A DNA stretch of 64,000 nucleotides from Candidatus Freyrarchaeum guaymasense (lineage in GTDB: Archaea; Asgardarchaeota; Jordarchaeia; Jordarchaeales; Freyrarchaeaceae): assembly GCA_030587405.1 (NCBI GenBank), contig JAUQZD010000020.1:4222-68221 (forward strand), given 5' to 3'. Shown here piece after piece: positions 1 to 64,000 of the stretch (position 1 is its first letter; the number at the start of each line of letters is the position of its first letter). Below the pieces are notes generated by a model. That model was not told the DNA's origin, did no database searches, and saw nothing but the letters and a program-made list of their open reading frames with translations. A program made the translations under genes and the position numbers.

Positions 1-762
1 GCCATGCTGATGGGAGTCGGCGACTACACGCTTCCGGGAAAGTACGTTGTAAATGGGTATCTAACCCTTGAAGGGAGAAAAATGAGCAAAAGTAGAAGAT
101 GGCTTATTCCATTGAGGCACGTGCTCGACAGGTTCCCGGCGGACTACATTAGATTTTACTTGTCTTCTAAAGCGTCTAATAGTGTAAGTGATAACGACTT
201 CAGCTGGAAGGAGTTCATGGGCAAGATTAACGGGGATCTCGTGGACAACGTGGGAAACTTTGTCCATCGTGTTTTAACGTTTATTTCAAGGTGGTTTGAG
301 GGAGAAGTCCCTGAGCCTAGAGAGCTAGACGAGAGAGATAAAGAGTTCTTGTCTGAGGTCAGGAGGATGGTGGAGGAGGTGGAGGCAGAGTACGAGAAAT
401 GCGACTTCTCAAAGGTAATTAGGCGTATTCTTGAAGCATTCAAAGCTGCAAACAGCTACTTCACCGTCAAAGCCCCTTGGGAAGCGGTGAAGAAAGGAGG
501 GGATGCAGCCACCCCCCTCTACATCTGTGCAAACTTCCTTTACTCAGCTGCAATATGCCTTTACCCTATTATACCAGCATCAGCCGAGAAGATATTTGAG
601 ATGATGAACGTAAAGCCGGGAAACTGGGATACCGCCAAGGAGCTCAGCGTGAAGGCAGGACACAAGATTAACAAGCCGAAACCACTCTTTAGAAAGATGA
701 CGGAGAGAGAAGTAGAAGAGGAAATAAAAGCGTTGGAAGAAGGGAGGATCGCTATAGAGTAG
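1..762 (+). CDS. metG: methionyl-tRNA synthetase, C-terminal part (5' end outside window)
   Basis: Charges initiator and elongator tRNA-Met with methionine in the cytoplasm. The reading frame is open from base 1, so the gene begins outside the window; about 253 codons remain. The class I signature RKMSKS lies near residue 27, preceded by the typical NGYLTLEG stretch. It is followed by the helical anticodon-binding domain, including DNVGNFVHR and the later APWE motif. No C-terminal EMAP-like tRNA-binding domain follows, so this is the short form. The stop at 760-762 is followed by about 245 nt before ahcY. KMSKS spacing and the helical domain make the call secure. Confidence 0.95.
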   Translation, partial: AMLMGVGDYTLPGKYVVNGYLTLEGRKMSKSRRWLIPLRHVLDRFPADYIRFYLSSKASNSVSDNDFSWKEFMGKINGDLVDNVGNFVHRVLTFISRWFEGEVPEPRELDERDKEFLSEVRRMVEEVEAEYEKCDFSKVIRRILEAFKAANSYFTVKAPWEAVKKGGDAATPLYICANFLYSAAICLYPIIPASAEKIFEMMNVKPGNWDTAKELSVKAGHKINKPKPLFRKMTEREVEEEIKALEEGRIAIE

Positions 763-1006
763 CGGAGCACTTAAAAACAGAGGTTCACACGACTTTAAAG
801 CTGCCATGATCCATACGGCTACCTGAGGTTCCTAATAAGTGGAAGGTTATTTGCTGAACAGCTTGCATTCCGGTACAGAACAAGATGGGAGTGCTTAAAG
901 AAAAAACTTGGAGGAAAATAAATTAGAATGGTTAAATAAACACGAAAAATTTAAAGGGGTCTCATTTGAGGGGTTAGAGAGATTAAATTATAGGAGATGG
1001 TGGATC

Positions 1007-2373
1007 TTGGTTCAGACTCAGAGAGGAGAAAAATATGAAATTCGAGACCTAAGCTTAGCGTCAGAAGGGAGGAAAGCTATTAGATGGGCTGAAAACCACA
1101 TGCCTGTTCTACGGATGATCAAAGAGAGGTTTTCTTCAGAAAGGCCGTTAGAAGGAGTTGTTGTCGGGGCATGCTTGCACGTCACGAAGGAGACAGCCGT
1201 TCTAGTTAGGACGCTGCGTGCTGGGGGTGCCGAAGTATACTTGTGCGCGTCAAACCCGTTATCAACGCAAGACCATGTCGCAGCTGCGCTGGTTGAGGAT
1301 GGAATCCACACCTTTGCATGGTATGGGATGGATACTGAAGGGTACTATAGAGCGATAGGCAACGTGATCAAGGCTAAGCCTAACGTGACGTTAGATGACG
1401 GAGCAGATCTTGTTTCAACGATAGCTAAGCTTAAACACGGAGAGAGCGGAGCGGAAGTGGAGATAGTTAAGGGAGTTATTGGAGAAGAGGGGAACTGGTG
1501 GAGTAGTGTTTGGGGTGGAGCTGAGGAGACGACTACTGGAGTTATACGTCTTAGAGCCATGGCTGAGGAGGGCACTCTTCCTTACCCGATACTTGCCACG
1601 AACGACACCCCCACAAAATGGGAAACCTCCCTTTAGAGGGGCCCAAATTCGATAATATATGGGGGACCGGGCAGTCCACACTTGATGGCATAATGAGGGC
1701 GACGTCGGAGCTAATAGCAGGTAAGGTTGTCGTGGTGGCAGGGTATGGCCATTGCGGACGCGGAATAGCTCTCCGCGCTAAGGGTCTCGGCGCTAGGAGG
1801 GTTATAGTAAGTGAGATAAACCCTCATAGGGCTCTCACCGCAGCTCTTGAAGGAATAGATGTAATGCCAATGCATAGGGCAGCTGAAATAGGCGACATAT
1901 TCATCACCGCGACTGGATGTAAGGATGTGATAAGGAAGGAGCACATGGAGAAAATGAAGGATGGGGCGATCTTAGCTAATGCAGGACATTTTGATGTGGA
2001 GATCAATATAAAGGACTTGGAGGAGCTCTCCGTTAAGAAGGAGGAGATACGTCCTAACGTTGAGGAGTACACGTTAAGAAACGGTAGAAGACTTTACTTA
2101 CTTGCCCAAGGACGACTAGTAAACCTTGTCGCAGCTGAGGGGCATCCCAGCTCGGTAATGGATATGAGCTTCAGCGACCAGGCGCTGGCTGTCGAATGGA
2201 TCGTTAAAAATAGAGAAGAACTTGGGAAGGCTGGAAACGTGGTGCTAGACATACCTAAGGAAATAGATATGACTGTAGCAGAATTGAAGTGTAAGGCTCT
2301 TGGTATAGAGCTTGAAAGACTGACGGAGGAACAGGTGGCTTACCTGAAGGGTTGGAGAGAAGGGACGGCGTGA
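1007..2373 (+). CDS. ahcY: S-adenosylhomocysteine hydrolase, interrupted by a 23-nt BHB-type intron
   Basis: Splits S-adenosylhomocysteine into adenosine and homocysteine (methyl cycle) with bound NAD. Two frames are needed: exon 1 (to 1624) carries [16 protein letters not shown] and [10 protein letters not shown]; exon 2 (from 1648) carries [11 protein letters not shown], the NAD fold [15 protein letters not shown] and AAEGHPS. Read straight through, the first frame stops at TAG 1634-1636. Removing 1625-1647 gives [11 protein letters not shown], exactly the family spacing, and a 447-residue protein (family about 410-430). The TTG at 1007 is chosen because GGAG/GGTGG precede it and a TATA-like ATTTAAAG lies at 948-955; the frame is open back to a TTG at 908. 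About 12 residues precede EETTTG that most relatives lack. Confidence 0.9.
1625..1647 (+). other. predicted archaeal mRNA intron (bulge-helix-bulge type) in ahcY
   Basis: Seen in the sequence: TGGG 1619-1622 pairs with CCCA 1642-1645 as a 4-bp central helix. It is flanked by 3-nt bulges AAA 1623-1625 and AAT 1646-1648. Between them CCTC 1626-1629 can pair with GAGG/GGGG at 1638-1641 as an inner hairpin. Known: the archaeal tRNA endonuclease cuts after the second nucleotide of each bulge. That removes 1625-1647 and restores the ahcY frame with the consensus residue spacing. The outer helix is weak, so this is a relaxed motif, as in other archaeal mRNA introns. The AA repeat makes the exact cut ambiguous, but the spliced product is the same. 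Confidence 0.82.
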
Positions 2374-2503
2374 AAACTGTGTGGACGGAAAAGGCTATAT
2401 AGGTATTTTTAGGAGGGCATTTTCTTTTCCTCTGTTAAAGCTTTAAGAGGAGTCTCTCGAGTCTTTAGACATCAAGGACTAGCCTAAGTAAGCGGTTAAG
2501 CGA

Positions 2504-3430
2504 GTGATGGTGATGAGCGTGAGGAACAAGTACTCCATAGCGGTTTTTGAGCTGGTGGCGGCGTCGCTGATATGGGGGGCTTCGTTCCCAGCCGTTAAGG
2601 TTGGACTGGAATACTTAGACCCGTACACCTTGGTCTTTCTCAGGTTCCTTCTTGCAGCAGTACTTCTAATTCCAGTAGTCAGATTTCGAGGAACCGAAGG
2701 GTTTTCTCTTGCAATGCGTAAACGTGAAGTTTTAGTCCTCGGCTCTCTAAACGCCGCAGCGTTTCTAATGCAATTTGTAGGGATGGAACATACGGCTGCA
2801 GGGTTAGCTTCACTACTTGTTAACGTTAACGTTGTAGTTGTGGCGGTGCTTTCATTCTTCTTTCTTGGGGAGAAGATCGGAAAAAGAATGGGGGTAGCCA
2901 TAGCGTTAAGCCTTATCGGGGTGGCATTGCTAACAATTGTACCCCACATTGGTAAGCCTTTCTGGATCGGTGAACTTTTAGGTAACTTGGCAGTTTTATC
3001 TGCAGGCGTCATCTGGGCATTTTACATAGTTTTATCGAAGAAGGTTTTGACGATGAATAGCCCTGAGAGATTTTCACAGTTAGACTTAACGTTTTCAGTT
3101 ATAATTTACACGGCGCTCGTCTTAGGAGCCGCCGCTATCCCCAAACTTGTAACTTTGAGAAACGCCGTGTTGATAGCAACTCTTCCAGTCATCGTTGTGG
3201 TATTTTTCATGGCGGTTTTCTGCACTATAATAGCTTTTATACTCTACTTCAGAGGTATAGAGTTCGTCCCCGCATCTGCTGCCGCAGTCATATTTCTTCT
3301 AGAGGTAGTCTTCGCATTCATAGTCTCCGTCCTGTTTTTAGGTGAAGAAATGACGGTGCCTACGTTAATTGGTGGAGTTTTAATTGGAGTTGCTGTTTAC
3401 CTAGCATCGGTCACGGATGCTGAAGGTTAA
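2504..3430 (+). CDS. EamA/DMT-family membrane transporter
   Basis: Predicted drug/metabolite exporter of the inner membrane; the substrate cannot be read from sequence. About 308 residues form ten hydrophobic helices in two EamA repeats of about 140 residues. The first begins with LIWGASFPAVKVGL, the second with LSAGVIWAFYIVLSKK. Each half ends in the typical helix after a FLGE turn (FFLGEKIG near residue 123, FLGEEMT near 283). The start is uncertain: GTG 2504, ATG 2507 and ATG 2513 are all in frame with no clear ribosome site. The gene is convergent with queC and overlaps its end by 4 nt. Confidence 0.85.
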   Translation: MMVMSVRNKYSIAVFELVAASLIWGASFPAVKVGLEYLDPYTLVFLRFLLAAVLLIPVVRFRGTEGFSLAMRKREVLVLGSLNAAAFLMQFVGMEHTAAGLASLLVNVNVVVVAVLSFFFLGEKIGKRMGVAIALSLIGVALLTIVPHIGKPFWIGELLGNLAVLSAGVIWAFYIVLSKKVLTMNSPERFSQLDLTFSVIIYTALVLGAAAIPKLVTLRNAVLIATLPVIVVVFFMAVFCTIIAFILYFRGIEFVPASAAAVIFLLEVVFAFIVSVLFLGEEMTVPTLIGGVLIGVAVYLASVTDAEG

Positions 3431-4161
3431 ACCGTTGAGGAACTGTAAATCGTTGGGTCAGAGCCGATGGATTCCAGGAAAGCACGTTTCCGCCTCACGC
3501 AGCTTTCACAAGTGCCACAATGTACCGGTTTTCCATCGTCTGTTAGCCCCTTGGGGTTATAGCATGAGTTTGAGAACTCAACTGGAACGTTGAGATCACC
3601 GGCAAGCAAGCAAATTTCCTTTTTACCCATGGAGATGAGGGGAGCCTTTAAGTTCACACGCGCCTTAAGCGTTGACATAGCAAGCACAGCATTCATTTTC
3701 TCAACGAAAGCGAGAGAATTATCGGGAAAAGTTTCCGCTTCCTCCCTGTTAAACCCTGTAATTATGTCTACTTCCCCGCCGAGTGTTTCAGCGTACGCCG
3801 AAGCCACCGCTATGAAGCAGAGGTTCCTTGCGGGAATCCAGACGCTCCTAGCGGTCTCCCTTAGTTTTCGAACGTTTTTCAGGTCATACATTTTCGGCTC
3901 TGGAAGAGCACTTTTTCCCTCAATTAAAGCCGACCCTGACATCTGGGAGAATGTTCGAAGCCATGGAAGATCAATAAATATGGTTTTTTTAACGCCGGCT
4001 AGGGACGAAATCTTTTCACAAACCTGTCTTACGATCCTTTCTTCCCTTGAGCCGTAGAGGAAGGTTAATGTGTGTAGTTCATCGTATCCTCCTCTTTTTT
4101 TAGCCCACCACAGGGCAACCGAGGAGTCTAAACCGCCGCTTAGTAAGATAACACCGAGCAT
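3427..4161 (-). CDS. queC: 7-cyano-7-deazaguanine synthase
   Basis: Makes preQ0 from 7-carboxy-7-deazaguanine and ammonia with ATP; in archaea preQ0 feeds archaeosine in tRNA. The ATP-binding PP-loop SGGLDSS lies near the N-terminus. The C-terminal zinc site is visible as CYNP...CGTCESCVRR (four Cys). Length is 244 residues from the ATG at 4161, which directly precedes the LGVILLSGG strand; the frame is open nine codons further upstream. No queD or queE is adjacent. It shares the upstream region at 4162-4248 with divergent larB. Confidence 0.93.
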   Translation of the reverse strand: MLGVILLSGGLDSSVALWWAKKRGGYDELHTLTFLYGSREERIVRQVCEKISSLAGVKKTIFIDLPWLRTFSQMSGSALIEGKSALPEPKMYDLKNVRKLRETARSVWIPARNLCFIAVASAYAETLGGEVDIITGFNREEAETFPDNSLAFVEKMNAVLAMSTLKARVNLKAPLISMGKKEICLLAGDLNVPVEFSNSCYNPKGLTDDGKPVHCGTCESCVRRKRAFLESIGSDPTIYSSSTV

Positions 4162-4248
4162 TTTTTGAGTGCCCCCTAGAGTCAACATTAATAGTTCTTT
4201 CAGGTGAATTTAAACATGGCTTTGACGAGGCGATGAGGAGGGAGAAAC

Positions 4249-5058
4249 ATTTACCCCTTAAGGAAAGTTCTCGAGAAGGTCGCAAGGGGAGAGTTAGGGT
4301 TAGAGGAGGCTGAACGGATAGTTCGAGCGTTTCAGGTCATGGAGTTAAAGGAGATAGCTAAGATAGATGTTGGGAGGGAACACCGTTCAAGCGTTCCGGA
4401 GATCGTTTACGCTACAGGTAAACGTTTAATGGACCTTTTAGAAATAGCAAGAAAAGTTGTTGAGGAGAAAGGGTACGTTGTGGTTACGAGGTGTGACAGG
4501 GAGAGCTTGGATGCTTTAATAAAAGAGTTTTCAGCTGAAAAGTACCGGAGGAAAGTTATAGAGGAGGTAGGCACCATCTACGTCCAGCGAGATGATTACA
4601 AACCTCCAAGAACAGGCGGGAAGGTGGGCGTTCTAACCGCTGGAACGGCTGACATACCTGTAGCAGAGGAAGCAAAGCTAGTAGCTGAATGCATGGGATG
4701 TGAAGTTTACACAGCGTACGATGTGGGTGTGGCAGGGATTCATAGGCTATTCGAACCGCTGGCGCAATTTGTAAAGTCTGGGGTTGACGTTATAGTCGTC
4801 GTAGCAGGCATGGAGGGAGCTCTACCATCCGTGGTGGCGGGTTTAGTTGACTTACCGGTGATAGGGGTCCCTACAAGTACAGGTTATGGGCTTGGAGGAG
4901 GAGGGATCGGGGCTCTGATCTCTATGCTTCAATCATGTTCTCCTGGACTTGCTGTTGTAAACATAGATAATGGGCTTGGAGGCGGGGCGATGGCAGCTAT
5001 AATCGCTAATAGGATAGCTATGTTTAGGGAAGGGAGGAGACATGCAGAAGACCGTTAA
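4249..5058 (+). CDS. larB: nickel-pincer cofactor biosynthesis protein LarB, apparent ATT start
   Basis: LarB carboxylates and hydrolyses nicotinic acid adenine dinucleotide, the first step towards the nickel-pincer nucleotide cofactor. It has the PurE-like C-terminal fold with VGVLTAGTADIPVAEEA and the glycine-rich GYGLGGGG and DNGLGGGAMA stretches. The first ATG (4339) would remove a conserved N-terminal helix: upstream codons read RKVLEKVARGELGLEEAE, which matches the family, up to a TGA at 4234-4236. No ATG, GTG or TTG occurs there. An ATT at 4249 sits 7 nt after GGAGG (4237-4241), giving 269 residues. A TATA-like TTTAAA lies at 4210-4215. The gene overlaps larC by 17 nt. Function is secure; the start is inferred. 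Confidence 0.88.
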   Translation: MYPLRKVLEKVARGELGLEEAERIVRAFQVMELKEIAKIDVGREHRSSVPEIVYATGKRLMDLLEIARKVVEEKGYVVVTRCDRESLDALIKEFSAEKYRRKVIEEVGTIYVQRDDYKPPRTGGKVGVLTAGTADIPVAEEAKLVAECMGCEVYTAYDVGVAGIHRLFEPLAQFVKSGVDVIVVVAGMEGALPSVVAGLVDLPVIGVPTSTGYGLGGGGIGALISMLQSCSPGLAVVNIDNGLGGGAMAAIIANRIAMFREGRRHAEDR

Positions 5059-6280
5059 AGTCATAGTGGATTGTTCTATTGCGGGGATATCAGGGGACAT
5101 GTTTCTTGGTGCAATGGTCGAGTTAGGAGGAAGCAGGGAGAAGCTTGAAACCCTGGCAGGGATACTTCCAAAGATAATGAAATGTAAAGATGTAAGGGTG
5201 AGTGTTAAAAAGGTTAAGCGTGGAGGAGTGGCGGCGACCAAAGTAGAGTTGGTGTTAAAGGAAAAGCTGGGAATACGGGGTGGCGAGCTGATGGATATAG
5301 TGGAAAGGGCTGTAGGTGAGCTTGGGTTATCGAAACGTGCAGCTGATATTGCTATGGACTCTGCAAGGGCGCTCATCCGGTGCGAAGCGAAGATTCATGG
5401 TGAAAGCGTAGAGGACGTACACCTTCACGAGGCAGGTTCTGCAGATACCGTTTTTGACTTGGTGGGAGCCGCACTCCTATGTGACGAACTACACTTAACG
5501 GAAGCAGACTGGTTTACAACCCCCGTTGCCGTGGGAGGGGGGCGAGTGTCGTTTTCCCACGGCTCCCTTCCAGCTCCTCCCCCAGCAGTTGTGGAGATAA
5601 TTAGAGAGAACAAGTTAATTATGGCTGGCGGTCCTGCTCCTTACGAGCTGGCGACTCCGACAGGTGTAGCTATATTGGCAGGTTTAAAGGCTAAGTCCTC
5701 ACCATACATGCCCATGGTTGCCCCTTTAAGGGTGGGGTATGGGGCAGGCGAAAGAGAACTGGTGGAGGTTCCTAACGTTCTAAGGGTGATCGTCGGTGAG
5801 GAGGTGGAAACCCATGGAGACGACGTTTACATTATAGAGACAAACTTGGATGATGTTCCAGGGGAGGTTATCGCGTACGCTATGGATGCGCTCTTCAGGG
5901 CAGGAGCAAAGGACGCTGTAATTATTCCTGTGATCGCTAAGAAGGGGAGGCCGGGCTGCATAATCCAAGTTCTGAGCCCACCTGAGAAGTGCATCGAGAT
6001 AGCCAAGGTATTAATTAGAGAGACGGGAACTCTGGGGGTTCGAATACACCACTCTAAGAGGCTTATCTTAAGCAGAGAAACAGTTAAGGTTGAGTTTGAG
6101 GTGGAAGGAGTTAATTATCCTGTCAGGCTTAAGATTGCACGAGACAAGAAGGGGAATATCATAAGGGTTAAGCCCGAGTTTGAGGACTTGAAAAGAGTCG
6201 CAGAGGCTACAGGTAAGGCTTTAAGATGGATTGTTGAAGAGTTTAACAAGAAAACTGGTTTTAAAGAGGGGGTCGGTTAA
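5042..6280 (+). CDS. larC: nickel-pincer cofactor biosynthesis protein LarC
   Basis: CTP-dependent cyclometallase that inserts nickel into the pincer nucleotide. The N-terminus carries DCSIAGISGDMFLGA, the C-terminal half ETNLDDVPGEV and the TLGVR stretch; length is 412 residues. In some bacteria LarC is made through a programmed frameshift as LarC1/C2; here it is one uninterrupted frame. The ATG at 5042 has GGGAGGAGA directly before it inside the end of larB, so the two are translationally coupled. No larE sulfur donor or larA racemase lies in this window, so the client enzyme is not identified. Confidence 0.92.
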   Translation: MQKTVKVIVDCSIAGISGDMFLGAMVELGGSREKLETLAGILPKIMKCKDVRVSVKKVKRGGVAATKVELVLKEKLGIRGGELMDIVERAVGELGLSKRAADIAMDSARALIRCEAKIHGESVEDVHLHEAGSADTVFDLVGAALLCDELHLTEADWFTTPVAVGGGRVSFSHGSLPAPPPAVVEIIRENKLIMAGGPAPYELATPTGVAILAGLKAKSSPYMPMVAPLRVGYGAGERELVEVPNVLRVIVGEEVETHGDDVYIIETNLDDVPGEVIAYAMDALFRAGAKDAVIIPVIAKKGRPGCIIQVLSPPEKCIEIAKVLIRETGTLGVRIHHSKRLILSRETVKVEFEVEGVNYPVRLKIARDKKGNIIRVKPEFEDLKRVAEATGKALRWIVEEFNKKTGFKEGVG

Positions 6281-6336
6281 GTATCGTCGTCATAAAGTTT
6301 AAAAGGTTCTTCTCGATCATTCTCTGAAGACAAATC

Positions 6337-6705
6337 TTGAGAGTGGTGAAAGTGGATAAAGAAGAGGTTATGCGGATCTTGAAGAAGCTTAATGACCCGG
6401 AATACCCGATGTCCATTGTAGACATGGGAATAGTTACGGAAGATGATGTCTCGATCGAAGAAGATAAGGTTACTATAACGTTTACTCCCACATCGCCAGT
6501 ATGCCCCATGGGGAGTATCATCGGTGTTATTATAAAGAAAGTTTTGGAGGATAAGCTGGGGGTTAGAGCTGAAGTTAAAGTTCGTCCGGGAAGCCACATT
6601 AACGAGGAACTTATAAATAACATGTTAAATGACAAAGCCAAGTATGACCAAGTCGTTAAGCAGCTTGAGCAGAGCGGACTCTTAGAAAGATGCTACGTTG
6701 GATAA
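6337..6705 (+). CDS. MIP18/DUF59-family protein, probable Fe-S maturation factor
   Basis: A protein of about 120 residues with the DUF59 fold. It has VDMGIV after the first helix and TSPVCPMGSIIG around the conserved single cysteine. Relatives (SufT, the MIP18 branch) help to deliver iron-sulfur clusters; the role here is by family only. The start is unsure: TTG 6337, GTG 6343, 6346 and 6352 are all in frame, and GGTGA just before 6352 could favour the last. It lies 56 nt after larC on the same strand and may share its transcript. Confidence 0.75.
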   Translation: MRVVKVDKEEVMRILKKLNDPEYPMSIVDMGIVTEDDVSIEEDKVTITFTPTSPVCPMGSIIGVIIKKVLEDKLGVRAEVKVRPGSHINEELINNMLNDKAKYDQVVKQLEQSGLLERCYVG

Positions 6706-6906
6706 ACTAGGCAGCTTAAAGGGGAAGGCGCCAACATAACTTTTTATTATTACTTAAGTGAAAGATTGTGTTTTCTCCCATTGAAAGCGTATTTCGAGTA
6801 GGGGAGGGATCAAGTTTTACGGAGTGGCTGCTTTTAAGGGTGAGGTAAACTCTTTAAAGCGTTGAGGAGTCCTTTGTAAGACCCGGTGTTTTTTGAGGAG
6901 GGTGAA

Positions 6907-7902
6907 ATGTTGATTGGTTGCTTGGAGGGAAAAGATCTTATAACGACTCAGGAATGGCGGGTCGAAGAAATAGAGGAAGTTTTAAAGCTTGCTGCGGACG
7001 TTAAGAAGCATCCCGAAGAATATTCCGATGTTTTAAGTGGTAGGTCTTTGATCATGCTCTTCTTCAACCCAAGTACCAGGACGCGGTTATCGTTTGAGAT
7101 TGGAATGACGCAGCTTGGTGGACACGCAATCTACATGCCTGCTGATTCAGGGTGGATTGGTAAGGGTTCAGAGTCAATTAAGGATACGGCATCCGTGATG
7201 GCACGCTACGGAGATGCAATATCGATAAGGATATTCCCAAACGTTACAGGGTGGAATTACGGTGAGAGTAATAGGGTGGTCAGAGAGTTTGCCCGGTGGG
7301 CGGACGTGCCCGTGATTAACATGGAATGCGACATGTTCCATCCATGCCAAGCTTTAGCCGATATAATGACCGTCAAGGAGAAAAAGGGAAGGTTAAACGG
7401 AAGGAAGTTTCTATTAAGCTGGGTTTATCATCCCAAGCCTCTGCCCTGCAGCGTTCCAAACTCGGCGCTTTTAATAGCGACACGGTTCGGGCTTGATGTG
7501 ACGCTTCTTCACCCCAAGGGGTTTGAGCTAGACGAGCAAATCATGGAGTGGGCGCGGAGGAACATTGAGGAGTCAGGAGGAAGCCTCGAGGTTACTGACA
7601 GCCTTGAGGAGGCTTACGATGGAGCAGACATCGTTTACGTCAAAGCATGGGGTTCCTTAAAGTATTACGGAAACCCTCAAGAGGAAAAAAGGCTAAGGGT
7701 TAAGTTTAGGGATTGGACCTGCAACGAAGAATTAATGGAATTGGCAAGGAAGGACGCGATATTCATGCACTGCCTACCCATAAGAAGGAACGTGGAGGCC
7801 ACGGACGGGGTTATCGACGGGGCTCACTCGGTGATCTACGACGAGGCAGAAAACAGGCTGCATGTCCAGAAAGCGGTGCTAATGTCGGTTATTTCAACGT
7901 AA
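6907..7902 (+). CDS. transcarbamylase of the N-acetylornithine/ornithine carbamoyltransferase group
   Basis: Transfers a carbamoyl group to an ornithine-type substrate in arginine synthesis. The carbamoyl-phosphate loop FFNPSTRTRLSFE and HPCQALAD are present. The second domain follows the N-acetylornithine transcarbamylase pattern (YHPKPL, SVPNSAL, AWGSLKYYGN, HCLPIRRN, DEAENRLHVQKA) instead of the GDGNN and DSMG loops of ordinary OTCase. Where Xanthomonas AOTCase has carboxylated Lys302 (HCLPLRRNVK, from memory), this protein has Glu (HCLPIRRNVE). The ATG at 6907 follows GAGGAGGGTGAA; the frame is open to a GTG at 6886. It converges on the first LysW cluster, overlapping lysK by 9 nt, which fits an arginine role. 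The exact substrate is unknown. Confidence 0.82.
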   Translation: MLIGCLEGKDLITTQEWRVEEIEEVLKLAADVKKHPEEYSDVLSGRSLIMLFFNPSTRTRLSFEIGMTQLGGHAIYMPADSGWIGKGSESIKDTASVMARYGDAISIRIFPNVTGWNYGESNRVVREFARWADVPVINMECDMFHPCQALADIMTVKEKKGRLNGRKFLLSWVYHPKPLPCSVPNSALLIATRFGLDVTLLHPKGFELDEQIMEWARRNIEESGGSLEVTDSLEEAYDGADIVYVKAWGSLKYYGNPQEEKRLRVKFRDWTCNEELMELARKDAIFMHCLPIRRNVEATDGVIDGAHSVIYDEAENRLHVQKAVLMSVIST

Positions 7903-8967
7903 AACATACTGTATGGTTTTTGTCAGTATGTTTATTGCTGCAAGATACTCGCTTACTAGTATGTTCTCGTTTTCGGTGTGTTCTAAGGAAGGGTCACCTG
8001 GACCATAGCTGACAACAGGAATGTTAAACCATTTTCCTATGAGGTTCATGAAGCATGTCCCGGTCTTCTTTATGTACCCTACATTTCCTCCTATTTCCTT
8101 TATAGATCTTTCTAAGGCTTCAACAACCTTGGAACGCCTGTTTGCCCTGAACCCTTCTATCTGGCTTAAAACGCTCCATGAGACCTTCACTCCACTTGCT
8201 TTCTCGAAGCTTTCTATAACCTTGCGGCTTTCACCCAGCAAGCTCGCTGAGCTGACACTTGGGGGAAACCTTACGTCCACGTAAAGAGAACAGTTTCCTG
8301 GAACAATATTCGGCGCGCTCCCTCCCTGAAGAAGTGTTAGATTGGGAATTACCGAGGAAAAACGTGATTTAGCGTCCAGCCTTATACGCTCCTTCAGCTT
8401 CTGCCAGAGTTCAAACGCCTTTTCAATGGAGTTTTCATGCAGCCAAGAGCAGGCAACGTGTCCACTAGACGAATGGACATTTATCTTTAGCAATAGTCTC
8501 CCCTTTGAAGCTATACAAATCCTACTTAGCCCTGTAGGTTCCCCGAATATGGCGTAGTCAACCGAGGTCAGCTCCTCCAGTAGTGTTTGTATGCCCTCTA
8601 GGCTTGCTTCCTCACCGACTATTCCTGCAAAAATTAGGGATCCCTTCATGTTTCTCCGGAAGGCTTCAGCTCCCGCAATCACCATGGCAGCCACGGAGCC
8701 CTTAGCGTCAACTGCACCTCTACCGAATATTCTATCGTTATCGTGTCTTACAGGAATGAAGCCGGGGACCGTGTCTATGTGGGATGCTAGCAGTAAGGTT
8801 GGGCTGCCTTCTCCAAGCCGTCCTATAACGTTTCCAGCAGGGTCTATTTCCACGTCGTAGCCCCAATCTCCCATTGTTTTTTTAAGGAAGAATGCCAGCT
8901 TCCTCTCCTCTCCTGAAGGGCTGGGAATCTCGAGTAGTTCTATGAGGAAGGCTACAGGATCTATCAT
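7894..8967 (-). CDS. lysK: [LysW]-lysine/[LysW]-ornithine hydrolase (cluster 1)
   Basis: M20-family zinc peptidase that frees the finished amino acid from the C-terminal glutamate of the carrier LysW. The metal and catalytic motifs are SHIDTVPGF, RGAVDAKG and GEEASLEG in the N-terminal half; the lid domain follows (SSSGHVACSW), then HTENEN near the C-terminus. Length is 357 residues, usual for LysK. It overlaps lysZ by 4 nt and is the last gene of lysW-X-Y-Z-K. Because this cluster lacks lysJ and faces a transcarbamylase, I infer that ornithine is its product, but the sequence alone does not prove this. Confidence 0.9.
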   Translation of the reverse strand: MIDPVAFLIELLEIPSPSGEERKLAFFLKKTMGDWGYDVEIDPAGNVIGRLGEGSPTLLLASHIDTVPGFIPVRHDNDRIFGRGAVDAKGSVAAMVIAGAEAFRRNMKGSLIFAGIVGEEASLEGIQTLLEELTSVDYAIFGEPTGLSRICIASKGRLLLKINVHSSSGHVACSWLHENSIEKAFELWQKLKERIRLDAKSRFSSVIPNLTLLQGGSAPNIVPGNCSLYVDVRFPPSVSSASLLGESRKVIESFEKASGVKVSWSVLSQIEGFRANRRSKVVEALERSIKEIGGNVGYIKKTGTCFMNLIGKWFNIPVVSYGPGDPSLEHTENENILVSEYLAAINILTKTIQYVLR

Positions 8968-9767
8968 TGGGTGATCACCGTTCCAGATTCAAGTTTAAGC
9001 GAGCGCGTAATGGGGTTTTCCTCTAAGCCACTGCACACCACAACCAGCGGCACCCCAATCCGGATTGCCTCTAAAGCGGCGAAGATCTTCTTTTTCATTC
9101 CGCCTCCTATTTCTTCAATCAGCCTCCTTGCTTCGTTCGCTGTGAGCTTCCTAACTAGTTGCTCGTCTAACATTAACCCCGGGACGTCCGTGACCGATAT
9201 CAACATATTTGCCCCTATCGCTTTAGCCAATTGGGCAGCGGCGCGGTCACCGTCAACGTTGACAAGTTCCCCTTCATGGCTTAACGCTATTGGCGCTATC
9301 ACAGGGGTAAAACCCGATGAAAGGAGGATATTAACAAGCGTTCCATCGACCTCCTCAACTATTCCACTGTAATCGCCTCTTACGACTCGTTTCTTACCGC
9401 CGTCCTGAACTATTAACTTATCTTTCCTTCTAGCTATTAACGTTGGACCGTCAGCTCCTGATATTCCTACCGCTGAAACACCTCGAAACCCTAGCAGTGA
9501 AACTATTTTTTTATTCACATACCCTGCCATTGCTAGGAGGGCGATGTCCCTTGTTTCTTCATCGGTAAACCTGCTTTTGAACCCGCTTGGAGAGGTAAAG
9601 TATATGGGTTCCTTTCCAAGCCTTTTTGAGAGAGAGTCTATTTGAGGTCCGCCTCCATGAACTATAACGATTTTTTTGTCTTTAACGCATGCTGCCACGT
9701 CGTTTACGACGTTCTCTAACCCTTCGCCGGCAATGCTTCCCCCTATTTTAACGATTACTTTCTCCAT
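8964..9767 (-). CDS. lysZ: [LysW]-aminoadipate/glutamate kinase (cluster 1)
   Basis: Amino-acid kinase of the ArgB fold that phosphorylates the side chain of the LysW-bound substrate. The glycine-rich KIGGSIAGEG, VHGGGPQID, GISGADGPTLIAR and NVDGDRAAAQLA motifs are visible. The ATG at 9767 is chosen because the conserved strand EKVIVKIGG begins there; the frame is open to 9806. From this start the protein has 267 residues, matching LysZ. It lies 47 nt after lysY and overlaps lysK by 4 nt. Confidence 0.9.
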   Translation of the reverse strand: MEKVIVKIGGSIAGEGLENVVNDVAACVKDKKIVIVHGGGPQIDSLSKRLGKEPIYFTSPSGFKSRFTDEETRDIALLAMAGYVNKKIVSLLGFRGVSAVGISGADGPTLIARRKDKLIVQDGGKKRVVRGDYSGIVEEVDGTLVNILLSSGFTPVIAPIALSHEGELVNVDGDRAAAQLAKAIGANMLISVTDVPGLMLDEQLVRKLTANEARRLIEEIGGGMKKKIFAALEAIRIGVPLVVVCSGLEENPITRSLKLESGTVITQ

Positions 9768-9814
9768 TTTTGAGCCCATCCCCTTCCAATTTAACCTAAT
9801 TAACATGGAACACT

Positions 9815-10867
9815 TTAGACGGGGTATATTCCGGGGAAGTCGAGGCCTGCGTCTTCTTCGTAGCCGAGCATTATGTTCATATTCTGAATTGCTTGCCCAG
9901 CGGCGCCCTTAATCAAGTTGTCTATGGAGGAGAATATGATGAGCGTTTTTTGATCCTTTAAAAGTTTAAAGCCTAAGTCGCAGTAATTGGTTCCAAGCGT
10001 TATCTTTGGATTTGGAAAACGATACAATCCTCCACTTTTCCAGTGAATGAATCGTATGAACCTTTCTCCACTGTAGCATGACCTAAACGCCTTCCAGACC
10101 GACTGTTCATCCACGTTTTCCATGGTTATGGAGTAAATAGTGGAAAGGATTCCTCGAACCATATCTACCGCATGAGGGACAAAGGTCACTTTCACTTTCC
10201 CGTGTGGAGCTAATGCTTGCTCTATTTCTGGCACGTGACGGTGCTCTCCCGGGCTGTAAGGTCTAACCATGTTCGTTCTTTCAGGATGGTGGTCAGCGGG
10301 TGACGGCGTCCTTCCAGCTCCTGAGCTACCTGTTTTAGCGTCTATGAAAACATGTTCCCTGATTAGCTTTTCTTTTACAAGAGGAAACAGAGCAATGATG
10401 GATGGTGTAGCGAAGCATCCTGGACATGCTACAAGCCTTGCATTCTTTATTTTTTCTCTGTTTATTTCTGGTAGGCCGTAAACGGCTTCGTCTAGGAGGT
10501 CAGGGGCTTTGTGATCCACACCATAGTATCGCTTGAAGATTTCAGGGTTTTTAAGCCTGAAATCACCACTTAAGTCTACTACCTTTATTCCTACCTCGAG
10601 AATTTGAGGCGTTAACTCCATGGAAACCGCGTGGGGTGTAGCCATGAATACGAAGTCGCATTTTTCAATTATCTTAGGGGGATCTGGCTCCTCAAACTTT
10701 ATGTTCAATCTTCCCTTTAGGATTGGTATCTCATTGCTGACGGGTTTTCCAGCATTTCTCCTTGAAGTTACCATGCTTATCGAAACCTTGGGATGAGTGG
10801 AGAGGAGCCTAACGAGCTCGCCACCAGCGTATCCCGATGCACCCACCACTCCAACATTCAAGGACAA
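9815..10867 (-). CDS. lysY: [LysW]-aminoadipyl/glutamyl phosphate reductase (cluster 1)
   Basis: NADPH-dependent reductase (ArgC-like) that turns the LysW-bound acyl phosphate into a semialdehyde. The N-terminus has the Rossmann motif GASGYAGGELVRLL. The catalytic cysteine sits in ACPGCFATPS and the active-site region includes SSGAGR and HHPERTN. The C-terminus has GAAGQAIQNMN. Length is 350 residues, normal for the family. It is the third gene of the minus-strand cluster and has a close paralogue at 58717-59763. Confidence 0.92.
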   Translation of the reverse strand: MSLNVGVVGASGYAGGELVRLLSTHPKVSISMVTSRRNAGKPVSNEIPILKGRLNIKFEEPDPPKIIEKCDFVFMATPHAVSMELTPQILEVGIKVVDLSGDFRLKNPEIFKRYYGVDHKAPDLLDEAVYGLPEINREKIKNARLVACPGCFATPSIIALFPLVKEKLIREHVFIDAKTGSSGAGRTPSPADHHPERTNMVRPYSPGEHRHVPEIEQALAPHGKVKVTFVPHAVDMVRGILSTIYSITMENVDEQSVWKAFRSCYSGERFIRFIHWKSGGLYRFPNPKITLGTNYCDLGFKLLKDQKTLIIFSSIDNLIKGAAGQAIQNMNIMLGYEEDAGLDFPGIYPV

Positions 10868-10938
10868 GCACTCTCCTTAAGTAAAATTGAGAAAACCGTG
10901 AAAAGGTGCTTTGAATGATAACGCAAACAATGAAGAAT

Positions 10939-11790
10939 TCACTTAGAGGCCTTGTGTTTTAAATAATCAATTATTTTTTCAGCTATGTCGACTTTTGTTA
11001 CGGAGGCTATGTGCTGGAAACCTGGGTTATGATTTACCTCATTAAGCAAGAAGATACCGTCTCCTTCAAGGAGATCAACGCCGACGATCTCACTGTGAGT
11101 GGCTTCAGCCGCCTTCAAGGCCATTTCTTCTATCTCTCCTGTTATCCTGCAAGCCTCCGTTTTCCCTCCGATAGTAGCATTGCTTCTCCAGTCACCGGGG
11201 ATGGTGTACCTGTACATTGCCGCCACGGCTTCGCCACCTACAATAAACACTCTTACATCTCTTGAGTTGTGATTAACGTATTCTTGAAGATAATATATTT
11301 TATGGAGGACGTCGCCTAACGTTTCACGCGTTTCAAGTATGGCCCTTGCTGAGGCAGGGTCGTTTAAGATGGCTACCAAGCGCCCCCAGCTACCCATTAA
11401 AGGCTTCGTTATCGCAGGATAGCCTAGTTCTTCTAGCGCTTCTAGAGCAGCATTATATGATAAGGCAAGGTATGTTTTAGGTACGGGGAGTCCTGCCTGC
11501 TTTAATGCTATAGTTGTCTTCAGCTTGTCACCACAAACCTCCTGACACTTAGATGAATTAACTACTTGATATCCCATCGCTTCTAACGCTAACGTTGAGT
11601 ATAGCCCTTTTGTGTAGCTAATCGATCTTTGGAGGAAAAGGTCTACGTTATACAGGGATTTATCTCCTGTTACATCTATGCTCATCCGTCTGCTGTCGAA
11701 GAGTGAAACATCTACTTTCTTCTTTTTTGCAGCTTCTATTAACTGCTTCTCCTCCCATCCTATCCTATTATGTATTATCCCTAAGATCAT
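10939..11790 (-). CDS. lysX: [LysW] amino-acid ligase, RimK-like ATP-grasp (cluster 1)
   Basis: ATP-grasp ligase that attaches aminoadipate or glutamate to the C-terminal Glu of LysW. ATP-grasp motifs include TKPLMGSWGRLVA, YLQEYVNH and the metal-binding end LLNEVNHNPGF. After NEVNH this copy reads NPGF, while the second copy (57863-58720) reads TVEF, close to what I remember for Thermus LysX. The difference falls near the substrate side and suggests different amino-acid specificity, possibly glutamate here; this is an inference. Length 283 residues. It starts 4 nt after lysW ends. Confidence 0.87.
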   Translation of the reverse strand: MILGIIHNRIGWEEKQLIEAAKKKKVDVSLFDSRRMSIDVTGDKSLYNVDLFLQRSISYTKGLYSTLALEAMGYQVVNSSKCQEVCGDKLKTTIALKQAGLPVPKTYLALSYNAALEALEELGYPAITKPLMGSWGRLVAILNDPASARAILETRETLGDVLHKIYYLQEYVNHNSRDVRVFIVGGEAVAAMYRYTIPGDWRSNATIGGKTEACRITGEIEEMALKAAEATHSEIVGVDLLEGDGIFLLNEVNHNPGFQHIASVTKVDIAEKIIDYLKHKASK

Positions 11791-11794
11791 TTCC

Positions 11795-11965
11795 TCATTC
11801 GCCCCAGTCTTCCTCTACGCTGACTGCTTGAAGAACAACTTCTCCATCATTTACACTGACAACCTCCAATTCTGCGCCACAGTCAGGGCATTCAACGATC
11901 TCCCCTACTATGATATCATCGTCAACTTCGAATTCGTAGTAGCATTCAGGACACGTCACTTTCAA
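11795..11965 (-). CDS. lysW: amino-group carrier protein LysW (cluster 1)
   Basis: Small acidic zinc-binding carrier whose C-terminal glutamate is loaded with the substrate, so that lysine or ornithine is made while bound to protein. The zinc ligands CPEC and CPDC are visible and the protein ends in EDWGE, the signature required for loading. I use the TTG at 11965 (LKVTCPEC), with AGGTG upstream, giving 56 residues as in known LysW; a GTG at 11980 is also in frame. It heads the minus-strand lysW-X-Y-Z-K operon. Confidence 0.93.
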   Translation of the reverse strand: MKVTCPECYYEFEVDDDIIVGEIVECPDCGAELEVVSVNDGEVVLQAVSVEEDWGE

Positions 11966-12204
11966 GCCAATGCACCTCACAGCTTCACGGCTCAGAGAGT
12001 CAGGTGAAAAAACAGCTAAAAATTCTTTTTAAAAAGATATCGTGTCGTGGGAAACTCATAAAACCTTCAGCCGTTCTCAATGGAACAGACGTTAAAAGGT
12101 AAGAAGTTAGCAGAGGACTACCCATATGCGCGGATAAAAATAGAAAAGTTGAAATTGGCTTAATGGTAATCTTACCTAGATAAAAGGTGTCTGGAGGCAA
12201 TTTA

Positions 12205-13038
12205 ATGAATCTAGAGAACCTGAAACTTGGGGACATAATGAGGGTTAGAGTTCTTAAGAAAGGACTTGACATTGACGAGTTAAAATTGAGGAGGCCAGTG
12301 GTCTTCCAAGGGTTTGCGGGGATAGGTAATGTAGGACTTGTCGCTGTCGATTATATGTCAACTAAAATGGGGGCACGGCCCATTCTTCAAATATCCAATT
12401 TAGACGTGCCCGCGATCGCGCTGGTTGATGATGGAATCTTCTCGAACTGGTTTGACTCTTTCTCGATATTTATACACATGCTAAGAGGCACTGAAAGAGA
12501 TTACTTGTTTATATCTTCTTACAGTCAGCCCTTTACGCCTTTAGGAAGTAACATTATAGCACACGTGCTTCTTCACATCATGAAAAGGCTTTCAGCTGAA
12601 ACGATAATTTCTCTCGGATGTTTCGGTGCAACCCATTATGTGAGAAATCCGAAAGTTTATGTTTCAGCTACAAATAAAAGGATGTTGGAAGAGTTTCTGG
12701 CCTTAGAGAACATTGTCCCCCTTAGAGGAGGAAGAATTTCAGGGCTAAACGGAACAGTACCTCTCCTTGCGCCCCAGTATGGTATAGAAGGAGTCTCACT
12801 CTTAGCGGAGGGGCACTCGGGGATAAACTTTAATCCTCGATCGTCCAAGGCGCTCATAGACGTACTGAACTTAAAGTACAATTTAAACGTTGACACGACG
12901 TTCTTAGAAAAGCATGCTGTAAGAATGGAGGAAGAATTAAAGAAAGAAGAGGCGGTTCCACCAGAAGTGATGAGGAGAATTATGTCATCCTTCAGGGAAG
13001 AAAAAGATAGAGAGCCAACTGAGACGTACTACACGTAA
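12205..13038 (+). CDS. PAC2-family protein (proteasome-assembly-chaperone fold)
   Basis: Archaeal PAC2/DUF75 protein; relatives resemble eukaryotic proteasome assembly chaperones, though the archaeal role is not settled. The hallmark FAGIGNVGLVAVDYM is near residue 35, followed by a phosphorylase-like alpha/beta core with SLGCFGATHY. The C-terminal 40 residues are charged and helical. The ATG at 12205 is chosen because GGAGG (12192-12196) lies at the right distance; the frame extends to a GTG at 12187. The protein has 277 residues. It is divergent from the lysW cluster. Confidence 0.83.
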   Translation: MNLENLKLGDIMRVRVLKKGLDIDELKLRRPVVFQGFAGIGNVGLVAVDYMSTKMGARPILQISNLDVPAIALVDDGIFSNWFDSFSIFIHMLRGTERDYLFISSYSQPFTPLGSNIIAHVLLHIMKRLSAETIISLGCFGATHYVRNPKVYVSATNKRMLEEFLALENIVPLRGGRISGLNGTVPLLAPQYGIEGVSLLAEGHSGINFNPRSSKALIDVLNLKYNLNVDTTFLEKHAVRMEEELKKEEAVPPEVMRRIMSSFREEKDREPTETYYT

Positions 13039-13091
13039 TCACTTCTCAACTCAAACCCTTATTTTCCTGGAAGCGTTTAGAGGAGCATTCC

Positions 13092-13652
13092 CTAGGGAAG
13101 CAGATTATTTGAGATTGGAGGTATGGTGTTGTCGATTCTTCTGGCTTCTCTTAAAATTGCATTACAGTAAAGCCATGCAAGGTTGCGAAGGAGAGTATCA
13201 GGTAAGGGAGTGTGTGATGTAAAAGTAACCGTTACACTACCACCATCACGTTTAATTACCATTCGAAGTATTGGAAACGGCTGAAAAATGGTTTCCCATC
13301 GCTCCCTAGATGATAGTGAAATGCCGCCTTTAAGGCGGATAACGGATTCCTTTAGGATTTGCTCGGGCAACATTAAGAGGATAGCTCTTCTTTTACCTTC
13401 AATAGGTAGCGTTTCAACGGCGCTTCTCTCTTCCTCATGGGTGAGGAGAAAGCTTAAAGCATCTATTAAAACCTCCTCTAATCCCACAGCTTCTTCTGTT
13501 GGGATGTAGCCAAGCATTCGCCTTTCGAGAAATATGTTTGCGTTGGCTCCGAACTCTTCATTGTAGGTGAAAAGGAGGATGAGAACCACGTTTGAAAGAG
13601 GACTAAACTTAATAGCTAGTTTAGCGCTTTCGTACGGCCTCCAGTTCAGCAC
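13092..13652 (-). CDS. uncharacterised protein, 5' end unclear
   Basis: I do not recognise this protein. From the GTG at 13652 it has 186 residues of mixed helix and strand with no membrane segment or clear motif. The same frame continues upstream to a TAA near 13787 and reads like protein (KELASLFLLKGITKVV, then AAGKLGLEVLNW), but that stretch contains no ATG, GTG or TTG. An ATT at 13740-13742 is the only near-standard start there, without a good ribosome site. Either initiation is non-standard or the true start is missing. It lies downstream of the coiled-coil gene on the same strand. Confidence 0.5.
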   Translation of the reverse strand: MLNWRPYESAKLAIKFSPLSNVVLILLFTYNEEFGANANIFLERRMLGYIPTEEAVGLEEVLIDALSFLLTHEEERSAVETLPIEGKRRAILLMLPEQILKESVIRLKGGISLSSRERWETIFQPFPILRMVIKRDGGSVTVTFTSHTPLPDTLLRNLAWLYCNAILREARRIDNTIPPISNNLLP

Positions 13653-13822
13653 CTCAAGGCCTAGCTTTCCAGCAGCACTTACTACTTTGGTTATTCCCTT
13701 GAGGAGGAATAGGGAAGCGAGTTCTTTGAGGTCATGTTTAATGCGTTGATGCCATCCGAAGCCGCCTTTAAACTCCTTTAAGAGTTACAAGATCAAAGTA
13801 GGAAAGCCCTTTAGCACCGACT

Positions 13823-14461
13823 TTACAGGTATTTTCCCGTGGCAAAGACCTCCTCACCGTCTAACTCTATGAGGCCTGCTGCCTTTAGCTCAGATATCAT
13901 CATCTTTAGCTGAACCATGCTTAAGCCGAGGGATTTACTTAGCTCGTTTACGTTACGCCTACCGGAGTCACGTATGATCAGAAAGAGCCTGTACTTTGGA
14001 TCTTTTTCCAGTATTTCCTTAAGCTTCTCTTCCCTTTTCTTCACTTGCTCCAGCTCGGCTTCCAACGACTTTATTGTCATATCCTTCTCTGCAAGTATGG
14101 ACTCAAATCTTTTCAAAGTTTCCGACTTAAGACGCAACTCTTCTATCTTTTTAGCATCCCATTCGCTTATTTCTTTAACTTTCTCCTCGAGTGCTCTAAC
14201 TCTATCTTCAAGCTCGTTAATCCTCTTGTTTTTATCTTCTATTTCGCCAAGTCTGTCTGAAAGCTGCTTCATTAACTCACTTTCCCTTTTGAGGGCTTCT
14301 TCCTTCGCCTTACGCTCTTCTTCAAGTTGTTTTCTTAGTTCTTTTATTTCTTCGTCTTTCTTGTAAATTTCTTCGCCTTTTTTCTTTAACGTCTCTGAAA
14401 GCTCCTGGACTTGACGTTCTAAGTTCTCTAAAACCTTCCTCTGACCTTCGGTAAGAGACAC
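13823..14461 (-). CDS. coiled-coil protein with C-terminal winged-helix domain
   Basis: Residues 1-140 are an almost uninterrupted charged coiled coil rich in Glu, Lys and Leu heptads. Residues 150-212 look like a winged helix: YRLFLIIRDSGRRNVNELSKS, then LSMVQLKMMISELKAAGLIEL with an FATGKYL wing. Such proteins occur in archaea as possible DNA-binding or structural factors; the target is unknown. A promoter could lie in the AT-rich region upstream, shared with the divergent gene at 14782. The orphan gene at 13092-13652 follows on the same strand. Confidence 0.65.
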   Translation of the reverse strand: MSLTEGQRKVLENLERQVQELSETLKKKGEEIYKKDEEIKELRKQLEEERKAKEEALKRESELMKQLSDRLGEIEDKNKRINELEDRVRALEEKVKEISEWDAKKIEELRLKSETLKRFESILAEKDMTIKSLEAELEQVKKREEKLKEILEKDPKYRLFLIIRDSGRRNVNELSKSLGLSMVQLKMMISELKAAGLIELDGEEVFATGKYL

Positions 14462-14781
14462 CTTATCTCCCCCGGATGGCGTTTAACGTCAGCATACGTT
14501 AAGCAACTTTTAACTTTTATTTTTTAACGTGAAACTTAAACCAGCGTGGCGCCGACGCTATTTGGCATGTTTATGTTAAAAATTTGCGGGAAACGGTGCC
14601 TTTTTAAAAAAAGGAAAATTTTTTAAAAGGGCAAGTTATTTTTATATACTATTTTTTCTTTTACATTTATATTCCAGCAAAGAGAATATTATATCGGGTT
14701 TGTACCATTCCGTTAAAGGTGGATTTAAGAACGAAAGCATACGTTTTATTGCCTCCTTAACTGGAGGTAGGAGGGAAAATA
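14462..14781. promoter_or_regulatory. AT-rich divergent intergenic region
   Basis: A 320-nt gene-free stretch between two divergent genes. It contains long A/T runs and a TATA-like TTTTTATATACT near 14640-14652. GTTAAG/ACGTT motifs recur around 14480-14545. The strong site TAGGAGGG at 14769-14776 serves the TTG start at 14782. I see no RNA gene or repeat array in it. Confidence 0.4.
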
Positions 14782-15705
14782 TTGGAATGCATAGCGTTTC
14801 CATGTTCATTCCTAAACTTGAAGAACAAATGTTCCGTGATGGTTTGCGACGATAACGTCGACGTCAAGTGGAATTCTACCAGCTTCCTTGAGAATTGCAA
14901 CTTTCAGTGGGATGTACGTATAACAGGACGTAAAATGAGGGTTCAGATAGACGCGTTCAGCAGGGCAACTGATATACGATTCCTCTACTTAGGACTTACT
15001 GAGGCTTTTGCGTCGTTGATGCCGTTCATTAACAATTTATCTCAGAAGAGCAGAGACCGCAGGTTTAGCCATCTTAGTAGTTACACCAGTCTTCGCCATT
15101 TTCTAGGTAACATGAAAATGCTGGCATATGCCATGCTTCTATGTGGAGGCGAAAACCTTCACTTTGACCAAAGCCCACATTTAAACGTTAACACTTTGAA
15201 CGAACTTGTTGGCAGGGATTTACTTAAAATTAGGCCGGGAAGAAGGTTTCCTCTCTTGGTTAAAGCATGGAAGGAAAAATTCAACATGTTAATGGATCTT
15301 TTCTCGAATAACTTGAATCTGTTATTTCTGGAGTATTACTTAGATGGCAAGTTGACGGAGTATCCACTGAGCTGGTTGAAGGAGCTGGTAAACATAACAG
15401 GAGAGGCTAAGAGAATGGGGTTCCGTGTCCTATTGCCCCTGAAAGACAAGAGCTTATATGATTATTTACGAGAGATCCCGTTGAACGTGGTTTTAGTTGA
15501 CCAACAGTCATTGAAGTTCTATGAATCACTCCTTGAAATAGCATGTGATAAAGCACAGGTTTGCTATTCTCTCTTCGACATTGTGGGCTACCTTTACGGC
15601 AATGTCTCCTCAGCGTATACTGGGGATGTCCAGAAAACGCTAGATGAACTGGTATCACAGGGACTTCTTAAAAAAGTTGAGGGAAAGTATGTCATAGAGT
15701 ATTGA
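14782..15705 (+). CDS. uncharacterised protein with possible C-terminal winged helix
   Basis: No family recognised. It has 307 residues, rich in Leu, Phe and Asn. The N-terminal part contains several cysteines (IAFPCSF, NKCSVMVC). The last 40 residues resemble a winged helix (TGDVQKTLDELVSQGLLKK followed by VEGKYVIEY). The TTG start at 14782 follows TAGGAGGG by six nucleotides, which is convincing. The gene lies upstream of the roadblock protein on the same strand; archaeal roadblock proteins often accompany orphan regulators, so a signalling role is possible but unproven. Confidence 0.5.
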   Translation: MECIAFPCSFLNLKNKCSVMVCDDNVDVKWNSTSFLENCNFQWDVRITGRKMRVQIDAFSRATDIRFLYLGLTEAFASLMPFINNLSQKSRDRRFSHLSSYTSLRHFLGNMKMLAYAMLLCGGENLHFDQSPHLNVNTLNELVGRDLLKIRPGRRFPLLVKAWKEKFNMLMDLFSNNLNLLFLEYYLDGKLTEYPLSWLKELVNITGEAKRMGFRVLLPLKDKSLYDYLREIPLNVVLVDQQSLKFYESLLEIACDKAQVCYSLFDIVGYLYGNVSSAYTGDVQKTLDELVSQGLLKKVEGKYVIEY

Positions 15706-15875
15706 GCCTCTGGTTTTGTGAATTTCCTTTTTATAAGGAAAGCATGTCATTGCCGCCGGTTTGCTGGGAAACGCTTATTTTTAAGTTTTCACATGAGAAT
15801 AGGGTTGGTGATGATGCGGGATTCGTGAAAGATGTTTAATGTAATTGTTTACCTTTAAAAGGAATGGTGATTTCT

Positions 15876-16229
15876 ATGGGTGAAGCAACGGAAGAACTTA
15901 TTGCTTCAATCATGGAGCAAATACCCGAAATTGAAGGTGTGATATTGTTTGATTCTGATGGGAAGGCAATCATAAGTCAATCGTTGACCCAAATGAAACA
16001 TGCTGAGATCGCTAAGCACGCTGCGGCTATGGTTGACGCCGCCAAGAAGCTTAGCCAATCAGCTGAGAAGGGTGATGCTGCCGTTGCCTATGTAGAAAGC
16101 GATGATGGATTTACCGTCATCACATTTGCAGGAGGGAAAGGACTTTTAGCTATAACGGGGAGAGACGCTACGAACTCTCTGGGCCTTATAATGAGGAACC
16201 TTAAGCTGGCACTTTCGAAAATAAAGTGA
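15876..16229 (+). CDS. roadblock/LC7-domain protein
   Basis: Small protein of 117 residues covering one roadblock/LC7 domain: IMEQIPEIEGVILFDSDGKAI, the AIAKHAAAMVDAA-type helix region, and GKGLLAITGRDA near the end. Archaeal roadblock proteins usually pair with small GTPases or act as dimeric scaffolds; no GTPase lies nearby. The ATG at 15876 is preferred because GGTGAT lies just upstream; an in-frame ATG at 15864 is the alternative. It is convergent with scpB with 3 nt between. Confidence 0.83.
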   Translation: MGEATEELIASIMEQIPEIEGVILFDSDGKAIISQSLTQMKHAEIAKHAAAMVDAAKKLSQSAEKGDAAVAYVESDDGFTVITFAGGKGLLAITGRDATNSLGLIMRNLKLALSKIK

Positions 16230-16232
16230 ACA

Positions 16233-16769
16233 CTAATTTGTCTGCGTCGAACCTGAAAGCTCTGCCCTTTTTATCCTCCACCTTAGTTGGAGTTTCATTT
16301 TCTTAACATCATGAGACAGGCCAAAGTAGTCGGAGAATAGCTCCGTTGTGCAGAGAATCTTTGTTCTTTTTTCAGCCTCACTTCTCAGGAAGCCGAGGCT
16401 TTCAAGCCTCTTTATGTGGCTGTAAGCTGACGACCCTCTTGCTTTGACAACTTGCGACTGCTTTACAGGCTGCATTAAGGCGATGTAGGCTAGAGTTTTA
16501 AGTTCTCCGAGTGAAAGCAGCCCTCCGGGAACTACGTCCTTAACAGCTGACGAGTAGGTTGGCTTGAGTTGCATGGCGTAGCGTGAACCGGGTAATTCAA
16601 CTACCTCTATTGCACCATTTCGCGCCTTATAGTCAGCGATAATTTCGGAGACCACCTTCTTTGCTTTACTTCCTTCTACTCCGGCTATCCTGGCGATTTG
16701 ATCTAGCGATAGAGGCCTTCCCGCAGCGTAAAGTGCGGCCTCAACTAGAGCTTTAGCATTTTCCTCCAT
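16233..16769 (-). CDS. scpB: segregation and condensation protein B
   Basis: Kleisin-interacting tandem winged-helix protein of the SMC complex. The first domain has EALLYAA-type helix sequence (VEAALYAAGRPLSLDQIARIAG), the second has LSLGELKTLAYIALMQPVKQS, typical of ScpB. Length 178 residues. It overlaps scpA by 25 nt and ends the smc-scpA-scpB operon, which sets the complex stoichiometry by translational coupling. Confidence 0.88.
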   Translation of the reverse strand: MEENAKALVEAALYAAGRPLSLDQIARIAGVEGSKAKKVVSEIIADYKARNGAIEVVELPGSRYAMQLKPTYSSAVKDVVPGGLLSLGELKTLAYIALMQPVKQSQVVKARGSSAYSHIKRLESLGFLRSEAEKRTKILCTTELFSDYFGLSHDVKKMKLQLRWRIKRAELSGSTQTN

Positions 16770-17455
16770 TTCTCCCCCTCCATAATATATATTTCACCAC
16801 CTGGCTTCTCCTGCCAAATATAGACTAAGCCTCGGAAGGAGAGGTAGAGAAGAGCGAGAAAAACGTCGATGACGCTTTCAGGATCCCCATTCGCTAAACT
16901 AGAGAGAGTTATTATGTTTTTACTGGACGAAACGATTTTCTGATAGAGGCTTTCTAACTTTAATTCAACATCATATTCCTCGTGTAGTGATTCTAAAATT
17001 ATCTCTTCGGGGTTGTGGTCTTCTTGGTCTTCGGAGGGTGCTTTCCTAATGGAAACTTGTGTTCTCCGTTTAGCTTCGGCAATGAGAGCCTGTTGCAATG
17101 CGACTAGAAGCTCTGAAAGGGTTACCTTTCGACTGGTGATTCTGAATGGCATAGGTATTGGAGGTATATCAACCTTTACGACGTCGCTTCCACAACTATT
17201 TTCCTCCTCGCCGTATGAAAATTTGAGGAGGAGCTCAGATTTTATTCTGTGAATTATGGAGGCTGACAGGAGGGCTTTACCTGAAATCCAGTAATTTATC
17301 AATTCGAGCTCCCTCATCTTCTCGAGAAAGCCCATGATGAGATCTGCTATGTCAACGTTCCAAGGGTCTTCTTCTACTCTGGAAGGGTCTATTAGGAGAT
17401 TCCAAGGATGTTCTAGCCAGAACGGTTTCCCACATGAGCATGCGTCCTTACGCAA
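16745..17455 (-). CDS. scpA: segregation and condensation protein A (kleisin)
   Basis: Kleisin that bridges the SMC head domains. The N-terminal pattern HPWNLLIDPSRVEEDPWNVDIADLI is the ScpA signature, and the C-terminal winged helix (SVIDVFLALLYLSFRGLV) binds the partner SMC head. I place the start at TTG 17455, because GGAGGCTG lies immediately upstream inside the end of smc; this gives 236 residues. The frame is open further to 17533, but that part overlaps smc in another frame. The 8-nt overlap with smc indicates coupling. Confidence 0.88.
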   Translation of the reverse strand: MRKDACSCGKPFWLEHPWNLLIDPSRVEEDPWNVDIADLIMGFLEKMRELELINYWISGKALLSASIIHRIKSELLLKFSYGEEENSCGSDVVKVDIPPIPMPFRITSRKVTLSELLVALQQALIAEAKRRTQVSIRKAPSEDQEDHNPEEIILESLHEEYDVELKLESLYQKIVSSSKNIITLSSLANGDPESVIDVFLALLYLSFRGLVYIWQEKPGGEIYIMEGEKWRKMLKL

Positions 17456-20400
17456 CAGCCTCCCTCCTCTCCTGTTGTTCAGTGTACATCGCCATTTGGG
17501 CAGGCTCAACGGAGAATATGTGTGATGTGCCATCTAAGTAGGTTACACCAATTATCTGGTCTGCCCTCTTCATGGTGGCTTTCCTGAGGGACACAACAAT
17601 GAACTGTGACGTTTTTGAAAATTCCTTGATAAGGTCCGCTACGCGGCTGGCATTCTGCTCATCTAAGAAGGCGTCTATTTCATCCATGATGTAAAATGGT
17701 GCAGGGTGATGCTGTTGTATGGCAAATATTAATGCGAGGGACGTTATCGACTTTTCACCGCCTGACATTAACTCTAACCTTTTAACCTCTTTCCCCGCTG
17801 GACGCGCCTCGATGATCACTCCTCCCGAGAAAGGGTCTACTGGATTTTCCAGAATGAAACGTGCGCTTCCACCCGGGGAAAGAGAGGAGAAAATCCGCTT
17901 GAAATTCCTTTCTATGGCGTAGAACGTTGAAAGAAAAGTGTTTCTTTTATCTTTCTCGATTTCCCGTATGAAGTTCAGTATCCCCTCCCTCTCTTCGATG
18001 AGCTTATTCCTTTTCTCTATAAGCTCATCATACCTTCTTCTTTCTTTCTCGTAGAGTTCTATTGCAAGCATGTTTACGGGCTCAAGCCTTTTCTTTTCTT
18101 TCTCCTTAGACTTGATGACTTCCCTGATTTCTTCGATGTTTACGGATTCCACGTTGCTGAACGAATATGAACGGTATTCCTCAGCCTGTTTTTCAAGCTC
18201 CTTCAATGCTTCCTCCACAAAGGACCGTTCGACCTCTGCGCTTTTCAGCTCTAGCTCTAACTCGTTAATCTTGCTCTCTAACCTTTCAATCTCTTTTGCC
18301 AAGGCAAAGTATTTCTTTACTGTTTCTTCTTTCTCTTTTTTGAGCAGCGTTATTTTGTCTCTAAGCTCGCGCTCCATACCCTCCAGCTGGGCTACGTCGT
18401 CTGCAATTGCCTCCAGCACCAACCCTAAACGTTTAACTTCATCCTCTAGCTCCGCTCTTTCACGCTCTAAAAGGGGAATTGCACTTAATTTCTCGTTAAG
18501 CAGCTTCTTAAGGTGTCCGTCTACCAATGTTCGTTTTTCAGCAACCTTAACCCTTATCCCGTTAAGTTTGTCTTTAAGTGTAAGTAGCTCTTTTTCCAGC
18601 TCTCTTATCTGTGTTTGAAGGATAAATGACTCAGAATTTGATATTACTTCTTCAAGACGCACCTTTTCTTTCTTCAAAACATCTATTTGCAAGCTTATTT
18701 CCGACGCTTCTTCAATCACCCTTTTCAGTACGTGCTCTTTTTCAGAGCGCTTACTGGACAATGTTTCCAGCTCTTCCTCGAGCTCTTTTACCTCGGATTC
18801 CAGACTTTGAAGGCGGGAGGTCAGGTCGTTAAGCCTGTTTCTGCAGATGTAGTTTTCTCTGTCTGCGTCTTCGATGCTTCGGAGAATATCGTTTCTCCGA
18901 CTTTCCAGCTGGCTTACTTTTAAAAGAAGCGTTTTTTTCACTTCGCCTATACCTCTGAGTTCGTTTTCAAGTTTTGAATGATCTTCCAGTTTCTGGAATA
19001 CGCCTACGTGTCTTTTGTTTACGTGGCCACCCACCATTAGGCCAGATGTCTCGAGTATTTCTCCATCCAACGTTACTTTTCTAGCTTTAAGGTCGTGGAG
19101 GCTGCGTGCCACGTTTAGGTCTTTAACAATTACCGTGTTCCCGAAGACGTATTCAAATGCGGGTCTGAAGCGTTCGTCGAAGCGTATTAGGTCTACAGCT
19201 GACCCTATTATTCCATTTCCTTTAACATCCACCGCCTTCCTAGGACGTATCAGGTTTAGAGGGATGAAGCTTACACGTCCCAGCCGATGCTCTTTGAGAA
19301 ATTCTATGCACTTAACTGCTACCTCGTCGTTTTCGACCACAACGTAGTTTAAACGTTGCCCGGCTGCAGCTTCCAGTGCCAATGCATATTCTTCCTCGGC
19401 ACTCCCTAATTCAGCTATTGTACCATGAATGCCTGTTATGATGCCTTCATCCCTTAGCTTTAAGATCTTGTAGACAGCGGATTGAGATCTAAGTATTCGC
19501 TCTCTCTCCTCATTGATAGCCTTAACTTTAATTATTTCTTCTTTAAGCCTTTGGAGGATATTCTCCGTCTCTTTAAGTTCTCCTTCAACCTTCTCTATTT
19601 CCTCTTCAACTTGCTTCAGGGACTTGGAAAGATAATCTTTTTTCTCCCTGCTTTTACGTTCCTTCTCCCTTAACAGCTTGACTTCGCCTTTTACAGCTTC
19701 GATCATTCTACATATTTTCCCGTATCTTTCAGACTTTACCGAAATGGATTCTTGGTAATGTGACAACTCGTTCTCTAGTACTTTCCTTTCAGCTTCAAGT
19801 TCAGCTTTTCTTCTCTTTAACTCTTCTACTTTACCTTCAAGCTGCTGAAGCTCGCCCTTAAGCTTTGAGTGTTCAGAATCAAGGGCTGCTGCTTGCTCGT
19901 ATAGGGCGTCTAGTACCTTCTGCTTCTCAGAGGCAGTCTTGGAGATTATGCTTTCATCACTTAACAGTTTAGCAAGCTCCTCCCGTTCCACGTTAATTCT
20001 CCGTTGAATTCCTTCAGCTTCTTTCTTCAACGTTTCAATTTGCCTTATTTTACCTTGAAGATCTCTTTCCTTGAAGTCTACAATGACCTTTTGTTCTGAG
20101 AGACGTCTTCCCTTCTCATCTAGCTTCGAAGTTAAGGACCGCCTAGACTCTTCTAAGGATGCAATTTCCTTGTCCAGGGATGAAACTTTAGCTTGAAGTG
20201 AACTCAGCGTGTCACGGATTGAGTTTAACCTTTCCTTTGAAGTTTCGACTTCTTTTTTCTTGCCTTCTATCTCCCTTAAGATACTTTCAAGACGTTCCTT
20301 TTTCTCTTTAAGTTGGAAGAAAACTAGTTTTGCTTTGGCCTCCCTTATCTCTTCTTCTAATTTTTTATATTTTATGGCTGCCTCCCTCTCTCTAGCGAGC

Positions 20401-21029
20401 CTTTCAACAACGTTACGTACTTCCTTAACTTGGGCGAGGTTTTCTCTGAGGTTCTGCTCTGCGATTTCGAGTTCCTTCTGGGCTTTCTCTTTTTTCTCGT
20501 CAAAAGAGGAGATGCCGGCGATCTCTTCGAAAAGCCTTCTTATTTCAACGGGTCCCTTCTGTATTACCTCTAAGATCTCTCCTTGAGGAACCATGTTGTA
20601 GCCGTCTGGGCTTATCCCAGCTGCTTCTAAGAGGTCTACTATCTGACTTCGGGAAACAGCCCGTCCGTTAAGCCTGTAGGTACCTCTCCCATCTAAGTCT
20701 ACTTGGCGTGTTATAACAACGGTGTCGGAGTCTACTGGTATTCGCCTATCGGTATTGTCAAGGTAAAGGCTGACCGAAGCGTATTTAGCCATGCGTCCAC
20801 CTTTACTCTTAGAGTAAAATATTAAGTCTGAGAAGGTGCTTGCCCGCATAGATTTAGCACTAAGCATTCCTATACCAAACCGGATAGCGTCTAGAAGGTT
20901 GCTTTTACCGGACCCATTAGGCCCAACAACTACCACGAATCCCCTTGAAAAATTGATTGAAACCCTGCGGTTGCCGAAGGACTTGAACCCCTTAACAACT
21001 ATTTTCTTGATGTGAACCGTTGCAATCAC
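17448..21029 (-). CDS. smc: chromosome segregation SMC ATPase
   Basis: ATP-driven DNA loop and tether protein of the SMC-ScpAB complex. Walker A GPNGSGKSN is at residues 36-44. Two long coiled-coil arms follow, separated by a hinge around residues 520-680 (GIITGIHGTIAELG, GNTVIVKDL, VGGHVNKRH). The C-terminal head has the ABC signature LMSGGEKS and Walker B FYIMDEIDAFLD. Length 1193 residues, normal for SMC. The start is GTG 21029. First gene of an operon with scpA and scpB. Confidence 0.97.
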   Translation of the reverse strand: MIATVHIKKIVVKGFKSFGNRRVSINFSRGFVVVVGPNGSGKSNLLDAIRFGIGMLSAKSMRASTFSDLIFYSKSKGGRMAKYASVSLYLDNTDRRIPVDSDTVVITRQVDLDGRGTYRLNGRAVSRSQIVDLLEAAGISPDGYNMVPQGEILEVIQKGPVEIRRLFEEIAGISSFDEKKEKAQKELEIAEQNLRENLAQVKEVRNVVERLAREREAAIKYKKLEEEIREAKAKLVFFQLKEKKERLESILREIEGKKKEVETSKERLNSIRDTLSSLQAKVSSLDKEIASLEESRRSLTSKLDEKGRRLSEQKVIVDFKERDLQGKIRQIETLKKEAEGIQRRINVEREELAKLLSDESIISKTASEKQKVLDALYEQAAALDSEHSKLKGELQQLEGKVEELKRRKAELEAERKVLENELSHYQESISVKSERYGKICRMIEAVKGEVKLLREKERKSREKKDYLSKSLKQVEEEIEKVEGELKETENILQRLKEEIIKVKAINEERERILRSQSAVYKILKLRDEGIITGIHGTIAELGSAEEEYALALEAAAGQRLNYVVVENDEVAVKCIEFLKEHRLGRVSFIPLNLIRPRKAVDVKGNGIIGSAVDLIRFDERFRPAFEYVFGNTVIVKDLNVARSLHDLKARKVTLDGEILETSGLMVGGHVNKRHVGVFQKLEDHSKLENELRGIGEVKKTLLLKVSQLESRRNDILRSIEDADRENYICRNRLNDLTSRLQSLESEVKELEEELETLSSKRSEKEHVLKRVIEEASEISLQIDVLKKEKVRLEEVISNSESFILQTQIRELEKELLTLKDKLNGIRVKVAEKRTLVDGHLKKLLNEKLSAIPLLERERAELEDEVKRLGLVLEAIADDVAQLEGMERELRDKITLLKKEKEETVKKYFALAKEIERLESKINELELELKSAEVERSFVEEALKELEKQAEEYRSYSFSNVESVNIEEIREVIKSKEKEKKRLEPVNMLAIELYEKERRRYDELIEKRNKLIEEREGILNFIREIEKDKRNTFLSTFYAIERNFKRIFSSLSPGGSARFILENPVDPFSGGVIIEARPAGKEVKRLELMSGGEKSITSLALIFAIQQHHPAPFYIMDEIDAFLDEQNASRVADLIKEFSKTSQFIVVSLRKATMKRADQIIGVTYLDGTSHIFSVEPAQMAMYTEQQERREAVA

Positions 21030-21203
21030 CCGCCCACGCTGAAGAGGGCGGAGAAAAGTAGGTGAACACTTAATTTAAGAAGAAATATCATAGAGGTGAT
21101 ATCCTCAAAATATGTCAACTATCAATTTTGGAGTTCCGTCGGTGAAGGCAGGTGACGGCTGGCGGAGGACCCATAAAGTAAGGGAGGAAGCTGCGAGAGC
21201 GGG

Positions 21204-23018
21204 TTAGGGGACCGTGACGCTTTTAGCGAGGTTACGTGGTTTGTCCGGGTTGGCTCCACGCTCTACAGCCATGTAATAAGCAAATAGTTGGAGGGGGACG
21301 GTGTATGTGAGGGGAGTGAATGGAGGGGGAGAGGGCGGTAAGAGCAGCGTTTTATCTGAAAGAGACTTTATCTCAAGCTCTCCAGTCTGGGTGAGACTTA
21401 TGATCATTGCTCCTCTGGCTTTCATTTCCATTATGTTTCCAATGATCTTAGCTTTCGTTTCATCAGGTGGGGCTATAAAAACTACGGGGAAGCCTTCGCT
21501 CACAAGAGCTATTGGGCCATGCTTAGATTCTCCGGCAGGGTAGGCTTCAGCATGGACGTAAGAGATCTCCTTTAGCTTCAGGGCACCTTCCATGGCTGTT
21601 GCGGTGCTTATTCCTCTACCTAGAAAGAAGCAGCTTTCCTTGCGAGAAAGCTGCTTAGCCATAACCTTAATAGCGCTTTCAGTATTTTTTATGGTTTCAG
21701 AGACTCGTTTGGGGGTGGCGTGGAGGGATTCCCTCAGCGACTCTGCTTCTCTACCGTCCAAGAGCCCCCTTACCTCGCCTAACTTAATGGCGAGAAGTGC
21801 TAGAACTGCAAGCTGTGTTAGGAACGTCTTTGTCGCGGCGACGCCTATCTCAGGGCCAGCTCGAGTATATATGACAGAGTCGGCGATTCTCGTTATTGAA
21901 CTCCCCACCACGTTTGTAACGGCGATAACCTTTGCACCCATGTGTTTAGCATATTTGACCGCATCGATCGTGTCACTCGTCTCTCCGGACTGGCTTATAG
22001 CTATGACTAAACTGTCACTGTCTAGTAACCCTGCAGTTGCCTCCTGAAACTCCGAGGCAAGAACCGGCTGGGCTAGGATGGATGCAAGCCGTGCCATCAT
22101 GTACTTCCCTGCTACCCCTGCATGGTTTGATGTTCCAGCTCCTGTAATGTAAATGTGGGATGCGGCATTAACCATTTCTACCGGTTCATCCAGCTCTTGC
22201 CAGCTCAAGGTTAAGGTCTCCCTGAGAGCACGGGGTTGCTCGTGAATTTCCTTCAACATGAAGTGGGGGTATCCTCCCTTACATGCCATTTCGATGCTCC
22301 ACGGCACCTCCACAATACGAGGTTTTAACATCTTTCTTTTGGATAAGTCTTCTATGATCACTCCTTCATAATTCACGATGCTCACACATCCATCGTCTAA
22401 AAGCGCTACTTTTCTAGTGTAAGGGAGGAACGCTGGTATGTCGGATGCACAGTAGGTTGCATCCGCTCCTAAGCCAATCACGAGGGGACTTCCGCTCCTA
22501 GCGCAGAGGACGCCATTGAAGAAAGGGGTAACAGCAACTATAGCATAGGTTCCTTCCAGCCGCCTCACAGCTTCCTTAAATGCGTAAGGGAAATCCAATT
22601 CATCCTTCATGAATTCTTCAATTAAGTGTGGAATTACTTCTGTATCAGTTTCTGATGTAAATTTATGCTTTCGCCCTAGTTCATCCTTTAAATCTAAGAA
22701 GTTTTCTATTATTCCATTGTGAACAACGGCTATTTCACCTTCACAGTCTAGGTGTGGATGAGCGTTCTCCTTCGACGGCTGACCATGAGTCGCCCACCTG
22801 GTGTGCCCCACACCAACGTATCCGGGTAGACATTTAAGGTTTAATCTTGCATCAACTTCTTCAACCCGACCTTTATCCTTTTTCACGAAAAGACGGCCAT
22901 CATGAACTGTCGCCACACCGACTGAATCGTACCCTCTATATTCTAGTCTTTTTAACGCGTCAAAAATTATCGGTGCGACGTGTACTTTCCTGTGAACTAC
23001 GCCTACAATCCCACACAA
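21204..23018 (-). CDS. glmS: glutamine-fructose-6-phosphate aminotransferase (isomerising)
   Basis: Makes glucosamine-6-phosphate, the first step to UDP-GlcNAc. The N-terminal glutaminase begins with the nucleophile cysteine (CGIVGVV), so the start must be the TTG at 23016-23018, preceded by GAGGTGAATACC; the frame extends upstream to 23054 but would bury Cys1. Further motifs are GHTRWATHG and two SIS domains (ITGAGTSNHA, SQSGETSDT, GRGISTATAMEGALKLKE) and the KSVTVP end. Length 604 residues. It is followed after about 170 nt by the smc gene region on the same strand order. Confidence 0.96.
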   Translation of the reverse strand: MCGIVGVVHRKVHVAPIIFDALKRLEYRGYDSVGVATVHDGRLFVKKDKGRVEEVDARLNLKCLPGYVGVGHTRWATHGQPSKENAHPHLDCEGEIAVVHNGIIENFLDLKDELGRKHKFTSETDTEVIPHLIEEFMKDELDFPYAFKEAVRRLEGTYAIVAVTPFFNGVLCARSGSPLVIGLGADATYCASDIPAFLPYTRKVALLDDGCVSIVNYEGVIIEDLSKRKMLKPRIVEVPWSIEMACKGGYPHFMLKEIHEQPRALRETLTLSWQELDEPVEMVNAASHIYITGAGTSNHAGVAGKYMMARLASILAQPVLASEFQEATAGLLDSDSLVIAISQSGETSDTIDAVKYAKHMGAKVIAVTNVVGSSITRIADSVIYTRAGPEIGVAATKTFLTQLAVLALLAIKLGEVRGLLDGREAESLRESLHATPKRVSETIKNTESAIKVMAKQLSRKESCFFLGRGISTATAMEGALKLKEISYVHAEAYPAGESKHGPIALVSEGFPVVFIAPPDETKAKIIGNIMEMKARGAMIISLTQTGELEIKSLSDKTLLLPPSPPPFTPLTYTVPLQLFAYYMAVERGANPDKPRNLAKSVTVP

Positions 23019-23356
23019 GGTATTCACCTCTAAAAGCACTAGAAGATACTTCAACTTAGAAGCGGTGGAAGCTCTTCAGTTAGAGGAGCTAGAGCCTGTG
23101 GCTATCATTGATTAAATGATTAAATGGTTTCCATTAGATGATGTTTAAAAGGATTTTTCAGAAGGAAATTGAAACGGTCATGATGGAGAGGAATCTGTTT
23201 TCCTTGCAAAAAGGGTTAATGGTCGTTTTAATGTGATTTAAACTTTAATTTTACGATTTCGGGAGGTTTAAAATGTAGAAATGAGAGAAAAATAGGCATT
23301 TAACAGATTTCTGATGCGAAATTATTATAAATTAATTTGTAATGGTATAGTTTCTG
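23019..23356. promoter_or_regulatory. intergenic region with TATA promoter for the HTH/S-layer gene
   Basis: A 338-nt AT-rich stretch between divergent glmS and the HTH/S-layer gene. The clearest signal is ATTATAAATT at 23324-23333, about 25-30 nt before the start region of the downstream gene, as expected for an archaeal TATA box. GATTAAATGATTAAATGG near 23110-23130 is a short direct repeat. No RNA gene was recognised. Confidence 0.45.
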
Positions 23357-23371
23357 TTGGGGTGGTTGATA

Positions 23372-24313
23372 GTGGAGAGCTTCGTGCTGAAGAAGGATGA
23401 TGAAAGTTACGTAGCCATACCTACGGAGATAATTGAAGATTATAGTACTGCAAGAATCGTCTTTAGCGAGGAAAGACTGCGTATCCTCAGGCTTCTGGCT
23501 GAAAAGCCAATGTATCCTAAAGAGTTAGCAAGAAGGCTGCGTGTTAACGAGCAGAAGGTATACTATCACATAGGGGAGCTCAAGAAAGCAGGTATTATTT
23601 TTGTAGCTAAGAGGAAAGAAGTTAAGGGAGCCACAGCAAAGTACTACTCAACTAAGGCTAAAGCGGTTTCTTTCATTCTCAATGGGGAAGGAGTACACGT
23701 TACACCCCCCCAAACTTTAAATTTAACGGAGAAGGCGGTACGCTTTTTAAGCCCGTTCATAGAGGGAGGAAAGCTTAGCGCGTTAATAGTGGTTGGCAGC
23801 CCCGACATCCATGGACCATACAGGGCGCAGGCTAGAGACAACCACTACGCAGTAGAATTGGCTATGTTTTTGGGATGTATTTCCAATAGAATCGAAGGAA
23901 GTAATGTGAAGTTAGATACTGAAGTGCGTGAAGACGACCTTAAGAGGAATATGATAGTTGTGGGGGGGCCGATAACGAACATGATCACCAATAAGCTTAA
24001 CGAAAAGCTACCCATAAAGTTTGATGTTGCTGAGCAAAATAGGATATTCTCTACTGTGACTGGCCGCTTCTACTATGAGGATGAATGCGGGATAGTAGCT
24101 AAGATAACGAATCCATTTAACCCTGAAGCAGAGATCCTCGTTTTAGCTGGGAAAAGATTTCAGGGAACTAAGGCTGCTGTGCTTGCAGTAACAAGGTACC
24201 TAGATGAGTTAACTAAGAATAATGCACTTAACCCCTCGGTATCTGCTAGAGTAGTAGCAGGATACGACTTAGACGGGGATGGAGTCGTAGATAGTGTTGA
24301 ATTCTTAGAGTAA
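23372..24313 (+). CDS. winged-helix protein fused to an S-layer-like domain with a C-terminal calcium-loop motif
   Basis: Residues about 30-95 form an ArsR-like winged helix (RILRLLAEKPMYPKELARRL, VYYHIGELKKAGII). The remainder resembles the outer domain of methanogen S-layer proteins: VVGGPITNMITNKLN followed by NPFNPEAEILVLAGKRFQGT. The last residues, DLDGDGVVDSVEFL, fit a dockerin/EF-hand loop. No signal peptide is present, so it is probably cytoplasmic despite the S-layer-like part. The GTG at 23372 follows GGTGG by six nucleotides; a TTG at 23357 is also in frame. TATA at 23324-23333. Confidence 0.7.
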   Translation: MESFVLKKDDESYVAIPTEIIEDYSTARIVFSEERLRILRLLAEKPMYPKELARRLRVNEQKVYYHIGELKKAGIIFVAKRKEVKGATAKYYSTKAKAVSFILNGEGVHVTPPQTLNLTEKAVRFLSPFIEGGKLSALIVVGSPDIHGPYRAQARDNHYAVELAMFLGCISNRIEGSNVKLDTEVREDDLKRNMIVVGGPITNMITNKLNEKLPIKFDVAEQNRIFSTVTGRFYYEDECGIVAKITNPFNPEAEILVLAGKRFQGTKAAVLAVTRYLDELTKNNALNPSVSARVVAGYDLDGDGVVDSVEFLE

Positions 24314-24322
24314 ACGCTTTCA

Positions 24323-25678
24323 CTACTTTAGTTCCCCTTGGAGGATTAAATATCCGTTGTATGGTTCTCTATCCGTTATTTCTCCGGATATGCTGTGGGT
24401 CATCAGCTTTTTCACTTCTTCGTGATCTCTTGTATGACCTAGAACGTAAATTAGTTTGACATATGCTACTTCTGGGAGCATATTTCCACAGGGAATGACT
24501 CCTATCTTCAACAGGTCACGTCCTCTTTCGTATACGTTCATTCCTACAAAGCCATAGAGACATTGAGAAGTCATTGCAACTGCTATGCCTTCCTCTATAG
24601 CTCTTTCAAGGGATGGAAGTATTGTTTTAGGGCAGTGTCCAAGGCCTGTTCCGGCAAGCACTATTCCATGATAACCCGTGTCAATTATGTGCTCTATCAG
24701 GTCTGCTTGCATTCCAGGGTATGTGTAGAGTAAGACAACTTTCGGGTCAATTTTCGTGTCCGCCGTAACAATCCTTTGGTTGCTTCTGCGCCTGTAATCG
24801 TTTCTAAACATCTTTATTTTACCGTCCGCAACCATTCCTAAAGGTATGTCACCTATCGTTTTGAATGTGTCCCTCCTGCTCGTGTGCATTTTTCTGACCC
24901 TAGTGCCTCTATGGATTAGATTGTACTCATCACTGCTGCTTCCATGCATACAAACAACGACTTCGGCTATGTCACTTCTAGCCGCCACCGTGGCAGAAGA
25001 GATTAAATTTATTGCCGCGTCACTTGAGGGCCTGTCGCTGCTTCTTTGGCTTCCAACCAGTACTACTGGAACTGAAAGGTTTTTTAGCATGAACGAGAGG
25101 GCGGCTGACGTGAAGTGCATGGTATCGGTTCCGTGAGCCACTATGACGCCGTCAGCTCCTTCGTTTACCTCTTTAGCGACTGCTTCCGCTATTTTCACCC
25201 AGTATTCGGGTTGCATGTCTTCTGAAAAAATTTCGAGAAGAGAGAGGGTTTTTAGATTGCATATGTCTTCAAGTTCTGGGACGGCGCTGAAAAGCTCTTG
25301 GGGGGTGAACGCGGGAATCACGGCTCCGGTTCGGTAGTCCAATCTACTTGCCACGGTTCCTCCTGTCCCAATTAAGGCAACCGTCGGCTTTTTTGGATCA
25401 AAGGAAACATCTCTTTCTGGTAGGGCATAATGACTTGGACTATAACCCAACTCTTCTATGATTGTTTCCTCTGAAATTCTCACCCCAATGTTATAGCCAG
25501 TTTTAAGCTTTAGGACCACGTGCCGGTCGTCTCCTAGCTCGCTCCTTGGGAGAAGGATCCCCTCGTATGTGGTGTCAGGATTCACTACCCTAACAACACT
25601 CCACACCTTCACTTTAGCCTCTTCAAGTTTACGCTTGGCAAAACCGCGGTATCCTGGTAGCTTATCTTTAGGAGCCAT
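24323..25678 (-). CDS. gatD: glutamyl-tRNA(Gln) amidotransferase subunit D
   Basis: Asparaginase-like subunit that supplies ammonia from glutamine or asparagine to convert Glu-tRNA-Gln into Gln-tRNA-Gln in archaea. An N-terminal beta-barrel (residues 1-80) is followed by the L-asparaginase fold with IGTGGTVASRLDY (catalytic Thr) and VAHGTDTMHFT (second Thr, Asp), then GTGLGHCP. Length 451 residues, typical for GatD. The ATG at 25678 overlaps the end of gatE by 11 nt, so the two are a coupled operon gatE-gatD. Confidence 0.95.
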   Translation of the reverse strand: MAPKDKLPGYRGFAKRKLEEAKVKVWSVVRVVNPDTTYEGILLPRSELGDDRHVVLKLKTGYNIGVRISEETIIEELGYSPSHYALPERDVSFDPKKPTVALIGTGGTVASRLDYRTGAVIPAFTPQELFSAVPELEDICNLKTLSLLEIFSEDMQPEYWVKIAEAVAKEVNEGADGVIVAHGTDTMHFTSAALSFMLKNLSVPVVLVGSQRSSDRPSSDAAINLISSATVAARSDIAEVVVCMHGSSSDEYNLIHRGTRVRKMHTSRRDTFKTIGDIPLGMVADGKIKMFRNDYRRRSNQRIVTADTKIDPKVVLLYTYPGMQADLIEHIIDTGYHGIVLAGTGLGHCPKTILPSLERAIEEGIAVAMTSQCLYGFVGMNVYERGRDLLKIGVIPCGNMLPEVAYVKLIYVLGHTRDHEEVKKLMTHSISGEITDREPYNGYLILQGELK

Positions 25679-27617
25679 GCTTTATCACCTCGCTGATTTT
25701 TGCCTTTAAAAGCTCAGCGACCGTTTTACCATCGATTTTCCCTCTAACTTGCTTCATGACGGCGCCCATGAGAGGACTGAACGCTCTTTCACCTTTACTT
25801 ATAATTAAACTCATGTTACTTTCGACAACCTTGCTAATTATCTCTTCAAGTTCCTCCTTGGAGAGAGGCTTTATGCCTAACGCGTTTAATGCATCATCCA
25901 AGTTAGAAGGCTTCTCAGCCAGCTTAGCTAGTAGCTGCGGTATGGCTTCCTTAGCTATCTTACCTTCCGACAGGTATTTGAAGACTCCATTAAAGTCTTC
26001 CCTAGTAAGGTTCTCTACGGGTACCCCTTCCCGTTCCAGGCCTCTAACCGTTTGTAGAAGGGTTGACGCTACTAAGACCGGATCAACCCGGTACGATTCA
26101 ACTATTTCTTTAAATATTTCTGCTTTCTCTTCAAGTATTAGTTCTTCCGCGAACTCGCTGCTTATGCCGTATTTCTTAGCAAGCTTCTCCTTTAGGACCC
26201 ACGGATACTCTGGCAGTTGACTTGCCACCCTACGTTTCCATTCAGGGTTTATTATTATGGGGGGAGTATCGGTGTCAGGGTAGAGGCGGGCGCCTCCATG
26301 AAGTTCTCTAAGAAACTCGCTGTTACCGTTTTCTAGCGCCCTTCTGGTTTCATTTGGGACTCCCTTAAGGGAAAGGCGAGCCCTCTTAACAACGACTTCT
26401 AAGGCTTTCTTTCCCATCTCCTCAGGGGCTTTCACTAGTACGAAGGCATCATTGTCATCTAATTCTAGGGCGAGACGTAAGGCGTCTGCTTCTTGAGGGG
26501 AAACACCATATTTTTCGAGGTTTTCATCGGAGTGTATTATCTCAGCTATTCCTGTTATGGCTCGAACCTTGTCAGCGAGCTCTTTGCCGAACCTTCTACC
26601 CGGTTGAACCTCCATGCCTAGGAGACCGGAGAACTTGGGGAGACGAACGGCTAAAATTCTCTCATTTCCTTTTCTTTTTAGGATCTTAGACCGTGTCTCT
26701 CTAAATTTTTCCGTTACGTCTTTAACGTCTAACTTGTATTCGTCTTCCTTAGCGCCTCTATGTAAAAGCTCGTCTCGTATCTTTAGAAGACTAAGCTGGC
26801 GAATCACTTCGTTTCTAGCTAGTTTAGGAAGCCATTCAAGCTTCTGAACGCCCTTAATCTCTACCCTTGCTCCCCCCCTTATGCTGACGTTTATGTCCTG
26901 CCTTATGGTTCCGATTCCTCTTTTCACCTTTCCTGTGCTTCTGAGGAGGAGGCCTATGCGGAAAGCGGTTTCTAGGAGTTCCTCTGGTGTTTCAATGTCA
27001 GGACTTGTCACTATCTCAACTAGTGGTATTCCAAGCCGGTCAAGCCTGTAGTAGACTGTTTTCCCCTCCTCTTTCACCTTCCGTGCAGCGTCTTCCTCTA
27101 TACATATGGTTTCGATTCCGACTTCTTTACCATTTACAGGGATCCTGCCGTTTAACCCTATAACTAAAGTGCGCTGAAAGCCGCATGGTACGGAGCCGTC
27201 AAGATAATTTTTCCTGCACACGTGAAGTTCGTCAACAATGTTAGCCTTCAGGAGGAGGGCTAGTTCTAGCCCTATTTCAAGCGCTTCAGTGGATATCTCG
27301 AATGGGGGTGTTTGACGCGTACATGCAATTCACATGTACGTTTCGTCTATTTCGTAGCTACAGGTTGTATCATTGTATCCTTCATATATTACCGTTCTTC
27401 CTTTCTCGTATTCTGCCAGCATAGCGGCATCAAACTCGCCCATTTCTCCGAGGACAGGTCGGAAGAACCTTCTAATGGTAAAGTGGGGTGGATCGCTTCT
27501 AAGTATGGGTGGACAGTGGCAGAAAAGTTTACGAGAGGTACGGAGTTCCTGGTGTATTTCCAAGCCGGCTTTAAAGCCAACTGCCTTATAATCGATTTCC
27601 CGTGCTGAAACGTCCAA
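25668..27617 (-). CDS. gatE: glutamyl-tRNA(Gln) amidotransferase subunit E, interrupted by a 30-nt BHB-type intron
   Basis: tRNA-binding, GatB-like subunit of the archaeal GatDE amidotransferase. Exon 1 (27617-27342) carries GFKAGLEIHQEL, KLFCHCP and YEIDE; exon 2 (27311-25668) begins TPPFE and carries EALEIGLELALLLKA, CGFQRT, LVEIVTSPDIETPEE, the AspRS-like insert and the YqeY-like tail. Read straight through, the frame stops at TGA two codons after DETY. Splicing out 27312-27341 gives EIDE-TPPFE, as in GatE relatives, and 639 residues (family about 630). The TTG at 27617 is favoured by GAGGTG six nucleotides upstream; GTG 27626 is an alternative. Divergent from elp3; coupled to gatD. Confidence 0.93.
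27312..27341 (-). other. predicted archaeal mRNA intron (bulge-helix-bulge type) in gatE
   Basis: On the minus strand, GACG (27347-27344) pairs with CGTC (27317-27314) as a 4-bp central helix. It is flanked by two AAA bulges (27343-27341 and 27313-27311). The inner part is a perfect 8-bp hairpin, CGTACATG with CATGTACG, and a 7-nt loop TGAATTG. Cutting after the second A of each bulge, as the tRNA endonuclease does, removes 30 nt that include the in-frame TGA and joins GAC GAA to ACA CCC. The outer helix is absent or weak, so the motif is of the relaxed type. Confidence 0.9.
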
Positions 27618-27764
27618 GGGGTTCACCTCGCGCTTGGTAATTCCAAGAACTCCTAAAGAAGAGATCACGTAATAAATATGACCAATGAAAGTAAAATCCG
27701 TGTAGCACAAAGAGTTTATATTTTACCCTTTCGAAGAGAACAGTACTATGAGGGGTGCCGGTTA

Positions 27765-29363
27765 ATGTACACCGTTAGCCAAGAGATATCTATTGAGGAG
27801 AAGGCTTGCAGGGAGATTATTAATCTTCTACTAAAAGGTGAGGAACTTAGGAAAGTGAAAAGGCAAGTCTGTGCAAGGTATGGATTAAGAAGTGTGCCCA
27901 GTAACGTTAAAATTCTATCCTATGCTACTGAGGAGGAGAAGGCGAGGCTGGTTCGGGTCCTTAGAAGGAAGGAGACGCGTTCTATTTCCGGCATTTTAAT
28001 AATTGCGGTTATGGCGCCTCCATTCCCGTGTCCGGGAAGGTGCATATACTGTCCTGGAGGCGAAGGCGTCCCAAAGTCTTACACAGGCCGTGAACCCGCA
28101 ACGATGCGCGCCATAGAAAACAATTATGATCCATACATGCAGGTTAGGTCTCGTCTGGAGCAGCTCGAAAGGATAGGGCACCCCGTCGATAGAAGTAAGG
28201 TTAAGCTGGTGATAATGGGAGGAACGTTCCTAGCTACCCCAGAAAGCTACCAAAACTACTTTGTTAAGAGATGCTTAGACGCTATTACAGGGGTGAACTC
28301 CTTAGGCATAGAAGAAGCTAAGGAGGCAGCAGAAAGGTCTGAGATAAGGAATGTTGGTATAACGATTGAAACTAGGCCCGACTACTGTAGAGAGTATCAT
28401 GTAGACAGGATGCTGTTTCTAGGGGCGACGAAAGTGGAAATAGGCGTACAGACTATTTACGATGAGATATACGAATTGATTCAGAGAGGGCACACCGTAG
28501 AAGACGTAGTGGAAGCATTTAGGATTGCAAAGGATGCTGGCTTAAAGGTTACCGCTCACATTATGCCTAACCTCCCTGGGTCAACCCCCGAGCTAGATGT
28601 TAACGTCTTTAAAACCATTTTTAACGATTCACGCTTTAAACCGGATGGACTAAAAATATACCCTTGCCTCGTGCTTAAGGGCACGAAGCTTTATGACATG
28701 TATTTGAAAGGAGAGTATAAGCCATACCCTACTGAAACCGTTATAGAGGTTATCGCCCAAGCCAAGAAGACCATTCCTTACTGGATTAGGGTGCAGCGCG
28801 TGCAGAGGGACATACCTGCCCACCTCATAATAGATGGAGTCAAAAAAAGCAACCTTAGAGAACTTGTCTTAGAAAGGCTGCAAATGGAAGGGAAAAGGTG
28901 TAACTGTATAAGATGCAGGGAAGTAGGGCATTATCTGCGGAGAGGAGGGAAACCTCCATCACATGAAGAGGTAAAACTGTATGTAGAGAAGTACCCGGCT
29001 TCGGAGGGGGAGGAAGTATTCATTTCCTATGAAACGTTAGATCGGCGGGCGCTCATAGGATTCATTAGGTTAAGGCGGCCTTCAGAGAAGGCTCATAGAC
29101 CGGAAATTACAAAGACAGAATCCGTAGTGGTGCGGGAGCTTCACGTTTATGGGCCATTAGTTCCTCTTGGTGAACGGGTTAATGATGCGTGGCAACATAA
29201 AGGGTATGGAAGTAAACTATTGGAAGAGGCTGAGAGGGTGGCGAGGGAAGATTACGATGCAAGAAAAATCCTAGTGTTATCAGGTCTTGGAGCAAAGGAA
29301 TACTATTATAAGCATGGATACAGAAGAGACGGGGTATACGTTTCCAAAAAATTGAAGGATTAG
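27765..29363 (+). CDS. Elp3-family tRNA uridine(34) modification enzyme (radical SAM plus GNAT)
   Basis: Single-subunit archaeal Elp3 that adds a carboxymethyl group to wobble uridine in tRNA using acetyl-CoA and SAM. The radical-SAM cluster is CPGRCIYC (Cys-x3-Cys-x2-Cys) near residue 85. MGGTFLATP, EIGVQTIYD and AHIMPNLPGS follow. The C-terminal GNAT domain shows HKGYGSKLLEEAE and YYYKHGY. The ATG at 27765 is chosen because GAGGGGTG precedes it; the frame is open to 27678. That start gives 532 residues. Divergent from gatE. Confidence 0.95.
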   Translation: MYTVSQEISIEEKACREIINLLLKGEELRKVKRQVCARYGLRSVPSNVKILSYATEEEKARLVRVLRRKETRSISGILIIAVMAPPFPCPGRCIYCPGGEGVPKSYTGREPATMRAIENNYDPYMQVRSRLEQLERIGHPVDRSKVKLVIMGGTFLATPESYQNYFVKRCLDAITGVNSLGIEEAKEAAERSEIRNVGITIETRPDYCREYHVDRMLFLGATKVEIGVQTIYDEIYELIQRGHTVEDVVEAFRIAKDAGLKVTAHIMPNLPGSTPELDVNVFKTIFNDSRFKPDGLKIYPCLVLKGTKLYDMYLKGEYKPYPTETVIEVIAQAKKTIPYWIRVQRVQRDIPAHLIIDGVKKSNLRELVLERLQMEGKRCNCIRCREVGHYLRRGGKPPSHEEVKLYVEKYPASEGEEVFISYETLDRRALIGFIRLRRPSEKAHRPEITKTESVVVRELHVYGPLVPLGERVNDAWQHKGYGSKLLEEAERVAREDYDARKILVLSGLGAKEYYYKHGYRRDGVYVSKKLKD

Positions 29364-29378
29364 GCAGGAAATAGGGGT

Positions 29379-29747
29379 TCAACCCTTAATTTCAGCTATT
29401 TTTTCGGCTAAGTCCTTCACGAGCTGCTCCGCTTGGCCAGGATTAATAATGCATACTGATGCTGCCGGCCTGTCTATACCTGCTGAGACGCCTAAGTCCT
29501 CTTTGCTTGGAACATATATGTAAGGTACGCCCTTTTCCTCGCATAGGAGAGGAAGGTGCATTACGATTTCCGGCGGGTCAACGTTTTCGGCTATAACTAC
29601 TAGTTTTGCTAATCCTCTTTCGACGGCTTTAGTAGTCTCATTTGTGCCTCGTTTCACCTTCCCAGTATCACGGGCGATTTCAACGGCTTCTAACGCCTTT
29701 GAAGCTAGCTCACTAGGAGTTTTAAAACGAACATGCGGCTTTGACAA
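29379..29747 (-). CDS. rpl7ae: ribosomal protein L7Ae
   Basis: Binds kink-turns in 23S rRNA, box C/D and H/ACA RNAs and RNase P. The RNA-binding core is [33 protein letters not shown]: here [13 protein letters not shown] and VVIAENVDP are visible, with [12 protein letters not shown]. Length 122 residues, normal for the family. The start is TTG 29747 with GGAGGG upstream. It lies 140 nt downstream of rps10 on the same strand. Confidence 0.95.
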
Positions 29748-29887
29748 TGATTCATCCCTCCTTCAGGCTCAGCCCTCATAAGGGTTGAGGAAAAAGAAGC
29801 AATTATCCCTTTATGAAGGTTTTGGTTTTGCGATTTTCTTTCATCTTAAACATGTTAATAGGAGGTTAACTATTAAACCACTTTAAA

Positions 29888-30196
29888 CTATCTTAAGGAC
29901 ATTTCAATAAATATTTCTTCAGGGATGCGTATCCTCATTATCTGTTTTAGAGTGCGCTCATCCGGATCATGGAGGACTATGAGGCGCTTATGAATGCGCA
30001 TTTCCCATTTGTCCCATGTGGCAGTTCCCTGCCCTGAGGGGCCTTTACGTACCGGGACACGTAACCGTTTGGTTGGCAAGGGAATTGGACCTGAAACCCG
30101 TGTACCCCTCTTCTTAGCTAGTTCCTTAATTTGGTTGCAAACAGCGTCAAGCTTTCGGTGGTCTGTGCTTGAAAGCTGAATCACAGTTTTTTGCAT
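29888..30196 (-). CDS. rps10: ribosomal protein S10 (uS10)
   Basis: Small-subunit protein of the 30S head. Motifs LSSTDHRKLDAVCNQI, GPIPLPTKRLRVP and IHKRLIVLHDP are typical of archaeal uS10. The ATG at 30196 starts the conserved MQKTVIQL strand and has AAGGTGAC upstream; the frame is open to 30265, but the extension is hydrophobic and not conserved. Length 102 residues. The usual neighbour, elongation factor 1-alpha, is not present here. Confidence 0.95.
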   Translation of the reverse strand: MQKTVIQLSSTDHRKLDAVCNQIKELAKKRGTRVSGPIPLPTKRLRVPVRKGPSGQGTATWDKWEMRIHKRLIVLHDPDERTLKQIMRIRIPEEIFIEMSLR

Positions 30197-30331
30197 TAAT
30201 GTCACCTTTACACTACCTATGCAAGAGAGGAAAAAACATATTTGTAATAAAAATTTTTCCCGCACCTAAGTTGTTTTAAGGGTAATATTTGCGTTTTGGG
30301 TTAAGTTATATAACGTGGATTTTTGAGGGGT

Positions 30332-31186
30332 TTAGTAGAGAGCGAAGTCTAGAACGCGACCGCAGGAACAGCTTCTCTCCTTAGGGATCACTTCTATCAC
30401 TTTGTAGAGGAGTTTCCTTACGCGTTCAATGTTTTCACGCATACTCTTAGCGACCTGTTCTGCCGTGACTGGACGTAAACCATAGACGTCGACGTCCGTT
30501 GGCATGGCGATGGACGCAAAACATATTTCTGCTTCTTTTGCCAGCACGCACTCGGGGTAACAGGTCATCCCTACCACGGAGAATCCTTGATTTTTGTAGA
30601 AGAGGCTCTCTGCTCTCGTGCTAAACCGTGGTCCGTTTATGCAGACATAGGTTCCCTCTTCATGTATTTTGTATCCGAGCTCGTGGGCGCAATCGATTAT
30701 CACTCTCCTAAGCTCTGGGCAGAATGGATCTGCGAATTCTACGTGTCCGACGACTCCGCCTTCAAAGAACGTGTCTTTCCTCTGGCCGAACGTCCTATCA
30801 AATATTTGGTTTATTATGACGAATTCGCCAGGTTTTATTGTTTCTGGCTGTAGGCTGCCGCAAGCTGCAGGAGATATTATTCTTTGAACGCCGAGACTTT
30901 TCAGCGCCCATATGTTGGCGCGGTAGTTTATTTCGTGAGGGGGAATCGTGTGGTGACGTCCATGTCTGGCTAGGAAAGCTACCTTTCTCCCTTTAACTAA
31001 TCCGACAATTATGTTATCTGAGGGGGGGCCGTAGGGCGTGTATACCTTTATCTCCTTTGCAATAGAGAATATTGCAGGGTCGTAGTTCCCCGTCCCTCCG
31101 AGGATTCCTATTTCGCATGGTAGAAGGTTTTCTATTTCCTCTTTTGTGGCGTCTATTGGAACGTATAAAGGGGAGATTTTTCTCAA
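30332..31186 (-). CDS. mtnP: 5'-methylthioadenosine/nucleoside phosphorylase
   Basis: Phosphorolysis of methylthioadenosine (or methylthioinosine) to adenine and methylthioribose-1-phosphate, recycling methionine. Motifs are GGTGNYDP, FLARHGRHHTIPPHEINYRAN, SPAACGSL, GPRFSTRAES and GMTCYPE(C)VLAKE. The family usually has NMT or GMT followed by a short PE segment; this copy has GMTCYPE. Length 284 residues with a Cys pair CSCG near the end, as in thermostable relatives. It complements ahcY in the methyl cycle. Confidence 0.9.
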   Translation of the reverse strand: MRKISPLYVPIDATKEEIENLLPCEIGILGGTGNYDPAIFSIAKEIKVYTPYGPPSDNIIVGLVKGRKVAFLARHGRHHTIPPHEINYRANIWALKSLGVQRIISPAACGSLQPETIKPGEFVIINQIFDRTFGQRKDTFFEGGVVGHVEFADPFCPELRRVIIDCAHELGYKIHEEGTYVCINGPRFSTRAESLFYKNQGFSVVGMTCYPECVLAKEAEICFASIAMPTDVDVYGLRPVTAEQVAKSMRENIERVRKLLYKVIEVIPKERSCSCGRVLDFALY

Positions 31187-31288
31187 GGTGGTACCTCCTC
31201 CATTTTTTACCGGATGGTTCTATCTTATAGATGTAGTTTTTTAATTTTTTGGAAATCGAGAAGCGCCATGTAACCGCCTTTTTGAAGT

Positions 31289-32581
31289 TTACGTTGTCAG
31301 CACGCTTCCCGCTCCCTTAGGAGCAATTATTTCTCCATGCTCCATGACCACGACGCCATTAACTATTGTGGTTATAGGCTTCCCTTTAACCGTCCATCCT
31401 TCGAATGGAGAGTACTTTGCTTTCGAGTAGAAGCTGTCGGGATTTATCTTGCCTTTAGCTTTCAGGTCTATTATTGTAAGGTCTGCATCGTACCCTTCCT
31501 CTATTTTTCCTTTACTTTTAATCTTGAATATTTTTGCAGGGTTCTCTGAGAGCACCTCAACTAGCCTTTTGAGGGAAATCCGTCCGGCGTTGACCTGAGT
31601 TAGCATCAATGAAAGAGTTGTCTCTAACCCTGGGAAGCCGGGTGACGCATCTGAAATGCTTTTTTCCTTCTCACTTTTCTGGTGTGGAGCATGGTCGCTT
31701 GCTATTACGTCTATTATACCTTGGTTAAGGGCGAGCCAAAGGGACTCTAGGTCTTCATTCTCGCGTAAGGGAGGGAGCACCTTTAGCAGCGATCCTTTTT
31801 CCTCTATGTGCTTTCTTGTTAAGAGAAGGTGATGGGGTGTAACCTCGCAGGAAACGCGAGGATATGATGCTTTAAGCGTACGTATGTATTCCACTGTTCG
31901 CTTTGAGGTAATGTGGCAGAGGTGGAGGTGGCATTGCGCTCTTTCGGCTGCTAACGTGTACCTTATGACTGCTGAGAACTCTATGTTAATGCTGTGTACT
32001 TGGAGGAATTGCTGGATTGTGTTGTACTCATCTTTGACCTTTTCCTCGGGGTGTACCGCTACCGGCTTTCCGAATTTTGAGGCAGACTTAAGGCGGTCAG
32101 GCAGCGATCCTGTAAGCCAAGATTCTGGGTCTTGAGGATACACTTTGAAGGCGACTGCTCCCTCCTCAATTATTTTAGGTATCTCATCTATTCTGGAGGG
32201 AAAAAGCGAGAAGAAGCCTACGTTGACCATGGCTTTTCCTTGAGCCAGTTTCTTTTTAAATTTTAAAACTTCGGCGGAATCCGTCTTGGGCCTAGTGTTG
32301 GGCATGTCTAAAACTGTTGTTATACCTCCTGCCGCTGCAGCACACGTCCCAGTATGGTAGTCTTCCTTGTAGGATTGTTCTAAATCTCTTAAATGCACAT
32401 GGACGTCTATTAGGCCCGGAAGGACTACCCTGTTTTCTGCGTTTATCACTCTCTCAGCAGTCTCGGTGCATGATCCTCTGAAGAGCTTCACTATTTTCCC
32501 TGACCTTACCGCTATGTTGCCTTTAACGAACTGACCTCTCCAAGGGAAGGTAGCATTTCTTATGAGTAAGTCTAAGGTCAT
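31289..32581 (-). CDS. pyrC: dihydroorotase
   Basis: Cyclises carbamoyl-aspartate to dihydroorotate in pyrimidine synthesis. Metal ligands DVHVHLRD, then the lysine in AVAFKVYP, HPEE, HLCHITS and the catalytic Asp in IASDHAPH are all visible. Length 430 residues, normal for class I dihydroorotase. Other pyr genes are not adjacent. The ATG at 32581 begins a conserved MTLDLLIRN strand. Confidence 0.93.
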   Translation of the reverse strand: MTLDLLIRNATFPWRGQFVKGNIAVRSGKIVKLFRGSCTETAERVINAENRVVLPGLIDVHVHLRDLEQSYKEDYHTGTCAAAAGGITTVLDMPNTRPKTDSAEVLKFKKKLAQGKAMVNVGFFSLFPSRIDEIPKIIEEGAVAFKVYPQDPESWLTGSLPDRLKSASKFGKPVAVHPEEKVKDEYNTIQQFLQVHSINIEFSAVIRYTLAAERAQCHLHLCHITSKRTVEYIRTLKASYPRVSCEVTPHHLLLTRKHIEEKGSLLKVLPPLRENEDLESLWLALNQGIIDVIASDHAPHQKSEKEKSISDASPGFPGLETTLSLMLTQVNAGRISLKRLVEVLSENPAKIFKIKSKGKIEEGYDADLTIIDLKAKGKINPDSFYSKAKYSPFEGWTVKGKPITTIVNGVVVMEHGEIIAPKGAGSVLTT

Positions 32582-32613
32582 GGTATCCCATTCAGTAAAA
32601 TGAACTATTAAAC

Positions 32614-33417
32614 TTATTTAAGAGGGAAAAACCTATTAGCTACTAAACGAGTAAAGTCAGTTTTTGTCACTATTCCAACCAGTTTTTCTCTCCTGTCCAT
32701 TACCGGCGCAGCCTTAGTTTTCTCTCTAATTAATTTTTCCGCTGCGTCGCCAACCGGATCGTCTGGATGAAGGGGAGTTATTTTCCTCATTACATCCAAA
32801 ACGTCTATTTGTCTTATACGGGTTGTCTGATACTTTTCTGGAACGCTGCTGCGGAAGTCAGCTAAGTACTTAGCTATCATTCCTTCGGTTATCAGTCCAA
32901 CTAGCTTACCCTCCTCGGTTACGGGCAAGCTGCTTATTCCTTTTTCGAGCATGATGCGCCTCACGTTTGTTATCCTTTCATAAGGCGAAACTGTTAGAGG
33001 GTTTTCGGTCATAATCTGCGATACCGCAACATTTCTAACTTTAATACATAGTTTCGTCATCGTGGACTTAGTAATGATTCCTACGAGGTCGCCTCCTTCT
33101 AATACTGGAAGGCCTGAAATCTTTTTCTCTAGCATTATCTTTGCAGCGTCTATTACGTCGGTGTCGGGTGTAACGGTTACCGGGTTCATGGTCATTGCAC
33201 TTGAGACGTGTATGCTGGATGCTTGAAGAGCTCCGATCCTGCTTGAACCTAACCTGTCAAGTATGTCTCTCTCGGTTAAAATTCCAACAAGTTTTCCTTT
33301 GTTTATAACAAGAAGCCTTGAAACCCTGTTTTTCACCATTAAATCTATTGCATGCGAAAGTGAGACGTCCTTATCAATGACGATTAAATCTCTAGTCATA
33401 ACGTCTTTAACCTGCAA
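32614..33417 (-). CDS. protein with four CBS domains
   Basis: About 267 residues made of four CBS modules, each with the G-[IV]-[IL]-T-x-x-D/T pattern: VGILTERDIL, VGIITKSTMTK, VGLITEGMIA and VGIVTKTDFT. Such stand-alone CBS tandems bind adenosyl ligands (AMP, ATP, SAM) and regulate partners. No partner domain is fused and no clear partner gene is adjacent. It lies 32 nt upstream of pyrC on the same strand, so cotranscription is likely. Confidence 0.9.
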   Translation of the reverse strand: MQVKDVMTRDLIVIDKDVSLSHAIDLMVKNRVSRLLVINKGKLVGILTERDILDRLGSSRIGALQASSIHVSSAMTMNPVTVTPDTDVIDAAKIMLEKKISGLPVLEGGDLVGIITKSTMTKLCIKVRNVAVSQIMTENPLTVSPYERITNVRRIMLEKGISSLPVTEEGKLVGLITEGMIAKYLADFRSSVPEKYQTTRIRQIDVLDVMRKITPLHPDDPVGDAAEKLIREKTKAAPVMDRREKLVGIVTKTDFTRLVANRFFPLK

Positions 33418-33670
33418 TTTTCCTCCCTTCAGTTAACTTTCGAAGACTTCATCATACATGACTTTTAATTAAACTTTCGAGAAGGACAGGTTAATTAGAG
33501 TATAAATAACATTGCCGGACGCTCTCCAGCTAGGATTTCGCGCACTGAATGAACACCGGTAAATGAAAAATGTAGGCGATGTCCGGAATTCCACATTTCC
33601 TTTTTTGAAGCGTGTTTTTGTGGAGGTTATTAGGGTTTCTACACATCATACTTTTAGGAGGGGTTAAAAA
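33418..33670. promoter_or_regulatory. intergenic region with TATA box and inverted repeat
   Basis: A 253-nt gap between the divergent CBS gene and the HerA-like ATPase. AGTATAAATAAC near 33497-33510 is a good TATA box. About 15-80 nt further there is CCGGAC near 33515, matched by GTCCGG near 33585, which could close a roughly 70-nt stem-loop. The site AGGAGGGG at 33657-33664 serves the TTG start at 33671. A small RNA is possible but not shown. Confidence 0.35.
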
Positions 33671-36142
33671 TTGACATTATCTTTATCTGTCCATTCCCAA
33701 TTAGCCGTTGTTGTGATCATGTTTTCATTGTTCATTCACGCTTATCTTAGGTTCTTCAGGTTACGTTACGGCGTACTTAGTAGGGGAGCCTACTTTAAAA
33801 GGTTCAGGTGGTGGATGGTTTCGTCTCTTAGAGTTGAACGGCTACCCGTTTACCTCAGCCAAAATAATAGTACGGTCGGAGGCGTAATAGTTTTAGACCA
33901 CTCCCTGAACACTTACCCTTTCCAGCATTTGCTCTCTATGTGGCATGACGTTGACAGTGTAAGCTACGAATTAAGCGTATCTAAAAGGTCAGTGGCGATC
34001 CTTTTCCATGTTTTTGGTAAGGGGCTTTCACCGGCTGAAGCATTCAAGGATCTGAAAAAGAAAATATTCTCGGTTAAATCAGGTCTCGAAGCACGTTTTC
34101 CTGGAATAGTCATTTCGTTTCCTGAACCCAGAGACTTTAATGAAATTTTTAGGCTTTATAAGGGAAAAGTGGTTAGAACCGAGGGGAAGTCTGTAAGAGT
34201 TAAACTTCCTGATGGGGAAAAGTGCATTTGTGTGTTAAAGCTTTCAGGAGATGTTGAAGCATCTGTTTATAAGGGAATGACCCAGATAGACGCGTTGCTT
34301 AGGAATCTTATCCAGTTAGGTGTTAACGCAAGATTCATAGTATCCTTTAGGCCTGTAAAGGGGTTTTTTAAGCATTTGAAAAGGAAGATCGAGAGGAAGG
34401 AAGAGAAATCTCCTTTAGAAAGTGAATTAGGGTTATGGGAAGTATCGTCCTACGTAGTTTTGGAAGTTGAAAACAACGATGAATCAGACATCAGGATCCT
34501 ACAAGTTAAGAACATTTTTTCAACTATTTTTTCTGGGTCAAGAAGTAAGTTGGAAATTAAAACCTTAAGTGGGAGGAAGATTAGGAAAAGTATTGTTAAC
34601 ATTGCATTGAAGAGGTCTATTGGAGGATCCTTCGAGCTTTCAAGTCCAAAGCTTTCTGTTTTAACCCACTTACCGATGAAAAGCACTCCAGGACTGCTCT
34701 TTGAGGTTAAACCAGACTTTAAAGTTCCTCCCGAGGACATATTTAAGAGGAAACAGGGAGTGGTTGTAGGCAAAGTTACTTATGGAAAACGGAAAATTTT
34801 CCCATGCGTCATCAGGCTAAGCGACATTAGGAAGGGCGTCGCCGTCTTAGGAGCCATCGGAAGCGGTAAAACGCGAATGGTAATGAAAATAGTACGTGAT
34901 GCTGTAGCTAGATACAATATTCCAGTTCTCGTCTTCGAGAGTAAAGGGGAGTTTGCATCCTTAATAAGGGACCTACCACCCGCCTTTCTCGAGAAACTTA
35001 TGGTTTTAAGACCCGGCAGCACCTATGCACCCTTAAAGATAAACTTGTTCGAGCCGGGAGAGATGGACCCTGAAGAATACGCTAAGCGCCTCCTTGGACT
35101 TTTAAACACCATTTTCAAATCCCTGTTTAGAGAGGACAGCGAGTTAACGATCCAAATGTCAAAGGTTTTAGGCGAAGTACTAACTGAAACCGTGAAAAGA
35201 GAGGAAACCAGAAGTTTTAATGGGTTTGTTGACGCACTTAAGGAATACGCGAAAAGAAGCAGTCACATCCCTAACATACTCAGCACCATTAATGCTTTAG
35301 AGGCAAGAATGAACGTTCTCCGTCGAGGGATGCTTGGAGAAGTGTTTAACGTTGAAAGGTCAAACTTAGATGTGGAAGACCTTTTGCAGAAAGTTGTAAT
35401 AGTTGATTTTAGCTATCTTTTATCCAATGGCGGAACAAAGGAGGATGCGCAGATCATAATGAACCTGTTGATGCTGCATGTTTTCCAGGCAGGCTTAAAA
35501 CGCATGAACATTAACACGCTAACGCACTTGGTTGTAGTCGACGATGCAAGACTTCTGATTCCAGAAGTCTTCACTAGACGTAGCACTAGCGATACCACGG
35601 CTGTAGAGGACATGATCACGATAGAAAGAGGAAAGGGGCAGGGGTTGATCTTGGTTTGTCAGGATCCGTCCGTTTCACGTATAGCACTTGCAAACTGTAA
35701 CACTAAAATAGCCTTTAGGCTTACATTTAAGTCCCAATCTGAGGAGGAGTTTATAAGAATGAGTTTAAACATCCCTGAAGACCAAAGAGAGTATCTACTT
35801 ACACAGCCTAACCGTTCAGCCGTGGTTAAACTCCCCGACTTCCCATATCCCTTCCCTATAATTACAGAAGAATATAAGGCAATCCAAGTTTCTCCTGTAG
35901 AGGTGGAACAACACAACAGGAGATATCACCCGTACCTTTTTAACAGGGGGAGAATAGAGCTTGAAGGCCAAGAGATAAATGAGCTTTTATCATGGATAGC
36001 AAGCAAGGGTGCGGTAACCGTCAACCAGATTGCAGCTAAGCTAAAGATTAAGATAAAAGAAGCTGAGGAACTCGTGAAGAGTATGAGAGAAAAAGGTTAT
36101 GTTGAACAGACAGAAGAAACAGTCCACATCGTCACAGCTTAA
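33671..36142 (+). CDS. membrane-anchored HerA/VirB4-like P-loop ATPase with C-terminal winged helix
   Basis: About 823 residues. Residues 8-28 are a hydrophobic segment (LAVVVIMFSLFIHAYLRFF). A region of about 350 residues without a recognised family follows. The DUF87/HerA-type ATPase has Walker A GAIGSGKTRM near residue 394 and Walker B HLVVVDDARLL near 620, then a GKGQGLILVCQDPS sensor. The last 70 residues form a winged helix (GAVTVNQIAAKLKIKIKEAEEL). No NurA, Mre11 or conjugation gene is near, so the usual HerA partners are missing. TTG start at 33671, with AGGAGGGG upstream. Confidence 0.75.
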   Translation: MTLSLSVHSQLAVVVIMFSLFIHAYLRFFRLRYGVLSRGAYFKRFRWWMVSSLRVERLPVYLSQNNSTVGGVIVLDHSLNTYPFQHLLSMWHDVDSVSYELSVSKRSVAILFHVFGKGLSPAEAFKDLKKKIFSVKSGLEARFPGIVISFPEPRDFNEIFRLYKGKVVRTEGKSVRVKLPDGEKCICVLKLSGDVEASVYKGMTQIDALLRNLIQLGVNARFIVSFRPVKGFFKHLKRKIERKEEKSPLESELGLWEVSSYVVLEVENNDESDIRILQVKNIFSTIFSGSRSKLEIKTLSGRKIRKSIVNIALKRSIGGSFELSSPKLSVLTHLPMKSTPGLLFEVKPDFKVPPEDIFKRKQGVVVGKVTYGKRKIFPCVIRLSDIRKGVAVLGAIGSGKTRMVMKIVRDAVARYNIPVLVFESKGEFASLIRDLPPAFLEKLMVLRPGSTYAPLKINLFEPGEMDPEEYAKRLLGLLNTIFKSLFREDSELTIQMSKVLGEVLTETVKREETRSFNGFVDALKEYAKRSSHIPNILSTINALEARMNVLRRGMLGEVFNVERSNLDVEDLLQKVVIVDFSYLLSNGGTKEDAQIIMNLLMLHVFQAGLKRMNINTLTHLVVVDDARLLIPEVFTRRSTSDTTAVEDMITIERGKGQGLILVCQDPSVSRIALANCNTKIAFRLTFKSQSEEEFIRMSLNIPEDQREYLLTQPNRSAVVKLPDFPYPFPIITEEYKAIQVSPVEVEQHNRRYHPYLFNRGRIELEGQEINELLSWIASKGAVTVNQIAAKLKIKIKEAEELVKSMREKGYVEQTEETVHIVTA

Positions 36143-36163
36143 AAAAGAGGCACGTAGACCATA

Positions 36164-37405
36164 TTACACTCTGCTTTGAAGGGACCTTAAGTATGCCTTC
36201 TTAAGCGCCTCTATCGCCGGAAGACTTTCTCCTGCAAGAAGAGCTAACATGGCCTTCCCGCCAGTACTCACGTAACTTATCTTCGAATCTAAACCGAATT
36301 TCTTTAAGGCTTCAAGCGTATGGCCTCCTCCAGCGAGGGAGAATGCACGTGAATCACCAACAGCTTTAAAAAGCTCCACTGTACCTTTACTGAACCGTTC
36401 ATCTTCGTAAACGCCAGCTGGCCCATTAACCACTATTGTTCTCGCATCAAGCAGCACTTCTTTAAACTTAGAAATAGTTTCTTCACCTATATCCTTGACA
36501 GGCGCATTTACCGGGAAGCTATCAACCGTCACCTCCACCCGTTCATTATTCTCCTCGATCGCAAAGTCAGCAGGGACCTCTATTTTGTCATTAAAACGGT
36601 CTATTAACTTGCGCATTTTATCTAGGTAGCCAAATCCACCCTTAGAATCTATTAATTGTCTATTGACGTCGCCTATGTCCACACCTTTAGCGTGAACCAT
36701 TAGAATTGCCAGTAAGCCTACAGGCAGCACCTTATCAGCAATTCCTAGTTCTAAAGCGTGTTCCGCAACCTTGAAACTGTCGTCAACCTTCGCCCCTCCA
36801 AGAAGATAAACACAAGGTCTTTCAGGGTTATCCATTATGGAAGATAACGCCTTTATCTCGGCTTCCATCACCCTTCCCGCTGCAGATGGCAAAACCTCTG
36901 TGAAGGCGATGAGGGACGTATGGGTACGATGTGCAGCCGGGAAAGCATCATTAACATAGATATCGGAAACGCTAGATAAATTCCTAACCAAGTCGGTTTT
37001 CAACTGTTCCTCGATTGTTTTTACGCTAGTTTCCTCATCAATAAACCTCACGTTTTCCAGAAGCAGAACCTCACCGTCTCTTAAACTTTTAATCGCACTA
37101 ACCGCTTTCTCGCCGCACACGTCATCAACATACTTGACTTCAATTCCGAGGATTTCATTAGCAAGCCTTGCATGCTCCTTAAGCGATACAAAGTCCCTTT
37201 CACCCTTACGTCCCTGGTGAGAAAGAACAACAACCTTCGCTCCTTTTTCTGAAAGTTCTAGCAAAGTTTTACCATGACGCTCGATCTTAGTTACATCTTT
37301 AGGAACGCCTGTTTCGGGATCTACGGGAGCATTGATATCAATCCGGACAAGCGTGGTTTTCCCGTCAAAGGAGAAATCATCTAAAGTGAAAAAGCTCTTG
37401 CTCAC
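36164..37405 (-). CDS. pgk: phosphoglycerate kinase
   Basis: Interconverts 1,3-bisphosphoglycerate and 3-phosphoglycerate in glycolysis or gluconeogenesis. Motifs RIDINAPVDPETG, SHQGRKGE, NDAFPAAHRTH, YLLGGAKVDDSF and the GGGHT loop are present; the archaeal-type HRTHTS segment fits. About 413 residues from GTG 37405, which has GGAGGG upstream; GTG 37414 is also in frame. The mutase apgM lies on the same strand about 1.4 kb away. Confidence 0.95.
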   Translation of the reverse strand: MSKSFFTLDDFSFDGKTTLVRIDINAPVDPETGVPKDVTKIERHGKTLLELSEKGAKVVVLSHQGRKGERDFVSLKEHARLANEILGIEVKYVDDVCGEKAVSAIKSLRDGEVLLLENVRFIDEETSVKTIEEQLKTDLVRNLSSVSDIYVNDAFPAAHRTHTSLIAFTEVLPSAAGRVMEAEIKALSSIMDNPERPCVYLLGGAKVDDSFKVAEHALELGIADKVLPVGLLAILMVHAKGVDIGDVNRQLIDSKGGFGYLDKMRKLIDRFNDKIEVPADFAIEENNERVEVTVDSFPVNAPVKDIGEETISKFKEVLLDARTIVVNGPAGVYEDERFSKGTVELFKAVGDSRAFSLAGGGHTLEALKKFGLDSKISYVSTGGKAMLALLAGESLPAIEALKKAYLRSLQSRV

Positions 37406-37588
37406 TCTGCACACCCTCCTTCACAGCTATGAAGTCTAATTAAAAGTCAACATCCCATTTTCCCATTGGAACTAAAAAATTTTTTATCATTCTCCTTAAT
37501 GAGCTTTTAGACGGAAAGTAAGGTAGTATGAAGAAGGAGTTGTGAAAAGATAAGGAAGACCTGAAGGGAATACGGAAAGGAGGCTTTT

Positions 37589-37614
37589 ATTGTAGGTAGA
37601 TATTGTAGGTAGAT
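37589..37614. repeat. 13-nt tandem duplication
   Basis: ATTGTAGGTAGAT occurs twice in direct succession (37589-37601 and 37602-37614) in the leader region between pgk and the MetE-like gene. A TATA-like GTTTTAAAGG follows at 37623-37632. It may be a simple slippage duplication or a double binding site. Confidence 0.6.
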
Positions 37615-37682
37615 AAAGGAAAGTTTTAAAGGCATAATTACGGTCTTCAATGGAGTAAGATCAACAAGAGGAGGGTTAAAGT

Positions 37683-38816
37683 ATTTTCTTTGCTTCTACC
37701 GGTATTGGAAGCCATCCAGTAAAGGACTTCCAAACAATTGTTAAAGACATTCTAGAGTCTGGTACGAAAGTACCTTATGTTCCACAATCCGCCGACGATA
37801 ACATGATATACCAGTTCCATAATGTAATACCAGGATTGTTGCTCAAGAAAGGAGCCACGTTCTTAGATTTAACAAGCGTAGAGAAAGCAAGGGAGCTCCA
37901 AAGATTCAAAGGCGAGCTTAAATTGAAGTCTATGCACTTAGCTCCTTCGGGAATGGCGGTAGAGCGCAGATTTATAGAAGGACTTCACGTACTTAAAGAA
38001 GCACTAGAGGAGACAAACTTGGACGTTTGGGGGGTGAAGGGGGAGCTAACTGGCCCTATCACCGAAGCGTATAGCGTCACAATCTTACCTGGGAGAAAGA
38101 AGGCGATCTACGATGAGGAAATTTTCGACATAATATTAAAGACAACGTGCGAAGTCGCATCTTGGCTCTCCTCTGAAATAATGAAGATTACTAGGAGAAC
38201 AGCGGGGAAAGACGCATTGGCGATACTTTTCATAGATGAACCGCTTCTCCCTTTAGTCCTCAAAGAATACGAGTTTGAAAAGGTCAATGAAGCACTAAAG
38301 AGAACGTTGGCAAGGATTAAATGCAGGAAAGGAGTTCACGTGTGCGACGAGCCGGTCGCGGTAATAGACATGTTGATCGACCTTGAGGTAGACTACTTCT
38401 CCTTTGACATGCTAAAATACCCTAAAACGTTGGAGATGGCAGATAAAAGTAAAATAAGAGAACACGTGGAGAATGGAAGAGGGTTCGCGTTCGGCGTGAT
38501 GCCGAACACTCCCGAAGCACTATTTGGAGAGGACGCCATCTATAATGTTCAAAAGGGAATGTTGACTCCTGAGGAATTTCTTCCGAGTCCACAGGAAATA
38601 GTTGAAAAAATCGAGTTGGGACTTAAAAAAATGATGGAGAAAGTAGATGTGAAAAGTTTAATTGAAAACTCCCTCATAACGCCTCAATGTGGTTTCAAAA
38701 GCTTCACCATCCCAAGCCCTGAAAAAGGAGAACAGATCGTAAGGCAGCTACTGGGGATCCAGGAAGAAGCAGCAAAAAAAATCCGTGAAAAATATCAGAT
38801 CTCAACCCCCTCTTAA
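37683..38816 (+). CDS. MetE-like (cobalamin-independent methionine synthase C-terminal family) protein, apparent ATT start
   Basis: UROD/MetE-fold protein related to archaeal methionine-synthase-like enzymes; whether it transfers a methyl group to homocysteine is not certain. The conserved N-terminus (STGIGSHPV, then YVPQSADDNMIYQF) lies upstream of the first ATG at 37803. The frame is open only to TAA 37677-37679 and contains no ATG, GTG or TTG before it. ATT at 37683 follows GGAGG (37670-37674) with 8 nt spacing and gives 377 residues. Other motifs are LTGPITEAY, FIDEPLLP and ITPQCGF near the C-terminus (zinc-ligand Cys region). Start inferred, family secure. Confidence 0.82.
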   Translation: MFFASTGIGSHPVKDFQTIVKDILESGTKVPYVPQSADDNMIYQFHNVIPGLLLKKGATFLDLTSVEKARELQRFKGELKLKSMHLAPSGMAVERRFIEGLHVLKEALEETNLDVWGVKGELTGPITEAYSVTILPGRKKAIYDEEIFDIILKTTCEVASWLSSEIMKITRRTAGKDALAILFIDEPLLPLVLKEYEFEKVNEALKRTLARIKCRKGVHVCDEPVAVIDMLIDLEVDYFSFDMLKYPKTLEMADKSKIREHVENGRGFAFGVMPNTPEALFGEDAIYNVQKGMLTPEEFLPSPQEIVEKIELGLKKMMEKVDVKSLIENSLITPQCGFKSFTIPSPEKGEQIVRQLLGIQEEAAKKIREKYQISTPS

Positions 38817-38833
38817 CAAGCATTGTTTAGCAT

Positions 38834-40078
38834 TTATGCACCGTATTTATGTGACCTCCCAAGGTAATCAATTAATATTGGCATAATGTCACGCCCCCTT
38901 AACCGTCCGAGTACTCCTCTAGCACAATCGCGTTCGCTAAACCTTTTGACTTCGTCAACCCTGACGTCTAAGCCAGCGATCACTACCGGAACAGGCTCTC
39001 CAGTATGCTCCCTTACAGTAACGGGGGTGGTATGGTCACTCGTTAACACTATGTACGTGTTTTCAAGGTCTACGGCTTCGAGAATGAAGCTTATCATCCC
39101 GTCGATTTTTTCAATCATAGCAATTTTTTTCCCCACATCTCCATCATGGCTTGCACTATCGGTTCCCTTAACATGTAAGAATACAAGGTCGTACTCGTCT
39201 AAAAGTCTTAGGGCAGCGTTGCCCATAGCGGTTAAGTCTGTGTCGAAGCTGCCGGTTACACCTTTGACGTCTATGGCATCCATTCCAGCTGCCCTGCACA
39301 CGCCTCTAACCAATGCATTAGCCACAATGCATGCACACTTCAGGCCATATAGATCTCTGAGGGAAGCCATATCGGGTACTCTTCCAGCCCCCCTAAGAAT
39401 AAGTATGTTAGCCTGAGGTTTCCCCTCCTTAACCCTCTTTAAATTAGCTGGATGGTTGCTGAGTACTTCATAGGAGTAACGTGTAAACTCATTAACTATC
39501 ATCGCAGTTTTCTTAGCTTCTGGGCTGCCATCTAATGGCATAGCCTCTAAAACTCTTTTATTCTTATGCGGGTCGGTGTCAGAGACCATGTGGGAGAGTT
39601 TCTCCCCTCTTAAGACGACGACGCATCTGTGCTCCGTTGTATGGTTAACTAGCACGGTAACGTCTGGCGCCACTTTCGGCCTGTAACCGTTAAGGGCAGC
39701 AGCCAGCTCGTCTCCTTCCGGAAGAATTCGTCCAGCCCGCCTATCCAGCACCGTCATGTCTTCATCAACCGTTGCAAAATTTGCCCTAAAAGCCACATCG
39801 CTTTCCCGTATTTCAATACCAGCGCCTAGAGCTTCTAACCCGCCTCGCCCCCTGTAAACCTTGTAAGGGTCGTAGCCAAAAAGGGATAGGTGGGCGACGT
39901 CGCTTCCAGGAGGAACACCAGGGGAAATTACGTCGACGATTCCACACATTCCAACTTCAGCTAACTTATCCATTCCCGGGGTGGATGCAGCCTCTAATGG
40001 TGTTAAGCCGTTCAAAAGGGAGTTTGGCCGGTCAGCCATACCATCGCCAACTATGAAAAGGGCTTTCTTCCTAGGCAA
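38834..40078 (-). CDS. apgM: archaeal 2,3-bisphosphoglycerate-independent phosphoglycerate mutase
   Basis: Converts 3-phosphoglycerate to 2-phosphoglycerate. The alkaline-phosphatase-like metal sites include IVGDGMADRP at the start, GSDVAHLSLFGYDP (catalytic Ser is in the GSD.AHLS segment), KGTDSASHDGD and TSDHTTPV near the end. The TTG at 40078 is chosen, since AAGGTGG precedes it and it gives 414 residues, the usual length; the frame is open to 40165. On the same strand as pgk, but separated from it by the oppositely oriented MetE-like gene. Confidence 0.94.
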   Translation of the reverse strand: MPRKKALFIVGDGMADRPNSLLNGLTPLEAASTPGMDKLAEVGMCGIVDVISPGVPPGSDVAHLSLFGYDPYKVYRGRGGLEALGAGIEIRESDVAFRANFATVDEDMTVLDRRAGRILPEGDELAAALNGYRPKVAPDVTVLVNHTTEHRCVVVLRGEKLSHMVSDTDPHKNKRVLEAMPLDGSPEAKKTAMIVNEFTRYSYEVLSNHPANLKRVKEGKPQANILILRGAGRVPDMASLRDLYGLKCACIVANALVRGVCRAAGMDAIDVKGVTGSFDTDLTAMGNAALRLLDEYDLVFLHVKGTDSASHDGDVGKKIAMIEKIDGMISFILEAVDLENTYIVLTSDHTTPVTVREHTGEPVPVVIAGLDVRVDEVKRFSERDCARGVLGRLRGRDIMPILIDYLGRSHKYGA

Positions 40079-40230
40079 GCTACCACCTTCTCGAGGTAAT
40101 GGAACTGGGCAATGAACTTTAAGTGTGACGCCCCTCTTAAGACTTAAAGTGGCTTTAACGTTCAAATGTCTTGTTGCCTCATAAAAACTTTTAAAGTTCC
40201 ATCCCTAATGTGAACTAGCTAGGGACGGAT

Positions 40231-41523
40231 GTGAACTTAATGCTCCTTGAAAATAGTGAAGGACTCGTAGAGAACTATAACAAACGTGTGGAGACGTTGC
40301 CGCCTACGCTTCCTGAAAGAGTTTACATATGGGATGAAACGCTGAGGGACGGGGAACAAACACCAGGAGTTTTTCTTACAATTGATGAAAAGGTTGAGAT
40401 TGCAAAGGCTTTAGATGAGATCGGAGTAAGCGTGGTTGTTGCGGGGTACCCTGCAGTCTCAAGATCTGAGCAGGAAGCTGTGAAAAGAGTGGCTAATGAA
40501 GGAATGAGCAATGCGCTGGTGGCAGCACCTGCTAGACCTAAAAAGAGCGACATCGACCTTTGTATAAGCTGCGACGTCGATGAGGTACCTATCTTCATGC
40601 CGGTAAGCAGGCTTATGCTGAAGTTCTCCTTAAACAAAGAGCCACATGAGGCAGTAGAAACCTTATCTAATGCCATATCATATGCATCAGATCACGGTAT
40701 AAAAGTGGACTTCGTCGCCGAGGATGCTTCCCGTGCGAGGATCGAGGATTTAACTTTCTTCTCCAAGGCAGCTGTAGAAGCAGGAGCGAAAAAGATAATA
40801 ATCGCGGATACTGTTGGCGTCCTGCGTCCGCTTTCAACTAAGTATTTGGTAAGCGAGCTACGGGAAAGGTTAAGGCCAAGCCAGGTGGACTTTGCAGTTC
40901 ACTGCCATAATGACCTCGGTCTAGCAACCGCGAACACGTTAGCAGCAGTCGAGGAAGGAGTGCTATATCCTCATACTTGCGTGAATGGGTACGGTGAAAG
41001 GGCAGGGAACGCAGCCTTCGAAGAGGTTGTAGTGGCGCTTGAAACACTTTACGGAGTGAAGACGGGGATAAAACTTGAGAGGATTTATGAGCTCTCCCTA
41101 CTAGTTGAACGGTACTTTGGTATACCAATACCTATTCATAAGCCGCTGGTTGGAGCGAATGCGTTTAGCCATGAAAGTGGAATCCATGTTAGAGCTCTCT
41201 TAAACCATAAACTGACGTATCAGCCTATCCCTCCAGAGTCGATAGGAAGGAGGACGGAGTTTTTCTTAGGTAAATTTACCGGAAGTGGGGCAATACGTTA
41301 CATGCTAAGAAAAGTAGGGATGAACGTCACGGAGGAGCAACTTAGAGAGATAGTTAGAAAAGTTAAGGAGCTTCAGGAAAAAAAGGGAAAAGTGTTCACA
41401 AAGGAAACACTTTCAAAAATTAAATACCTTCTAAGGGAAATTAGGAAGGGAATCTCCGAGGAAGAACTTAAAGAGATTGCAGAGGAAGCATTACAACGGC
41501 CCATACAGAAAATAGAAACGTAA
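40231..41523 (+). CDS. DRE-TIM metallolyase (isopropylmalate/homocitrate synthase family), no C-terminal regulatory domain
   Basis: Claisen-type condensation of acetyl-CoA with a 2-oxo acid. The DETLRDGEQTPGV motif is near residue 35, HCHNDLGLATAN near 225 and NGYGERAGNAA near 250; all metal ligands are present. Length 430 residues. After the barrel there is only a helical subdomain, without the LeuA allosteric domain or a RAM domain, so it differs from the paralogue at 50248. Substrate cannot be decided: isopropylmalate, homocitrate and citramalate-type activities are possible. A TATA-like region lies upstream. Confidence 0.85.
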   Translation: MNLMLLENSEGLVENYNKRVETLPPTLPERVYIWDETLRDGEQTPGVFLTIDEKVEIAKALDEIGVSVVVAGYPAVSRSEQEAVKRVANEGMSNALVAAPARPKKSDIDLCISCDVDEVPIFMPVSRLMLKFSLNKEPHEAVETLSNAISYASDHGIKVDFVAEDASRARIEDLTFFSKAAVEAGAKKIIIADTVGVLRPLSTKYLVSELRERLRPSQVDFAVHCHNDLGLATANTLAAVEEGVLYPHTCVNGYGERAGNAAFEEVVVALETLYGVKTGIKLERIYELSLLVERYFGIPIPIHKPLVGANAFSHESGIHVRALLNHKLTYQPIPPESIGRRTEFFLGKFTGSGAIRYMLRKVGMNVTEEQLREIVRKVKELQEKKGKVFTKETLSKIKYLLREIRKGISEEELKEIAEEALQRPIQKIET

Positions 41524-41653
41524 ATGCTTCATTAGGAGTCATTAAGAAGGATGCGCCTTAAATCCTTCATCCTCTACCATCCTTATATTTCAAGTTGAAA
41601 ATGGTGATTTTAGGACCGATGGGCTTCGAATTGTTCCATCGGAGGAGTAATTG

Positions 41654-42724
41654 TTGAGCGTGTGGATTGACATCTTAACTCCAAAGCAAGTGCTCTTCTT
41701 CTTCAGGCTTATCAACGAGTTAAAAAAAGATGGCGTACCGGTTCTGGTTACTACTAGACGGTATCGTGAAGCCAACGAATTAATGAAAATTAAGGGTGTT
41801 AGAGGTCTGGTTGTTGGAAGACATGGAGGGAGAACGCTTCTCGGCAAGCTTTTGGCTAGTGCGCAGCGCGTTGAAAAGCTAGCCCGTCTCGTTTCAAAAA
41901 GGGATATTAAAGTAGCGGTGTCCTTTTGCTCGCCCGAGGCTGCACGGGTTGCCTTTGGACTTGCGATCCCCCACATAGCTATTTGCGACGCACCGCATTC
42001 AACTGCAGTAGGTTTACTGACTATCCCTTTATCAGCGGTCCTCGTCACGCCAAGCTTCATTCCTTTAGATGAATGGATTAAACTTGGCGCCGTGAAGGAC
42101 AAAATCGTGACGTACAGGGCCATTGACCCGGTGGCATGGCTTAAAGAATTTTCACCCAACGAGCGGGTTCTAAAGGAGCTACACCTAAGTAGGAGCGACA
42201 AGATTGTCGTAGCTAGAACACTTGAAGTGCAAGCGTCATACGCATTAAACTTTGGAGAAGACGAGTTTAGCCCGATAGAAAAAGTTGTGAATGCTATTCT
42301 TGACTTAGACGAAGAGGCACGGATTGTAGTGCTGCAGAGATACGGGAGAAGAAGCAAAAAGCCTAGAGGAAACAGGAGAATTATCATTCCTAAGAGGGCC
42401 GTCGACGGGGCAAGCCTCCTCTATTATAGCATTTTGTTTGTTGGTGCTGGTGGAACCATGACTTGGGAGGCAGCCCTCTTAGGCATTCCAGCCATCTCGT
42501 TACATCCCAGAGTTCCAAGTGTTGAAGTTCCACTTATCCAAAAAGGCCTTCTCTACCATCCTCGAACAGATGAAGAAGCCATTCAAATAGCCGCGCAGAT
42601 CCTGAACAAACCATCATACTACCTTAGGCAACATAGAAAGAAAGCGGAAAAAGTGATGGAAGAAATGGAGGATCCCATCAAGGTAATCAAAGAAGTCGTT
42701 TACGATTTTCTAAACGAAAACTGA
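41654..42724 (+). CDS. DUF354 protein (GT-B-like fold)
   Basis: Family DUF354, about 356 residues, probably a glycosyltransferase-like or epimerase-like GT-B protein. It begins with WIDILTPKQVLFF, has GRHGG near residue 55, and a C-terminal domain with VGAGGTMTWEAALLGIPAISL, the typical nucleotide-sugar-binding pattern. The start is TTG 41654 (or 41651), after GGAGGAG. The UDP-sugar dehydrogenase follows on the same strand, which suggests a role in surface polysaccharide or glycoprotein glycan synthesis. Confidence 0.8.
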   Translation: MSVWIDILTPKQVLFFFRLINELKKDGVPVLVTTRRYREANELMKIKGVRGLVVGRHGGRTLLGKLLASAQRVEKLARLVSKRDIKVAVSFCSPEAARVAFGLAIPHIAICDAPHSTAVGLLTIPLSAVLVTPSFIPLDEWIKLGAVKDKIVTYRAIDPVAWLKEFSPNERVLKELHLSRSDKIVVARTLEVQASYALNFGEDEFSPIEKVVNAILDLDEEARIVVLQRYGRRSKKPRGNRRIIIPKRAVDGASLLYYSILFVGAGGTMTWEAALLGIPAISLHPRVPSVEVPLIQKGLLYHPRTDEEAIQIAAQILNKPSYYLRQHRKKAEKVMEEMEDPIKVIKEVVYDFLNEN

Positions 42725-42867
42725 TTGTTACTAGGTTACACAAGTGTCACGTTGAGTTTATGCTTTCCTATAATAGAACCTTTAAGTTAAGGTTCACAAT
42801 TTAATAGTAACCTGAGAAATGCTAGAGAACATTCGTCCTAGATTCCACTATGGAGGAAGCATCCTTG

Positions 42868-44160
42868 ATGAGAAGAACAGTCTCGGTTTTTGGACTTGGC
42901 CATGTAGGTTTGCCTCTCGCGCTTTTATGCAGCAGGAAGGGATATAAAGTGATAGGCGTGGACTCTGATGAAGCAAAAATAGCCATGATCAGGAGAGGAA
43001 TTAGCCCTGTTAAAGACAAAAACGTGGAGGGAATGTTAAAAAACTGCAAAATTGAAGTTTCACTTAACGGGGTGGAAGCAGCTAAGGTTTCTGACGTCAT
43101 TCTCATTTGCGTTCCAACTCCAGTGGACGTGAACAAGCACCCTGACTTAAGTTATTTAATATCTGCATCAAAAACGATTGCGGAGGGGCTGGCTAGAGGA
43201 GAGAGGGGAAAGCTGATCGTCGTTGAGTCGACGGTCTACCCTGGGACAACTGAGGGCATTCTTCGCCCAATCCTAGAAAAAAGCGGAAAAAAATGTGGAA
43301 GGGACTTTTATCTGGCTCATTGCCCTGAACGAATCGATCCGGGAAATAAAAAATGGAATATAAGTAACATTCCCCGGGTGATAGGAGGAGTAGACGAGGA
43401 GAGCCTAAAGAGAGCAGAAGCATTCTATAGATCTATCCTAGACGCTGAAATATTCACCGTTAGTTCTGCCCGTGTGGCTGAGGCCGTGAAGCTTGTTGAA
43501 AACGCTTTCAGGGACATTAACATAGCATTCGTAAATGAGCTTGCAAAAGCGTTCGACATACTTGGAATAGACATCGTTGAAGTATTGAGGGCAGCATCAA
43601 CGAAACCATTCGGATTTATGGTGCACTATCCTGGGGCGGGGGTGGGGGGACACTGCATAGCCGTAGATCCCTACTACCTTATAGACAAGGCTAGCGAGGT
43701 GAACTTTTCCCACCAATTCCTCAGGCTGGCTAGGGTCATAAACGATAGTATGCCGGGATACGTCATTGAGAAAGTGGTTAGAGGACTCAACGAGATCGGG
43801 CAGAGCGTAAAAAACACCGTAATAACCGTCCTTGGAGTGGCATACAAGGGCGGGGTAGGAGACCACCGAAACAGCCCAGCACTCAGGATAATCGATGAGT
43901 TAAGAAGGATGGGGGGGGAGCTGAAGATCTTTGACCCATACATTCCTGAAATGTCAAATTGCCACGACCTTAATAGCGCCTTGGAAGGCAGCGTCTGCGT
44001 TGTCCTAGTGACAGACCACCCAGAGTTTAAAGAGATAAAATTAGAGTACCTAAAGGAGAAAGGTATCAAAGTATTAGTTGACGGACGCAACATCTACGAC
44101 AAAGAAAAAGCGAAGAAGATAGGATTAATCTACAAGGGCATCGGAAGAGGAGAACGCTAG
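42868..44160 (+). CDS. UDP-sugar dehydrogenase (UDP-N-acetylmannosamine/UDP-glucose type)
   Basis: NAD-dependent four-electron oxidation of a UDP-sugar to the uronic acid. The Rossmann motif GLGHVGLPLA is at the start, followed by CVPTPVD, ESTVYPGTT, CPERIDPG, NAFRDINIAFVNELA, and the catalytic loop GVGGHCIAVDPYY (Cys nucleophile). The C-terminal domain has GVAYKGGVGDHRNSPA. It resembles WecC-type enzymes. The start is ATG 42868 (or TTG 42865), since GGAGG lies at 42852-42856; the frame is open to 42850. About 430 residues. Immediately upstream of the tRNA-Pro gene. Confidence 0.9.
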   Translation: MRRTVSVFGLGHVGLPLALLCSRKGYKVIGVDSDEAKIAMIRRGISPVKDKNVEGMLKNCKIEVSLNGVEAAKVSDVILICVPTPVDVNKHPDLSYLISASKTIAEGLARGERGKLIVVESTVYPGTTEGILRPILEKSGKKCGRDFYLAHCPERIDPGNKKWNISNIPRVIGGVDEESLKRAEAFYRSILDAEIFTVSSARVAEAVKLVENAFRDINIAFVNELAKAFDILGIDIVEVLRAASTKPFGFMVHYPGAGVGGHCIAVDPYYLIDKASEVNFSHQFLRLARVINDSMPGYVIEKVVRGLNEIGQSVKNTVITVLGVAYKGGVGDHRNSPALRIIDELRRMGGELKIFDPYIPEMSNCHDLNSALEGSVCVVLVTDHPEFKEIKLEYLKEKGIKVLVDGRNIYDKEKAKKIGLIYKGIGRGER

Positions 44161-44258
44161 AAAAACCAGAAGAGGGGACAAGTCTAAAAGAAGGAGCGGC
44201 AAGGAACAAAACAGCAAAACATAAAAATCGGCTAAGCATACTTTTAAACTGGTAATGT

Positions 44259-44444
44259 GGGGGCGTGGTCTAGATATCAGAGGAAAACCTCTGATAGGGG
44301 AGCCTGGTATGAGCCCGGTAGCTCCCTATCCCGGGGTACAATACCCTTCTAGATGAAGGGGCATAAGTCCTGCCTGGGGCGCAGAGCAGTTTAGTCAAAC
44401 TGACGCGTAAGCGGTCCCGAGTTCAAATCTCGGCGCCCCCACCA
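44259..44444 (+). tRNA. tRNA-Pro(GGG) precursor with three introns and encoded CCA
   Basis: Acceptor stem GGGGGCG (44259-44265) pairs with CGCCCCC (44434-44440); discriminator A and CCA follow (44441-44444). The T arm is CCGAG-TTCAAAT-CTCGG (44417-44433). The anticodon loop CTGGGGC (44374-44380) gives anticodon GGG. Extra sequence folds as three introns: 44274-44302 (29 nt, D loop; 9-bp hairpin with AAAA loop), 44314-44367 (54 nt, after the D stem; TATG 44308-44311 with CATA 44362-44365) and 44385-44410 (26 nt, after position 42; 44379-44382 with 44405-44408). Each is cut after the second nucleotide of a 3-nt bulge (mostly AG). Mature length is 77 nt with CCA. The predicted position 10-25 pair is a G-G mismatch, so the second boundary may be imperfect. 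TATA-like CTTTTAAAC lies upstream. Confidence 0.9.
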
Positions 44445-44743
44445 ACATTACCTTCATCTTCACGTCTTTCGTGGGAGAGGAAAATACCAAGATTTACACT
44501 TATAACATTTTCTCTTTCCCTGACTTTGATGGGGAGTTAGATTTGATTTAGTTTAGGGGGCTGTTTAGAGAGAGGCTTCCACACTCATGGCTCATCCTAA
44601 CCCAATTTTGTTTTCTTACTACCGTAAAGCTCCACACGGCTATTTTTGAAAATGAAAAATAAAATTTAGCTTGAACATCATCCAATTAAGCTGTCTTAAA
44701 GCTAATAAAACTAAAAAAGAAAAGAGGCTGTGAAGGAGGAAGG
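44445..44743. other. gene-free stretch after tRNA-Pro
   Basis: About 300 nt with no convincing reading frame, RNA gene or repeat. Composition is mixed, becoming A-rich towards 44700. It lies next to two broken genes, so it may be decayed coding sequence, but no homology is recognisable by eye. Confidence 0.4.
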
Positions 44744-45090
44744 TTATGAGGTAGCTTGTTTTCCGCAATTTGGACAGTAGGTGGCGCCTAGTGGTAGCTG
44801 TGCTCCACAGTAGGGACAATATTTGGTTGCTGGAACAGCTGATGGAAGTTGTGTTGAGAGCTCCGTAGGAATGTAGGTGATGGAGGAGTAGTCGGCGGTT
44901 GCACTGTAGGTGGCGATGTTGTAGCTTTCTTTTTTACGCCTACGCCGAGAACACCGATAACTATGAGGGTTACGCCGAGTATGGATACGATCACACCTAT
45001 CATCAGCAAATTGTTGTATGTTACTGGTATAGGAATCCGTGTAGCAACTTTCTCGCCAAGACTATAATCTACAGTCGCTGATAACAGCAA
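44744..45090 (-). pseudogene. membrane protein with zinc ribbon, frameshifted
   Basis: The N-terminal frame (from TTG 45090) has a hydrophobic helix (LLMIGVIVSILGVTLIVIGVL), then a Pro/Thr-rich linker (PPTVQPPTTPPSP). The zinc ribbon KYCPYCGAQL...TYCPNCGKQ is encoded in another frame, ending at TAA 44744-44746. One extra base in the linker around 44865-44880 would join them. Either the gene is broken or the assembly has an indel. No hairpin of the intron type was found there. A membrane-anchored zinc-ribbon protein is the likely ancestor; function unknown. Confidence 0.55.
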
Positions 45091-45190
45091 GTTTTCGATA
45101 GTATAATATAGTATTGTATTTTATTTATTAGTATTGAAATATCTTTTTTGAAAAGAAAAATCCATCTGTTGCATTTTATTTTTTTCAATT

Positions 45191-45466
45191 ATGAAGGCAG
45201 CTATTCTTGAGCGAGCTAGAGCGGTTCAAATTATACATTTGCTTAGTCAATATGAGAAGTTAAAAGTACTGATGTAGTGCGTCGACTTGGAGGAAACCCC
45301 AATGCAACATTAACGACAATTAGTAAGCTGATAAAAGCTGGCCTAATTAAAAAAAGGAGCTGGAGCAAGATTACCTTTTACCGCGTTTTTTATAAGCTTA
45401 CCGAAAAAAGGACAGAAAGTAGCTAGGTTACTAGGAGAAATAGAAGACATTTTAAAGGAAAATTAG
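45191..45466 (+). pseudogene. winged-helix regulator with two compensating frameshifts
   Basis: From ATG 45191 the frame reads AILERARAVQIIHLLSQYEKLK, then stops. In a second frame STDVVRRLGGNPNATLTTIS and KLIKAGLIKK continue, with YKLTEK; a third step back to frame one gives GQKVARLLGEIEDILKEN and TAG at 45464-45466. Adding one A at the AAAA run (45262-45265) and removing one A at the run 45404-45409 restores a 91-residue MarR/PadR-like protein. Both changes fall in A-runs, so sequencing error and true decay are both possible. Confidence 0.6.
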
Positions 45467-45629
45467 AGAAAATAGTTTGGTTTGGGAAGGTTTGTCAATG
45501 ATCTATTAAGAATAAAAAAAGGTTGAAGTAAGAAATTTAACAGTATTTTGCGCTTCTGAAGAGTCTATTAATGGGTAAGGTTTAAAGTGGTATTGACCAA
45601 AGTATGGTTAAAACCAATAGTTTTCACTG

Positions 45630-46679
45630 GTGGTTGGGTTGGCTAGGACTGCGTTGATTTATCATTCTGAGTATCTTGAGCATGGGGTTGACGATCATCC
45701 TGAAAATAGGAGGCGTCTAGAGGCTATAATGCAGTTCTTGAGGGAGAACGGGCTTTTAAGCTCTTCAGATATTTCCCTGCTTGAACCTGAAAGGGCAACC
45801 GTCGACGACGTAGCGTTAAACCATGACTTGGAGTACATAGAGTACGTTCACAGGATTTCTGATAGGGGTGGTGGAATGCTTGACCCTGACACAGTGGTTA
45901 CTAGGGGGAGTTACGAGGTCGCGTTGAGGGCTGCTGGAGGAGGAATCCTGGCTGCTAGGAAGGTTGCTTCAGGGGAATTTAAGAATGCATTCGCCCTCGT
46001 CAGGCCTCCGGGGCACCACGCGGAGAGGAGGAGCGGACATGGATTCTGTATATTTAACAACATTGCTATTGCAGCTCACACCCTTCTTCGCGAGGGAGTT
46101 AAGCGTGTTCTGATAGTCGACGTAGACTGCCATCATGGCAATGGAACCCAGAACTCTTTCTATTCATCTCCAAACGTCCTATACTTGAGCCTTCACCAGT
46201 GGGGTATATATCCAGGTACGGGGTGGCTTGAAGAGGTTGGAGTAGGAGATGGAGAGGGATATACCGTTAATGTCCCCTTGCCGTCTAGGACTGGAGATCG
46301 AGAGTACATGTATGCGCTTGAGGAAGTACTTATCCCCCTAGCAGACGATTACAAGCCTGAGTTCATTTTGGTCTCCGTGGGTTTTGACACGCACTACTCT
46401 GATCCAATAACGATGATGAGGCTTACCTCTGTTGGGCACCGTAGGATTGCCGAGCTTCTTTTAAACGTCGCAGGAAGGTTTGGGGGAAAAATAGTTTTTA
46501 TGCTGGAGGGGGGGTACAGCTTGTCAGCTATACCGAGAAGTTTAGCCAATATGCTGTGCGTACTCGCTGGGATAGACAGAGAATGGGGAGATAAGGAAGT
46601 TGAAAGCATAGGTTTGGAGAGGGTTAAGGGAAGAGTTGAAGAAGTTAAGCATGCTCTTAAGCCTTATTGGAGCTTTTAA
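45630..46679 (+). CDS. histone deacetylase / acetoin-utilisation family protein
   Basis: Zinc-dependent amidohydrolase of the arginase-deacetylase fold; archaeal members may remove acetyl groups from proteins or polyamines, but the substrate is unknown. Motifs: RPPGHHAERRSGHGFCIFNN (paired His), DVDCHHGNGTQ (zinc Asp and His), SVGFDTHYSDP, and LEGGYSL. The active-site tyrosine near the end is in this GGY stretch. Length 349 residues from GTG 45630; a TATA-like GGTTTAAAG lies upstream. Followed after 13 nt by NAPRTase on the same strand. Confidence 0.9.
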   Translation: MVGLARTALIYHSEYLEHGVDDHPENRRRLEAIMQFLRENGLLSSSDISLLEPERATVDDVALNHDLEYIEYVHRISDRGGGMLDPDTVVTRGSYEVALRAAGGGILAARKVASGEFKNAFALVRPPGHHAERRSGHGFCIFNNIAIAAHTLLREGVKRVLIVDVDCHHGNGTQNSFYSSPNVLYLSLHQWGIYPGTGWLEEVGVGDGEGYTVNVPLPSRTGDREYMYALEEVLIPLADDYKPEFILVSVGFDTHYSDPITMMRLTSVGHRRIAELLLNVAGRFGGKIVFMLEGGYSLSAIPRSLANMLCVLAGIDREWGDKEVESIGLERVKGRVEEVKHALKPYWSF

Positions 46680-46692
46680 AGCGGTGATTGTT

Positions 46693-47886
46693 ATGAGGCT
46701 TTTCCGTGTAGCAACAGATGAGGAAATAAAATCGGGGAAGACAACAGACGTTTACTTTCTTAGAACCCTCGAAGTATTAAGGGCGAAGGGTCTTAGTGGC
46801 ATTAGAGTTGTGGCGGAGGTTACGTCTGGGTCTCTTCCGAGAGGGTGGCCGTGGGCTGTCCTAGCAGGGGTTTCCGAGGTGGCAAGGCTCTTCGAAGGCG
46901 TTCCGGTGGATGTTTACTCTATGCCTGAGGGAAGTGTTTTTAGACCTGAAGACTATAGGGGGGTACGTGCACCCGTCATGTACGTTGAGGGGGCTTACGG
47001 CGAGTTTGCCCATTTGGAGACGCCGCTACTTGGATTAATATGCCAAGCTTCAGGGATTGCAACTTCTGCTGCAAGGCTGCGTAAGCTTGTCCCAGACAAG
47101 CTAATTTTATCCTTTGGAATTAGACGAATGCACCCGGCGATCAGCCCTCTAATCGACTACTGCTGCTACATTGGAGGTTTAGATGGCGTTTCGGGCGTTC
47201 TGGGAGCAGAGCAGATAGGCATCAATCCTAGCGGGACGATGCCGCATGCACTTATAATAGTTTTTGGAGGCCAGGTTGAGGCTTGGAAGGCGTTCGACGA
47301 GGTCTTGCCCAAGGAGATTCCCAGAATTGCACTTTGCGACACGTGGTATGATGAGAAAACAGAGTCGATAATGGCTGCGGAAGCGTTGGGTGATAGGCTA
47401 TGGGGAGTGCGTTTGGATACGCCTAGTAGTAGGCGGGGAGACTTTCCAGCAATAATAAGAGAGGTTAGATGGGAGTTGGACGTTAGAGGATACAAGCACG
47501 TTAAAATATTCGTTTCAGGGGGGATAAGCGAGGACATGATAAAAGAACTTAGTGAGGCCGGAGCAGACGGATTCGGTGTTGGAACGTGGTGTAGTAACTC
47601 CCCAGTCATCGACTTCGCCCTCGACATAGTTGAAATTTCAGGGAAGCCCGTTGCTAAGAGAGGGAAAATGGGTGGGAAGAAGCAGCTGTGGAGATGTGAG
47701 AAATGCCTAATTGACGTTGTAAAGCCGGCAAAAGGAGACACGCCACCCGAATGCCCTAACTGTAGGACGAGAATGGAGGCAATGCTCCAGCCATTAATAA
47801 AAGATGGAGAAATAGTGGCTGAGCTTCCATCCCCCCAAGAAATCAGAAACTACGTCTTAGAGCAACTGCCCAAGCTGCCCGTCTAG
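46693..47886 (+). CDS. pncB: nicotinate phosphoribosyltransferase with C-terminal zinc ribbon
   Basis: Forms nicotinate mononucleotide from nicotinate and PRPP in NAD salvage. The archaeal type has YFLRTLEVL, PVMYVEGAYGEFA, FGIRRMHPA, GGLDGVSG and FVSGGISEDM with GVGTW. The C-terminal 60 residues add a rubredoxin-like zinc ribbon (WRCEKCLIDV, CPNCRTRME). The ATG at 46693 starts the conserved segment; the frame is open to 46636 inside the upstream gene. Length 397 residues. Confidence 0.88.
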   Translation: MRLFRVATDEEIKSGKTTDVYFLRTLEVLRAKGLSGIRVVAEVTSGSLPRGWPWAVLAGVSEVARLFEGVPVDVYSMPEGSVFRPEDYRGVRAPVMYVEGAYGEFAHLETPLLGLICQASGIATSAARLRKLVPDKLILSFGIRRMHPAISPLIDYCCYIGGLDGVSGVLGAEQIGINPSGTMPHALIIVFGGQVEAWKAFDEVLPKEIPRIALCDTWYDEKTESIMAAEALGDRLWGVRLDTPSSRRGDFPAIIREVRWELDVRGYKHVKIFVSGGISEDMIKELSEAGADGFGVGTWCSNSPVIDFALDIVEISGKPVAKRGKMGGKKQLWRCEKCLIDVVKPAKGDTPPECPNCRTRMEAMLQPLIKDGEIVAELPSPQEIRNYVLEQLPKLPV

Positions 47887-47944
47887 CCAGTCTACGATGA
47901 AGGCCACATAAACTCCACGTTAGGGCGACCCTTAACGATTCCCA

Positions 47945-50122
47945 CTATGCTTTAAAATCTGAAAGCTTGGTGATGCGCCTCTTAACCTCCTTTTTCCCTT
48001 CTACGTGTGCTTTCATTTTCCTTGCTAGGTTTTCGCCTATGGTTGGTAGGCTTGCCAGCCTCTCAACAGGCGTTTTCTCTAAGTCTCCCGGTGACTTTAT
48101 CCCTGCATTAAAAAGTATTCTGGCCCGAACACGCCCTACTCCTTCTAGACTTACTAGATTCAACAATTCCTTCTTAACACCATACTTTATGCGTTCCCTG
48201 AGCTCCCTCAGGAAGCTTAACTTATCATGCATCCCAAGTACTTTAGCTATTTCACATGTGGCGTATGTTAACCACTCTGCGCTTTCGACGATCCTGTAGA
48301 TGTCACCTGAACCCACGTCGAAGCGTTCCACTATTTGATCCTCTCCCCTCTCGTCGATCCATTCCTTCAGAAGCAAGGCGCCCTTAACCTCTGAGAGAAA
48401 CCATTCATATTCAACTGGGTCAGCGTCGCAGTCTGGTATAGATGTCAGGAATAAGTCTTCGTTTTCCTCCACGAACCTGTGAAGGAAGACGTAATCTTTC
48501 CTTACAAGGTAAAGCTGAGGCATATCAGGAGTGCTACATATTAAGTGTAAGTAGCCAATTTCAGAGATTTCTTTTTCACACTTTAAGCCCTTCACAATTT
48601 TAACGGCTGACAGGGGGTCGACGTAAAGCTCAGAGACACGTTTCCCAAGAACGGATGATTCGATCATGCCATCTCCCATTTTTATAAAACCATTTTCAAG
48701 GAGGAATGACAAAACATCCTTAAGGGTTGGGATGATCTGCAGGCAGCCCCCCCGCTGCCACGCGTAGAATGTCTCACCAAAAAAATTAACAAGTTCCTCC
48801 TCTCTCAAAGGCTGCTCCGAAGCGATTACCGATAAGGAATGTATCCTGAGTGCCCTCTCCGATGAAAGCTTAGATTCAACTTTCTCGGCTTTCCCATTCA
48901 CGTACTCCTTAAGGAGAAAGGATTTTTCTCTCTCGCTTTTAGCTATTAGAACGGCTTCTCCAACCGCGTCGTACTTAGGTCTTCCCGCCCTGCCAGCCAT
49001 CTGCTTATACTCAAAGACGGGTATAGGTATCCTCCCGAAGCCCTCGCTTCTCTTGTAGTTTCTCACGATCACCCGTCTTGCCGGGAGATTAACACCTGCA
49101 GCCAAAGTCGGCGTGGCAGAAAGAACCTTAATTAAGTTACCTCTAAATCCTGCCTCAACGATTTTCCTTTGAGAGTAGCTTAAACCAGCGTGATGGAAGG
49201 CTACCCCTCGCTCGATCAGGGATGATAGCTTCTCTGATATACGTGTTTTCTCCCCGCTTGAAATCACTTCTCTTGCAACCTCCCTAAGGGCACGCTTCTC
49301 ATGTCTACTTAATATGCGAGATACCGCGGGAGCAGCCGCGTTAGCTGCAGCCACAGCCCCCCTCCGAGTTGACTCGAAGATCAACGCTTGCCCGCCATTC
49401 TTAACGGTGTCAAACGCCAAGTCGACGGCTGGATCTTTTCCTACTCTTTCAACGTACAATTTGCTTCCATCGTTAAATTCTATGAGATTTTTAAGGAAGA
49501 CGCCTTCTTTAAGTGGAACGGGACGCCAGTCGCTGAAAACGAGTTTCCCTTGAATCCAATCACTGATCTCTCCAGCATTCTCTATTGTAGCACTTAACGC
49601 TAGAAGCTGAGCGCGGGTCAGCCTTTTCAGCCGGGTGAGCACGACCTCAAGCGTTGCACCCCGGTCAGGGTCGTTCAGGACGTGCACTTCATCCGCCACA
49701 ACAACTTCAACGCCGCGGAGGAAGTCTGAGGCGTGCCTCATTAAGGCATCAGCCTTCTCGTTGGTGCAGACGAGAATATCATATTTCTCCAAGTCATGCC
49801 CTGCAGAGTCGTAGTCTCCAGTGGAAATTCCAACGTTAACACCAAGCTTACTCCACTTCGAGAACTCCTCAAATTTCTCACTTGCAAGGGCACGGAGAGG
49901 AACCAGGTAGAGGGCGCGTCCCCCCTCCAGAACCTTCTTGACCATGCAGAGCTCAGCCACGAGGGTTTTACCTGATGCTGTGGGGGCAGCCAGCACCATG
50001 TTTTCGCCTTTCAGCAAGCCGGCTCTTACGGCCGCTTCTTGAGGAGGGTAGAGGGATTTAACCCCATACTGTTCTAGAAGACTTAACACCACCTCGGGCA
50101 GGTCGAGTTCCCTTACAAGCAT
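47945..50122 (-). CDS. hel308: Hel308-type superfamily 2 DNA helicase
   Basis: 3'-5' DNA helicase acting at stalled replication forks. Motif I APTASGKT, Ia PLRALASEK, II VVADEVHVL, III LSATIEN, IV FESTRRG, VI QMAGRAGRPKYD. The ratchet and HhH-like C-terminal domain follows, with GVGRVRARILFNAGI near residue 655. Length 725 residues, normal for archaeal Hel308 (about 700-720). The minus-strand gene lies between NAPRTase and the homocitrate-synthase-like gene, with no operon partner. Confidence 0.93.
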   Translation of the reverse strand: MLVRELDLPEVVLSLLEQYGVKSLYPPQEAAVRAGLLKGENMVLAAPTASGKTLVAELCMVKKVLEGGRALYLVPLRALASEKFEEFSKWSKLGVNVGISTGDYDSAGHDLEKYDILVCTNEKADALMRHASDFLRGVEVVVADEVHVLNDPDRGATLEVVLTRLKRLTRAQLLALSATIENAGEISDWIQGKLVFSDWRPVPLKEGVFLKNLIEFNDGSKLYVERVGKDPAVDLAFDTVKNGGQALIFESTRRGAVAAANAAAPAVSRILSRHEKRALREVAREVISSGEKTRISEKLSSLIERGVAFHHAGLSYSQRKIVEAGFRGNLIKVLSATPTLAAGVNLPARRVIVRNYKRSEGFGRIPIPVFEYKQMAGRAGRPKYDAVGEAVLIAKSEREKSFLLKEYVNGKAEKVESKLSSERALRIHSLSVIASEQPLREEELVNFFGETFYAWQRGGCLQIIPTLKDVLSFLLENGFIKMGDGMIESSVLGKRVSELYVDPLSAVKIVKGLKCEKEISEIGYLHLICSTPDMPQLYLVRKDYVFLHRFVEENEDLFLTSIPDCDADPVEYEWFLSEVKGALLLKEWIDERGEDQIVERFDVGSGDIYRIVESAEWLTYATCEIAKVLGMHDKLSFLRELRERIKYGVKKELLNLVSLEGVGRVRARILFNAGIKSPGDLEKTPVERLASLPTIGENLARKMKAHVEGKKEVKRRITKLSDFKA

Positions 50123-50247
50123 TCATACACCCAACTTAGACTATCAGCGGTTAGCCAATAAAGATTTCCCAGCCTAGAAAAAAATATAACAGGTGCGTCC
50201 TTAATGGCAGACCATCCATCTTCGCTATTTCCGGCGGTGTGAGAGAG

Positions 50248-51648
50248 ATGAGCAGGAAGGTAATTATTTTAGATTCGACGCTCCGGGAAGGAGAGCAGAC
50301 GCCAGGAGTTTCATTCACCGTGGAGGAGAAACTTGAGATTGCACGGATGCTAGATGAGGTAGGCGTAGGGATGATCGAAGCAGGCTCGCCGATGGTTTCG
50401 GATGGTGTAAGAGAAGCTGTAAAGAGGATAGCTCGTGAAGGATTGAAAGCGGAGGTTATCGCCCACGTAAGGGCTGTTAGAGGCGACATAGATTTAGCTC
50501 TTGACTGTGAGGTCAACAGGGTGGCGATATTCATAGGAACATCACCACTTCACAGGAGAGAGAAGCTTAAAATGAGCAAAGAGGACATCAAAGAGAAGGT
50601 TGTTGAAGCGGTCGAATACGCCAGAGAGCACGGGGTGAGAGTTAGGTTTACCCCTGAAGATGCAACCAGAACGGAGAAGGAATATCTTGTAGACGTGTGC
50701 TCGGCGGCCGTGGAGGCGGGAGCGGACAGGATTAGTGTAGCTGACACCGTGGGGGTAATGACACCGGATAAAATGTACGAGCTCGTATCCTTTCTTTCAG
50801 AGAAAGTACGGGCAGAGTTTGATGTACACTGCCATAATGACTTAGGGTTAGCTGTTGCAAACTCTCTCGCCGGGGTGAAGGCTGGAGCAGATGTGGTTCA
50901 CACCACGGTGAACGGACTTGGTGAAAGAGCAGGTATAGCATCCTTAGCGGAGGTGGCGGTTGCATTAAAAGTTCTGATGGGAATAGATGCTGGCATTAAT
51001 TTTCACCTATTAACCGAGCTTTCAAGCATGGTTGAAAGGTACAGTGGCGTGTACCTTGCTCCTAACGCACCGGTCGTTGGAGCTAATGCTTTTTCCCATA
51101 AAGCAGGAGTGCACGTTGCCGCGGTCCTAGCTAACCCAGCCACCTATGAGGCTTTCGATCCCTTAATGCTGGGAAGAAGCCGCAGGATAGTTGTGGACAG
51201 GTATGCGGGGCGTCATGCGGTGAAGGCGAAGCTTGACGAACTGGGGATAACAGTCAACGATGAGCAGCTCCAGAAGATAACGCTGATGATCAAGGAGCTT
51301 TCTGATAGAAAGAAGCGTATCGAAAACGCCGACATCCTGAACATTGCCGAAAAGGTGCTTGGCTATAATGTTAGGGGAACGCCTCCTGAAGGGGCGATGG
51401 GGATGGTTTCGATAAAGGTTGAACCACACATTTACACGACGAACATAATAAGAAAAATCATTAACATACCAGGAGTGAAGGAGGCGTTCGAGGTAAGCGG
51501 CGAGTATGACATAGTTGTTTACGTTCAAGCAAGAGACATAAGCGACCTTAACGAGTGCATAGAAGCCATAAGAAGCATAAGAGGAGTGGGTGAAACAACA
51601 ACGAAAATAATACTGAAAAGATTTGAGGGGCAAAATAAGGGAAAGTGA
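50248..51648 (+). CDS. homocitrate-synthase-like DRE-TIM metallolyase with C-terminal RAM (AsnC-type) domain
   Basis: Acetyl-CoA condensing enzyme. LDSTLREGEQTPGVSF is at the start, the metal site DVHCHNDLGLAVANS near residue 190, VNGLGERAG near 220. The last 80 residues are an Lrp/AsnC-type RAM domain (MVSIKVEPHIYTTNIIRKI, SGEYDIVVYVQARD). Known: a RAM domain occurs in the lysine-sensitive homocitrate synthase of Sulfolobus. Together with two LysW clusters this makes a homocitrate synthase for lysine likely, with feedback by lysine. Start ATG 50248 (frame open to GTG 50239). 466 residues. Confidence 0.86.
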   Translation: MSRKVIILDSTLREGEQTPGVSFTVEEKLEIARMLDEVGVGMIEAGSPMVSDGVREAVKRIAREGLKAEVIAHVRAVRGDIDLALDCEVNRVAIFIGTSPLHRREKLKMSKEDIKEKVVEAVEYAREHGVRVRFTPEDATRTEKEYLVDVCSAAVEAGADRISVADTVGVMTPDKMYELVSFLSEKVRAEFDVHCHNDLGLAVANSLAGVKAGADVVHTTVNGLGERAGIASLAEVAVALKVLMGIDAGINFHLLTELSSMVERYSGVYLAPNAPVVGANAFSHKAGVHVAAVLANPATYEAFDPLMLGRSRRIVVDRYAGRHAVKAKLDELGITVNDEQLQKITLMIKELSDRKKRIENADILNIAEKVLGYNVRGTPPEGAMGMVSIKVEPHIYTTNIIRKIINIPGVKEAFEVSGEYDIVVYVQARDISDLNECIEAIRSIRGVGETTTKIILKRFEGQNKGK

Positions 51649-51677
51649 AGAATGTTTAAGGCGTTTACATGGTTCAA

Positions 51678-53027
51678 CTAAATTCTTTGCTTGGCGACGA
51701 AAACGCAGTATTGGCCTCCACAAGCTACGCATTCAACCTCCTCAACGAAATAAGGAACCTCGTAGATCGCTTCGGCCAGCCCCCTTATAACCCCTTTAAA
51801 GTTGAAGCATACTGGCTCCTTGTAGAGGCGGCCTACTCGAGCCATGACAGAGTTTTTAACCTTAACCTTAATGAGCGCTGGGGCGTTCCTCATATCGGCT
51901 TCAGCAAGCCCCCACCCGGCTAACCCTGTTGTTTCTAATCCTCTAATGAAAAGCTCGTCTTCCGTGAAGGGGAAGGTTTCACGTAAGCGCCTGATGGACC
52001 TATACGCGACCCGGTAGCCGGCATCCTCTAAAACTTTTCCAATCTTATCTAAGACTCCTTCCTCTTCTCCCCTCCTCACCATCTCTTGGAGGAAGACGGC
52101 GGGAAGAATAGCGATGCGGCCAAACTCTCCCATGATCTGGCTTCTAACGTTGCCTTCAGCATCCATGGTAACCGTCGTCTTTATTGAGTCGAAGGACGAA
52201 AGAATATCATTCCCTATTAGAACCTCACGCTCCCTAAACCTTAGGGTATATGGCGTCGCGATCTTAACATATGGTAACCCAGCATTTTTCACTATAGTGA
52301 TGTACCTTCTAGAAAGGCCCTTAGCGTCGACGCTTTTAAGCTCGATAACCGTGTCTGCTATGTGTTCGGCCGTTGCCACAACCTTACTTTCATGCATTTC
52401 TCTGTTCATGGATGTAAAGAAAAGGTCGTTAAGAAGCTTAACCTTTGACTTGATATCCCATAAGAAGTGCAGACACTTCCCGGGATCCTCTGTGGAGAAT
52501 ATAGTAGTAGAGAACTGGTTATAGATCCAAGTAACCTTCAATTCAGGAAACGGGATACCTCTAAGTTTCTCATCCCTGAACCTTCTCAAAACATACATGA
52601 TGTGGTTTAAATCGTTTGTCTTAGCCACAACAGCCACGTTTGAATTCTCTGTTCCAGCTACACCCATGGAACTACTAAAAAGGTCTACGTAAAAAAGACG
52701 GTTTTCTCTTAAAGCTTCCCTCGTGACCTCTGGAGCATAAAGCTGAGGGTAAGTTTGAGATGGAGGATCCGTCGTGATGAGGATGAGCGTTTCACCCCTC
52801 TCTAAAAGGTTTAAACCGAGCATCCCAAGCAATGCGGAGGCGTCCTGCGATGTTCCACTATCACATAAAATCAGCACGAGGGAGCCACGGGGAACACCAC
52901 CACCACATAGAAAATCTAATCCAGCAACACCAGTACTTACAAGATTTTCATACACCCTATCCGCCCACCCAAACAACATACATATGAAGAATTGAAGGGA
53001 AAAGAATAACCCTAGGGGTTCTTTCAT
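51678..53027 (-). CDS. KaiC-like protein with degenerate P-loop and C-terminal V4R domain
   Basis: 449 residues. The N-terminal 240 residues follow the KaiC/RecA-like pattern (STGVAGLDFLCGGGVPRGS...). Where a Walker A lysine is expected the sequence is CDSGTSQDAS, so nucleotide binding may be lost. The C-terminal part has V4R features: FGRIAILPAVFLQEM, helices, and the Cys-rich end ECVACGGQYC. V4R domains bind small ligands such as heavy metals or hydrocarbons. The start ATG 53027 lies about 25-30 nt after a TATA-like TATAAAAA on the minus strand, suggesting a leaderless mRNA; ATG 52979 is an alternative. Confidence 0.72.
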   Translation of the reverse strand: MKEPLGLFFSLQFFICMLFGWADRVYENLVSTGVAGLDFLCGGGVPRGSLVLILCDSGTSQDASALLGMLGLNLLERGETLILITTDPPSQTYPQLYAPEVTREALRENRLFYVDLFSSSMGVAGTENSNVAVVAKTNDLNHIMYVLRRFRDEKLRGIPFPELKVTWIYNQFSTTIFSTEDPGKCLHFLWDIKSKVKLLNDLFFTSMNREMHESKVVATAEHIADTVIELKSVDAKGLSRRYITIVKNAGLPYVKIATPYTLRFREREVLIGNDILSSFDSIKTTVTMDAEGNVRSQIMGEFGRIAILPAVFLQEMVRRGEEEGVLDKIGKVLEDAGYRVAYRSIRRLRETFPFTEDELFIRGLETTGLAGWGLAEADMRNAPALIKVKVKNSVMARVGRLYKEPVCFNFKGVIRGLAEAIYEVPYFVEEVECVACGGQYCVFVAKQRI

Positions 53028-53165
53028 TCATTTATTCGTTACCTTCAATTTTTATATTTCCTATTTTCATATAAAATACTTACATTACGAACCTTAATTT
53101 ATCTTTTCCTCGAGAAATGTATAGAAAGAAGCAAAATAAAAAAGGAAATTCTGGGAAAAATATAG

Positions 53166-54956
53166 TTAAACGGTAGCTTCCATCACAAGTTTTTCAAAGG
53201 ATTCGTCGATTTTAGTTGCAATAGAGTTAACGTACTCCTCGATCTTATCATTGGGGATCACTTTCATCCGTGCAATCTCATCCCTTAAAGGAAGAGATAG
53301 AATACTTGTTACGGGAACACCCTTAGCTACGCTGTCACGCATTTTATGATAGAAGTGGATGATCGTCTTCAACATCATATATGCTTTTTGAGGAGAACAG
53401 TACGTGTCAACAGGGTGTAGTGCGGACTGTTGCAGGAAGTCCTCCCTTATCATTCTTGCCGCCTCAAGAACTACCCGTTCACTTTCAGGTAGTGCGTCGG
53501 GGCCAACCAGCTGAACAATCTCCCTAAGCTCTTCCTCACGCTGAAGCAGGTACATTGCCTCCCTACGTAGCTCCAAGAATTCAGGGCTTACTTCGCGTTT
53601 AAACCAGTCTTCTAAGCTTTCCAAGTAGAGGCTGTAGCTTTGAAGCCAGTGAATAGCCGGGAAGTGGCGTCTACTCGCAAGATCTTTGTTGAGGGCCCAG
53701 AACACCTTAACTACACGCAACGTGTTCGTGGTAACTGGTTCACTAAAGTCGCCGCCAGGAGGAGAAACTGCACCACAGACGGTGACCGACCCATACCTCG
53801 GGTTTTCCTCCGTGGAGCCAAGGGTTACCACCCGGCCGGCTCTCTCGTAAAACTCTGCAAGTCTAGACCCCAGATATGCTGGGAAACCTTCTTCGCCAGG
53901 CATCTCCTCAAGCCTACCGCTGATCTCTCGGAGGGCTTCAGCCCACCTTGAAGTGGAGTCAGCCATTAAAGCAACGTCGTAACCTTGATCTCTGAAATAC
54001 TCAGCGATAGTGATTCCAGTATAAATTGATGCTTCTCTTGCCGCAACAGGCATGTTACTTGTGTTAGCAATAAGGACTGTTCTATTCATTAAGGGTTCGC
54101 CAGTACGGGGGTCTTCCAGCTTCGGGAAGTCTTCTAAGACTTCGGTCATTTCGTTGCCTCGCTCCCCACAGCCAACGTATACTATTATGTCTGCTGACGC
54201 GTACTTTGCCAGCTGGTGGAGCATGACGGTCTTTCCCGTGCCGAAGCCGCCGGGTATGGCTGCTGTTCCACCCATCGCCACGGGGAAAAACGTGTCAATT
54301 ATTCTTTGGCCAGTCATTAGGGGAACCGAGGATTCCAGCTTCCTCATGAACGGCCTAGGCTGCCTTACAGGCCACTTTGACATAAGCTTAACTTCGTGTA
54401 TTTCCCCTCTAGGAGTCTCGATCTTTGCAACAGTATCCGTAACTACGTATTCTCCTTCAGGAGCAATTTCAACTATTTTACCATTAACTCCGACAGGCAC
54501 TAAAACCCTTATTGTAACCAGCTTCTTTTCCGGTACCTCTCCTATTATCTGTCCCTGTACAACCTTTTCTCCTTCCTTAACTAACGGGGTGAAATGCCAT
54601 TTTTTGTCTCGTGGGAGGGCCTCCGCGGTTACCCCTCTCTTTATGAAGTCGCCAGTCATTTCTTTTATTCTAGGTAGCGGCCTCTGTATTCCGTCGAATA
54701 TCTGTCCTATCAGTCCCGGGCCCAGTTCAACCGAGAGAGGCATACCCGTCGCTATGGCGGGCTCTCCCGGTCTTAGGCCTGAAGTTTCCTCGTAAACCTG
54801 TATTGTTGCCCTGTCACCTTCAACACGATTCACCTCCCCAATCAGCCTTTCCTCTCCCACCATGCATACCTCGTACATTTGAACTCCTGTGAGGCCCTCC
54901 GCCTCCACAACGGGACCAGATATCCTAATGATCTTACCTACCCTCTCCTTTGACAT
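53166..54956 (-). CDS. atpA: A-type ATP synthase catalytic subunit A
   Basis: Catalytic subunit of the archaeal A1A0 ATP synthase. Walker [15 protein letters not shown], bulge region insert around residues 110-210, [42 protein letters not shown], and [12 protein letters not shown]. Start ATG 54956 (MSKERVGKI); the frame is open to 54995. 596 residues, normal for subunit A; no intein. The subunit B, D and other genes are not adjacent: the next gene downstream is the KaiC-like/V4R protein, so this operon is broken up. Confidence 0.97.
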
Positions 54957-55129
54957 TTCCTGCCATCTCCTTTTTAGCCGGGGTCGCTTCAACAATATCC
55001 ACTATGTAGTGGCTTTTGTTACCCTTTTAAAAAATTTGGTCTTTCCCCTTATCTAGGAGTCTGGCGGAGGCTGATTTCTTGCATCGTTTTATTTAGAAGC
55101 GCTTATTAGCGTGTTTTTGTTTTGGGGAA

Positions 55130-55489
55130 CTAGGTGGATAGGAGAGTGTAAGCGGTCGTCCATAGGGTGAGCCACAGGAATAATGACGTTATGAGGCCTG
55201 CTGTGAAGTAAGGCATCCATCCTCCTATCTGCTCCTGGGTTATCTTTAGATAGTAGCGTGATAGAATGGCTGGAACTATTAGGATGAGGGCTACTCCCGT
55301 TAGCGCTGCTATGGTGGAAGAGGGCGACGAGAGCATTATGTCTAAGAGGGGAGGGAAGAGAATAGGTTTTATGATCGTGCTCGCTATTGATGATAGCATT
55401 GCAGTTATGTTCCTCACCCACCATATTTTCTCTTTTGGAGGCTGCGCATCCCACTTACCCTTCACCTTTGTTAATATGTGCTGCTTCAT
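55130..55489 (-). CDS. EMC6/Rab5-interacting-like membrane protein
   Basis: 119 residues with three hydrophobic helices. The pattern KIWWVRNITAMLSSIAS, then LIVPAILSRYYLKI and FTAGLITSLFLWLTLWT fits the archaeal Rab5-interacting/EMC6-like family, in which the FTGGLI...FLFWT segment is conserved. EMC6 is part of the eukaryotic membrane-insertase complex; an insertase-assist role in archaea is an inference. It is divergent from the Rqc2 homologue with 27 nt between. Confidence 0.65.
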   Translation of the reverse strand: MKQHILTKVKGKWDAQPPKEKIWWVRNITAMLSSIASTIIKPILFPPLLDIMLSSPSSTIAALTGVALILIVPAILSRYYLKITQEQIGGWMPYFTAGLITSLFLWLTLWTTAYTLLST

Positions 55490-55516
55490 AATTCCTACCT
55501 CTGAGGTGATTTTCCT

Positions 55517-57499
55517 TTGAGTGGAATGTCCAGCTTCGATGTGGCAGCCATCGTTTCCGAGCTTAAAAAGGTGATTGTTGGGGCTCGTATTCGTAACATA
55601 TATCAGGTCGGCGATGTTTTCCTAGTTAAGCTGCGGGGGATGGGGGAGACGCTACAGTTACTTGTTGAGCCGGGTAGACGGATTCACCTTACATGGTATG
55701 AAAGGGCTAAGCCTCGCTTTCCATCTGTTTTCTGCATGACTCTTCGGAAACACTTAAGGCATGGTAAAGTCCTCTCTGTGTGGCAGTACGATTTTGACCG
55801 CGTTGTCGTTTTAGAGGTCGGCGTTGCTGAAAATAAGGTTTCACTCGTTTTTGAGCTTTTCGGAGAGGGGAACATAGTTTTGGTCGATAGAGAGGGAAAA
55901 ATAGTTGTAGCGAAAAACTACGCCTCGATGAGGGATAGGGACGTTCTCCCTAAGAAACAGTATGTTTTCCCTCCTCTCAGAGGTTTAAACCCTTGCACGG
56001 TGAGCCTTGAAGAGTTTAAGAAGCACATATTAGAGTCGGAAAGGAGCGTCGCTGCGACTTTAGTTCAAAAATTTAACATTGGAGGGGTACTAGCCGAGGA
56101 GGTCTGTGTTCGAGCGGGAATCGACAAAAGCAGGGAGGCAGAGGCCCTATCCGAGGGGGAGGCAGAGGCCCTGTTCAAGGCACTAACCGACCTACTTAAG
56201 GGAGTTATTGAAGGTAGAGGCGAGCCAGCCATTGGGTTTAGGGATGGGAATGCTTTCACCGTTTCACCCGTCCCTTTGAAGGCTTATGGTGAGATACGCT
56301 GGCAAAGGTTTGAAAGCTTTAACAAGGCTGCAGACGAGTTTTACTCTAGGGAGGAGGAAGAAGGGCTTGAAGAGAAGGAAACGGTGAAGGCAAGAAGGGA
56401 GGAGGACAAACTTCAGAGGATGCTGGATGCCCAGAGGAAAGCCTTAATGGAAATGGAGAGAGCGGAGAGGAAGCACCGTAAGTATGGAGATTTAATATAT
56501 AAAAACTTGCATCTTATAGATCAGCTTCTCAACGTCATACTCTCCGCCAGAAAGAAGAACTTTTCTTGGGGTGAGATTAAAGAGAAACTTCTTTCGGTTA
56601 AGGGTAAAGAGGAGGTAGCGAACGTTTTCGTTGACGTTGACCCGCATGTTGGCCGTGTTTTCGTTGAGCTGGAGGGAGAGCGCATTCCTCTTGATATTAC
56701 CCTCTCAGCGGTGGAGAACGCAAACAAGTTTTATGAGAAGGCTAAAAAGGCTGCTGTTAAGGCTGAAGGTGCACGTAAAGCCATGGAGGAGACGCTCAGG
56801 AGGATTAAATCCGGGGAGGAAGTGAGGGTTGAAGTCAAGAAAAGGAGGATTTGGCGGAGAAGGGAAAGGAAATGGTATGAAGCATACAGGTGGTTTATAT
56901 CTTCAGACGGACTTCTAGTTTTAGGAGGGAGAGACGCTAAAAGTAACATTGCACTTTACAGGAGAATGGAGATGAAGGATGTTTTCCTCCACGCAGAAGT
57001 ACATGGTGCTCCAGTGGTTGTGGTAAAAACGGGTGGAAAACCTTGCCCTGAGGCAACGTTAAGGGAGGCAGCCCAGTTTGCAGTATCTTACTCGAGGGCT
57101 TGGAGGGAGGGGATGCTTCAGGCAGACGCCTACTGGGTTCCACCTGAACAGGTATCTATGACGCCTCCTTCAGGCGAGTATTTACCCAGAGGAGGGCTTA
57201 TAGTTAGAGGAGAGAGAAACTACTTTCGCAACGTCCCGTTAGAACTATCCGTTGGTGTGATTTTCGAGGAGGACGAGGCGGTGGTCATGTGCGGCCCCCC
57301 TTCGGCCATATCAAGCAAAACGAACATATATGTAAGAATTAAACCGGGGGATATGCCTTCAAGCAAACTTGCGGAGAAGATAAAAAGAAAACTGGCCGGC
57401 AAGGCTCCGCCTGATAAATCAGAAATGATCCTTCAGATCCCCTTAGAGGAAATTCAAAACGTGCTTCCACCTGGAGGAGGAACAATAATCGAAGAGTAG
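55517..57499 (+). CDS. rqcH: Rqc2/NEMF homologue (RqcH, ribosome quality control)
   Basis: Binds stalled 50S-peptidyl-tRNA complexes and recruits tRNA for tailing in ribosome quality control. The NFACT-N domain begins SSFDVAAIVSELKKVIVGARI, followed by HhH, a coiled coil (residues 290-350), NFACT-R with YEAYRWFISSDGLLVLGGRDA and the YWVPPEQVS segment. 660 residues, typical. The start is TTG 55517, with GAGGTGAT upstream at the right spacing. Confidence 0.92.
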   Translation: MSGMSSFDVAAIVSELKKVIVGARIRNIYQVGDVFLVKLRGMGETLQLLVEPGRRIHLTWYERAKPRFPSVFCMTLRKHLRHGKVLSVWQYDFDRVVVLEVGVAENKVSLVFELFGEGNIVLVDREGKIVVAKNYASMRDRDVLPKKQYVFPPLRGLNPCTVSLEEFKKHILESERSVAATLVQKFNIGGVLAEEVCVRAGIDKSREAEALSEGEAEALFKALTDLLKGVIEGRGEPAIGFRDGNAFTVSPVPLKAYGEIRWQRFESFNKAADEFYSREEEEGLEEKETVKARREEDKLQRMLDAQRKALMEMERAERKHRKYGDLIYKNLHLIDQLLNVILSARKKNFSWGEIKEKLLSVKGKEEVANVFVDVDPHVGRVFVELEGERIPLDITLSAVENANKFYEKAKKAAVKAEGARKAMEETLRRIKSGEEVRVEVKKRRIWRRRERKWYEAYRWFISSDGLLVLGGRDAKSNIALYRRMEMKDVFLHAEVHGAPVVVVKTGGKPCPEATLREAAQFAVSYSRAWREGMLQADAYWVPPEQVSMTPPSGEYLPRGGLIVRGERNYFRNVPLELSVGVIFEEDEAVVMCGPPSAISSKTNIYVRIKPGDMPSSKLAEKIKRKLAGKAPPDKSEMILQIPLEEIQNVLPPGGGTIIEE

Positions 57500-57687
57500 C
57501 GGGAAAATCGTATTAAAGGTTCCCTCTCTAGTTAGGAAAGAAGAGTTGGATATGAAAGATTATGTTATGGTTTGATTAGAAGAAGAAAAATATTTATGAA
57601 GAGGCTGCTTTTAGAGACGTGTCTGGTTAAGCCTCATTTAAAGAAATTTTAGTTGCTGGTAGAATGGGAGTGCTAGGAGGTATTAGG

Positions 57688-57861
57688 TTGGCGAGGGGTA
57701 ACTGTCCCGAGTGCGATGCTGAGATCGAGGTGGATGATCCTGTTATAAGAGAGGTCGTTGAGTGCCCTGAGTGCGGCGCCGAATTGGAGGTCGTTGAGAT
57801 AGAGGGGGAAAGGGTTAAGTTCTCCGTCGTGGAAATGAAAGGAGAAGACTGGGGAGAGTAG
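57688..57861 (+). CDS. lysW: amino-group carrier protein LysW (cluster 2)
   Basis: Second LysW: 57 residues, zinc ligands CPEC and CPEC, C-terminal EDWGE. The TTG at 57688 follows AGGAGG (57675-57680) with 7 nt spacing; an ATG at 57664 is also in frame. It begins the plus-strand lysW-X-Y-Z-J-K cluster, stopping 1 nt before lysX. It is clearly diverged from the cluster-1 LysW, so the two carriers may serve different pathways. Confidence 0.93.
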   Translation: MARGNCPECDAEIEVDDPVIREVVECPECGAELEVVEIEGERVKFSVVEMKGEDWGE

Positions 57862-57862
57862 C

Positions 57863-58720
57863 TTGATTACGGTGGGCCTCATATGTGACAGGGTTCGATG
57901 GGATGAAAAAGCGTTAATAAGAGCAGTCGAGAAGAGAGGGGCTAAGCCGATAATCATAGATCAAAAAAGCATTTTCCTAGACTTAACCGGTAACTTAGAT
58001 AATGTGCCTGAAGTGGATGTCTACCTTCAGCGGAGTGTAAGTACGATCAAAGGGCTTTACATATCAAAACTCCTTGAGGAGAAGGGGCACATTGTAATAA
58101 ACTCTTTTGAGGCTTCTAGGATCTGTGCTGACAAGGTTCTTACCACGTTGGCTCTGGCTAGGGAGGGCATTCCAACTCCCCACACCCTAATAGCATTTGA
58201 TGTTGACTCAGCTCTTAGAGCATTAGAAAAACTAGGATACCCGGCAGTCATAAAACCTACCTTGGGAAGTTGGGGTCGGCTGGTAGCGCCGTTAAAGGAT
58301 CCTCAGACAGCAAGGGCCATCTTAGAGGATAGGGTTTTCATGGGGGCTCTTTACCAGACATTTTATCTTCAAGAGTATGTTGAGAAGGAGATGAATAGGG
58401 ACATAAGAAGTTTCGTTGTAGGAGACAGAGTGGTGGCAGCCATCTATAGGGTTGCAGCGGAAGGAGAGTTGAGAACGAATACTGCCCTAGGAGGAAGAGC
58501 AGAGCCTTGCCCGGTAACAGCTGAAATAGAGGAGTTAAGCTTGAGGGCTGCTAAGGCTGTAGGCGGAGACGGGGTCTATGGCATCGACATACTAGCAGGG
58601 CCTAATGGGATGATGGTTAACGAGGTGAACCACACTGTAGAGTTCCACACAACAGTTCCTGTGACGGGAATAGACATTCCAGGGATGATAATTGACTATG
58701 TTTTGGAGAGGGTAAAATGA
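57863..58720 (+). CDS. lysX: [LysW] amino-acid ligase (cluster 2)
   Basis: ATP-grasp ligase paralogous to cluster-1 LysX (RimK-like). KPTLGSWGRLVA, FYLQEYVEKE and VNEVNHTVEFHTT are present. The TVEF after NEVNH resembles Thermus LysX, which uses aminoadipate, whereas cluster 1 has NPGF. With LysJ present in this cluster, lysine synthesis is the more likely role. 285 residues. TTG start 57863; the end overlaps lysY by 4 nt. Confidence 0.88.
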   Translation: MITVGLICDRVRWDEKALIRAVEKRGAKPIIIDQKSIFLDLTGNLDNVPEVDVYLQRSVSTIKGLYISKLLEEKGHIVINSFEASRICADKVLTTLALAREGIPTPHTLIAFDVDSALRALEKLGYPAVIKPTLGSWGRLVAPLKDPQTARAILEDRVFMGALYQTFYLQEYVEKEMNRDIRSFVVGDRVVAAIYRVAAEGELRTNTALGGRAEPCPVTAEIEELSLRAAKAVGGDGVYGIDILAGPNGMMVNEVNHTVEFHTTVPVTGIDIPGMIIDYVLERVK

Positions 58721-59763
58721 GGGTTGGCATAGTTGGAGGGTCAGGGTATACCGGAGGAGAGCTTCTCAGACTGCTTTGCATGCATCCTAAAGTTGAAGTA
58801 ACCTATGTCACCTCAAGGCGATATGCGGGGAAATTCATTGGAGACGTCCACCCGAACCTTAGGAAGCTCGTGAATATAAAGTTTGAAGAGTACGACGTCA
58901 CGTTGGCTTCGGAGAAGTGCGACTATGTGTTCATGGCTGTGCCTCACAGATCGTCGATGAAGTTAACTCCTGACTTATTAGATGTTGGGTTAAAGGTCAT
59001 AGACTTAAGTGCGGACTTCAGGCTGAAGGATAAGGTGGCCTACGAGAAATATTACGGGGGGCATGAGAGGCCTGAGTTACTTGAAGAAGCCGTGTATGGT
59101 TTACCTGAACTACACAGGGAAGAATTGAGGGGGGCGAGGCTGGTCGCGTGCCCCGGATGCATCGCTGTGAGTGCTATTTTAGGGGCAGCACCCATAGTGG
59201 CATCGTTCAGTATCGACCCCGAAAGAATAGTTGTTGATGCTAAAATAGGCTCCTCCGCAGCCGGCAGGGAGGCAACAGAGTCAACACATCACCCTGAAAG
59301 GGTGGGCGTTGTCAGACCTTACAAGGTGACGGGGCATAGGCATACGGCCGAAATAGAGCAGGAGCTTTCGATGGTGACGGGTAGGCAGGTGAAGGTGGCT
59401 CTCTCAGCTCATTCCATTGACATGGTTAGGGGGATCCTGTCTACAATACATTTTTTCTTGGACGAGCTGCCGGAGGAGAAGGACGTCTGGAGGGCGTTCA
59501 GGGCGTTTTATGGTAACGAGCCCTTTGTCCGGATAGTTAAACAGAAAACGGGACTTTACAGGCTTCCTAACCCAAAGGCGGTTGTAGGCTCCAACTTTTG
59601 CGATGTTGGATTTGAGCTGGACCCTCACGCTTCGAGGCTGGTGGTTCTATCAGCTTTAGACAACCTTGTTAAGGGTGCTGCTGGACAGGCTGTTCAGTGC
59701 ATGAATGTGATGGAGGGCTGGGATGAGGCGCTCGGACTGAACGCTCCAAGCATCTTCCCGTGA
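58717..59763 (+). CDS. lysY: [LysW]-aminoadipyl/glutamyl phosphate reductase (cluster 2)
   Basis: ArgC-type reductase. GGSGYTGGELLRLL at the N-terminus, catalytic Cys in ACPGCIAVSAIL, SSAAGREATESTHHPER, and GAAGQAVQCMN at the end. 348 residues. It overlaps lysX by 4 nt, and lysZ starts 10 nt after. Paralogue at 9815-10867. Confidence 0.93.
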   Translation: MRVGIVGGSGYTGGELLRLLCMHPKVEVTYVTSRRYAGKFIGDVHPNLRKLVNIKFEEYDVTLASEKCDYVFMAVPHRSSMKLTPDLLDVGLKVIDLSADFRLKDKVAYEKYYGGHERPELLEEAVYGLPELHREELRGARLVACPGCIAVSAILGAAPIVASFSIDPERIVVDAKIGSSAAGREATESTHHPERVGVVRPYKVTGHRHTAEIEQELSMVTGRQVKVALSAHSIDMVRGILSTIHFFLDELPEEKDVWRAFRAFYGNEPFVRIVKQKTGLYRLPNPKAVVGSNFCDVGFELDPHASRLVVLSALDNLVKGAAGQAVQCMNVMEGWDEALGLNAPSIFP

Positions 59764-59772
59764 GGCGGTAGC

Positions 59773-60579
59773 TTGAGGCTGGTTGTTAAAATAGGTGGAA
59801 GCGTATTAGACCGAGATATAAGCGACATTGCAAGGGATGTCAGAGGGTTAAGGGATCATGGAGAAGAGGTCGTCCTCGTCCATGGCGGTGCAAGAAAGGT
59901 CACAGAGGTAGCTGAGAGAATGGGGAAAAAGCAGAGGTTTGTACTTTCCGTAAGCGGGTTTAGAAGCAGATACACGGATAAGGAAACAGCCGAGATTTAC
60001 ACGATGGTGATAAGCGGACTGTTAAACAAGCATATTGTTGCCTCACTAAGTAGGGAAGGAGTGCGGAGCGTAGGTCTTTCCGGAATAGACGGGTTCCTCA
60101 TTAAGGCTGAAAGGAAAGAACGAATAAAGGTTAGAGAGGGAGGAAAAGTTATTTTGGTCGATGGAGACTATACTGGCAAGATAGTTGAGGTGAACAGGGG
60201 TCTTCTGGGTTGCCTGCTTAGTGCAGGTTATGTACCGGTTATAGGATCCGTTGCGATAGGGCAGGAGGGCGAGTTCCTGAACGTAGACGGAGACAGGGCT
60301 GCTGCCAGCGTTGCAGGAGCGATAGGAGCGGACGTGTTGGTGCTCCTAACTGACGTACCAGGGGTCCTGGACGGAGGAAAACTCGTTAGAATGCTTAGCA
60401 GGAGCGAAGCAAGACTTACCGTCCCGAAGCTTGAGGGCGGAATGAGAAGGAAGGTTTTCGCGGCGTTGGAGGCGTTAGATGCAGGCGTTAAGAAGGTTTT
60501 TATTTCTTCGGGACTAGGTCCCGAGCCTATAACGAGTACTTTAAGGGGAAAAGAGTGTACGGTGATAGTTAATGAGTAA
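59773..60579 (+). CDS. lysZ: [LysW]-aminoadipate/glutamate kinase (cluster 2)
   Basis: ArgB-fold kinase with KIGGSVLDRD, VHGGARKV, GLSGIDGFLIKA and NVDGDRAAASVA. The glycine-rich VHGG is followed by A instead of the GPQ found in cluster 1, another difference between the paralogues. 268 residues from TTG 59773. It overlaps lysJ by 8 nt. Confidence 0.92.
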   Translation: MRLVVKIGGSVLDRDISDIARDVRGLRDHGEEVVLVHGGARKVTEVAERMGKKQRFVLSVSGFRSRYTDKETAEIYTMVISGLLNKHIVASLSREGVRSVGLSGIDGFLIKAERKERIKVREGGKVILVDGDYTGKIVEVNRGLLGCLLSAGYVPVIGSVAIGQEGEFLNVDGDRAAASVAGAIGADVLVLLTDVPGVLDGGKLVRMLSRSEARLTVPKLEGGMRRKVFAALEALDAGVKKVFISSGLGPEPITSTLRGKECTVIVNE

Positions 60580-61756
60580 GCTAAGCAGGGAGAAAATTAT
60601 AGAGTTCGAGGAGCGGTATCAAGCCAAAACGTACTCTAAAAGGCCGGTTGTCATAGTTAAGGGGAGTGGAGCCATAGTCTGGGATGAAAATGGGAGAGAA
60701 TACATAGACTGCGTGGGCGGGCATGGTGTTTGCGTTGTTGGACACTGCCATCCAAAGGTAGTTGAGGCAATAAGGGAGCAAGCAGAGCGGCTGATCACCT
60801 GTCCTGGAATATTTTACAATGATGCTCGGGCTGAGCTGGTAGAAAAACTTGTCAAGATCGCCCCAAAAGGGCTCAATAGGGTTTTCCTATGTAACAGCGG
60901 GGCTGAAGCCGTTGAATGCGCTATAAAGCTTGCTAGGAAGTATACTGGAAAGAAGGGGATAATAGCAACGGTCAAGGGATTCCACGGTAGGACTATGGGT
61001 GCGTTATCTGCGACTTGGGAGGCAAAGTATAGGAAGCCGTTCGAGCCGCTTGTTCCAGGATTCACTCATGTCCCCTTTGGAGACGCTGAAGCTGTAAGGG
61101 CCGCGATCAACAATGAGACAGCAGCCGTGCTTGTTGAGCCGATCCAGGGGGAGGGAGGAGTCAACGTTCCTCCTAGAGAGTACTTAAAGGAGCTAAGGGA
61201 AATCTGCGATGAAAAAGGTGTCTTACTGATCTTCGATGAGGTTCAAACCGGATTTGGGAGAACGGGGGAAATGTTTGCGTGCATGCACTGGAACGTCGTA
61301 CCAGACGTGATGACCGTGGCGAAGGCTATAGCTGGAGGAGTACCCATGGGGGCAACGCTGGCAAGAGAGGATGTCATGTTATCCCTTAAGGAGACGGAGC
61401 ACGCCTCTACGTTCGGAGGGAACCCGCTGGCGTGCGCCGCCGCGAACGCGGCGATAGACGTTATAGTTGAGGAGAGACTCCCTGAAAGGGCAAGAAAGCT
61501 GGGTGGGATCCTCAAGGAAGATTTGGATGAAATGAAGGAGAGCTCTAAGCTTATCAGGATGGTTCGAGGTTTAGGACTTATGATTGGCGTTGAACTCCGC
61601 CTGAGATGCAGAGAGTATGTGTTTAAAGCTATGGAGAGAGGCATCCTTCTTTTAACCTCCGGGCTTAACGTGATACGGCTTCTCCCTCCATTAGTCATCG
61701 AAGAGGAACAGGTAAGGAGAGTTTCTCAAGTTCTCTCTGAAGTACTGGTGATGTGA
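60572..61756 (+). CDS. lysJ: [LysW]-aminoadipate semialdehyde/glutamate semialdehyde transaminase
   Basis: PLP-dependent class III aminotransferase that gives the amino group to the LysW-bound semialdehyde. PLP signatures: VGHCHPKVVEAI, FLCNSGAEAVECAIKLARK, FDEVQTGFGRTG, the PLP lysine in TVAKAIAGGVPMGA. 394 residues. It is the only transaminase of this family in the window: cluster 1 lacks it, so one LysJ probably serves both clusters, as known in Sulfolobus. Confidence 0.94.
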   Translation: MSKLSREKIIEFEERYQAKTYSKRPVVIVKGSGAIVWDENGREYIDCVGGHGVCVVGHCHPKVVEAIREQAERLITCPGIFYNDARAELVEKLVKIAPKGLNRVFLCNSGAEAVECAIKLARKYTGKKGIIATVKGFHGRTMGALSATWEAKYRKPFEPLVPGFTHVPFGDAEAVRAAINNETAAVLVEPIQGEGGVNVPPREYLKELREICDEKGVLLIFDEVQTGFGRTGEMFACMHWNVVPDVMTVAKAIAGGVPMGATLAREDVMLSLKETEHASTFGGNPLACAAANAAIDVIVEERLPERARKLGGILKEDLDEMKESSKLIRMVRGLGLMIGVELRLRCREYVFKAMERGILLLTSGLNVIRLLPPLVIEEEQVRRVSQVLSEVLVM

Positions 61757-62814
61757 GATTGAATCCGGTCGACTTTCTTAAGAGGATGCTTGAAATCTAT
61801 AGTCCAACGGGGGAGGAAGAGGAGCTGGCAACCTTCCTCTTAGAGGAAATGGAGAGAGACGGTTTTGACGCTAAAATGGATGGTGTAGGGAACGTAGTGG
61901 GAAAGTTAGGTGACGGGAAACCGAGGCTTCTCTTATGCGGACACATGGATACGGTTCCAGGGTTCCTCCCTGTAAAGGTCTTAGGGGGGGAGGTAACTGG
62001 TAGGGGGGCTGTCGACGCTAAGGGTCCATTGGCCGCCATGGTCATGGCGGCTAAAAAAGTGGCGAATACGCCATTGAACGGAACGTTAATTGTTTCAGGG
62101 GTTGTCGACGAAGAAGGAAGTTCTAGAGGTGTTAAGGAATTGATATCTTCAGGTGTGGAGGCGGAGTATGCCGTTTTCGGGGAGCCAAGCAATGCTAGGA
62201 ACGTAGTCATCGGGTATAAAGGGAACGTTCATGTTTCGGTGAACGTGAGAGTTAAACCAGGTCACCCGGCAAATCCAAACGTGAAGAATGCATCGGAGGA
62301 AATAATAAAAATTTGGGGGATGATAAAGGAGAAAATTAAGCCGTTAGAGGAGAAAACGCCCTTAAGATCGCTTTCCTGCTCGATAGAGTCCATAAGTGGG
62401 GGAAGGAGTAGGGCTAGAATAGACTTATCGTTAAGGGTTCCCTTCGGAATGAGATGCAAGTATGCGGTCGATATCGTTGAAAACACAGTTAAATCGAGTG
62501 GGAGTGAAGATGTTAAATGCTGGTTAGAGGTGGCTGATGCCGTCGAACCATACGAGTCTAATAAGCACTCTCGCCTTGTGACTGCCTTCAGGAAATCTGT
62601 GAAGGATTTTTTCGGTGAAGAACCTCGCTTAATAAGGAAGACTGGGACAGGAGATATGAACTACTACGGAAACCATTTTAGGAGGGCTGACGTCGTCACC
62701 TATGGACCAGGGGATCCACGCTTAGACCATACCGAGGAGGAGAGAATCAACATACACGATTACTTGAAATCTATAGGAGTTCTTGAGCAGGTTATTAAAC
62801 GCCTACTTCTTTAA
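61753..62814 (+). CDS. lysK: [LysW]-lysine/ornithine hydrolase (cluster 2)
   Basis: M20 metallopeptidase with CGHMDTVPGFLP, RGAVDAKGPLA, VVDEEGSSRG and HTEEERIN. It releases the amino acid from LysW. 353 residues; overlaps lysJ by 4 nt. The next gene is convergent (62825-63796) with 10 nt between. Paralogue at 7894-8967. Confidence 0.93.
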   Translation: MRLNPVDFLKRMLEIYSPTGEEEELATFLLEEMERDGFDAKMDGVGNVVGKLGDGKPRLLLCGHMDTVPGFLPVKVLGGEVTGRGAVDAKGPLAAMVMAAKKVANTPLNGTLIVSGVVDEEGSSRGVKELISSGVEAEYAVFGEPSNARNVVIGYKGNVHVSVNVRVKPGHPANPNVKNASEEIIKIWGMIKEKIKPLEEKTPLRSLSCSIESISGGRSRARIDLSLRVPFGMRCKYAVDIVENTVKSSGSEDVKCWLEVADAVEPYESNKHSRLVTAFRKSVKDFFGEEPRLIRKTGTGDMNYYGNHFRRADVVTYGPGDPRLDHTEEERINIHDYLKSIGVLEQVIKRLLL

Positions 62815-62824
62815 ATGCGCTCCC

Positions 62825-63796
62825 TTAAATGCGCTCCCCCTCCTCTCTTTTCCTCTCTTTTTCTTTTATTTTTTCTTTAAGTTCAGCTACGAACTCGTTT
62901 TCAAAGCTGGTAGCAGAGGGAACTATTGGCTTTGCAGGGTATACCCATTCCACCGCTAGCTTTGCCTCATTTAAAACCTCAAAAACTCTTTCATACGCGT
63001 TATTTGCCATTTCAACGTATTCGCCGGAAAGGACCTTGGCAGGCTCGTCTTCCACTTTAAACAATTTTTCAATGGTTATGGGAGCGCTAACCTCCACTTG
63101 TGGCCCACTCCCCATCCATTTACCTGTAAGCAACCAGAACCCATCAGCTCTGCCATCCCAGTTATCATTAACTTTCACTTCCACCCTCCCCGTCCAGCAA
63201 GCGTCCCATCCTTCCTCACTTGGCTTACTAGACACCTCTCTGATCAATAGCCTAAGAAGACCTTCTTCCACTTTAACTGCAACCATAATTTTGGTGTCGC
63301 CAAGCACTCGTGGACTGTAAAATGATCGTAGTTCACTTTCAATTTTTTCTCGTAGCTCGCCTAAGTTGACTCCGACGAAGGAGTCTTCAACCTCTAGTTC
63401 TCTGAAGCCTGTAATATCCTTAGTTACAAAGTTGTATTTAATGGCAATGTTGCATTTAGGGCACCGGTATTCCCCTTCATTGCCGTTAAAACTTAACTCT
63501 AAGAACGAGTCAAGCATCATATTGTAACGGCAGTTTGGGCATGGCACAAGTAATGCCTTTTCATTAATTTTCTCTCTTTCCGCCTTAGCTTCCAAGTCAC
63601 CTTTAACTTTGCTATAAACTTTTCTATAAAGATCCTCGGGGAAGGTAACGATCATCCCGAGAGAATCCTTGAACTCGGATTCATGTTTAAGAAGAAAGCT
63701 CCTAATTAGCTTTACGAGGGTGGCTTCATCCACCTTCCTTACTTCATGCTCCTCCCCTCTCTCCAACGTGAACACCTCAAACTTTTCAGTCATCAA
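62825..63796 (-). CDS. uncharacterised protein with zinc ribbon
   Basis: About 323 residues, no family recognised. Residues 90-120 form a likely zinc ribbon, CPNC and CPKC, separated by about 30 residues. The C-terminal end is a charged helix (ELKEKIKEKERKREEGERI). The start is ATG 63793 or 63796. It is convergent with the LysW cluster and has no operon partner in the window. Confidence 0.5.
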   Translation of the reverse strand: MMTEKFEVFTLERGEEHEVRKVDEATLVKLIRSFLLKHESEFKDSLGMIVTFPEDLYRKVYSKVKGDLEAKAEREKINEKALLVPCPNCRYNMMLDSFLELSFNGNEGEYRCPKCNIAIKYNFVTKDITGFRELEVEDSFVGVNLGELREKIESELRSFYSPRVLGDTKIMVAVKVEEGLLRLLIREVSSKPSEEGWDACWTGRVEVKVNDNWDGRADGFWLLTGKWMGSGPQVEVSAPITIEKLFKVEDEPAKVLSGEYVEMANNAYERVFEVLNEAKLAVEWVYPAKPIVPSATSFENEFVAELKEKIKEKERKREEGERI

Positions 63797-64000
63797 AGTT
63801 TAACTTTTCCTTATCCCTTTAATATGTTTTTAAACTTATTCATGGGAGACCTGACCGTTGGATCCTTAAATTCCTGGAAGACGTTAAACGTTTTTGACTC
63901 GTATGTGAGTATTCTACATCTGCATGCCAAAAAAGATTTTTATAAAAATGTGTTAAAAGTTCACAGTGAATAAGGAAAGAAGTTGGATGGGAAAATGAAG
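63797..64000. other. window end, no gene assigned
   Basis: 204 nt. A short open stretch exists but has no protein-like features. TTTTTATAAAAATG near 63936-63950 is TATA-like and may belong to a gene beyond the window. Nothing else seen. Confidence 0.3.

What the first reader, a model, noticed from the sequence alone, without database searches (positions are those of the whole stretch)
27311..27347. A 30-nt archaeal mRNA intron splits gatE with a textbook BHB core
Seen: 4-bp GACG/CGTC, two AAA bulges, a perfect 8-bp inner hairpin. Canonical cuts remove 27312-27341, including the in-frame TGA, and join EIDE to TPPFE as the GatE family requires. The insert length is a multiple of 3, so the reason to splice is the stop codon. 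Essential for Gln-tRNA formation, so splicing must work.
Basis: partly seen in the sequence, partly recalled or inferred. Interest (0 to 1): 0.94.

Follow-up and report, generated by a model that had tools for sequence, protein, structure and literature searches.

The report
Conserved mRNA intron splits Asgard gatE
In all ten Jordarchaeia (Asgard archaea) examined, the gene for GatE, a protein that likely helps make glutamine-tRNA, is interrupted at one spot by a 29-35-letter hairpin with a stop codon that is predicted to be cut out of the messenger RNA by the tRNA-splicing enzymes, and six other genes, in some species including the gene of the likely joining enzyme itself, carry the same kind of insert.

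Summary
Confirmed and extended. The 30-nt insert at 27312-27341 (minus strand) splits gatE with a 4-bp central helix, two AAA bulges, an 8-bp inner helix and an in-frame TGA; cutting after the second A of each bulge gives YEIDETPPFE. The window is from the Asgard class Jordarchaeia. All nine related genomes examined carry an insert at the same codon boundary (29-35 nt; three lengths shift the frame), with compensatory changes in both helices (97.7% of cells paired; 0 of 500 shuffles reach the covariation score). Five other Asgard gatE loci lack it; two further Asgard genomes have a different BHB insert 5 nt upstream. The same geometry splits ahcY in this window and, in relatives, cbf5, kae1, pcm, a NuoD/hydrogenase-type gene (one genome) and, in one subclade, rtcB, the presumed ligase: 48 inserts read, central helix 4/4 in 43, 3/4 in 5. 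The cbf5 site is the one known from crenarchaea, where others showed splicing. Relatives encode two endonuclease subunit types and RtcB. Not fully textbook: the window lacks the outer helix (relaxed motif). No transcript was seen, and a de novo scan did not beat decoys, so introns per genome stay uncounted.

The parts
27342..27710 (-). gatE exon 1 (open frame; start codon not resolved, family match begins about residue 38 of this frame)
   Evidence: TIGR00134 positions 1-86
27312..27341 (-). 30-nt predicted intron
   Evidence: same-site inserts in nine relatives
27344..27347 (-). central helix, 5' strand GACG (in exon 1)
   Evidence: covariation
27341..27343 (-). 5' bulge AA|A with predicted cut between 27342 and 27341
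27333..27340 (-). inner helix, 5' strand CGTACATG
27330..27332 (-). in-frame TGA in the loop
27318..27325 (-). inner helix, 3' strand CATGTACG
27314..27317 (-). central helix, 3' strand CGTC (in the intron)
27311..27313 (-). 3' bulge AA|A with predicted cut between 27312 and 27311
25668..27311 (-). gatE exon 2
   Evidence: TIGR00134 positions 88-621
24323..25678 (-). gatD, the partner subunit, overlapping the end of gatE
   Evidence: TIGR02153 over cut-off
908..1624 (+). ahcY exon 1 (start codon not checked)
   Evidence: TIGR00936 positions 1-179
1625..1647 (+). second predicted intron in the window, 23 nt, frame-shifting, central helix TGGG/CCCA, in ahcY
1648..2373 (+). ahcY exon 2
   Evidence: TIGR00936 positions 180-416

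Best explanation
The 30 nt at 27312-27341 (minus strand) form a bulge-helix-bulge hairpin with an in-frame TGA inside gatE and are likely removed from the mRNA as an archaeal pre-mRNA intron, predicted to be cut by a two-subunit (alpha-beta)2 tRNA-splicing endonuclease and sealed by RtcB. By the rule known for archaeal introns the cuts fall after the second base of each 3-nt bulge, joining GAA to ACA and giving an uninterrupted GatE. Until it is spliced, translation would end at the stop codon after roughly the first 90 residues. Shown here: the anatomy, same-site inserts in ten Jordarchaeal gatE genes, covariation of both helices, the restored protein, and endonuclease and RtcB genes in relatives. 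Inferred: that the RNA is spliced at all, which proteins do it, and that the stop serves to prevent a faulty protein.
For: Structure and fold; GatE model positions 1-86 and 88-621 meet at the insert; joined protein fits seven homologues, read-through adds ten gap positions; inserts at the same boundary in 10 of 10 Jordarchaeal gatE genes; 97.7% of cells paired, 7 of 13 pairs changed on both sides, covariation score 0.508 against 0.269 in shuffles, 0 of 500 as high; lengths 29, 31 and 35 in three relatives need a frame repair as well; five other Asgard loci and one Aenigmatarchaeal locus read straight through; the same geometry in ahcY, cbf5, kae1, pcm, rtcB and a NuoD/hydrogenase-type gene; the cbf5 site equals the crenarchaeal one; two endonuclease types and RtcB in relatives.
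Against: No transcript was examined. The window has no outer helix. Single-sequence folds are unremarkable for several relatives (G007 z -0.38, G003 -1.63 with a central helix that differs from the 4-bp one; window ahcY -0.70). De novo scans for the motif next to broken frames gave no excess over shifted cut sites. The window's own genome is not held, so its endonuclease and ligase could not be looked for; alpha subunits were not found in G001 and G002, nor RtcB in G002.
Confidence: 0.93

Rival explanations
1. The ribosome skips the hairpin (translational bypass, as in phage T4 gene 60 or the byp elements of yeast mitochondria, both recalled), and no RNA is cut.
For: A hairpin with a stop codon just after the take-off point and a restored downstream frame is also what a bypass element looks like.
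Against: The inserts lie in all three codon phases (gatE 0 and 1, cbf5 1, kae1 2, pcm 1, ahcY 0, rtcB 0), and pairing is kept between exon and insert with 3-nt bulges at both cuts; re-pairing of a codon does not ask for that. At the same cbf5 site, splicing of RNA was reported in crenarchaea (PMC2738675).
Confidence: 0.03
2. The stop codon is read through or recoded and GatE carries a ten-residue insert.
For: The insert of the window is 30 nt, a multiple of three, with one TGA.
Against: Relatives have 29, 31 and 35 nt and mostly TAG; two have TAG and TAA. Intact homologues lack the residues.
Confidence: 0.01
3. GatE is made as two separate chains from two genes, and the hairpin only ends or starts translation.
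For: Databases list the C-terminal part as a protein of its own.
Against: The listed starts differ between relatives and lie inside the insert or far into the conserved domain; compensatory changes keep the exon GAYG paired with the end of the insert, which a two-chain gene does not need.
Confidence: 0.02
4. The gene is a pseudogene or the insert is an assembly error.
For: All the genomes that I could name are metagenome bins; stops and frame shifts are what decay looks like.
Against: Ten separately assembled genomes share the site with compensated changes, and both exons stay conserved (53-58% identity to seven full-length homologues).
Confidence: 0.01

Closest known systems
cbf5 pre-mRNA intron of Desulfurococcales and Sulfolobales (Watanabe 2002, cited; Yokobori 2009, PMC2738675)
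   Same: BHB-type hairpin across the exon-intron borders, cuts between second and third bulge base, mostly relaxed motif, small intron, presence and loss among relatives; [quoted passage not shown]
   Different: Different gene (gatE) and different phylum; several genes per lineage here, in some species rtcB itself; inserts down to 13 nt. Splicing was shown there by cDNA, not here.
BHB introns of archaeal tRNA and rRNA
   Same: Same 3-nt bulge, 4-bp helix, 3-nt bulge geometry and presumably the same enzymes; PMC11291895 (passages) reports introns in 92-95% of tRNA genes of three Asgard genomes, one of them a Freyarchaeon (= Jordarchaeon).
   Different: In tRNA the structure of the tRNA supplies the outer helix; here the flanks are coding sequence and the window has no outer helix.
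HAC1/XBP1 mRNA splicing of eukaryotes (recalled; also named in passages of PMC4090602)
   Same: Non-spliceosomal mRNA splicing sealed by a tRNA ligase.
   Different: Cut by Ire1 and regulated by stress; no BHB endonuclease.

Membership tests
Archaeal BHB pre-mRNA intron | 4-bp central helix flanked by two 3-nt bulges on opposite strands | tested here: met
   48 inserts with 4/4 (43) or 3/4 (5) central pairs
Archaeal BHB pre-mRNA intron | Cuts between second and third bulge base restore the conserved protein | tested here: met
   in silico only:
Archaeal BHB pre-mRNA intron | Pairing kept by compensatory changes | tested here: met
   gatE of ten genomes
Archaeal BHB pre-mRNA intron | Endonuclease of broad specificity (catalytic plus non-catalytic subunit) encoded | tested here: inconclusive
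   Two PF01974 matches in 7 of 9 relatives, one in G001 and G002; of 12 of the 16 matches read, seven have Tyr/His/Lys and five lack the His. Assembly and activity untested; the window's own genome is not held.
Archaeal BHB pre-mRNA intron | RtcB ligase encoded | tested here: met
   10 of 11 genomes searched, not G002; not testable in the window's own genome
Archaeal BHB pre-mRNA intron | Spliced transcript | not testable with these tools
   no RNA data at hand
Strict (hBHBh') BHB motif | Outer helix next to the bulges | tested here: not met
   no contiguous outer pairs in the window; three-pair GAG/CTC further out in the folds of G001, G002, G005 and G009. G166 gatE has 4 outer pairs.
Group I/II or other catalytic RNA intron | Match to an Rfam model | tested here: not met
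   0 matches in the window at gathering score; 30 nt is far too short

The most novel reading that the evidence does not exclude
Jordarchaeia run a lineage-wide, non-spliceosomal mRNA splicing system: introns of 13-59 nt sit in conserved motifs of at least seven protein genes (gatE, cbf5, kae1, ahcY, pcm, rtcB and a NuoD/hydrogenase-type gene), some as old as the class, and in one family the RNA ligase RtcB must help to splice its own mRNA, an autogenous loop that ties ligase level to splicing capacity. The cbf5 intron, at the same base as in crenarchaea, may predate the split of the two lineages.
Probability: 0.5. Interest if true: 0.94.

Novelty: new member of a known kind. Interest (0 to 1): 0.87.

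Why it matters
A review of 2016 calls archaeal pre-mRNA introns confined to cbf5 of some crenarchaea (PMC4810243, passages). Here the presumed same machinery interrupts several core genes across an Asgard class, the archaeal group nearest to eukaryotes. It means that databases hold these proteins truncated (GatE), that tRNA-type splicing may serve mRNAs on a broader scale in cells without a nucleus, and it gives a concrete system for asking how such cells avoid translating unspliced mRNA: all 15 inserts whose length is a multiple of three are blocked by an in-frame stop (for 14; the fifteenth forms TGA across its 3' border). The rtcB insert makes a ligase feedback loop testable.

Tried and rejected
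De novo count of introns: scans of G007:C1 1-1080000 and the window for BHB plus open frames gave as many hits for shifted cut sites as for the true ones at nearly all settings, and the hits I read are mostly operon junctions, so I give no number per genome. Candidates recognised by eye in these lists (cbf5, pcm, kae1, the NuoD/hydrogenase-type gene) were kept because family searches back them; the last was read in G007 alone, where the NuoD model is matched at 3-63 and 73-281.

Other stops in gatE seen (G083, G071, G015) lie elsewhere in the gene and were not pursued. kae1 of G006, G166 and G010 gave no peptide-correct junction (G010 is a full-length match without stops); two pcm copies of G166 gave none and were left out, as were the genomes whose ahcY or rtcB is contiguous. 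ARAGORN found no tRNA gene in the window and 2 in 54 stretches of G007; I suspect introns that break detection and did not test it.

Stop readthrough, selenocysteine and pyrrolysine: rejected because three relatives have frame-shifting lengths and most have TAG. Intein: rejected, ten codons with a stop. My early notes give G002 34 nt; one search gives 35. The GatE tree supports each Jordarchaeal family but leaves open whether the two are sisters.

Full report
What is there. On the minus strand the gatE frame runs from an open frame beginning at 27710 to CSYEIDE (ending at 27342), is interrupted by 30 nt (27341-27312), and goes on as TPPFEIS to 25668. GACG of the exon pairs with CGTC at the end of the insert; between them lies an 8-bp hairpin; an AAA bulge follows each strand of the central helix. 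The minimum-energy fold is this structure (-15.8 kcal/mol, z -3.97; z -3.34). The two frames match the GatE model TIGR00134 at 1-86 and 88-621 of 622. Cutting after the second A of each bulge gives DE-TP; the joined protein aligns over 632-636 columns with seven full-length homologues (53-58% identity; the one alignment printed, to P0012, has no gap at the junction), and reading through instead adds exactly ten gap positions in each of the seven. gatD lies next to it.

Whose genome. GatE exon 2 finds loci named Candidatus Jordarchaeum, Jordarchaeia and Freyarchaeota (L001, L002, L008 at 73-74%). PMC11291895 (passages) says that Freyarchaeia and Jordarchaeia name the same group. A GatE tree puts the window as sister of G001, G002, G006 and G007 (the five: 100/100) with G003, G004, G005, G008 and G009 as a second group (100/100); whether the two groups are sisters is left open. 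No whole genome is held for the window.

Conservation of the insert. The 8 genomes held in the class, G005 and the window, 10 of 10, have an insert at the same codon boundary. Lengths are 29 (G006), 30 (seven), 31 (G007) and 35 nt (G002). The central helix is GACG/CGTC in four, GATG/CATC in two, GATG/CGTC in one, GATG/CATT in two, and GACG/CGCT with one A-C mismatch in G007; the inner helix changes likewise. On the alignment, 97.7% of cells pair, 7 of 13 pairs change on both sides, and no shuffle of 500 reaches the percentage paired, the number of covarying pairs or cells, or the score; the number of further pair types is not exceptional (97 of 500), and sliding the partners drops pairing to at most 50.8%. 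Related sequences inflate such counts, but two groups with different pairs and G007 with a third set are hard to explain otherwise. GatE of one Helarchaeal, one Odinarchaeal and three Lokiarchaeal loci and of an Aenigmatarchaeal one reads straight through. A degenerate pattern of the insert, too narrow for G007-G009, occurs once in each of six of 227 Asgard genomes, each time in gatE. In the protein database the Jordarchaeal GatE entries listed are 469-564 aa against about 640.

A second gatE insert. In a phylum-wide search of 227 genomes (220 with a match; list cut, so other cases may be hidden), G010 and G166 also have a split gatE. Their inserts, 35 and 41 nt, lie in phase 1 inside the codon of the D of VEAD-(E/D)EPPH, 5 nt upstream of the Jordarchaeal site; G166 has 4 outer pairs too, G010 one mismatch in the central helix. 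Fifteen protein clusters closest to G166 are 517-572 aa long, the next ones about 637. So the same stretch of gatE was interrupted twice, or one intron has moved.

Not only gatE. The window's ahcY is split too: model TIGR00936 is matched at 1-179 and 180-416 by two overlapping frames, bridged by a 23-nt insert at 1625-1647 with TGGG/CCCA that shifts the frame. G003 and G004 have 34- and 27-nt inserts at the same place with different inner helices; G001, G002, G006 and G007 read TKW(E/D)FDN straight through. One loss on the branch to these four is the simplest history. In relatives the same geometry splits cbf5 (11 of 11 genomes, phase 1, 29-41 nt), kae1 (8 genomes, phase 2, 13-30 nt), pcm (8 genomes, phase 1, 29-32 nt), rtcB (5 genomes, phase 0, 30 nt, in LPD-AHQGYG; contiguous in G001, G006, G007, G010, G166) and a NuoD/FpoD/hydrogenase-type gene in G007, the only genome read for it (59 nt). 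Of 48 inserts the central helix is 4/4 in 43 and 3/4 in 5. Shuffling the letters of the insert, with the same freedom of register, reaches the observed central helix in 8% of shuffles on average and, together with an inner helix of at least min(4, observed) pairs, in 3.5% or less for each insert. The 48 are not independent, and the best register was chosen for each.

The bridge to known biology. PMC2738675 (abstract and outline, section 3, section 8 part 1 and passages; [quoted passage not shown] Ours is G|A(T/C) of GTL-D-P, the same place, in Jordarchaeia and in G010 and G166.

Machinery. Nine genomes searched hold PF01974 endonucleases, two each in seven and one each in G001 and G002. Of the 16 matches 12 were read: seven have the Tyr, His and Lys expected of catalytic subunits, five lack the His (residues from recall). 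One of the first type matches PDB chains 3p1z_B and 3ajv_B best (Aeropyrum pernix by recall), one of the second 5x89_A and 1a79_A. PMC6379350 (passages) says that only (alpha-beta)2 and epsilon2 enzymes remove relaxed-BHB introns efficiently, and that one (alpha-beta)2 enzyme does so poorly. RtcB is found in 10 of 11 genomes.

Stops. Of 15 inserts with a length divisible by three, 14 have an in-frame stop inside and the last (kae1 of G005) forms TGA across its 3' border (stop also). The others shift the frame. That stops are kept so that unspliced mRNA is not translated is inference; the way inserts were found favours such cases.

What is not shown. No RNA. The number of introns per genome: de novo scans did not beat decoys. 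Folds of single sequences stand out for some (window, G002, G009) and not for others (G007; G003, whose best fold lacks the 4-bp central helix; window ahcY).

Known or new. Searches of open-access PubMed Central listed no paper that I recognised as reporting mRNA introns in Asgard archaea or in gatE. PMC4810243 (passages) calls archaeal pre-mRNA introns confined to cbf5 of some crenarchaea; PMC7714728 (passages) cites one mRNA with a BHB motif and adds one mRNA cleaved in Haloferax; PMC12918454, PMC12397907 and PMC4090602 (passages) showed nothing on gatE. Subscription papers may hold more; I recall RNA-seq studies with a few further candidates and did not check them. I file the insert as a new member of the archaeal BHB pre-mRNA introns; the one defining feature left untested is spliced RNA.

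Noticed in passing
window 1625-1647 (+): Second predicted BHB intron in this window, 23 nt, splitting ahcY; present in G003 and G004, absent in G001, G002, G006 and G007.
   Followed up: yes
L172, L174-L177 (rtcB of G005, G003, G008, G009, G004): The gene of the presumed splicing ligase RtcB itself carries a 30-nt BHB-type insert with an in-frame stop; contiguous in G001, G006, G007, G010 and G166.
   Followed up: partly
L158, L159, L160 (kae1 of G001, G007, G002): BHB-type inserts of only 14, 14 and 13 nt in kae1.
   Followed up: partly
L161, L163 (kae1 of G008): Family matches (80-153 and 126-323 in different pieces) suggest a second break further downstream.
   Followed up: no
L079 (G083), L080 (G071), L081 (G015): gatE with a single in-frame TGA, TAG or TAA elsewhere in the gene, unexplained.
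   Followed up: no
L006 / G005: A bin named Sigynarchaeota carries Jordarchaeal gatE and the Jordarchaeal inserts in cbf5, kae1 and rtcB; probably mislabelled or mixed.
   Followed up: no
window 7894-11790 (-) and 57863-62814 (+): Two gene sets that look alike (LysX-, ArgC/LysY-, LysZ- and LysK-like, the second with an aminotransferase) in one window; names from reading and recall.
   Followed up: no
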